A DNA stretch of 34,806 nt from Deltaproteobacteria bacterium. GTDB lineage: Bacteria > Desulfobacterota > Desulfobaccia > Desulfobaccales > 0-14-0-80-60-11. Every line of letters starts with the position of its first letter. Position 1 is the stretch's first letter. The stretch is taken from assembly GCA_030655955.1 (NCBI GenBank), contig JAUSOZ010000282.1:1-34806 (forward strand), read 5' to 3'. Below, piece by piece: positions 1 through 34,806 of the stretch. The translations under genes and the position numbers were made by a program. The notes under the pieces are model-generated. The model had not been told where the DNA came from. It was given only the letters and a program-made list of their open reading frames with translations, and did no database searches.

Positions 1-109
1 GACTGTCTTGAAAAGTTTTCGTAGGGGCGGTTCGCGAACCGCCCCTACCACGGGTTTTCATAGTTTACGGGTGGGCCAAAGACCCATGCATGACTGTCTT
101 GAAAAAGTT
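1..109. repeat. GC-rich palindrome GTAGGGGCGGTTCGCGAACCGCCCCTAC (21-48) bracketed by direct repeats GACTGTCTTGAAAA(A)GTT (1-17 and 92-109)
   Basis: 28-bp perfect palindrome, identical to the one at 5032-5059; flanking tag repeated directly at 92-109 and inverted at 5342-5357. Confidence 0.8.
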
Positions 110-179
110 GCCAGTGATCAGAGGTCAGGAAACTAAATGGAGGGTAGGCACTGCCAACCATCCTCATTATCCGTGCTGC

Positions 180-286
180 CTGAGACCACTTCGCAGTCAA
201 TTGGTGGCACAGGCTTTAGCCTGCGCCGGCGCAGGCTAAAGCCTGCGGCTACCAATAATTACTTTTTGATTGCAACTCGGTATGAG
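180..286. repeat. MITE-like element A: degenerate inverted ends around a 36-bp perfect palindrome
   Basis: CAGGCTTTAGCCTGCGCC/GGCGCAGGCTAAAGCCTG at 210-245; right end TTTGATTGCAACTCGGTATGAG (265-286) resembles 5078-5099; left end CTGAGACCACTTCGCAGTCAAT (180-201) is more degenerate. Confidence 0.6.
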
Positions 287-461
287 ACGGCCTCCGGTAT
301 TCATCCTCACTCCGGTTTTTGCCGATAAAACCTGGCAGGCGCCACGGCTTTGTCTCCACCATGGCCGCCACACGGTTTCCTCCCGGCCCCAGGAGACGTT
401 GCCGGGGACGGGGCATCTTGGAAAGTTTTTATAAATAGGCGGCGAGGCTTTTTATGTTATA

Positions 462-476
462 GTCAAGTCACTTGAC
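462..476. promoter_or_regulatory. Perfect 7-1-7 palindrome GTCAAGTCACTTGAC just downstream of a -10-like TATAGT; candidate operator for the kinase gene
   Basis: Palindrome read directly; TGT-TATAGT at about 456-463; no convincing -35. Confidence 0.35.
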
Positions 477-560
477 CCGGGAGCCGGGTCTTGCCCCGCC
501 CCCCACCCGGCGGGGCCGGCGCCACCCGGCGCGGTCAGTTGCGGTTGAGGAGCCATAGAG

Positions 561-3500
561 ATGACAAGGACGTCGTTCGACCCGCCCCTGGATCTTCTGG
601 AACGGCGGTTTCAGGCGCTCCGGGACCAAATCGAGGCCATGCCCGAGGCCTGCCGGCCCGAGTTGGAGGGGGCTCTGCAGGAACTCTCCCAGGCCATCGC
701 GGCGCTGCGTCAAGGCCTGGAGGCCGGGGAAAACCCGCAGCCAGAACCCCCAGGCGGCCGGGAGGCCCAAGCCGGCCAAGGGAGTGAAAGCAACTCGCCC
801 ATGAGCCCGGAGGCGTTACCGAACCCCTGCGAGGCCATGCTGCGCCACGTCTTCAACGCCATTCCCGATCTGCTCACCGTCCACGACCGCGACTTCAACA
901 CCATCATGAGCAACTGGCATGGGTACGAGTCTCTCCCGGAGGCGGAGCGCCGCGGCCAGCCCAAGTGCTACCGGGTTTATCATCACCGGGACCGCCCCTG
1001 CGAGGACTGCCATGCCCCGGAGGTCTTGGCCACGGGTCAACCTGTAAAGGTGGAGAAAGTTAATCCTGTGGATGGCCGGGTCCGGGAAGTTTCAGCCTAC
1101 CCCATCCGGGATGAATCCGGCCGGGTGGTCCTGGTGGCGGAGCACGTGCGGGACATCACCGACCGCCACCTGGCGGAGCAGGCCCTGAAGGAGAGCGAAG
1201 GCAGATTCCGGACCCTGATCGAAGACAGTCCGGAATCGCTGTTACTGACCGATGTCCAGGGGACCGTCCTGGCTGCCAGCCGGGTAGCAGCCGGGAGGTT
1301 GGGGAAAAATTTAGAAGAGATCATCGGGGCCTTATTGTTCAACCTATTCCCCCCGGAAGTGGCTGCTCACCGCCGGCCCTTCTTTGACCAAACCGTTGCC
1401 ACCGGGCGACCCGTCCGCTTTGAAGACGCCAGGGGCGACTTGCATTTCGATGTTCACATCACTCCCATCCTGGATGCAGACGGGAAGGTGTCCAGGCTGT
1501 CTATTCTGGGCATAGACATTACGGACCGAAAAAACGCCGAGCAGGCCCTGAAGGAGAGCGAAGCGCGCTTCCGGGCCATCTTTGCCACCGCCCAGGATTC
1601 CATCTTCATCAAGGACCGGTCTTTCAGGTATACCCAGGTCAATCCCGCCATGGAGCGTATCTTTGGTCGGTCTGCCGCCGAGATCATCGGCAAGACCGAC
1701 CTGGACCTGGTGGGGGCGGCAGCCACGGAGCGTATCTGGAAGCAAGACCGGCGGGTGCTGAACGGTGAGGTGGTGAAAGGGGCCCATACCGTCACGGTGC
1801 AGGGCGTGCCCGTCACGTTTCATTATATCAAGGCTCCCCTGCAAGACGAGGCCGGGGAAATCGTGGGAATTTGCGGCATCGCCCGGGACATCACCGACCT
1901 GAGGCGGGCGGAGGATGCCCTGGAGGAGAGCGAAGAACGCTTCCGGATGCTCTTTGATCATGTCCCGGATGCCTATATTCTGGCGGACATGCTGGGTGAG
2001 ATCATCGATTGCAATCAGGCGACGGAAGAGTTGGCCGGGTATGGCCGGGAAGAGTTAGTGGGCAATAATTTCGCCTGCCTGCCCTGGCTGGATTTCCGGC
2101 AACAAGTCAGGTTGGCGGACCTCCTGGCCCAAACCGCCCGGGGGGAAGTTATGGGGCCGGTGGACTTCACCCTAACCCGCAAGGACGGGGGCGAAGTAAT
2201 CGCCGAAGGCATGAGCCTGCCGTTATCTATCCAGGGACAGAATTTGGTGCTGACCATTGTCCGGGATATCACGGCCCGGAAGCAGGCGGAAGCGGCCTTG
2301 CGGGAGAGCGAAGCGCGCTTCCGGCATATTTCGTCCACCATTTCCGACCTATCCTATTCCTGCACGGCCGGGCCGGACGGCAGCTATGCGATTGATTGGC
2401 TGGCGGGCGCCGCGGAGCGCATCACCGGTTACTCGGTGGAGGAGATCCAGACGCGACACTGCTGGGATTTTCTGGTGATCGAGGCGGACCAGCCCGTGTT
2501 TGAACAGAACATCACCGGCCTGGCCGCCGGTTCCTCCGGCGCCTGTGAACTGCGCCTGCGCCACAAGAACGGCGGCATCGTCTGGGTGGCGTCTTTTGCC
2601 AAACTCGTCCCGGATCCGGAGCAGCCGGGGTTTCTCTCTATATATGGCGGGTTGGTTGACATCACCGCCCGCAAGCAGGCCGAGGAGGCCCTCAAAGAGA
2701 GCGAGGAGCGCTATCGCACCCTGTTCGAAGCCTCCCCCGACGCCATCACCGTGATGGATATGGAGATGAACTTCGTCATGGGGAACCGGCGCGGGTTGGA
2801 GCTCTGGGGGATAGATAGCCCGGATCAGACCGGGTCCAGAAAAGCCATGGAATATATAGTGCCGGAGGACCGGCCCCTGGTCATGGCGGCTATGCAAGAA
2901 TTGATGACCACTGGCCGGACGCAAACTTTTGAGACCACCATGCTGAAGCCAGACGGCTCCCGGTTCCCCAGCCTCAACAGCGCCGCCTTGATCCGGGACA
3001 CTGCGGGCCGGCCCCAGGCCGTCTTCGGGATTGCCCGGGACATTACCGAACTCAAGCAGGCCGAAGCGGGAATGCGGGAGAGCGAGGAGCTATTCCGCTC
3101 CCTGGTGGATCACATTACCCTCGGTATCACTTTGATCAGTTCTGACTATCGTATAACCATGACGAACCCGGCTCAGGGAAATCTGTTCCACAAGCATCCA
3201 CGCGAGTTTGTTGGCAAGGAATGTTTCCGGGAATTTGAAAAGCGACCGGCGGTTTGCCCCCATTGTCCCGGGGCGATAGCCATGGCCACGGGCCAGAAGG
3301 CGGAGGTTGAAACCACAGGCGTTCGGGACGACGGCAGTTCGTTGGTGGGTCGCGTCCTTGCTTTCCCGAGTTTTGGCCCGGATGGCGAGGTCAACGGTTT
3401 TATCGAAGTGGTGGAAGATATCACCCAGAACAAGCAAGTGGAAGTGGCGTTGCGGGAGAGCGAGCAGCGGTTCCGGCTCATGGCCGAGACCATCCAGGAC

Positions 3501-5000
3501 GTCTTCTGGATCGCCAGCCGGCGCATCGGCAAAACGGTGTATGTGAGTCCGGGGTTCGAGTACATCTGGGGCCGGACCCGCGAGGCATTGTATCGCAATC
3601 CAAAATTATATCTGGAGAGCGTCCATCCGGAGGATCGGGAGCGAGTCAAGAGTGAAATTATCGCCGCCAGGGAGGGAGGTATCCCCTGGGACCACGAATA
3701 CCGGATTATCAGGCCGGACGGCGCGCTGCGTTGGATTCTGAACCGGGGGTTCCCGGTCCGGGACGACCAGGGCATCGTCACCCTGTTTACCGGGGTGGCT
3801 ACGGATATTACCGAGCATAAGGCCCTGGAGGGGCAACTTCTCCAGGCCCAGAAGATGGAGGCGGTGGGGCGGCTGGCCGGGGGGGTGGCCCACGATTTCA
3901 ACAATCTCCTGATGGCCATCACGGGCTACGGCGAACTTATGCGGGCCAAGGTCCTCAAGGATGACCCACTTTACGGCTACCTGGAAAATATTCTGCAGGC
4001 CGGCGACCGGGCCGCGGCTCTGACCCAGCAGTTGCTGACCTTTAGCCGCCAGAAGATCGTCCACCCCGAGGTGATCGATCTCAACCGGGTGGTTCTGGAC
4101 CTGGAACCGATGCTGCGGCGGCTCATCGGTGAAGACCTCGACCTGGAAGTCGTCACAGACCCGAAGCCGGCGGCCGTGAAGGCGGACCCCGGCCAGATGG
4201 GCCAGATCATCATGAACCTGGTGGTGAACGCCAGGGATGCCATGCCCATAGGCGGGCGGCTCACCCTGAAAACCGCGGCGGTCGATCTTACAGAGGGCCG
4301 TCACAGCAGGTTCGGGCTGGCGCCGCCGGGAGCTTACGTGATGCTGGTGGCGCAAGACACCGGCGACGGCATGGATGAAGCCACCCAGGCCCACGTCTTC
4401 GAGCCGTTCTTCACGACCAAGGAACAGGGCAAAGGCACCGGCCTGGGACTGTCTACCGTGTATGGGATCGTCAAGCAAAGCGGTGGTTACCTCGACCTGG
4501 AGAGCGCACCCGGGGGCGGCAGCACCTTCAGCATCTATTTGCCCCGCCTGGAGGCGATCGTTGTACCACCCAAGGCGAAGATCCCCATCACCGCCAGCTT
4601 CCGGGGGGAGGAGACGGTTCTGCTGGTGGAAGACGAGGACGTGCTCCGGAGCTTGCTGGCCAAGTTTTTGCGGCTCTATGGCTACACGGTGCTGGAGGCC
4701 CGCCACGGCGGCGAGGCTTTGTTGACCTGTGAACGACATCAGGGGCCGATTCACCTGATGGTGACCGACGTGGTGATGCCTCAGATGAGCGGCCGGGAGT
4801 TGGCCGATCGTCTCAGCCCCCTACGCCCGGAAATGAAAATTATCTACATGTCGGGCTACACCGAAGACGCCCTGGTGCAGCACGGCGTGGCGGATTTATC
4901 GGTGGCTTTCCTCCAGAAGCCCTTCAGGCCGATAGAACTGGCGCGCCGGGTGCATGCCGTCCTTCATCCTCCGGTAAGTCATACCAAGTTGCCGTCATAA
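561..5000 (+). CDS. Multi-PAS hybrid sensor histidine kinase with C-terminal receiver domain
   Basis: 1479 aa; repeated linkers ([70 protein letters not shown]); H-box [16 protein letters not shown]; ATPase motifs DTGDGMDE and [13 protein letters not shown]; receiver VLLVEDED...[11 protein letters not shown]. Confidence 0.95.
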
Positions 5001-5099
5001 AGGTAATTCTGGCTTTATGATCGCAACCCCCGTAGGGGCGGTTCGCGAACCGCCCCTACAATTCGGATTATTACTTGTTTGACGGCAACTTGGTATCAG
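4978..5099. repeat. MITE-like element B: 17-bp perfect terminal inverted repeats around the 28-bp palindrome
   Basis: ATACCAAGTTGCCGTCA (4981-4997) and TGACGGCAACTTGGTAT (5080-5096) are exact reverse complements; palindrome at 5032-5059. Confidence 0.85.
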
Positions 5100-5221
5100 C
5101 GCTTTCCGTCGGCCGGTCAAGGTTTTTTATTGACAAACGGGCCCGATGACTTCTCAATTGAAACATCGGTTGAGAAAATCAGACCGCGGCAACGGGGCTC
5201 AGGGTTCTGAGCAGTCGTGCC

Positions 5222-5455
5222 CGGGCCTTTCACTTCGTCCATCAATGGCGTAAAATCTGGTAGGGCGGGCCGCTGCGCCCGTTTTGGTGGCACAGGCTTC
5301 CAGCCTGTGCGCCGCACCGGCAAGATGCCGGTGCCACCAAGAACTTTTCAAGACAGTTGCGCAAGGGCCTTCGGTTCACTCGTAAAACATGAAAAGTCTG
5401 GTAGGGCGGGCACTGCCCGCCCTACGCAAGCACAGGGGAGACGCCTGTGGCACCG
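5222..5455. repeat. Cluster of GC-rich palindromic intergenic repeats
   Basis: TCTGGTAGGGCGGGC occurs twice; GTAGGGCGGGC-ACT-GCCCGCCCTAC at 5401-5425; GGTGGCACAGGC...GGTGCCACC near 5286-5338; AACTTTTCAAGACAGT (5342-5357) is the reverse complement of the tag at 1-17. Confidence 0.7.
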
Positions 5456-5499
5456 AGTTAAAAAACATTTCTCAGCAGACCTGAAAGAGATATGCAGCC

Positions 5500-6951
5500 A
5501 TGGTAGACAAGCGGGTATTTAGTAAGGTTTTGGTGGCCAACCGCGGCGAGATCGCGGTACGGATCATGCGGTCGGCCCAGGAATTGGGCCTCAAGGTGGT
5601 GGCCATCTACGAGGAGACCGACAAGGACGCCTTCCATATCATGCGGGCCGATGAAGCGGTCTGCATCGGGTCCGGCCCCCGGAAGGACTACCTCAATATC
5701 GACAAGATCATTCTCGCGGCCCAACAGACCGGGGCCCAGGCCATTCATCCCGGCTACGGCTTTTTGGCGGAAAACCCCGATTTCCCCGAAGCCTGCACCA
5801 ATGCGGGCCTGGTGTTTATCGGGCCGCCCCCGGAGGTCATCAGGAACCTGGGCAGCAAGGTCATCGCCCGGAAAATCGCCCAGGCCACCGGGGTCCGCGT
5901 GATTCCGGCCACCGAGATGCTGGCCCCGGGAGCCCCGGGAGAAGAGGCGGCCCTGGCCTTTGCCGCGGCCCATGGCTTTCCCATCATGATCAAGGCGGTC
6001 TCGGGCGGCGGCGGCCGGGGGATTCGCCAGGTGGGGGACCGGGACAGTTTGCTGACCGGGCTCAAGCGCTCGCGTTCCGAGGCCCTCATGTCCTTCGGAG
6101 ATGACAACATCTACCTGGAAAAATGCGTCAACCGGCCCCGGCACGTGGAGGTTCAGATCCTGGCCGATTCCTATGGCAATGTGGTGCACCTGGGGACCAG
6201 GAACTGCTCCATTCAGCGCCGCCACCAGAAACTCATCGAGATTGCCCCCGCCGGCCTGGACCCGGCTTTGACCGGGGAGATCTGCGACGCGGCGGTGCGG
6301 GTGGCCCGGGCCGCCGAATATCTCAGCGCCGGCACGGTGGAATTTCTGGTGGAGCACGACGGCACCTATTACTTCCTGGAGGTCAATACCCGGCTGCAGG
6401 TGGAACATACGGTCACCGAGGTGTTGACCGGCATCGACATCGTCCGGGAGCAGCTCTTAATCGCCATGGGCGAACCCATCAGTTTTTCCCAGGCGCAGGT
6501 CCACGAACGCGGCTTCGCCATCGAGCTCCGGATCAATGCCGAAGACCCCAAAAACGACTTTCTGGCCAGCCCCGGGCTGGTGGAGGTCTACCGGTCCTCC
6601 GCCGGCCACGGCGTCCGGCTCGACGGCACCATCTACCAGGGGTACAGAATTACCCCGTATTACGACTCCTTGATCGTGAAACTCACCGTGTACGGCTTCA
6701 CCTGGCGGGAGGCGGTGGACCGGATGGCCCGGGCCCTCAACGGGTTTCTCATCATCGGGGTAAAGACCACCATCCCGTATTTCCAGCAAATTGTCAAAGA
6801 GCCGGATTTTATCCGGATGAATCTCGACACCGCCTATATCGATGACCACCCCCAACTCATGGGTTACCGGGAGCAGGAACGGGAGGTGGAGAAACTGGCC
6901 CGCCTCATTGCCGAAATCAATGCCCATGAAAAGAATCCCTATACGCAGTAA
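5500..6951 (+). CDS. Biotin carboxylase (ATP-grasp) subunit, acetyl-CoA/pyruvate carboxylase type
   Basis: 483 aa; VANRGEIAVRIMRSAQELG, IHPGYGFLAENPDF, KAVSGGGGRGIRQV, EVNTRLQVEHTVTE. Confidence 0.95.
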   Translation: MVDKRVFSKVLVANRGEIAVRIMRSAQELGLKVVAIYEETDKDAFHIMRADEAVCIGSGPRKDYLNIDKIILAAQQTGAQAIHPGYGFLAENPDFPEACTNAGLVFIGPPPEVIRNLGSKVIARKIAQATGVRVIPATEMLAPGAPGEEAALAFAAAHGFPIMIKAVSGGGGRGIRQVGDRDSLLTGLKRSRSEALMSFGDDNIYLEKCVNRPRHVEVQILADSYGNVVHLGTRNCSIQRRHQKLIEIAPAGLDPALTGEICDAAVRVARAAEYLSAGTVEFLVEHDGTYYFLEVNTRLQVEHTVTEVLTGIDIVREQLLIAMGEPISFSQAQVHERGFAIELRINAEDPKNDFLASPGLVEVYRSSAGHGVRLDGTIYQGYRITPYYDSLIVKLTVYGFTWREAVDRMARALNGFLIIGVKTTIPYFQQIVKEPDFIRMNLDTAYIDDHPQLMGYREQEREVEKLARLIAEINAHEKNPYTQ

Positions 6952-7023
6952 GGCGCCGGACCAGGCTCGGGCCGGGGTTGAGTTTCCCGGCAGCCAGGTT
7001 TTATTTTTAGAGGGGAAAGAACC

Positions 7024-8685
7024 ATGCAAGGACGGATTATCCGGGGAATGAGCCCCACCGAGATTCTGGATACGCTGCGGGAGTCCGAGGGGTACTACCT
7101 GTGCAACAACGAACGGGATGTGTCGCAATCGGACTTCAAAAACCGGCTTATGCCCATGACTACGGTGCGGGTGGCGCCGTATAGAGAGGCCGCCGGATTT
7201 TTTTCCGTGGAGGTGAGTGGCGGCGCCTCCGTCCACGTCGACCTGATGCGCAAACAGGTGAACCCCTTCGAACGGCTGCGGATCACCCGGAAGGCCATGC
7301 CCCGGACCCTGCTCCAGACCGTGTGCCGGGGCTCCAGCTTATTCGGCTACCGGCATTATCCCGAAAACGTGATCCGGTTGACGGTGCGGGAGTTCGCCCG
7401 GTACGTCGATGTCTGGCGGGTCTATGATTTTCTCAATCACGTGCCCAACCTGGTTCCGGTGATGGAAGAGGTGCAGGAGGCGTCGCGGCTCCTCATGCCC
7501 AGCATCTGCTTCTCCACCGGGCCGGAACACACCGACCGGTATTATGTGGACAAGGTCAAGGAGATTCTGGAGGTCACGGGTCCCGACGTCATCATCTCCA
7601 TCAAGAATTACGCCGGCCTGGGGACTCCCAAACGCATCACCCAGTTGGTGGAGTCCATCGGTGCGGCTTTTCCGGGATTGGTGCTCCACTATCACGGCTG
7701 CAATACCGACGGCAACGACATCGGGCGCATGAGCGCCGCAGTTCTGGCGGGGGTGAAGATCGTGGACGTGGCGGATCACGGCTATGGGGCGATCTATGGC
7801 CAGGCCCCGGCCCTCACCTTAATCCAGGCCCTGGACGACTACGGCAAGAAGGCCGTGGGGGTGGACATCCCCTCGCTCATCCAGTCCTCGGATCTCCTGC
7901 GCCAGGAACGCAAGATCTATGAGCCTTTCGAGAGCCCCTTCCGGGGCCACGACCCCACCGTGGCGGCGTACAAGCTCACCGGCGGCGCGGTGGGCAGCGT
8001 CTTTGAGCAGGCGGACAAAGGGGGGTTTTTGGAGCGCCTGCCGGAAATCCTCACGGAAATGGCTCGGGTGCAGGCGGAACTGGGGAACTGGTGGTCGGTG
8101 ACCCCGGGTTCCCAGATCATCTGGACCACGGCGGTGAACAACGTCCTCCATGGGCGCTACGAGCGGCCGTCCCTGGACCTCAAGAACATCCTGCTGGGAC
8201 GCTATGGGCCCCTGCCGTTTTTTAAACCCGACGCCTGGATTTGCGAAAAGGTACTGGAATTTCAGCGCTATGACAGCAAAAAGTGGCCGCAAATCCTGGC
8301 GTCAGAGGGAGGGATTCAGAAGTCCGGCGACGCCGACCTGAAGATGGAACGCCGGCGGCTGGAAGGCGAGTTGGACCGGCCGGTCTCGGATGAAGACCTG
8401 GTGCTCTACCTCCAGTTCCCCTTCGATGCCGTGTCGTTTTTCAAGTTTCAGGCCCGCTGCGGCAAGGCCTGGCTGCTGCCGCCGGAGGTCTGGTTCAGGC
8501 GCGGCGGCTTCAAGGACGGCGAGTGCATTACCTTCGCGGACGAATTCGGGGTGCCCCACCACATCGAGGTGATCTCCACCCGCCGGGAAGGCGCCAACGT
8601 CATCACCACCCTGATGGTGGATCACAGTTTTCAAACCTTCAGCGTCCAGGTGGAAGACCCCCATAAGGCTCAGGCCGCCGGGTGA
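7024..8685 (+). CDS. Pyruvate carboxylase subunit B / oxaloacetate decarboxylase alpha-like carboxyltransferase lacking a biotinyl domain
   Basis: 553 aa; NERDVSQS (cf. TLRDAHQS), RGSSLFGYRHY, ISIKNYAGLGTP, LHYHGCNTDG, VTPGSQI, ends ...FQTFSVQVEDPHKAQAAG with no AMKM biotin motif. Confidence 0.85.
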   Translation: MQGRIIRGMSPTEILDTLRESEGYYLCNNERDVSQSDFKNRLMPMTTVRVAPYREAAGFFSVEVSGGASVHVDLMRKQVNPFERLRITRKAMPRTLLQTVCRGSSLFGYRHYPENVIRLTVREFARYVDVWRVYDFLNHVPNLVPVMEEVQEASRLLMPSICFSTGPEHTDRYYVDKVKEILEVTGPDVIISIKNYAGLGTPKRITQLVESIGAAFPGLVLHYHGCNTDGNDIGRMSAAVLAGVKIVDVADHGYGAIYGQAPALTLIQALDDYGKKAVGVDIPSLIQSSDLLRQERKIYEPFESPFRGHDPTVAAYKLTGGAVGSVFEQADKGGFLERLPEILTEMARVQAELGNWWSVTPGSQIIWTTAVNNVLHGRYERPSLDLKNILLGRYGPLPFFKPDAWICEKVLEFQRYDSKKWPQILASEGGIQKSGDADLKMERRRLEGELDRPVSDEDLVLYLQFPFDAVSFFKFQARCGKAWLLPPEVWFRRGGFKDGECITFADEFGVPHHIEVISTRREGANVITTLMVDHSFQTFSVQVEDPHKAQAAG

Positions 8686-8984
8686 CGCCTGAGAATTGCC
8701 TGTGGTCGCCCGGCCGCCCGGAGGCGCAGGTCCGGGCCTAGAATAGACTGATGTGATCGCAACCGGGGAGAAGATGCAGAAAAAGTGCCTTTTTTAAAAG
8801 GGGTTACTGATTTTTCTGCTAGCCATAAAATGCTTCACTTGGAAGGAATTTAGCTTTTGATCTTTGCTTTTGATTACCTTATACTTGGCGCATCTAACTG
8901 AGGTTGGCCCAAGATTCAGAGGATTCTGTCCGCCTGGCGAGCGGCCGCCGGCGCCGCATATTCCATTCTTCTAAGGAGTTCTTC

Positions 8985-10298
8985 GTGACGTTCCCGCGTG
9001 TTCCATGGTCCACCCGGATATTTGCCCCCTTGCTGCCGACCGCACTGGCTGTGGCGCTCGTGCTGGCAGGCTTTGTGATTGACCGGCCCGGCGCCCTGGC
9101 GGCAGCCGAAACCGCCAAGAGCCAACCCAGCGCCCCCGCGGCGCCGGAAAGCGCGCCGCCCGGTCCCTCCGTTGCCCCGGCTACCCCGCCGGCAGCCCCG
9201 GCTACTCCAGCGCCGGCTCCCGTTGCCACCCCACCGGCAGCCCCGGCAACCCCGCCGGAAGCTCCCAGCGCCGCCACTCCTCCGGTAGCCCCGGGTACTC
9301 CGCCCCTCGCGGCCCCCACTGCCCCGGCGGCTCCGGCCAAAGGCAAAAAAGCGGCGAAGGGGAAGAAGGGGAAGAAGGGCGCCAAGACACCCAAATGGCA
9401 GCAGGCCGCCCCGCCCGGGAAAATCGCCCCTCCCGGCAAGTACAACGCCGGCGAGGACCCCGAGTTTGCCAAACAGCACGGCTGGCCGGTGAAAACCCCG
9501 CCGGTACTGCCGGGTTCGATCCTGCCGGGGAAGCGCATCGTCGCCTACTACGGCAACCCCCGCTCCAAGAAGATGGGGGCCCTGGGCGAGTACCCCAAGG
9601 ACGAGATGCTGCGGCGCCTGAAAGTGGAGGTGGCCAAATGGGAGAAGGCTGATCCGTCGTTGCCGGTCCAGCCCGCCCTGCACCTGGTCGCGGTGGTGGC
9701 CCAGGGGGAGCCGGGTAAGAGCGGCAAGTACCGCATGATCCATCCGGACGCCTTGGTCAACGAGGTTTACGGCTGGGCCAAGGAGATAAACGGCATCCTC
9801 TTCGTTGACATCCAGACCGGCCATTCCGACATCCGCACCATTCTGCCGCGCTTCGAATGGATCCTGAAGAATCCGGACGTGCATCTGGGGATTGACCCGG
9901 AGTTCAACTTGATCAAGAGCGGCAAAATACCGTGCAAAAAGATCGGCACCTATGACGCGGCGGATATCAATTATGCCGCCGGCTACCTGGCGGAGCTGGT
10001 GAAAAAGTACAACCTCCCGCCCAAGGTGTTCGTGGTGCATCGTTTCACCCGCAACATGGTCACCAATGCCGAAAAGGTCACGCTTCGCCCCGAGGTGCAG
10101 GTCGTCATGGACATGGACGGCTGGGGCGCCCCCTGGCTGAAGCGGGATTCCTACCGGGATTACATCGTCGCCCACCCGGTGGAGTATACCGGCTTCAAGC
10201 TCTTTTACCACAATGACAGCAAGAAAGGCGACCCGCTGATGACACCCCAGGACGTACTGAAACTCAATCCCAAGCCGCTTTACATCCAATACCAGTAA
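8985..10298 (+). CDS. Exported protein with Ala/Pro-rich and Lys-rich low-complexity linker and a conserved C-terminal domain of unknown function
   Basis: ORF opens at 8904, but GTG at 8985 has an AAGGAGTT Shine-Dalgarno and starts directly before a hydrophobic segment (IFAPLLPTALAVALVLAGFV); C-terminal globular region IVAYYGNPRSKKMGALGEYP...VVMDMDGWG. Confidence 0.75.
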   Translation: MTFPRVPWSTRIFAPLLPTALAVALVLAGFVIDRPGALAAAETAKSQPSAPAAPESAPPGPSVAPATPPAAPATPAPAPVATPPAAPATPPEAPSAATPPVAPGTPPLAAPTAPAAPAKGKKAAKGKKGKKGAKTPKWQQAAPPGKIAPPGKYNAGEDPEFAKQHGWPVKTPPVLPGSILPGKRIVAYYGNPRSKKMGALGEYPKDEMLRRLKVEVAKWEKADPSLPVQPALHLVAVVAQGEPGKSGKYRMIHPDALVNEVYGWAKEINGILFVDIQTGHSDIRTILPRFEWILKNPDVHLGIDPEFNLIKSGKIPCKKIGTYDAADINYAAGYLAELVKKYNLPPKVFVVHRFTRNMVTNAEKVTLRPEVQVVMDMDGWGAPWLKRDSYRDYIVAHPVEYTGFKLFYHNDSKKGDPLMTPQDVLKLNPKPLYIQYQ

Positions 10299-10317
10299 GA
10301 GCGGGCGGATTCAGGTT

Positions 10318-10411
10318 GTAGGGGGGGACCCATGTGTCCCCCCTTGAGGGCGCACACATGGGTGCGCCCCTACGTTTTGACAGTAAATTTTTGACCGCCA
10401 CTTGTTATCAG
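10318..10411. repeat. MITE-like element C (partial): GTAGGGG...CCCATGTGT...CCCCTAC core with one recognisable end
   Basis: Core 10318-10373; right end TTTGACCGCCACTTGTTATCAG (10390-10411) matches 5078-5099 at 19/22; left end not convincingly found. Confidence 0.55.
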
Positions 10412-10422
10412 ACGCCAAAGTC

Positions 10423-10466
10423 AAAAAGGGGGAGGCTGCCTTGGCAAGGCAGCCTCCCCCTTTATT
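10423..10466. terminator. Strong, probably bidirectional intrinsic terminator between convergent genes
   Basis: AAAGGGGGAGGCTGCCTTGGCAAGGCAGCCTCCCCCTTT hairpin; T-tract best on the minus strand (CCCCCTTTTTGA). Confidence 0.85.
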
Positions 10467-10545
10467 TTGGCGATTCCGGCGTGTCGGCGGGCTCAGGTCC
10501 AGGGCCGCACCTCGTGCTTGGGGGCGGCAGGCGCCGCCGCCCAGG

Positions 10546-13020
10546 TTATTGCGGACCGGATGGCAGGCCGTAAAACCGGTTCCGGTTCACAAAGGAGATG
10601 GCGATCAGCCCCTCGTAGCCCATGTCCTTCAGATACTCATGCGCCTGGACCTCGTCCACGCCCAGGGCCTGGGTGATGTCGCTGAGCTGCAACAATTTTC
10701 CTTGCTGCCGCATCAGGTTTTTGACCCGGGCCCGGAAGAATTCCTCGGTGAGGATCTCCGTCAAGGTGTGGTCATAGGCAGCGGGGTTGGGCATGTGACT
10801 GGGATAAGCGCTTTCCCAGGGCCGCCTCAAGCTGACCCCCAGGACCCAGCGCACCCGGGAGACATGGAGGGCGTCATACAGGGCCTGGAGCCGGCCCTGA
10901 ATTTCGGCATCCCGCTGAATGGGGCCCAGGGTTGCCATGGTCTTCATGAAGCTCTCCACCGTGGTCACGAACCGGTCCGGCTGGGTAATGTCGCTGTGAG
11001 CCAGGGCGATACGCTCCCTTTCCAAGCCGCAGAGGGACAACAGCTTTTTCAGGACCCACACCCGGCTCCAGGTGTGGTCAATGCCATAGCTGTGGTGACA
11101 TTCTTCGGGATTGCAGCCGATGAGCAACAGCCCGTTGGCCCCTTCCAGAAAGGTGCGCCCCATGACCACCGGGTCGATCTGTCCCAGGCAGCGCACCGGC
11201 AGGAGGTAAAACCGCCGGTTGTAACTCAAGCCCCGCAGTCCCGCCTGGTCGGCGGCGGCGGCGCCGCTCCACTGACAGCCGAACCCCATGACCTCATCCG
11301 GGGCCAGGCTGCGGGCCAGGGCCGCCACCCGGGCCTCGTGCTGGGCCCTGGTGCAATTGGCCAGGGTGAGCGCCATTTCCGGGCAGGAGGCGGCGCAGGT
11401 GCCTTCACCGGTGCAGAGCATGGGGTCCACCATTCGGGGAACATTGTGCCCCAAACCTTCCACGGGGCCGCTCACCGGCTGGATAGCCAGGCAGTCGCAG
11501 ACCTCCCGGCAGAGGGTACACACGGTGCACTTGCTCTGGTCCACAGTGGAAATAACCTGGGGGGCATACAGGTCCCCGGCCAGGGCCTTCTTGACCAGGG
11601 CCGCAGTTTTCTCGGCCACCCGGCGCCCCTGGCTCAAAGCGCCGCGCAGGTCGCAGGGCTGGCAGGCGGACCCGACCATCAGTTTCTCCCCCAGGACCAC
11701 CTGGTCCGGGCGGACCATCTGGGGAGACCGGTCCAGGAAGGCTTCTTCCTTGACCTCCAACCCCAGGATTTTGGCGGTCTTCAGGGCCTCGGCCCCGGGA
11801 GCGCGCCGGGGGGAGAGCACCAGGAGATCCCAGGCCAGGTCCTGCTCGGTCCGGTCGGTGGCCCGGTTGTAAGAGATATACTCATTCTTGACGGTGGGAT
11901 GGACATGGTTGTCGTAAGGGGTCAGGGCAATACCCAATTCCCGGGCTCGGGCCCGATCGAAGCTCCCCAGGGGAGTGGGCATGGTGCTGTCATAGAGGAT
12001 CGCCACCTGGGTGGCGGGGAAATTTTCCCGCAGATGGGTGGCCATAGTCCAGGCGCTTTTCATGGAGAGCGGTGCCGCAAAAGGCTGGCCGGCATCCAGA
12101 TCGTTGATCCAGAAAATCACCCGGCCCTCTATGGGTCCACCCTGCTGGATGAGTTCATTCAGTTCGATTTGGCAAACCACCCGGGTCCCACCATGGCCGA
12201 GTTCCGGGAGTTGATGGACGTGCTCCCAATCCAGGGCCGCGATGATGGCCCCGGCTTTGAAATCCACCCGGCTTTGGCCATCGGGGGAGGCGAAGGTCAC
12301 GGTGTAGTCGCCGAACTTGCCGGAGACCTGCAGCAAAGACCCCACCCGGGTCTGGTTGACGTTGGGGCTGGCCTCGACTTCGCCGATGAGACGCTCCAGG
12401 CGGTCATAGGAGTGGTAGTCGCCCAGATAGAGCTGGTGGGCGCGCTGCATTTCCTCCGCCGGGTCGTACGTGAGGGGCAGGAGGGTATCCACTCCTTGTC
12501 CCGCCAGTTCCTGGGCCGCGCCGTAAGCGGCGACGCCTCCGCCCAAGACCATGACCGGCCCCTGATAGTCAATGCGGATGCGGGGTGCCGGCTTGAGGGT
12601 CTCGAGCCAGGCCTGGGAGGCCCGGATGAGCTTGGCGCCCTTTTGGGCCAGTTCGGCGGGCGCGGCGCTATGAACCCGGGCCACGTGGTCCCGGAGGTTG
12701 ACCATGTCGATCTGGGTTTCCGCCAGCCCCAGACCTTCCAGGGCTTGCTCGAATTTTTTATGGAGCAGGCGGCTTTCGCAGCCGGCTATGATGAGCCGGT
12801 TGAGGCCTTTGGCGGCCACCGCCGCCTTGATCCGTGCCAGACCGGGGCGGAGACACGAAAACGGCAGGGTTTCCACATGCCCGACGCCGGGGGGCTCATC
12901 CAGCAGTTGGGTCAAAACGGTATGGTCAACCCCGGGGGCAATGCGGGTTCCGCACTCACAGAGGAAGACCCCTAAGCGGGGCGCCGGCGTTTCTGGTTTG
13001 ACGGATTGCGTTGGGCTCAT
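10546..13020 (-). CDS. HdrA-like iron-sulfur flavoprotein fused to MvhD-like domain
   Basis: 824 aa; N-term GVFLCECGTRIAPGVD; dinucleotide-binding-like VMVLGGGVAAYGAAQEL; KCTVCTLCREVC and LCTGEGTCAASCPE; MvhD-like VMGFGCQWSG...VRCLGQIDP...LLIGCNPEECHHSYG. Confidence 0.85.
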   Translation of the reverse strand: MSPTQSVKPETPAPRLGVFLCECGTRIAPGVDHTVLTQLLDEPPGVGHVETLPFSCLRPGLARIKAAVAAKGLNRLIIAGCESRLLHKKFEQALEGLGLAETQIDMVNLRDHVARVHSAAPAELAQKGAKLIRASQAWLETLKPAPRIRIDYQGPVMVLGGGVAAYGAAQELAGQGVDTLLPLTYDPAEEMQRAHQLYLGDYHSYDRLERLIGEVEASPNVNQTRVGSLLQVSGKFGDYTVTFASPDGQSRVDFKAGAIIAALDWEHVHQLPELGHGGTRVVCQIELNELIQQGGPIEGRVIFWINDLDAGQPFAAPLSMKSAWTMATHLRENFPATQVAILYDSTMPTPLGSFDRARARELGIALTPYDNHVHPTVKNEYISYNRATDRTEQDLAWDLLVLSPRRAPGAEALKTAKILGLEVKEEAFLDRSPQMVRPDQVVLGEKLMVGSACQPCDLRGALSQGRRVAEKTAALVKKALAGDLYAPQVISTVDQSKCTVCTLCREVCDCLAIQPVSGPVEGLGHNVPRMVDPMLCTGEGTCAASCPEMALTLANCTRAQHEARVAALARSLAPDEVMGFGCQWSGAAAADQAGLRGLSYNRRFYLLPVRCLGQIDPVVMGRTFLEGANGLLLIGCNPEECHHSYGIDHTWSRVWVLKKLLSLCGLERERIALAHSDITQPDRFVTTVESFMKTMATLGPIQRDAEIQGRLQALYDALHVSRVRWVLGVSLRRPWESAYPSHMPNPAAYDHTLTEILTEEFFRARVKNLMRQQGKLLQLSDITQALGVDEVQAHEYLKDMGYEGLIAISFVNRNRFYGLPSGPQ

Positions 13021-13032
13021 AAGTCACCTCCC

Positions 13033-13671
13033 TCAGTGGGCGAAGCCATGGCCGGTGCGCCGCGACAGGTCGCCCCGGACGGTGTCCAGGCGTTTCTGCA
13101 AGGCCCCGGTGGGACACACCGAGACACAGCAGCCACATCCGATGCAGGCATTATTGGGGACGCGGTAGGGGGTCTCCAAGACCTTTTTGACCCCCCGGGA
13201 ACCGAAGGTGAGGGCCTGGACCCCCACCACCTCGTTGCACACCGCCACGCAGAGGCCGCACCGGAGGCATTCCTCCTCGGGATCGGTAATGGCGAAGCGG
13301 GTGGCGGTGACTCCATGCGCCGCGGCCAGCTTTTTGATCTCCCGGGAGGCGGGGCACTCGGCCAGCAGCATCTCCAGGACCCAGCGCCGCACGTTTTTTA
13401 CCCGCTCCGATTGGGTAAAGACTTCCAACTCCGCCACCGGCGGGTTGAGACAGGAGGGGATAACCTGCACCCGCTTGCCGTACCGGGTTTCGACTACGCA
13501 CAAGCGGCAACTGCCCCAGGGCGTGACGGCCGGATGAGAGCACAGGGTGGGGATATGGATATGGTGATGCCGGGCCGTCTCCAGGATGGTCCAGCCTGGT
13601 TCTGCCGCCACCGGTTGGCCGTCGATGAAGAAGTTGATCACGTCGGTCGCCGAATTTTCGCTGGAACTCAT
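13033..13671 (-). CDS. 2Fe-2S / 4Fe-4S ferredoxin-type subunit (HoxU / NuoG N-terminal-like)
   Basis: 2Fe-2S plant-type motif LCSHPAVTPWGSCRLCVVE...SC; two 4Fe-4S motifs CLRCGLCVAVC and CIGCGCCVSVCP; start ATG at 13671 preceded by GGAGG (ORF opens at 13734). Confidence 0.9.
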   Translation of the reverse strand: MSSSENSATDVINFFIDGQPVAAEPGWTILETARHHHIHIPTLCSHPAVTPWGSCRLCVVETRYGKRVQVIPSCLNPPVAELEVFTQSERVKNVRRWVLEMLLAECPASREIKKLAAAHGVTATRFAITDPEEECLRCGLCVAVCNEVVGVQALTFGSRGVKKVLETPYRVPNNACIGCGCCVSVCPTGALQKRLDTVRGDLSRRTGHGFAH

Positions 13672-13682
13672 AGACTTACCTC

Positions 13683-15614
13683 CTAAGCCACGACCACGGC
13701 ATCGACGGGGCAGACATCCATGCAGACCCCACAACGGATACAGGCGTCCTGGTCAATGGTATGGGGTTCCTTGTTCGCCCCCGCAATGCATGCCTGGGGA
13801 CAGTTTTTAGCGCACAGGGTGCAGCCGTTGCAGATGTCGGCATCGATGCGATAGGTGATCAGGTCCCGGCAGACCCCGGCCGGGCACTTGTGGTCGACGA
13901 TGTGGGCCAGGTACTCGTCCCGGAAGTAGCGAATGCTGGTCAACACCGGGTTGGGGGCGGTGCGGCCCAGGCCGCAGAGAGAGCCGTCCACCAGGGCCAT
14001 TCCCAGGCTTGCCAGGGCGTCAATGTCTGCCGGGGCGCCCTTGCCCTGGGAGAAATTGTTCAAAAACTCTTGCATGCCCTTGAGACCGAGGCGGCACGGC
14101 AGGCACTTGCCGCACGATTCTTCTTCCAAAAAGCGCAGGAAGTACCGGGCCACATCCACCACACAATCCCGGTCGTCCATGACGATCATGCCGCCGGAGC
14201 CCATGATGGAGCCGGCCTGGGCCAGGGAATCGAAGTCCACCGGGAGGTTTTTGAGCTCCATGGGCATAAAGCCCCGGGGCTGGAGGCCGACCTTGTCCAG
14301 TTTGAGGTCTTCGGGCGGCAGTTCCTTGAACTCATAGGGGATAATGCCGCCGGAGGGGCCGCCGGTCTGGACCGCTTTGAAGCGCTCCTTACCGGGAACG
14401 CCGCCGCCGATTTCTTCCACAATGGCGCCCAGGGTAATACCCATGGGCACTTCCACCAGGCCGGAGTTTTTGACCTTACCCACCAGGGAGAAGATCTTGG
14501 TGCCGGTGCTGTGGGGCACGCCGACGCCGGCATACCACTGGGCCCCATGGTCGATAATGTGGGGGACGTTGGCCCAGGTCTCGACGTTGTTGATCACCGT
14601 GGGGCGGTCCCATAAGCCTTGTTCCACCGGGTAGGGCGGCCGGGTGACGGGCTCGCCGACCCGGCCCTCGATGGAGGCCAGGAGGGCCGTTTCCTCGCCG
14701 CAGACAAAGGCGCCGGCGCCGCGGTTGATTTGGACATCGAAGTTAAACCCCGTTCCCAGGATATCCTGGCCCAGGAGTCCCAGGGCGCGGGCCTGCTCGA
14801 TGGCGATATTGAGAGTGCGCACCGCAAAAGGATACTCGGCTCTGACATAGAGGTAGCCCTGTTCGGCGCCCATGGCCCGGGCCCCGATGGCCATGCCTTC
14901 CAGAACGGCATGGGGGTCCCCTTCCATAATGGCGCGGTCCATGAAGGCGCCCGGGTCGCCTTCGTCGCCGTTGGCGACGATGAAGACCGGCCCCGGGTTT
15001 TCCCGGGCATTTTCCACCACTTTGCGCCACTTAAACCCGGTGGGGAAGCCGCCCCCGCCCCGGCCCCGCAAGCCGGCGATGGTCACGGTGTCGATGATCT
15101 GGTCCGTGGTCTTCTGGGTCAGGGCCTTCACCAGGGAGCGGTAGGCCCCGGCCTTGAGGGCGTCTTCAATATCCAGGGGATCGATGAGCCCCACATTTTT
15201 GAGGATGACCTTATGCTGCAATTTATAGAACGGCACTTCGGCCGCGGACCGGTAGCGGGCGCCGTTGTCGGCATAAAGCAGGCGTTCCACCACCTTGCCT
15301 TCCCTCAGGGTCTGGTCCACGATCTCGGGCACGTCGGCGGGTTTCACCTGGACATAGAACAGATCAGACGGATACAGGTTGACCAGGGTGCCCTGACTGC
15401 AAAAGCCGTGACAGCCGGTCTCTTTGATGAGCGGCTGGACGTCGGCCAGGATATTGCGCTCCTGAATGGCGGCCTTGAAGGCTCGGGACACCTTGTCGGC
15501 CCCCTGGGCCAGGCAGCCGGGCCCCAGACAGACCCTGACCACCGGCCGGTCCGGGGCGGCGAGTACTTGGGCTCGCAGGCTTTCCAACTCCGCGACACTT
15601 TTGAGCTTACCCAT
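13683..15614 (-). CDS. NuoF/HndC-like NADH-binding flavoprotein with N-terminal thioredoxin-like ferredoxin and C-terminal 2x[4Fe-4S]
   Basis: 643 aa; GLRGRGGGGFPTGFKW, NGDEGDPGAFMDR, ESCGKCLPCRLG, CNGCTLCAKNCPQ, CIRCGVCMDVCP. Confidence 0.93.
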   Translation of the reverse strand: MGKLKSVAELESLRAQVLAAPDRPVVRVCLGPGCLAQGADKVSRAFKAAIQERNILADVQPLIKETGCHGFCSQGTLVNLYPSDLFYVQVKPADVPEIVDQTLREGKVVERLLYADNGARYRSAAEVPFYKLQHKVILKNVGLIDPLDIEDALKAGAYRSLVKALTQKTTDQIIDTVTIAGLRGRGGGGFPTGFKWRKVVENARENPGPVFIVANGDEGDPGAFMDRAIMEGDPHAVLEGMAIGARAMGAEQGYLYVRAEYPFAVRTLNIAIEQARALGLLGQDILGTGFNFDVQINRGAGAFVCGEETALLASIEGRVGEPVTRPPYPVEQGLWDRPTVINNVETWANVPHIIDHGAQWYAGVGVPHSTGTKIFSLVGKVKNSGLVEVPMGITLGAIVEEIGGGVPGKERFKAVQTGGPSGGIIPYEFKELPPEDLKLDKVGLQPRGFMPMELKNLPVDFDSLAQAGSIMGSGGMIVMDDRDCVVDVARYFLRFLEEESCGKCLPCRLGLKGMQEFLNNFSQGKGAPADIDALASLGMALVDGSLCGLGRTAPNPVLTSIRYFRDEYLAHIVDHKCPAGVCRDLITYRIDADICNGCTLCAKNCPQACIAGANKEPHTIDQDACIRCGVCMDVCPVDAVVVA

Positions 15615-15623
15615 ACATCCTCC

Positions 15624-16094
15624 TCAATCCGACCCATCGTCAGATTCGTCCAGGCGCTTTTTCAGGTTGCGGATGGTGGCCCGGCCCAGATAATCGTTGT
15701 CGATCATGACCACCGGGGCCAGGGCGCAGGAGCCGAGACAGTTAACCGTGTCCAGGGTAAAGCGCAGGTCAGCGGTGGTTTGGCCCCGGGCCACGCCCAG
15801 GTTGCGCTCGCAGGCCTCGGCCAGGCGTTGCCCGCCCTTGAGATGACAGGTGGTGCCCAGACAGACCTTGATTTCGTGTTCGCCGCGGGGTTCCAGGCTG
15901 AAGGATTTATAGAACGTGGCTACCGACCAGGCCTGGGTAACGGGCACCCCCACATGATCGCAGATCAGGGTGAGGTGCTCAGGGGAAATGTAACTGTACT
16001 CCGCCTGGACGTCCTGGAGGAGGTTGATCAGATGTTGCGGGTGACGGGGATATCGTTCCAAAATAGTGTCAATGTCTTGTCGAGCGGTTTGCAT
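15624..16094 (-). CDS. NuoE/HndA-like 2Fe-2S subunit
   Basis: 156 aa; VCLGTTCHLKGGQRLAE and TVNCLGSCALAPVV cysteine motifs. Confidence 0.92.
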   Translation of the reverse strand: MQTARQDIDTILERYPRHPQHLINLLQDVQAEYSYISPEHLTLICDHVGVPVTQAWSVATFYKSFSLEPRGEHEIKVCLGTTCHLKGGQRLAEACERNLGVARGQTTADLRFTLDTVNCLGSCALAPVVMIDNDYLGRATIRNLKKRLDESDDGSD

Positions 16095-16142
16095 CCCTGG
16101 CCTCCCAATTTTTTCTCAAACCCGAAGGTTTTTGAACTAAAG

Positions 16143-16158
16143 GGCAATATATGTGCCA
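16143..16158 (-). promoter_or_regulatory. Sigma-54 (-24/-12) promoter for the nuoE-like operon
   Basis: Minus strand TGGCACATATATTGCC: GG-N10-GC spacing matches TGGCAC-N5-TTGCW; about 49 nt upstream of the nuoE-like ATG. Confidence 0.8.
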
Positions 16159-16223
16159 GGCAGCTAACATGTTGAAATTGCTTGAATAATATTTTAGGGC
16201 CTTGTGAAATTGTACCAGTGGTG

Positions 16224-16294
16224 ATACGAAGTGAAACGTATATCTTATTGATTAATAAAGATAATTTATTATTTGTTGAAACATAGATGAAACA
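16224..16294. promoter_or_regulatory. Candidate upstream activator sites (inverted repeat plus helically phased direct repeats)
   Basis: ATACG-N8-CGTAT at 16224-16241; TGAAACA at 16277-16283 and 16288-16294 (11-bp period), third TGAAAC at 16232. Confidence 0.4.
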
Positions 16295-16433
16295 CATGAA
16301 GAAGACTGAAATCGGGGCAACAGGGTGGGGCGGGCACTCCCCGCCAGGGTTTGACGGGCGCACCCTGACGTTTGTTTATCAACCGAACTTTGAACCTTGA
16401 ACTTTGAACTTGTCTACGCAGGGCGCGGCCGGT

Positions 16434-18134
16434 CTACAGCAGGTCGTAGGCCTTCATCTTGCGCCACAGGGAACTGCGGCTGATGCCCAGCACCCGGGCC
16501 GCGGCCTCTCGGTTGCCCCGGGCCTGGTGCAGGGCCTTCTGAATGATTAAGAGCTCACTGTCCCAGCGCTGCCGGTGCAGGTGGGCCGTCGCCGACGGCC
16601 GGGGGCGGGGGGATTCCAGTTCGGGCAGCAGGTCTTTGGTGATCACCACCCCTTTGACGAAGACAAAGGCATACTCCAGTACCCGCTCCAGTTCCCGGAT
16701 ATTGCCCGGCCAGGCGTGGTTCTGGAAGAGGCTCATCACCTTGGGGTCGACCCCGCGCACCTCTTTGCCGTATTTGCGGTTGAGCCGGGCCAGACAGTGG
16801 TTCACCAACAGGGGAATATCCGCCTGCCGGTCCCGGAGCGGCGGCAGATAAAAAGGCACGGTGCGCAGGCGGTAGAGGAGGTCCATGCGGAAGCGGCCGC
16901 GGCGCACCTCCTCCACCAGGTTGCGGCTGGTGGCGGCGATAATCCGGGCCTCCATGGGGATAGGCTGGGAGCTGCCCACCCGCTCGAAAACCTTGGATTC
17001 CAGGACCCGGAGCAGCTTAACTTGCAAGGCCAGTTTAAGCTCGCCGATTTCGTCCAGGAACAGGGTGCCGCCTTTGGCCATTTCAAAGCGGCCCACCTTG
17101 TTGCTGATGGCCCCGGTGAAGGCGCCCTTGACGTGGCCGAACAGTTCCGATTCTATCAGGGTCTCCACCAGGGCCGAACAGCTGAAGGCCACGAAGGGAC
17201 CGGCCGCCCGGGGACTTTTCAGGTGGATGGCCTGGGCGAAGAGATCCTTGCCGGTCCCGGATTCGCCTTCCAGGACCACCGTCGCCTCGGAGCGGGCGAC
17301 GTCGGGCAGCATCGCCAGGAGGCGTTTCATGGGGGGGCTCTGGCCGATGACCGTAACCTCCCCCGGGATGGGGAACCGGGCTTCCCGCCGGGGCAGGGCC
17401 ACACCCAGGGATTGAAAAGTTTCCACCCCGCCCACAATCGCATCTCTTTGGTTACGGATGGGGGCGGTGCTGATGAGGAGATTCAACCAGCGCCCGGCTT
17501 TATCTTTGATGCGCACGTCCTGATCTTTGCGGGTGACGCCGTCTTCCAGGGTGGCTTTCAAGGCGCACCCCGTCTTGCAGCGGTCCGCCTGGAAGACCTC
17601 CCAGCAGTAGCGCCCCACCACCTCGGCCGGGCTAAAGCCGGTGAACTCCTGCGCCGTGCGGTTGAACGCGGTGATGGTCCGGCGCTGGTTGACGATGAAC
17701 AGACCCCGGTCCAGGTGCTCAAACACGGCGCCGGGCTTGACCCCGAGACCGAAATCGGACCAGTCCGACCAGGACTTGGTCAGGGTATCATCGTGAAAGG
17801 CCAGCACGGCCCCGATAATTTTCTGGTCCTGGCCGTAGAGCGGGGCCACGGAATATTTCAGGAACCGCACCTTCTCGGCTGGGAGCAAAATCTGGGTCAA
17901 GAGCTGGGCCCGCAGGACGCCCGAGTCCAGGGTTTCCTTTAACGCCAGTTCGGCCTGGGCCAGATAGGGTTCAGGGAAAATATCGCCCAGGGCAACGGTC
18001 TGGCCAGGCTCCAATCTGGTTCTGAGGAGCCTTTCGGCCTGGAGGGTAGCGGAAAGGATCACCTGTTCCGAAGAGAGGATGAGAATCCCATCTCCCCCGG
18101 GCAGGTCATCAAAATCGTATTGGCCCTCGCTCAC
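16434..18134 (-). CDS. Sigma-54-dependent transcriptional activator: PAS, AAA+, Fis-type HTH
   Basis: GESGTGKDLFAQAIH Walker A, GAFTGA motif, FLDEIGEL Walker B, C-terminal REAAARVLGISRSSLWRKMK; ORF extends to a TTG at 18236 but GTG 18134 has a better Shine-Dalgarno. Confidence 0.9.
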   Translation of the reverse strand: MSEGQYDFDDLPGGDGILILSSEQVILSATLQAERLLRTRLEPGQTVALGDIFPEPYLAQAELALKETLDSGVLRAQLLTQILLPAEKVRFLKYSVAPLYGQDQKIIGAVLAFHDDTLTKSWSDWSDFGLGVKPGAVFEHLDRGLFIVNQRRTITAFNRTAQEFTGFSPAEVVGRYCWEVFQADRCKTGCALKATLEDGVTRKDQDVRIKDKAGRWLNLLISTAPIRNQRDAIVGGVETFQSLGVALPRREARFPIPGEVTVIGQSPPMKRLLAMLPDVARSEATVVLEGESGTGKDLFAQAIHLKSPRAAGPFVAFSCSALVETLIESELFGHVKGAFTGAISNKVGRFEMAKGGTLFLDEIGELKLALQVKLLRVLESKVFERVGSSQPIPMEARIIAATSRNLVEEVRRGRFRMDLLYRLRTVPFYLPPLRDRQADIPLLVNHCLARLNRKYGKEVRGVDPKVMSLFQNHAWPGNIRELERVLEYAFVFVKGVVITKDLLPELESPRPRPSATAHLHRQRWDSELLIIQKALHQARGNREAAARVLGISRSSLWRKMKAYDLL

Positions 18135-18531
18135 CTTGAGCCTCGGCCGGAATCGACAGGCGCCCGCCAATCCCGGAGGTCTGGTGGTTACATAATTCGG
18201 TGGGGAGGAAACGCGTTTAGGCCATTTTACGCCCAAGATAAGGATATTTCAAGAAGTTCTTCTCACCAGGATACGATGGACCCCAAAACCCGCCCCAACC
18301 AAGAAGGTTGCCCGCCTCGGGCCCATACCGCCATTTTTGGGGGGAGACCGGTTAACGCCCGGGAAGAAAATGTCTAATCGGTTAAGGGAACCGGGCGCCG
18401 AGGCCGCAGGGCGACCCAGGAGTCAAGCTCGGGGGCAGTTCTGATTTTGCGGGCAGGTCACTTATAAGCGGGCGCTGATTGCAGATTTCACTTTCCACGA
18501 CTTCTGATGTACGGCGATTAACAACTGGCGG

Positions 18532-18753
18532 TTGCAGGGGCACGACTACTTTCGTATAATGGCGGCGAGTGGGCATAAAACCATGCAGATTTTTAAGCGC
18601 TATAACAGGGTAAGTGAAGCCGAACTCAAAACTTTGGTGCAGGGAAAATCTGACAGAATGACACCTAGAGTGACACCAAGGGCTTCGACACCCCCGAACC
18701 AAATAAGCCAACTTATTGATATTGCTAATAAGCCTGGGTGGCGGAACGGGTAG
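18532..18753 (+). pseudogene. C-terminal remnant of a tyrosine recombinase / phage integrase
   Basis: HDYFRIMAASGHKTMQIFKRYNRVSEAELKTLV resembles the final R-H-Y motif region of phage-type integrases; no upstream catalytic domain in any frame. Confidence 0.75.
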
Positions 18754-18818
18754 ACGCAAGGGACTTAAAATCCCTCGGTCGCAAGGCCGTGCCGGTTCGA
18801 TTCCGGCCCCAGGCACCA
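18732..18818 (+). tRNA. tRNA-Leu (anticodon UAA)
   Basis: Acceptor GCCTGGG/CCCAGGC-A-CCA; anticodon stem-loop AGGGA-CTTAAAA-TCCCT; long variable arm; TpsiC GGTTCGATTCC. Confidence 0.96.
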
Positions 18819-18850
18819 CATGATAATCCAGATTGATCTATAGACTTACA

Positions 18851-18884
18851 AAAGCCCGCGTCTGGCAGTAGATTGCGGGCTTTT
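18851..18884 (+). terminator. Intrinsic terminator after tRNA-Leu
   Basis: AAGCCCGC...GCGGGCTTTTC hairpin with T-tract. Confidence 0.8.
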
Positions 18885-19020
18885 CTTTGTCTATTATCGT
18901 CTGGTAAATTCCATTGGCAGCCAAGGTATGTGGGGGTGGAATAGGGGGTATATGGGGCCTATGGCTATATTAACCCCCAATTAACCCTGTTTCTTTGTAG
19001 AGAGCGAGTTACAAGGCGAA

Positions 19021-19087
19021 ATAGGATAGAAACCGGTTATAGGGTGTGATTCCCACACAAGGAAGTATCCTATGCCTACCGATAACC
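19021..19087 (+). promoter_or_regulatory. Potential structured 5' leader of the efflux operon
   Basis: ATAGGAT (19021-19027)/ATCCTAT (19067-19073), GTGTG-ATTCC-CACAC (19044-19058), GGTTAT (19035-19040)/ATAACC (19082-19087). Confidence 0.35.
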
Positions 19088-19446
19088 CCACCATGTATCT
19101 CAGGGCCAGGTTCTTGGGGAATAACTTGACACGGGGTTATGAAAAGATTATCTATTATTTTATGAAATCATCGAGAAGCTCCCGCAGACTGGGCATAATG
19201 CTCGTAGGACTCGCCCTCCTATCGACGCTGGCGCTGGCGTGGTTCATACCCTGCCATGCCGATGTCCATAACTGCGCCGGGGATTGCGCCCACAGCCAAT
19301 GCTGCGGCGGCCACTCGATGCCTCTGTTGTCCGCGGCCAACCCCGCACCGATAGTCGAACACTGCGTCTCATCCTATCATGCCGCCGAGGAACAGCCCGC
19401 ACACAACGTCTTTGCCTCCAGTATTTTCCGTCCCCCCCGGGCCTAG
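19072..19446 (+). CDS. Small Cys/His-rich membrane-anchored or exported protein preceding the RND efflux genes
   Basis: AAGGAAG upstream of ATG 19072; hydrophobic segment IMLVGLALLSTLALAWF then CHADVHNCAGDCAHSQCCGGHSM; internal ATG at 19162 is an alternative start. Confidence 0.6.
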   Translation: MPTDNPTMYLRARFLGNNLTRGYEKIIYYFMKSSRSSRRLGIMLVGLALLSTLALAWFIPCHADVHNCAGDCAHSQCCGGHSMPLLSAANPAPIVEHCVSSYHAAEEQPAHNVFASSIFRPPRA

Positions 19447-19520
19447 CCCCTTTCTTCTCCTGTAATCTGTTGTTCTCCAATTAATTTCAGTAGTCACACG
19501 CGTGGCAACGGAGGTGCGTA

Positions 19521-20759
19521 GTGAACCTCAAGTGGATTGCTGTGGGGGTGGTCCTTGGTTTGGCCCCCCTCTGGTCCGGCGGAGCTATGGCCGGACTCCG
19601 GGCCTATTCTCTCCCGGAACTGGAAGAGATGGCCTTGAAAACGCATCCGGCTTTGAAAGTCGCCGGGGCGGAGATCAAGAAGAGTGAAGCGGACCTGCGT
19701 ATCGCCCGCCAGTACCCCAACCCGGAAGCGGAAGGCTCGATGAGCAGCCAAAAAGGCCTGGAAAGCGGCACCTATGCAACTGGCTACAGCTTTTCTCTTT
19801 CCCAGACCATCGAGTGGCCGGGGCGCCGGGGGAAAAGGCAGGAGTCCGCCCGTTTCGGCATCGATGTGGTTAACCAGAAGCTAACCCAGGAACAGATCAA
19901 CGTACGGGCCCGGTGCCGGGAATTCTTTTACCGGGTGCTGGCCGGCGAGCACTCGCGGCAGATTGCCGCGGAAAATCTTGAGTCGGCCAAAAGACTTCTG
20001 GATATCGCCGAAAAACGGGTGCGCCTGGGAGAAAGCCGGCCCATTGAGCTGGTCAAGGCCCGGGTGGAGTTTTTTTCCCTGGAACGGGAATATGACAAGG
20101 CCAAAACCACCCTGGCAGGAGACCGGCAGGTCTTGCGGCAATTTCTGGGCGGCGGCTTGCCCACGGATTTCGGCCTGTCCGGCGAAGGCGAGGTTATTGA
20201 GACGGTTGTACCACTGAAGCGCTGGCGGGACGCGGCCTTTGCCTCGCATCCGTTGCTGGCGGCCCAGGAAGCCCAGGTCCGGCAGGCAGAGAGCACCCTG
20301 GGGGCGGAGCGCCAGGCCTGGGTGCCGGATGTGACGGTGAAGGTGTTCCACACCCGGGATGTGGACCTCAGGGCCACCGGCGGCGGTCTCAGCATCCCCC
20401 TCCCCTTATGGAACCGCAAAGAAGGTGAAGTCGCCAAGGCCGCCGCGGCCAAAAGCCAGGCCGACTCCGAACTCCGGCTGCTCAAACAAGATCTGGAAAC
20501 CAAGCTGGCTGCCCAATACAGCCTCTATGAAACGGCCCGCCGGCAGGTGGAGTCCTTCCAGACCGCTATCCTGAAAGAGGCGGCGGAATCTCTCCGGGTG
20601 GCCCAGTTCAGCTATGAGCACGGCGAAACCAGCCTGCTGGAACTCCTGGATTCCCGCCGGGTTTATCGGGGGACGGAACAGGACTACTATAAGGCCCTGT
20701 TGGATTACCGCCAGGCCCGGGTGGAACTCTGGCGGCTGGCCGGGGGAGGTGTCAAGTGA
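19521..20759 (+). CDS. TolC/CzcC-family outer membrane efflux protein
   Basis: 412 aa; YSLPELEEMALKTHPALKVAGAEIKKSEADLRIARQYPNPE, repeated coiled-coil architecture. Confidence 0.9.
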   Translation: MNLKWIAVGVVLGLAPLWSGGAMAGLRAYSLPELEEMALKTHPALKVAGAEIKKSEADLRIARQYPNPEAEGSMSSQKGLESGTYATGYSFSLSQTIEWPGRRGKRQESARFGIDVVNQKLTQEQINVRARCREFFYRVLAGEHSRQIAAENLESAKRLLDIAEKRVRLGESRPIELVKARVEFFSLEREYDKAKTTLAGDRQVLRQFLGGGLPTDFGLSGEGEVIETVVPLKRWRDAAFASHPLLAAQEAQVRQAESTLGAERQAWVPDVTVKVFHTRDVDLRATGGGLSIPLPLWNRKEGEVAKAAAAKSQADSELRLLKQDLETKLAAQYSLYETARRQVESFQTAILKEAAESLRVAQFSYEHGETSLLELLDSRRVYRGTEQDYYKALLDYRQARVELWRLAGGGVK

Positions 20760-22003
20760 TGCGGGTGCGTCCGGGCTGGACCAAATGGCTGGTGATTGTT
20801 GTGGTTACCCTGAGTGCGGCGGGCCTCCTGGGGTGGTACATCTACGAGCGGTACGAGCACGATGAGCATGCCGATCACGACTCTTCCAAACATACCGAAA
20901 CCAAAGAACCCGAGGCGCCGCCGCCGGGTCAGGTGAAGCTGACCCCGGAGGCGGTGCAACTGGCTAAGATCGAGACGGCCCTTGTGGTTCTCGGTCCCCT
21001 GGATAATCGCGTGTCATTTAACGGGGAACTGGTCTTCAACGAAGAGCGCCTGGCCAAAATCCACTCCCGGGTGCCGGGACGGGTGGTGAAGATCGTCGCC
21101 GACTACGGGCACATGGTGAAGCCGGGGGATGTTCTGGCGCTCATCGACAGCGTTGAACTGAGTCAGGCCCAGATGGGCTCCCGGCAAGCCGCGGCTAAAT
21201 TAAACGCCGCCCAAAAGGCCTATGACCGGGCCCGCCTGCTTTATGAGGGCAAGGCCATCAGTCGCGCCGAACTCCAGGAACGCCAGGCCCGGCTGGAAGT
21301 CGAGCGGGCCGATCTGGATTATGCCCGAAACCGCCTCCGCCTCCTGGGGTCCGGCGGCGCCGCGCCCGCGTCTTTGCCGACAGGCTCACGGTCCGGGGCT
21401 ACCTTCGCCCTGCGCTCACCCATCGCCGGCCGGGTCGTGGACCGTAAAGTCACCCCCGGCCTGGTAGTCAAGGAAGACGAAGATCTCTTCACCGTGGCCG
21501 ACACTACCGCCCTGTGGTGCTTTGTCCAGATCCCTGAGAAAGACCTGTCTTCAGTGAACGCCGGTTCCCAAGCGACGATAACCGTCAGCTCCTTGCCCGG
21601 GGAGGAATTTCCGGGCCGGGTGGACTACCTGGCCGACATGGTGGACAAGGCCACGCGCACCGTCCGGGCCCGGGTGCGGGTGGATAATCCCAACAACCGC
21701 CTCAAGGCCGGGATGTTCGCCAATATCGCGGTTCGCGTGGGCCAGCGCACCGTTTTGAGCATTCCTGAAACCGCAGTCCTGGCCGCCAACGGCGAGCTCT
21801 TTGTCTTTGTGGAAATGGCTCCCCGCACCTACCAGAAGCATCTTATCAAGACCGGCGTAAAAGGCGGGGGCCGCGTGGAAGTGCTGGAGGGTCTGGACGC
21901 GGCTGAACCGGTGGTGGTGCGGGGAGGTTTCACCCTGAAATCCGAACTGGAGAAGGGTGTCAGCCGGGGCGGCCTCGGCGGGGGGCATGGACATGCCCAT
22001 TAA
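20756..22003 (+). CDS. CzcB/CusB-family periplasmic adaptor (membrane fusion protein) with His-rich N- and C-termini
   Basis: Overlaps previous stop; RVPGRVVKIVADYGHMVKPGDVLALIDS, LRSPIAGRVVDRKVTPG; HDEHADHDSSKHTE near N-terminus, GGGHGHAH at C-terminus. Confidence 0.92.
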   Translation: MMRVRPGWTKWLVIVVVTLSAAGLLGWYIYERYEHDEHADHDSSKHTETKEPEAPPPGQVKLTPEAVQLAKIETALVVLGPLDNRVSFNGELVFNEERLAKIHSRVPGRVVKIVADYGHMVKPGDVLALIDSVELSQAQMGSRQAAAKLNAAQKAYDRARLLYEGKAISRAELQERQARLEVERADLDYARNRLRLLGSGGAAPASLPTGSRSGATFALRSPIAGRVVDRKVTPGLVVKEDEDLFTVADTTALWCFVQIPEKDLSSVNAGSQATITVSSLPGEEFPGRVDYLADMVDKATRTVRARVRVDNPNNRLKAGMFANIAVRVGQRTVLSIPETAVLAANGELFVFVEMAPRTYQKHLIKTGVKGGGRVEVLEGLDAAEPVVVRGGFTLKSELEKGVSRGGLGGGHGHAH

Positions 22004-22026
22004 CGCATGCCGCGAGGAGACTGAAG

Positions 22027-25000
22027 ATGATTGAACGAATCATTCAAAGCTGCCTGCGGCATCGCTTCCTGGTGCTCATCGCCCTGGCAGGACTGGTTTC
22101 CTCTGGGGTTTATGCGTCCTTTAAGCTCCAGGTGGACGCCTTCCCGGACGTTACCAACGTCCAGGTGCAGGTCTATACCACCTGGCCCGGCATGTCTCCC
22201 GAAGAAGTGGAAAAGCAGGTCACTTTTCCCATCGAGGTGCAGATGGCGGGTCTGCCCGACATGGCGGAGCTCCGCTCCGTCTCTCGCTTCGGGTTTTCGC
22301 TGATCACCGTGGTCTTCGCCGACCACGTGGACCTCTACTTCGCCCGACAACTGGTGTTGGAGCGCCTCATCGCCGCCAAGGAGAAATTGCCCAAGGGCTC
22401 GGACCCGGTTCTGGGGCCCATCGCCACGGGCCTGAGCGAAATCTACCAGTACACCCTGGAAGAGGAGAACGCCCCGCCGCCGGCCTCACCCGGCGAGGAG
22501 ACCGCCCGGCTCATACGCCTGCGCACCGTCCAGGACGCCATTGTCCGGCCTTTTTTGAAAACCGTGCCCGGCGTCACCGACATCAACTCCTTCGGCGGTT
22601 ACGTCAAACAATACCAGGTGCAGGTGGACCCTGACCGGCTGCGGAAATTCGATCTCAGCTTGAAGCAGGTCTTCAGTGCCCTGGCTGCCAGCAATGCCAA
22701 TGCCGGCGGCAACGTCCTGGAGAAAGGGAGCGAGCAGGCCCTGGTGCGAGGCCTGGGTTTGATGCAGTCCGTCCAAGACATCGAAGCGGTGGTGCTGAAA
22801 GCCGTGAACGGCACCCCGGTCCTGGTCCGGGACGTGGCCTACGTAAGTGAAGGACCTGCCAGCCGCTGGGGCGCGGTGCTGAAGAACGGCAAACGGGAAG
22901 CCGTGGCCGGCATCGTCTTGATGATCCGGGGCGGCAGCAGCCGGGAGGTAGTGGGTGCAGTCAAGGAAAAGGTCGCTCAATTGAACGCCGGCGGCATCCT
23001 CCCCAAGGGGGTGACGCTCAAGGCCTTCTACGACCGCACCGGCCTGGTCCGGGACTGCATCAACACCGTCAGCCGGGCCATCGCCGAGGGCGTCCTCCTG
23101 GTGATCCTGGTGGTTTACCTGTTCCTCCGCAGCTTCCGGGGGGCGCTGGTCATCGCCCTCACCCTGCCTTTGGTGGCCCTGGCCACCTTCATCACCATGC
23201 GGCAGGTGGGTCTGTCGGCCAACCTCATGTCCTTGGGAGGGCTGGCCATTTCCATCGGGATGATCGTGGACAGCGCCATCATCCAGGTGGAAAACGTTAT
23301 GCATCACCTGGGGGAGATGAAGCCTGGGCAGAATTTCGGCCAAACGGTGCTCAACGCCGTCCTGGAGGTGCGGAAACCCAGCCTCTTCGGGGAGCTGATC
23401 ATCGCCTTGACCTTTCTCCCCATCATGACCCTGCAAGGCATGGAGGGGAAAATGTTCGCGCCCCTGGCCTTCACCGTGGTCATCGCCCTCCTGGCCTCCC
23501 TGGTGCTTTCCATCGTCGCGATCCCATCCCTGTGCTCGTATGTGCTCAAGCCGATACCGGAGCGCGTGAGCTTTCTGGTGCGCGCGGCCCAGCGGGTTTA
23601 CCGTCCGGTTCTGGCCCTGGCCCTGGAAAACCGTAAGATCGTGCTCCTGGGAACCGGGGGCTTTCTGGCCCTGTCTTTGGCCGCCGTGCCCTTTCTGGGC
23701 ACCGAGTTCATCCCCCGCCTGGATGAAGGCTATATCACCAATATAACGATCCGTTTGCCATCGGTCTCCCTGTCGCAGTCGGTGGAGATGGAGCGCCAGA
23801 TGCAGCAGGCCCTCTTGAAATTTCCCGAAGTGGAGTCCGTGGTTTCCAAGATCGGCGCCGCCGAAATTGCCACCGAATCTCACGGGGTGGAATCCAGTGA
23901 GCCCATCGTCGTCCTCAAGCCCCGGAGTCAGTGGCGCACCGCCCGCACCGTCGAGGAGTTGATCGCCAAGATGCGGGTGGAACTGGAGAAGATTCCCGGC
24001 GTCGCCTATAACTTTTCCCAGCCCATCGCCCACCGGGTGGACCACCTGGTTTCCGGGGTCAAATCCCAGGTGGGGGTGAAGATCTTCGGAGATGATATGA
24101 ACCTGCTCCGGGCCAAGGCCGAAGAGGCGGCCGCCCTCCTCAGGACGGTGCCCGGGGTCACCGATCTCCGGGCCGAGCAGGTGGCCGGCATGCCGAATCT
24201 CAACCTCAAGATCGACCGGGCCAGGCTGGCCCGCTACGGCCTCACCGTGGCCGACGTGAAGGAGGTCATTGAAACCGCAGTGGGCGGCAAGGCGGCCACG
24301 GAGATTATCGAGGGCCAGATGCGCGTCGAGGTGGTGGTGCGCTACCCGGAAGAGCGGCGCAACAGCCCCGAGGCCATCGGCAACATCCTGGTGACGACTC
24401 CGGGGGGAGGGTCCGTGCCCCTGGTGGAGTTGGCCGATTTCATCGAGACCGAAGGCCCGGTGCAAGTCAGCCGGGACAATGCCCGCCGCCGCATCGTGGT
24501 GGAATTTAACATCAAAGGCCGGGATACGGGCAGCGTGGTGGCTGACGGCCAGCGAATGCTGTCATCCCGCCTGTCCCTGCCGCCGGGCTATTACATCACC
24601 TGGGGCGGTACCTTCGAGAACCAGGAGCGGGCCATGCAACGCCTCCTGCTCATCGTGCCCGTCACCCTGGCCCTGGTTTATCTCCTGCTCTTCCTGACCT
24701 TCGGCTCGCTCCGGTACGCCAGCCTCATCATGCTCAATCTGCCCCTGGCCTTGATAGGCGGCATTCTGGGTCTCTTATTCACCGGCCTCTATCTGAGCGT
24801 CCCCGCCGCGGTGGGCTTCATCGCCCTCTTCGGGGTGGCGGTGCTGAACGGCGTGGTGCTGGTCTCCCAGATCAATCAACTCCGGGAAAGCGGCCTCTCC
24901 ATGGATGAAGCCGTGCGCCAGGGCTGTGAGCGGCGCCTCCGGCCCGTGCTCATGACCGCCCTGGTGGCCATCCTCGGTCTCACCCCGCTCCTGTTTGCCA

Positions 25001-25134
25001 GCGGGCCGGGCTCGGAAGTGCAGCGGCCCCTGGCGGTGGTAGTGGTCGGCGGCCTGTTTACCGCCACCCTACTCACCCTGGTGGTCCTGCCGGTGCTCTA
25101 CCGATGGTTCGCCGAGCCGGAGACGGAATTATGA
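22027..25134 (+). CDS. HME-family RND heavy-metal efflux transporter (CzcA/CusA-type)
   Basis: 1035 aa; QVDAFPDVTNVQVQVYTTWPGMSPEEVEKQVTFPIE, SIGMIVDSAIIQVENVMHHL, two large periplasmic loops. Confidence 0.95.
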   Translation: MIERIIQSCLRHRFLVLIALAGLVSSGVYASFKLQVDAFPDVTNVQVQVYTTWPGMSPEEVEKQVTFPIEVQMAGLPDMAELRSVSRFGFSLITVVFADHVDLYFARQLVLERLIAAKEKLPKGSDPVLGPIATGLSEIYQYTLEEENAPPPASPGEETARLIRLRTVQDAIVRPFLKTVPGVTDINSFGGYVKQYQVQVDPDRLRKFDLSLKQVFSALAASNANAGGNVLEKGSEQALVRGLGLMQSVQDIEAVVLKAVNGTPVLVRDVAYVSEGPASRWGAVLKNGKREAVAGIVLMIRGGSSREVVGAVKEKVAQLNAGGILPKGVTLKAFYDRTGLVRDCINTVSRAIAEGVLLVILVVYLFLRSFRGALVIALTLPLVALATFITMRQVGLSANLMSLGGLAISIGMIVDSAIIQVENVMHHLGEMKPGQNFGQTVLNAVLEVRKPSLFGELIIALTFLPIMTLQGMEGKMFAPLAFTVVIALLASLVLSIVAIPSLCSYVLKPIPERVSFLVRAAQRVYRPVLALALENRKIVLLGTGGFLALSLAAVPFLGTEFIPRLDEGYITNITIRLPSVSLSQSVEMERQMQQALLKFPEVESVVSKIGAAEIATESHGVESSEPIVVLKPRSQWRTARTVEELIAKMRVELEKIPGVAYNFSQPIAHRVDHLVSGVKSQVGVKIFGDDMNLLRAKAEEAAALLRTVPGVTDLRAEQVAGMPNLNLKIDRARLARYGLTVADVKEVIETAVGGKAATEIIEGQMRVEVVVRYPEERRNSPEAIGNILVTTPGGGSVPLVELADFIETEGPVQVSRDNARRRIVVEFNIKGRDTGSVVADGQRMLSSRLSLPPGYYITWGGTFENQERAMQRLLLIVPVTLALVYLLLFLTFGSLRYASLIMLNLPLALIGGILGLLFTGLYLSVPAAVGFIALFGVAVLNGVVLVSQINQLRESGLSMDEAVRQGCERRLRPVLMTALVAILGLTPLLFASGPGSEVQRPLAVVVVGGLFTATLLTLVVLPVLYRWFAEPETEL

Positions 25135-25339
25135 AGGAATAATCCGGAGTAGGAAGGGGAGCGCGAAGCGGCGGTGCCGGTGGAAGAAGTGTGGCTGGGT
25201 GGAAATTTCCCTCATCGTCATTTTAAACGGCCTGCGGCTTTATCGGGCCGCACGATAATCGGACGCATTTCAATTATCGGCAACCATTTCGGGGTTTCAT
25301 GAACCTTACAATCCACTAATATTCGATCGGGAGATAATT

Positions 25340-25816
25340 ATGACACACTGGCGGCTTTTCAGTACTGTACTTCTGGGGTGCTTTCTGATGGCTTGTAACG
25401 GTTCCCTTAAGGAACAAAGTTACCTGCAACAATTCGGCTATAAGGGTGGCAGAGGCCAGGGATATCGCATGCAACCCTATAGAGTCGCCCAGGAGGTCCA
25501 TTCCTGCATAAAGGGAAAGATCGACGGCCGCATTACCCGCCTCCGGGCGGAAACTTTTTCGCTGGACATGGAGCCGGGGTTGGCAATGGATGTGCAGACT
25601 CCGGATCGAGGCCTGGTGCATGTCCATTTGGGCCCCCTTTGGTTCCTGGAACGCCAGGAGACCGATCTAAAGTCGGGGGACGAAGTAACTATCCAGGCTT
25701 TTTGCTATAAATTGGAGGGGCAGGAAAGACTTCTTGCCGGCGAGATAAAGCATAAGGACCACACGTTAGTATTACGGGATCCCCAAGGTACTCCCTATTG
25801 GGAGGCCTGGCGGTAG
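25340..25816 (+). CDS. Hypothetical lipoprotein
   Basis: 158 aa; signal with lipobox-like FLMAC; C-terminal LGPLWFLERQETDLKSGDEVTIQAFCYKL...LVLRDPQGTPYWEAWR. Confidence 0.65.
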   Translation: MTHWRLFSTVLLGCFLMACNGSLKEQSYLQQFGYKGGRGQGYRMQPYRVAQEVHSCIKGKIDGRITRLRAETFSLDMEPGLAMDVQTPDRGLVHVHLGPLWFLERQETDLKSGDEVTIQAFCYKLEGQERLLAGEIKHKDHTLVLRDPQGTPYWEAWR

Positions 25817-26738
25817 ATTAAGCGGAAAAGGGGCATCAACCCTTATCGACCCCAACCCCCAGGAGAAGATGTAAATTTATCCTTTGATGAATATCGCCGG
25901 CAAGTTGGTGGAATTAAAAGTCCCAGGGCTAAGTATCGATCACGGAATTGAGTCCACGGCGGTAAGAACACGCCAAGGGTGACGAATAAAAGCACTATGT
26001 CTTTGAGAAGCGGGTCAATCTTGATCGGGGAGCGTTTTATGTTTTTAATGCTATCAGCTAAAATCACGAGTTACGTATACCTGCTATATCTCCGCTTCTA
26101 AAAATCATTTTGAAAGGTTCCACTATGCAGATCATATCTTCAACTCATTGGGATCTTTGAGAAGAACGGATAATGGCAAGATAGTCTGCATAAGCCCATC
26201 AGCCCGCTTCAAGCTCTTTGGCCGATAGAGATCTCACGATTCTGAGAGGGTGTGGGGGTGAAACTCCCCGGCGCTATTCGACCCTGCTATCCTTGCATTT
26301 CTCTTTCCACCCCCTATTTTTGCCAGTTGCCCAGGGCCTGGCCGGCACCCTGCCCGGAATCTTAGGGGAATTTGGGTCCTTGGGGTTGCTGGACCACGGT
26401 AAACCTGAGGATTGGCGCGCCCCGGGGGCTGGGGGGGGCTTAAAGTTTCATAACAGAATTTAAGTAGAATCGGCAGAAACCCGATGAGTAATTCATCAGC
26501 CGAAGCTTTATGGTGGGCGGAGCGCATTCTCCCTATCCGGAACATCAATCCGCATCTCATAGGGTGCAAATTGCGCCCCGGCATTGTTCCTCTCGTTCCC
26601 AAGTTTTCGTCTAAGAACGGGTTTTTTCGCCAAGCTCATGATAGATTTAAAAAATTATAATGGTAAATTGAGTCCTTGCCCGGAAAACCAAAACGGCCGC
26701 CACCGTTATTTGGATAATACCCTGAAGGGATGGAGATC

Positions 26739-26930
26739 ATGACCGTTTCGGTACTCCTGGTTGTGGACGACCGACCCGATAACCTCCTGGTCTTGGAGCA
26801 GTTGCGGGTTCGGTCGTTGCTGTCGCCAGATCGGGGGCCTCGGTGCCTGTTTAGGCCTCCCTCCCGGGCTCTTGCCTGGCCTTGGCAGCCGTCCCGGCTC
26901 GCCAAACCAACCGTCGGAGGACAGTTTTGA
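26739..26930 (+). pseudogene. Truncated N-terminus of a response-regulator receiver domain
   Basis: MTVSVLLVVDDRPDNLLVLEQL matches beta1-alpha1 of receiver domains, then unrelated sequence and stop. Confidence 0.55.
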
Positions 26931-27000
26931 CCCATGACCCCTTTCACCCGGAGGCTCAGCGATGCGGTCCGTCGGGTCATTTTTCCTCTCAGTTGAAGCC

Positions 27001-28110
27001 ATGAATCCAAAAATCGGGCTGTACTTTCGGGTCGGGGTACTTTGTATCGGGATGCTATGGATCTTGGGGTGCGGCGGTCTCGTCACCGGCCGCTCGAGTA
27101 CCCTGTCGGTCATTTCCAATCCTGCTTCGCCGCACCACACGGATTATCTGGAGTATCAGCAAGGGCGCCTCACGAAAGCGCAACTGCTGGACCGCCTGCC
27201 CCATATTGCCATGGTCGGCGACAGCCTGAGCCGGGATTTTTATGTGTCATCCTTCGTCAGCTGCGTATGGCGTTCCAAGATGAACCATGGTCGCGACTGG
27301 TTTTTCGACACCGACGCATCCCCCACCAGCGTATACAGCCTTTATGAGCGACTGGCCCAGGAAACGCCTGTGGTGGCCTGTGAATATTCCAGCGTGGGAG
27401 GCAAGGTTGATTCAGGCGGAGGCGGGCACTGGTTCTGCGGGTCCTGGTATCCCTTCAATTTCTCCCAACAGACGGATTTGATTTTAGCGGAGAAACGGTT
27501 CCCGGATTTGGTGTTGCTCTGGATCGGGCACAACAACTTGCACTGGGAGTGGGTTGTGGATCCCCACCGGCCGGAGGAGATCGAAACCGGGTTGCAAAAA
27601 ATGGCCGCCAATTTTCGCCAGGACTATGCGCGACAGCTTGGCCGCCTGGTGGAACGGGCGCAGGAGCAAAAACAGCGGCGGGCTTTCATCATATTCGGCC
27701 TGGTAAATTTCAAGAGTTTTTTCGAAGCCCGGGACGCTGCGGAACGACTCCGGAAAGAGAATCCGAACCTCTACCCCTATTTTGAGGTGGACTATAAGCA
27801 CTACGAGACCATGAAACCGGAGTATCGGGGAAACATGATGAAGCTCGCCCTGATGATTAACGAGGAGCTGCGCGCCATGGTGGGCGAGCTCAACAGGAAA
27901 TTGGGCGACGATTCACCGGTGCGCCTCGAGTACTCGGAGGCGCTGGCGACCGCTGATTTCAGCGACGTGGAATCAATTCACCGAATCGACGCCTGGCATC
28001 CTTCTACCAAAGGACACAACGTGCTCGCCGAGGCCGCGTTTGGCGCCCTGCGGCCCAGCCTGAATTTCCTTGGAATCGTTCCGCGACCGGAAAATACTGA
28101 TTCACGGTAA
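27001..28110 (+). CDS. SGNH/GDSL-like hydrolase family lipoprotein
   Basis: Lipobox WILGC; block I AMVGDSLSRDF; block III-like WIGHNNLHW; block V DAWHPSTKGHNVLAEAA; ORF opens at 26962, ATG at 27001 preferred. Confidence 0.7.
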   Translation: MNPKIGLYFRVGVLCIGMLWILGCGGLVTGRSSTLSVISNPASPHHTDYLEYQQGRLTKAQLLDRLPHIAMVGDSLSRDFYVSSFVSCVWRSKMNHGRDWFFDTDASPTSVYSLYERLAQETPVVACEYSSVGGKVDSGGGGHWFCGSWYPFNFSQQTDLILAEKRFPDLVLLWIGHNNLHWEWVVDPHRPEEIETGLQKMAANFRQDYARQLGRLVERAQEQKQRRAFIIFGLVNFKSFFEARDAAERLRKENPNLYPYFEVDYKHYETMKPEYRGNMMKLALMINEELRAMVGELNRKLGDDSPVRLEYSEALATADFSDVESIHRIDAWHPSTKGHNVLAEAAFGALRPSLNFLGIVPRPENTDSR

Positions 28111-28152
28111 GATCCATCAACCGAACATTTTTTATAGTCCATCAATAACGAG

Positions 28153-31100
28153 GTGCCCTTGTCTTCCATCGAGGAACAGATTGCCCAGCTTCGTTCAGCC
28201 ATCAGTGTCCAGGAGACGCTTCGGGCCACCCTTGGCGATGGCGTAGTTGATCTCACCCTCAAGGCTCTTCGCACGCAGATTGACTCCCTTCTCGCCGAGC
28301 CGAAGGACGAAGCCCAGCCGCAACCAGGCCAGTCACCAGAGGCGCTGCTGGCACAGCTCCAGAGCTATGTCCCGCAACAATTGGCCGACAAGGCGCGTGC
28401 CGCAGGGCAAATCGAGGGTGAACGCCGACAGGTCACGGTTGTTTTTGCCGACATTTCCGGCTTTACCGCCCTCTCCGAACGCCTCGACGCCGAGGACGTT
28501 GCCGGCCTCGTCAACGACTGCCTCAAGGAACTCGCCCTGGCGGTTTACCAATATGAAGGCATGGTCGACAAGTTTATCGGGGACTGCATCATGGCTGTCT
28601 TCGGCGCTCCCATCGCCCTGGAAGATGATGCCGAACACGCCCTGCGCGCCACCATTGCCATGCGCGAAAATCTCCAGCGCTTCAACCGCCGCTGGATCGA
28701 GAAACTGGGCCAACCCCTGGACCTGCACATCGGGGTCAACACGGGAATGGTGATTGCCGGGAATATCGGCAACGACCTGCGGATGAGCTACACCGTCATG
28801 GGCGATACCGTCAACGTCGCCTCACGGCTGGAGGGCGCCGCCAAAGCGGGCCAGGTTTTCGTGAGCCGCAACACCTACCGTCTGACACGCGGCGCCTTTA
28901 CCTTCCAGGAAATGGACCCCATCAAGGTCAAAGGCAAACGAGAGCCGTTGACGGTCTATGAGCTCCTCCATGCGAAACTGCAGCCGGACAAGTCCCGGGG
29001 GGTCGAAGGATTGTCCTCCCCTCTCGTCGGCCGCGATGCCGAGCGCCAAGCGCTGGTTGCATGCCTGGAAAAACTCCAAACCGGCAGGGGGCAGGTTGCC
29101 ACAATTGTTGGCGAAGCCGGGATTGGCAAGAGCCGCCTGCTCGCCGAAATCCGCCAGCGTGAAGGCAAGGACCTGACCTGGCTTGAAGGCCGTTCTTTTG
29201 CCTTCAGCCGGTCCCTCGGTTACGGGGTGTTTTTGGACCTCTTGCGCCGTTATGCCGGTATCGCCGACGAAGACGCTGAACCCGAAGCCGCCGCCAGCCT
29301 GAAAGAGCGGCTGAACGCCATTTTGCCGGGCGATCTGGAGAGTTATGCCGTACTGGCGCAACTGCTTTCCATGCGCATCGACAGCCAGGAGACGGCTGCC
29401 GTCGGCGCTGTCACCGGTGAAGCCTTTCGCGATCGTTTATTTGCCGTATTGGAGCGGCTGCTGCTGGCACTGGCGCAACAAAAGCCCGTGGTCGTGGTGT
29501 TGGAAGACTTGCATTGGGCCGATCATAGTTCGCTGGAACTGCTGGACCATCTCTTCCGACTGATTACTCAAGCCCCCATTGCCTTCGTATTGCTCAGCCG
29601 TCCGAAACAGGAATCATCGGGAAACTGGGAAAAACTTGGTCCCGCCCTGGAGAGTTGTCGACCGGATCTTCTGGAAATCCCGCTCAAGCCCTTATCCGGC
29701 GAGGCGAGCGGCAATCTGGTGCGCGGACTTCTCGATGGCAGCATGCTCCCCCAAAAACTATCGGAGGTTATTCAGAACAAGTCGGAGGGTAATCCTTTCT
29801 TTGTCGAGGAGGTCCTCAGGTCGCTGATTGAGCGCGGGGTTCTGGCGCGTGCAGATGGAGTCTGGAAAGTCACCGATCTGATCGAGAACATCCAGGTGCC
29901 TGACTCCCTCCAGGGGGTGCTGCTTTCCCGTCTGGATCGCCTTCACGAGGAAACCAAACGGGTGATCCAAAAGGCGGCTGTCATCGGGCGCGTATTTCTT
30001 TTCCGGGTGCTCGAACACATGGCGCGCGAGGAAACAGAGTTGGAATCACAAATGGATTTGCTCGAAGACGCGGCCCTGGTTCGGGAGCGGGCGCGAATTC
30101 CTGAGATTGAATATGTCTTTCACCACGCCCTGGCGCAGGAGGTCGCCTATCAAACGCTTCTGGCTCCATCGCGCAAACTTCTGCATCAAAAAGTCGGGGA
30201 AGCGATGGAAGCCATTTTTTCCGAGCGGATTGAGCAGTACAGGGCTCTCCTGGCCTATCACTTCTTCAAGGGGGAAGACTGGGAAAGGGCATTCAAGTAT
30301 TCTGTCGGCGAAGCGGACGCCGCAGTACAGATCTACGCCTACGCCGAGGCTCGCGAACATTATCATCGCGCCTTGGACAGCCTCAAACATCTGCCCGATA
30401 ACGACTCAAACCGTCAAAAGGAGGTGGACATCCGTGTCCGGCTGGTGAATGTCTCTCTCCAGTCTGAATCGCCTGAAAGAAACCTGGCGATTTTGACGGA
30501 GGCCGAAAACATGGCCTCCTCGCTGGCGGATGAAGCACGCATCGCCCGCGTCCAGCTTTGGATCGGGAGGGTGCATTATCTGGCGGGACGATTGCCGGAG
30601 GCAATTTTATATTTCCAAAAGGTGCTCGCGGTGGCGCCAAAATTTGGCGATCCCGAGTTGATGGCCCTGCCGGGAGCCGTCATCGGACGCGTTCTTGTCC
30701 TGCAAGGCCAGTTTGCCAAGGCCCACCAACTATTGGACCGGACCGTACCCCTTCTCGAGGCCACCAAGAACCGCCACGAGCTGTTGTTCGCCTGCTTGTA
30801 CCGCGGGGTTACCCGAGTCTTTCTCGGCGATTACGCCGCCGGATCCGCTGAACTCGACCAGGTCCTGAAAATGGCCCAGGCAAGCCGCAATCAAAACGCT
30901 GAAACCATGGCACACACGGCCCATGCCATGGCCCGCGTCGTCGCCGGCAAATTCCCTGAGGCCATGGAAGCCGCCCAGGCTGCGCTTGCGGTGGCGGAGA
31001 AGAGCGGCGACACGATGTTTCGTTACTCCAGCAATTCGTTCATGGCATGGGCGCTGACGGGATTGGGAGAGCATCAGCGCGCCCTCGAACATTGGTCCGC

Positions 31101-31575
31101 CGCTCATATAGCCGCCCGGCCTTTGGGCGGCCGCCTTTTGCTCGGTGAATGGCTGGCTGCCATCGAAAGCGACACCCTGCTTGGAGCAGGAGATATTCCT
31201 GCCGCCCTGAAAAAAGGCGAGGAAGCCCTGGCCATCGCCAAAGCGGCGGGCAGCCTCATTGCGGAGGCTTTGTCCGAAAGCGCCATCGGCAATGCCCTCG
31301 CGGCCGGCCCTACGCCAGACTATAAAAACGCCGAAGCTCATCTGGCCAGAAGCCTGTCGTTGCTGGAAAGCATTGGCGCCAAATTCGATCTGGGGCGCGT
31401 TTCGCTGGCGCTGGGTCGGGTCCGCATCGGGCGGAAAGATTGGGAGGGCGCCTCAAAACTGCTGCAGCAGGCCTCCTCCCTCGCCTCCCAGTGCTCGCTT
31501 CCCATGGAGGAAGCAGCGGCGCGGAACCTGTTGCAAGAGATCGAGACGGCCCGGGTTCAGGATTCGGCCAGGTGA
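28153..31575 (+). CDS. Class III adenylate/guanylate cyclase fused to AAA ATPase and TPR repeats
   Basis: 1140 aa; VTVVFADISGFTALSERL, DKFIGDCIMAVFGAP, YTVMGDTVNVASRLE; P-loop TIVGEAGIGKSRLLAEI; helical repeats at C-terminus. Confidence 0.92.
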   Translation: MPLSSIEEQIAQLRSAISVQETLRATLGDGVVDLTLKALRTQIDSLLAEPKDEAQPQPGQSPEALLAQLQSYVPQQLADKARAAGQIEGERRQVTVVFADISGFTALSERLDAEDVAGLVNDCLKELALAVYQYEGMVDKFIGDCIMAVFGAPIALEDDAEHALRATIAMRENLQRFNRRWIEKLGQPLDLHIGVNTGMVIAGNIGNDLRMSYTVMGDTVNVASRLEGAAKAGQVFVSRNTYRLTRGAFTFQEMDPIKVKGKREPLTVYELLHAKLQPDKSRGVEGLSSPLVGRDAERQALVACLEKLQTGRGQVATIVGEAGIGKSRLLAEIRQREGKDLTWLEGRSFAFSRSLGYGVFLDLLRRYAGIADEDAEPEAAASLKERLNAILPGDLESYAVLAQLLSMRIDSQETAAVGAVTGEAFRDRLFAVLERLLLALAQQKPVVVVLEDLHWADHSSLELLDHLFRLITQAPIAFVLLSRPKQESSGNWEKLGPALESCRPDLLEIPLKPLSGEASGNLVRGLLDGSMLPQKLSEVIQNKSEGNPFFVEEVLRSLIERGVLARADGVWKVTDLIENIQVPDSLQGVLLSRLDRLHEETKRVIQKAAVIGRVFLFRVLEHMAREETELESQMDLLEDAALVRERARIPEIEYVFHHALAQEVAYQTLLAPSRKLLHQKVGEAMEAIFSERIEQYRALLAYHFFKGEDWERAFKYSVGEADAAVQIYAYAEAREHYHRALDSLKHLPDNDSNRQKEVDIRVRLVNVSLQSESPERNLAILTEAENMASSLADEARIARVQLWIGRVHYLAGRLPEAILYFQKVLAVAPKFGDPELMALPGAVIGRVLVLQGQFAKAHQLLDRTVPLLEATKNRHELLFACLYRGVTRVFLGDYAAGSAELDQVLKMAQASRNQNAETMAHTAHAMARVVAGKFPEAMEAAQAALAVAEKSGDTMFRYSSNSFMAWALTGLGEHQRALEHWSAAHIAARPLGGRLLLGEWLAAIESDTLLGAGDIPAALKKGEEALAIAKAAGSLIAEALSESAIGNALAAGPTPDYKNAEAHLARSLSLLESIGAKFDLGRVSLALGRVRIGRKDWEGASKLLQQASSLASQCSLPMEEAAARNLLQEIETARVQDSAR

Positions 31576-31928
31576 ACGAGGTTTTGCCGCGGTTCGCCTG
31601 GTGCAAATCGCTGGATATTTTCCGCAGTTCCCCCCCCCCGCGGGGGAAAAACCCTCAGACCAAAGAGAGTTTGGTGCTGCATGCGAGGAAGGGTGGTAGT
31701 GTTTAAGATCTCGGGGATGTTGAGGGAGAAAATGAATCGGTCATAGGAAATTCTGCTTCACCTGCGTGATACTCTGTGTGAGAAAATGCTTTCAAAATCT
31801 GCCAAAGGGTGGAAAGATAAACTTGTGCTATTTCAGTATGTTGCAACAAATCAAGGAGGTTGTGAAGCTCGGGGGTTTTGATTTGTAATCAGCAGGCCCG
31901 GGTTTCGCCCCCCCCCGTGCCGCGTCCA

Positions 31929-31969
31929 TAAAAAAACGCCCGGAAGTCGTATCACCGACCCCCGGGCGT
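31929..31969 (-). terminator. Intrinsic terminator for the zinc-ribbon gene / katA cluster
   Basis: Minus strand ACGCCCGG...CCGGGCGTTTTTTT. Confidence 0.75.
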
Positions 31970-32090
31970 ACTCTGCATCCCAATTGCTCACTGCTCAAGG
32001 AAAGATGTTAGGCCATCCCCGCCCCAGGTTTATCCGGCCCAGGTTGATGGCGGGCGGGGAGGCCCGCCTTACCGGCTCGCGGGCCTATGC

Positions 32091-32270
32091 CTACTTCTTC
32101 TCTTCCGACACCTTCCCCGTGGTCTTGGTACCGCACGTGGGACAGAGGATGTCCACCTCGTCGGGGTTGCCGATGAACTTCTCCTTCATTTTCTCCGGCG
32201 GGATAAAGCTTATATCCCCGCAGGCGCAGGCGGGGCACTCGGCGTGAACCACAACTCTCTTCTTTGTCAT
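32091..32270 (-). CDS. Small zinc-ribbon-like protein
   Basis: 59 aa MTKKRVVVHAECPACACGDISFIPPEKMKEKFIGNPDEVDILCPTCGTKTTGKVSEEKK; GGAGG upstream of ATG 32270. Confidence 0.75.
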   Translation of the reverse strand: MTKKRVVVHAECPACACGDISFIPPEKMKEKFIGNPDEVDILCPTCGTKTTGKVSEEKK

Positions 32271-32445
32271 GCTGCCTCCTTGACTTATCAGGATGAATCC
32301 CGGCTGTCCCCCCAGGCGGGCGGGTGCAGCCGATACAAATTCATTAATAATCACGCCAGGGGCAAAAGGGAAGGGACGGCGGCAAATTTAGGCCCCGGGC
32401 CGCCCCATAGGGGAGAAGCCCAGGGCGCGGTCCCTATGGCCCCGC

Positions 32446-33969
32446 TCAGCTGAAGGTCCCCGGCTCGGTGGCCTGGGCCCGTTCTGCCGCGGACATGGCC
32501 GCCAGGCGCTCCACCGCGGCGATATCCAGCCCCAACCCGGCGGCTACCCGCCGCCCGTAGTCCGGGTCGGCCTTGAAAAATAGGGCGGTCTGGCGCATCT
32601 GGATGCGTTTGGCGGCATTCCCCAGATGATCGACGATATTGCCGACGAGATGCTCCCGGTCCATTTTGGTCATGACCTTGCGGTAGAGGTCCCCGGGCTG
32701 GACGAAATCGTCGTTGGGAAAGGTATAGGGGGTGCGCCCCGCCGGCCCCGTGATTTCAAAAGGCGGCTCGCCCGCCCCGGGGGCCGGAGCCGGTCCGCCG
32801 AAGCTATTGGGCCAGTAGTTGGGTCCGTCGCCGCCACCCCCGTCCACCCGCATGAAACCGTCCCGCTGGTAGCTCGTCTCCTTGGCGCCTTTGGGGGAGT
32901 TCACCGGGATCAGGTGATAGTTGGGCCCCAGCCGGTGGAGGTGGGTGTCATGATAGGAGAACACCCGACCCTGGAGCATCTTATCCGGCGAGATGGCGAT
33001 GCCCGGCACCAGGTTCCCGGGACCGAAGGCCGCCTGCTCCACCTCAGCAAAATAGTTCTCCGGGTTGCGGTTTAAGACCAGCTTGCCGACTTTGATGGGC
33101 GGCACCTCGCCGTGGGGCCAGACCTTGGTGATGTCCAGGATGTCCCAGCGAAAATCCTTGGCCTGCTCCGGGGTCAGGATTTGCATCTCCAGGGTCCAGG
33201 AAGGGTAGTTGCCCCGGGCGATGGCCCCATAGAGGTCCCGGGTGGCGTGGTCCGGGTCGGAGCCGCTCAGCCCTTCGGCTTCCTGCCGGGACAGGTTCTT
33301 GATGCCCTGGTCGGTCTTGAAATGATACTGCACCCAGACGTAGTCACCGGTGGCGTTATACCATTTATAGGTGTGACTGCTGTAGCCGTTCATATTACGG
33401 AAAGTGGCCGGGGTGCCCCGGTCGGAGAAGAGAATGGTGACCTGGTGCATGGATTCCGGCGTCAGGGACAAAAAGTCCCAAAACATGTTGGCGTCCTTAC
33501 AATTGGTGGCCGGATGGCGCTTCTGGGTGTGGATGAAGTCGGGAAATTTCAGGGGGTCGCGGATGAAAAATACCGGCGTGTTGTTGCCCACCAGATCGTA
33601 ATTGCCCTCTTCGGTATAAAATTTGAGCGCGAACCCCCGGGGGTCCCGGGCGGCGTCGGCGGAGCCTTTTTCGCCCCCCACGGTGGAGAAGCGGGCGAAG
33701 ACCTCGGTGCGCTTCCCTACCTGGGAGAGGAATTTCGCCTTGGTGTAGCGGGTGACGTCGGCAGTGACCTCAAAGTAACCGCCGGCGCCGGCGCCCTTGG
33801 CGTGCACCACCCGTTCGGGAATGCGCTCCCGGTCAAAGTGGGCCAGCTTCTCCAGCAGGTGTGCGTCCTGCATCAATACCGGACCCCGGGGCCCGGCGGT
33901 CAGACTGTTCTGATCCTCGGCCACGGGAATGCCAAACGCGGTGGTCAGGTTATCTTTTTCCTTGGTCAT
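32446..33969 (-). CDS. katA: Monofunctional heme catalase
   Basis: 507 aa; [89 protein letters not shown]. Confidence 0.96.
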
Positions 33970-34104
33970 GGGTTTCCTCCTCGCCTGATCGACGCCGGCT
34001 ATAGTGGCCGGGCCGTCCTGATCGGGTTTCCCCGATAGCTCAAATTATGGTTTAATTTTATTTAGTAATCACGATTGACGGTGGATGCCAAAAAAAATGC
34101 CGAT

Positions 34105-34545
34105 CTACTCTTTTCTCTGGCACTCCGGGCAGATGCCGAAGAAATCCAGTCGATGGTCCACGATCTTAAACCCCGTTTTTTGGGCCGCCTCTGAGGCGAG
34201 TTGGGACAGGCTCCCGAGATCCGGGTCCAGGATCCGTTTGCACCTGACGCAGACGACATGGGGATGCGGATAGGGTTTGTTGCCGTCGTAGCGGTTGCTG
34301 CCGTCGGGAAACCCAAGTTCCAGGACCTCGTTCAAGTGTTTGAGCAGGATGACGGTCTTGTAAATCGTGGCCAGGCTGGTGGTGGCAAAAGTTTCTTTCA
34401 CCTGTTTGTAGATGCGCTCCACGCTTGGATGCCCCTCGCTGGACGCCAATATCTTGAGGATGGCCAACCTTTGTGGGGTAATCCGGAAATTGCGGGTTTT
34501 CAGTTTGGCCAGCATCTGGTCCAAACGGTCCTGGGGAGCAGCCAT
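34105..34545 (-). CDS. perR: Fur-family regulator, PerR-like
   Basis: 146 aa; RNFRITPQRLAILKILASSEGHPSVERIY, TTSLATIYKTVILLKHLNEV, HPHVVCVRCKRI, CPEC zinc site; directly upstream of katA. Confidence 0.85.
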   Translation of the reverse strand: MAAPQDRLDQMLAKLKTRNFRITPQRLAILKILASSEGHPSVERIYKQVKETFATTSLATIYKTVILLKHLNEVLELGFPDGSNRYDGNKPYPHPHVVCVRCKRILDPDLGSLSQLASEAAQKTGFKIVDHRLDFFGICPECQRKE

Positions 34546-34616
34546 AGGTCAATCACCGCCCTGGGCCCGAAAGTTTGCGCCGCAACCTACACGCGAGGGG
34601 GTTAACGATGGATACT

Positions 34617-34649
34617 ATTATCTATAGATAATTATTCTTAATTAGAATA
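34617..34649. promoter_or_regulatory. Candidate PerR/Fur operator pair upstream of perR
   Basis: Perfect 16-bp palindrome ATTATCTATAGATAAT (34617-34632) followed by near-perfect ATTCTTA-A-TTAGAAT (34634-34648). Confidence 0.55.
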
Positions 34650-34689
34650 TAGGTACAGCTCACTGGATCGTCAAGGGGGAAACAAATTT

Positions 34690-34806
34690 CTGAGACGAAG
34701 TTGCAGTCAAAAAACTATGAAAATTCATGTCATTCTGAACGGAGCGCAGCGGAGTGAAGAATCTCGGCGGCTTTAGAGGAGAGATTCTTCGCTGCGCTCA
34801 GAATGA
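34690..34806. repeat. MITE-like element D (cut by window end): shared 22-bp end plus TTCTGAGCGCAGCGAAGAATCTC-type palindrome
   Basis: CTGAGACGAAGTTGCAGTCAAA (34690-34711) matches the other ends; TCATTCTGA...GAAGAATCTC...GAGATTCTTCGCTGCGCTCAGAATGA is an imperfect inverted repeat at 34730-34806. Confidence 0.7.

Follow-up and report, generated by a model that had tools for sequence, protein, structure and literature searches.

The spread of REPs, and the presence of many REP families in each genome, is an open question that is usually answered by RAYT activity alone. A REP inside a single MITE is already known from Coxiella burnetii, where QMITE2, a MITE of 150-190 bp, contains a GTAG REP and has truncated copies that resemble plain REPs; it has one core, makes 7-11-nt duplications and belongs to one species (PMC5896051, reviewed in PMC10969869). 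In Anabaena variabilis, a constant inverted repeat surrounds many of the GTAG-15 REP dimers, and that genome yielded no empty copy of the scaffold (PMC3733652, section 7). That section treats them as REPs inserted in palindromes, not as MITEs, and contains no analysis of target-site duplications (TSDs) or empty sites. BrickBuilt of Porphyromonas gingivalis is a MITE with a minisatellite (PMC4596501).

The window analyzed here, 34,806 nucleotides long, spans contig C275 from end to end, in a draft genome of 3.5 Mb and 323 contigs. An earlier note on this DNA had proposed a MITE family with a common end and unrelated cores, and this was borne out: the elements are MITEs because they show TSDs, empty sites and high genome-wide counts. 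Like QMITE2, they hold a REP within a MITE, but in place of a single REP core and a 7-11-nt duplication they have many unrelated cores, a 3-bp TNA duplication and a distribution over several phyla. The GTAG-15 scaffold described in section 7 of PMC3733652 has a different end (TATAGGA..) and one core per scaffold, whereas many cores share the end studied here. RAYT/REP systems, BIMEs and REPINs resemble the cores in consisting of paired hairpins, several with a GTAG foot, that lie beside RAYT genes (core classes B, B2, D and G; PMC2817692, PMC3116915, PMC3733652), but the REP pair here sits between DDE-type ends that leave a TNA footprint. In BrickBuilt the interior is another repeat class, as in the cyanobacterial copies with tandem repeats described below; unlike the elements here, it has a single, non-REP interior. 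In the literature searched, most subscription journals lying outside it, we found no account of a single MITE end combined with many REP cores, and a text search for the end sequence returned chance strings only, apparently primers. Such a combination appears to be new, and one class of jumping DNA appears to carry another.

Elements in the window

Six end sites and four palindromes had been noted in the window, and all were found at the positions given, to within a few bases. The sites are real, although they had not been assembled into elements: 180-286 is one complete element and 4978-5099 is another. The copy at 10318-10411 has its right end but lacks the left, and the copy at 34690-34806 has an intact end and is cut by the contig. 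The features are as follows.

21-48, no strand: A core palindrome outside any TNA MITE, in a different repeated scaffold (about 1-120)
181-285, + strand: complete B-type element (184-282) with identical TSDs TGA at 181-183 and 283-285; left terminal inverted repeat (TIR) 184-201, BIME-like core 203-253 (GGTGGCACAGGC..GCCTGCGGCTACC), right TIR 265-282
561-5000, + strand: PAS-repeat histidine kinase ORF, 1479 aa, with its stop TAA (4998-5000) within the A element
4979-5098, + strand: complete A-type element (4982-5095) with TSDs TCA at 4979-4981 and 5096-5098; left TIR 4982-4999, core GTAGGGGCGGTTCGCGAACCGCCCCTAC 5032-5059, right TIR 5078-5095
5284-5340, no strand: B-class REP pair without TNA-MITE ends, adjoining a scaffold copy at 5341-5395
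10318-10410, + strand: D-type element without left end; core 10318-10373 (GTAGGGGGGGACCCATGTGTCC..GGGTGCGCCCCTAC), right TIR 10390-10407, TSD-like TCA 10408-10410
34691-34806, + strand: C-type element truncated where the contig stops; TSD TGA 34691-34693, TIR 34694-34711, core from 34729 (GTCATTCTGAACGGAGCGCAGCGGAGTGAAGAATC..); same 143-145-bp subfamily as loci L012, L025, L029, L071, L074 and L086

The A element is inserted in the last codons of the kinase gene, and the reading frame enters the element and ends at the element's TAA. In an alignment of orthologues, the C-terminus reads PVSHTKLPS* here and PVSQ* in the sister species.

The scaffold around 21-48 has its second copy at 5341-5395 (repeat I1: 55-105 vs 5345-5395, 78%). 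This second repeated scaffold (CTTTTCAAGACAG / TTTTCATGGTTTACGGGTGGGCCAAAGGCCCATG; 1-120 and 5260-5400 of the window) likewise bears differing cores, the A palindrome and the B-class REP pair.

Ends, footprint and the search for a transposase

The TIR of the elements is TACCRAGTTGCNNTCAAA. Only an end of ~18-30 bp is constant, and in many copies a conserved AGTA motif, read by eye, lengthens TACCRAGTTGCNNTCAAA to about 30 bp. The 22-bp end was matched 88 times genome-wide at no more than 3 mismatches, compared to no matches for the same pattern read backward and none in 100 shuffles of the window. A chance origin of the ends was ruled out by these two controls. Genome counts rest on pattern searches and fetched stretches, and the copy numbers are underestimates because assembly contigs often begin or end inside elements. 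Examples of contigs that start or stop in elements are C81, C156 and C311 of G000 and C116 and C164 of G003.

Paired ends delimit short, non-coding, multi-copy elements of 70-250 bp, and the length is fixed in each subfamily: 114 bp in A (core GTAGGGGCGGTTCGCGAACCGCCCCTAC), 99-100 bp in B (GGTGGCACAGGC..GCCTGCGGCTACC; at least six copies in the genome), 119-125 bp in D (GTAGGGG(C/G)GGACC..GCCCCTAC) and 143-145 bp in C (GTCATTCTGA..TCAGAATGAC). Rarer subfamilies are also present. Subfamily B has, in addition, a 191-bp form with another palindrome nested inside; in two such copies from this genome (L083 and L104), the B core is split by a repeat that itself contains the A palindrome. The earlier note allowed that it would be mistaken if the ends were no more frequent than in shuffled sequence or stood at no consistent distance from a core, and both are contradicted, by the excess of ends and by the fixed lengths, respectively.

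The same three bases flanked both ends in 127 of 183 non-redundant pairs, whose partners had been picked by end similarity alone; shuffling gave a mean of 38 and a maximum of 56. Every other duplication length was seen in 0-7 pairs. A 1-bp or TA duplication was rejected, as the enrichment is found at exact length 3 alone. The duplicated target is TNA, with C/T favored before it and G/A after it (YTNAR), and the elements carry TIRs and TSDs together.

Mobility was evident from empty sites. The A element of the window is absent at the orthologous kinase site in three genomes of the same genus (G001, G002 and G003), and neither G001 nor G002 has any of the D insertion (10318-10410) at the end of the orthologous gene. 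When joined flanks were searched in relatives, the A copy L002 had gapless empty sites in three species, a gapless empty site was likewise found for the C copy L012, and a B copy (L020) had a precise, gapless empty site in G003 at 95% identity. L029 and L093 provided further support across small gaps.

Another MITE (L128) lies near the orthologous site of the window's D element, after about position 2500 of contig C20 in G001. It has ends TACCGTGTTC, an apparent TAA duplication and a GTAGGGGCGGGTTTCAAACCCGCCCCTAC core, and represents a second end family of the same design.

Elements of the IS5/IS1031-like group target TNA, and the elements here share their 3-bp TNA duplication. The cognate enzyme is therefore probably a DDE transposase of the IS5/IS1031 kind, which is our best guess from the target. 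A transposase or RAYT with matching ends, suggested by the earlier note, was looked for without success. No autonomous element with these ends was found in this genome or in any fetched relative, in searches of draft genomes, and no cognate transposase was found among PF01609, PF13359 and PF13340 hits or beside unpaired ends. DDE_Tnp_1 was searched in this genome and nine others without a match to the ends, and DDE_Tnp_4 gave no hits in eleven genomes. DUF4096, also searched in eleven genomes, returned IS5 elements with TNA but with GAG ends. These served as a positive control: DUF4096 IS5 elements of Moorena and Nostoc showed TTA, TAA and TCA duplications and perfect 14-bp ends. The DUF4096 and DDE_Tnp_1 (IS1031-like) elements of Moorena and Nostoc thus make the same 3-bp TNA duplication, but the ends of the IS1031-like elements found begin GAG(G/C).., and no IS5-type transposase was found between TACC/GACC ends. 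In 113 GTDB loci, the ORFs next to unpaired ends gave no match; judged by eye, the ten longest candidates look like ordinary genes.

Core palindromes and RAYT genes

All 41 TSD-bearing copies in this genome enclose a core of a REP/BIME-type class; the classes were assigned by degenerate patterns, and the A copies match D-like patterns too, owing to similar outer stems. Across the order there are at least nine core classes. Further unrelated palindromes within the same ends in relatives are of the GTAGGGGCGTGATTTATCACGCCC, GTAGGGGCGGGGTTTCCCCGCCC, GGGGCGAACCTTGTGTTCGCCC, CCCTCTCCC..GGGAGAGGG and AAATCCCCC types.

The earlier note had raised the possibility of hairpin elements within a common scaffold. 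This agrees with what was found, since the cores are REP-type palindromes, also occur alone and, in four classes, lie beside RAYT genes. The A palindrome is present at 106 sites in the genome. Of 51 sampled contexts, 16 were an intact MITE scaffold, 13 were the second repeated scaffold, and the others were a third scaffold or had no repeat. The A core therefore has many copies outside the MITE, in several flank contexts, as a REP does.

Y1/RAYT genes were present in this genome and in all eight relatives searched. Compared to a background palindrome density of 0.10/kb, B, B2 or G palindromes were found on both sides of RAYT genes at several loci (L113, L327, L329, L335-L339 and L343), and the D palindrome was found inside and behind the RAYT gene in two (L116 and L341). 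In these four classes (B, B2, D and G), the cores thus act like the REPs of RAYT systems. The A core was not seen beside a RAYT gene and the C core was seen on one side only (L334), so that neither flanked a RAYT gene on both sides. In L116 (contig C15 of this genome, 1481-1830) and also in L341 (G018), the D-type REP lies in frame in the RAYT gene and encodes the peptide GAHMGAPLQ, and a second REP copy ends the gene.

The exact end was also found in Nostoc, Brasilonema, Moorena, Scytonema, uncultured Cyanobacteria and one Accumulibacter MAG, again with TNA duplications. A plasmid search with the 30-bp end showed that cyanobacterial plasmids bear these elements as well and gave nothing beyond such cyanobacterial MITEs. 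Inside the cyanobacterial copies lies another hairpin (CAGTCGCAATGAC type), a run of short G-rich tandem repeats or, in copies of 70-91 bp, next to nothing, and the Accumulibacter copies have an unrelated non-REP interior. Because these REP-less copies (70-98 bp) exist, the ends alone define the element and the interior is dispensable. The cyanobacterial TNA MITEs at L163, L166, L253, L267 and L290-L292 have as their interior an array of short G-rich tandem repeats that varies in copy number.

How cores and ends came together

Within this genome each core type goes with its own variant of the end (CGGCAACTTGG in A, TTGCAACTCGG in B and CTGCAACTTCG in C), and most subfamilies consequently look like single captures that were then amplified. 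Between genera, a given core can sit in different arms, with at least two arm sets for C and at least four for D, so capture recurred. Two chimeras were also found: L077 and L100 each join the left arm of another scaffold to an A core and an A right arm. The A scaffold carries GAGCGC-type loop cores in G002 and G003 (L153 and L031). These chimeras and loop variants show that recombination at the palindrome happens, as a minority pattern.

The elements are probably non-autonomous DDE-type MITEs whose ends are mobilized in trans, whose interiors have been replaced by REPs and which have been amplified as units. We infer that a DDE transposase supplied in trans would recognize the ~18-30-bp inverted ends, insert the element at TNA and duplicate 3 bp. 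The interior would not be needed for recognition and could be replaced repeatedly, in this genus and order nearly always by a REP/BIME-type palindrome. A REP would land in the MITE, possibly by RAYT insertion, or recombine into it, and the REP-loaded MITE would then be amplified as one unit, giving subfamilies that each have a set length and end variant. From time to time, recombination at a shared palindrome would swap arms or core loops. REPs would thereby gain a second, DDE-driven route of spread. That an empty MITE came first and the REP later is suggested by the Cyanobacteria and Accumulibacter copies, because no core-less copy was found in this order. Alternatively, two ends may have come together de novo around a REP, since some arms bear no trace of an ancestral MITE interior.

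The earlier note had also suggested cassette-like exchange, in which the core would be a frequent site of recombination or gene conversion and cores would swap continually between scaffolds. The chimeras, the loop variants of the A scaffold and the presence of one palindrome in several scaffolds are what such exchange would produce. However, end variants and arms track the core type within a genome, no orthologous locus with swapped cores was found, and the B element near the kinase in G002 sits at a different TNA site. We therefore consider ongoing exchange unlikely as the main process; it is seen in the minority formed by the chimeras and loop variants. A stable partnership or hyperparasitism between two transposition systems is conceivable but doubtful: RAYT-type REPs would load actively and repeatedly into one widespread TNA-MITE scaffold, or the MITE would need a hairpin core, so that REPs of many RAYT lineages would be dispersed by one DDE transposase across the order.

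Two other explanations dispense with a DDE transposase. The REP-type cores, together with RAYT genes in all genomes searched for them, could mean that a RAYT moves these elements, which would then be REPINs or RAYT elements whose ends are unusually long. This is very improbable, being contradicted by the 3-bp TNA duplications; neither these nor the precise empty sites are a known product of single-strand Y1 transposition. Moreover, the REP-less copies have the same ends, and the RAYT flanks in this genome hold REPs but no TIR, apart from one weak hit with 4 mismatches about 1.4 kb away at L116. It is likewise very improbable that the elements are immobile regulatory hairpins, such as terminators or mRNA stabilizers, whose structure converged under selection. 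Their palindromes are strong, two of the window copies lie at gene ends, and the only match of the window in Rfam is a tRNA, but copies at unrelated loci have the same sharp ends, together with TSDs and empty sites, which contradicts this explanation, and the same end is found in three phyla. A secondary regulatory role is possible.

These data show that REP-type palindromes move as cargo of MITEs with a DDE-type footprint and empty sites. One MITE end with interchangeable interiors is common to Desulfobacterota, Cyanobacteria and Accumulibacter, and repeats clustered by core or by end fall into different, conflicting families. The set of interiors amounts to a natural experiment on the benefit, if any, that a MITE draws from a hairpin. 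Spread on MITEs would explain REP copies without a RAYT.
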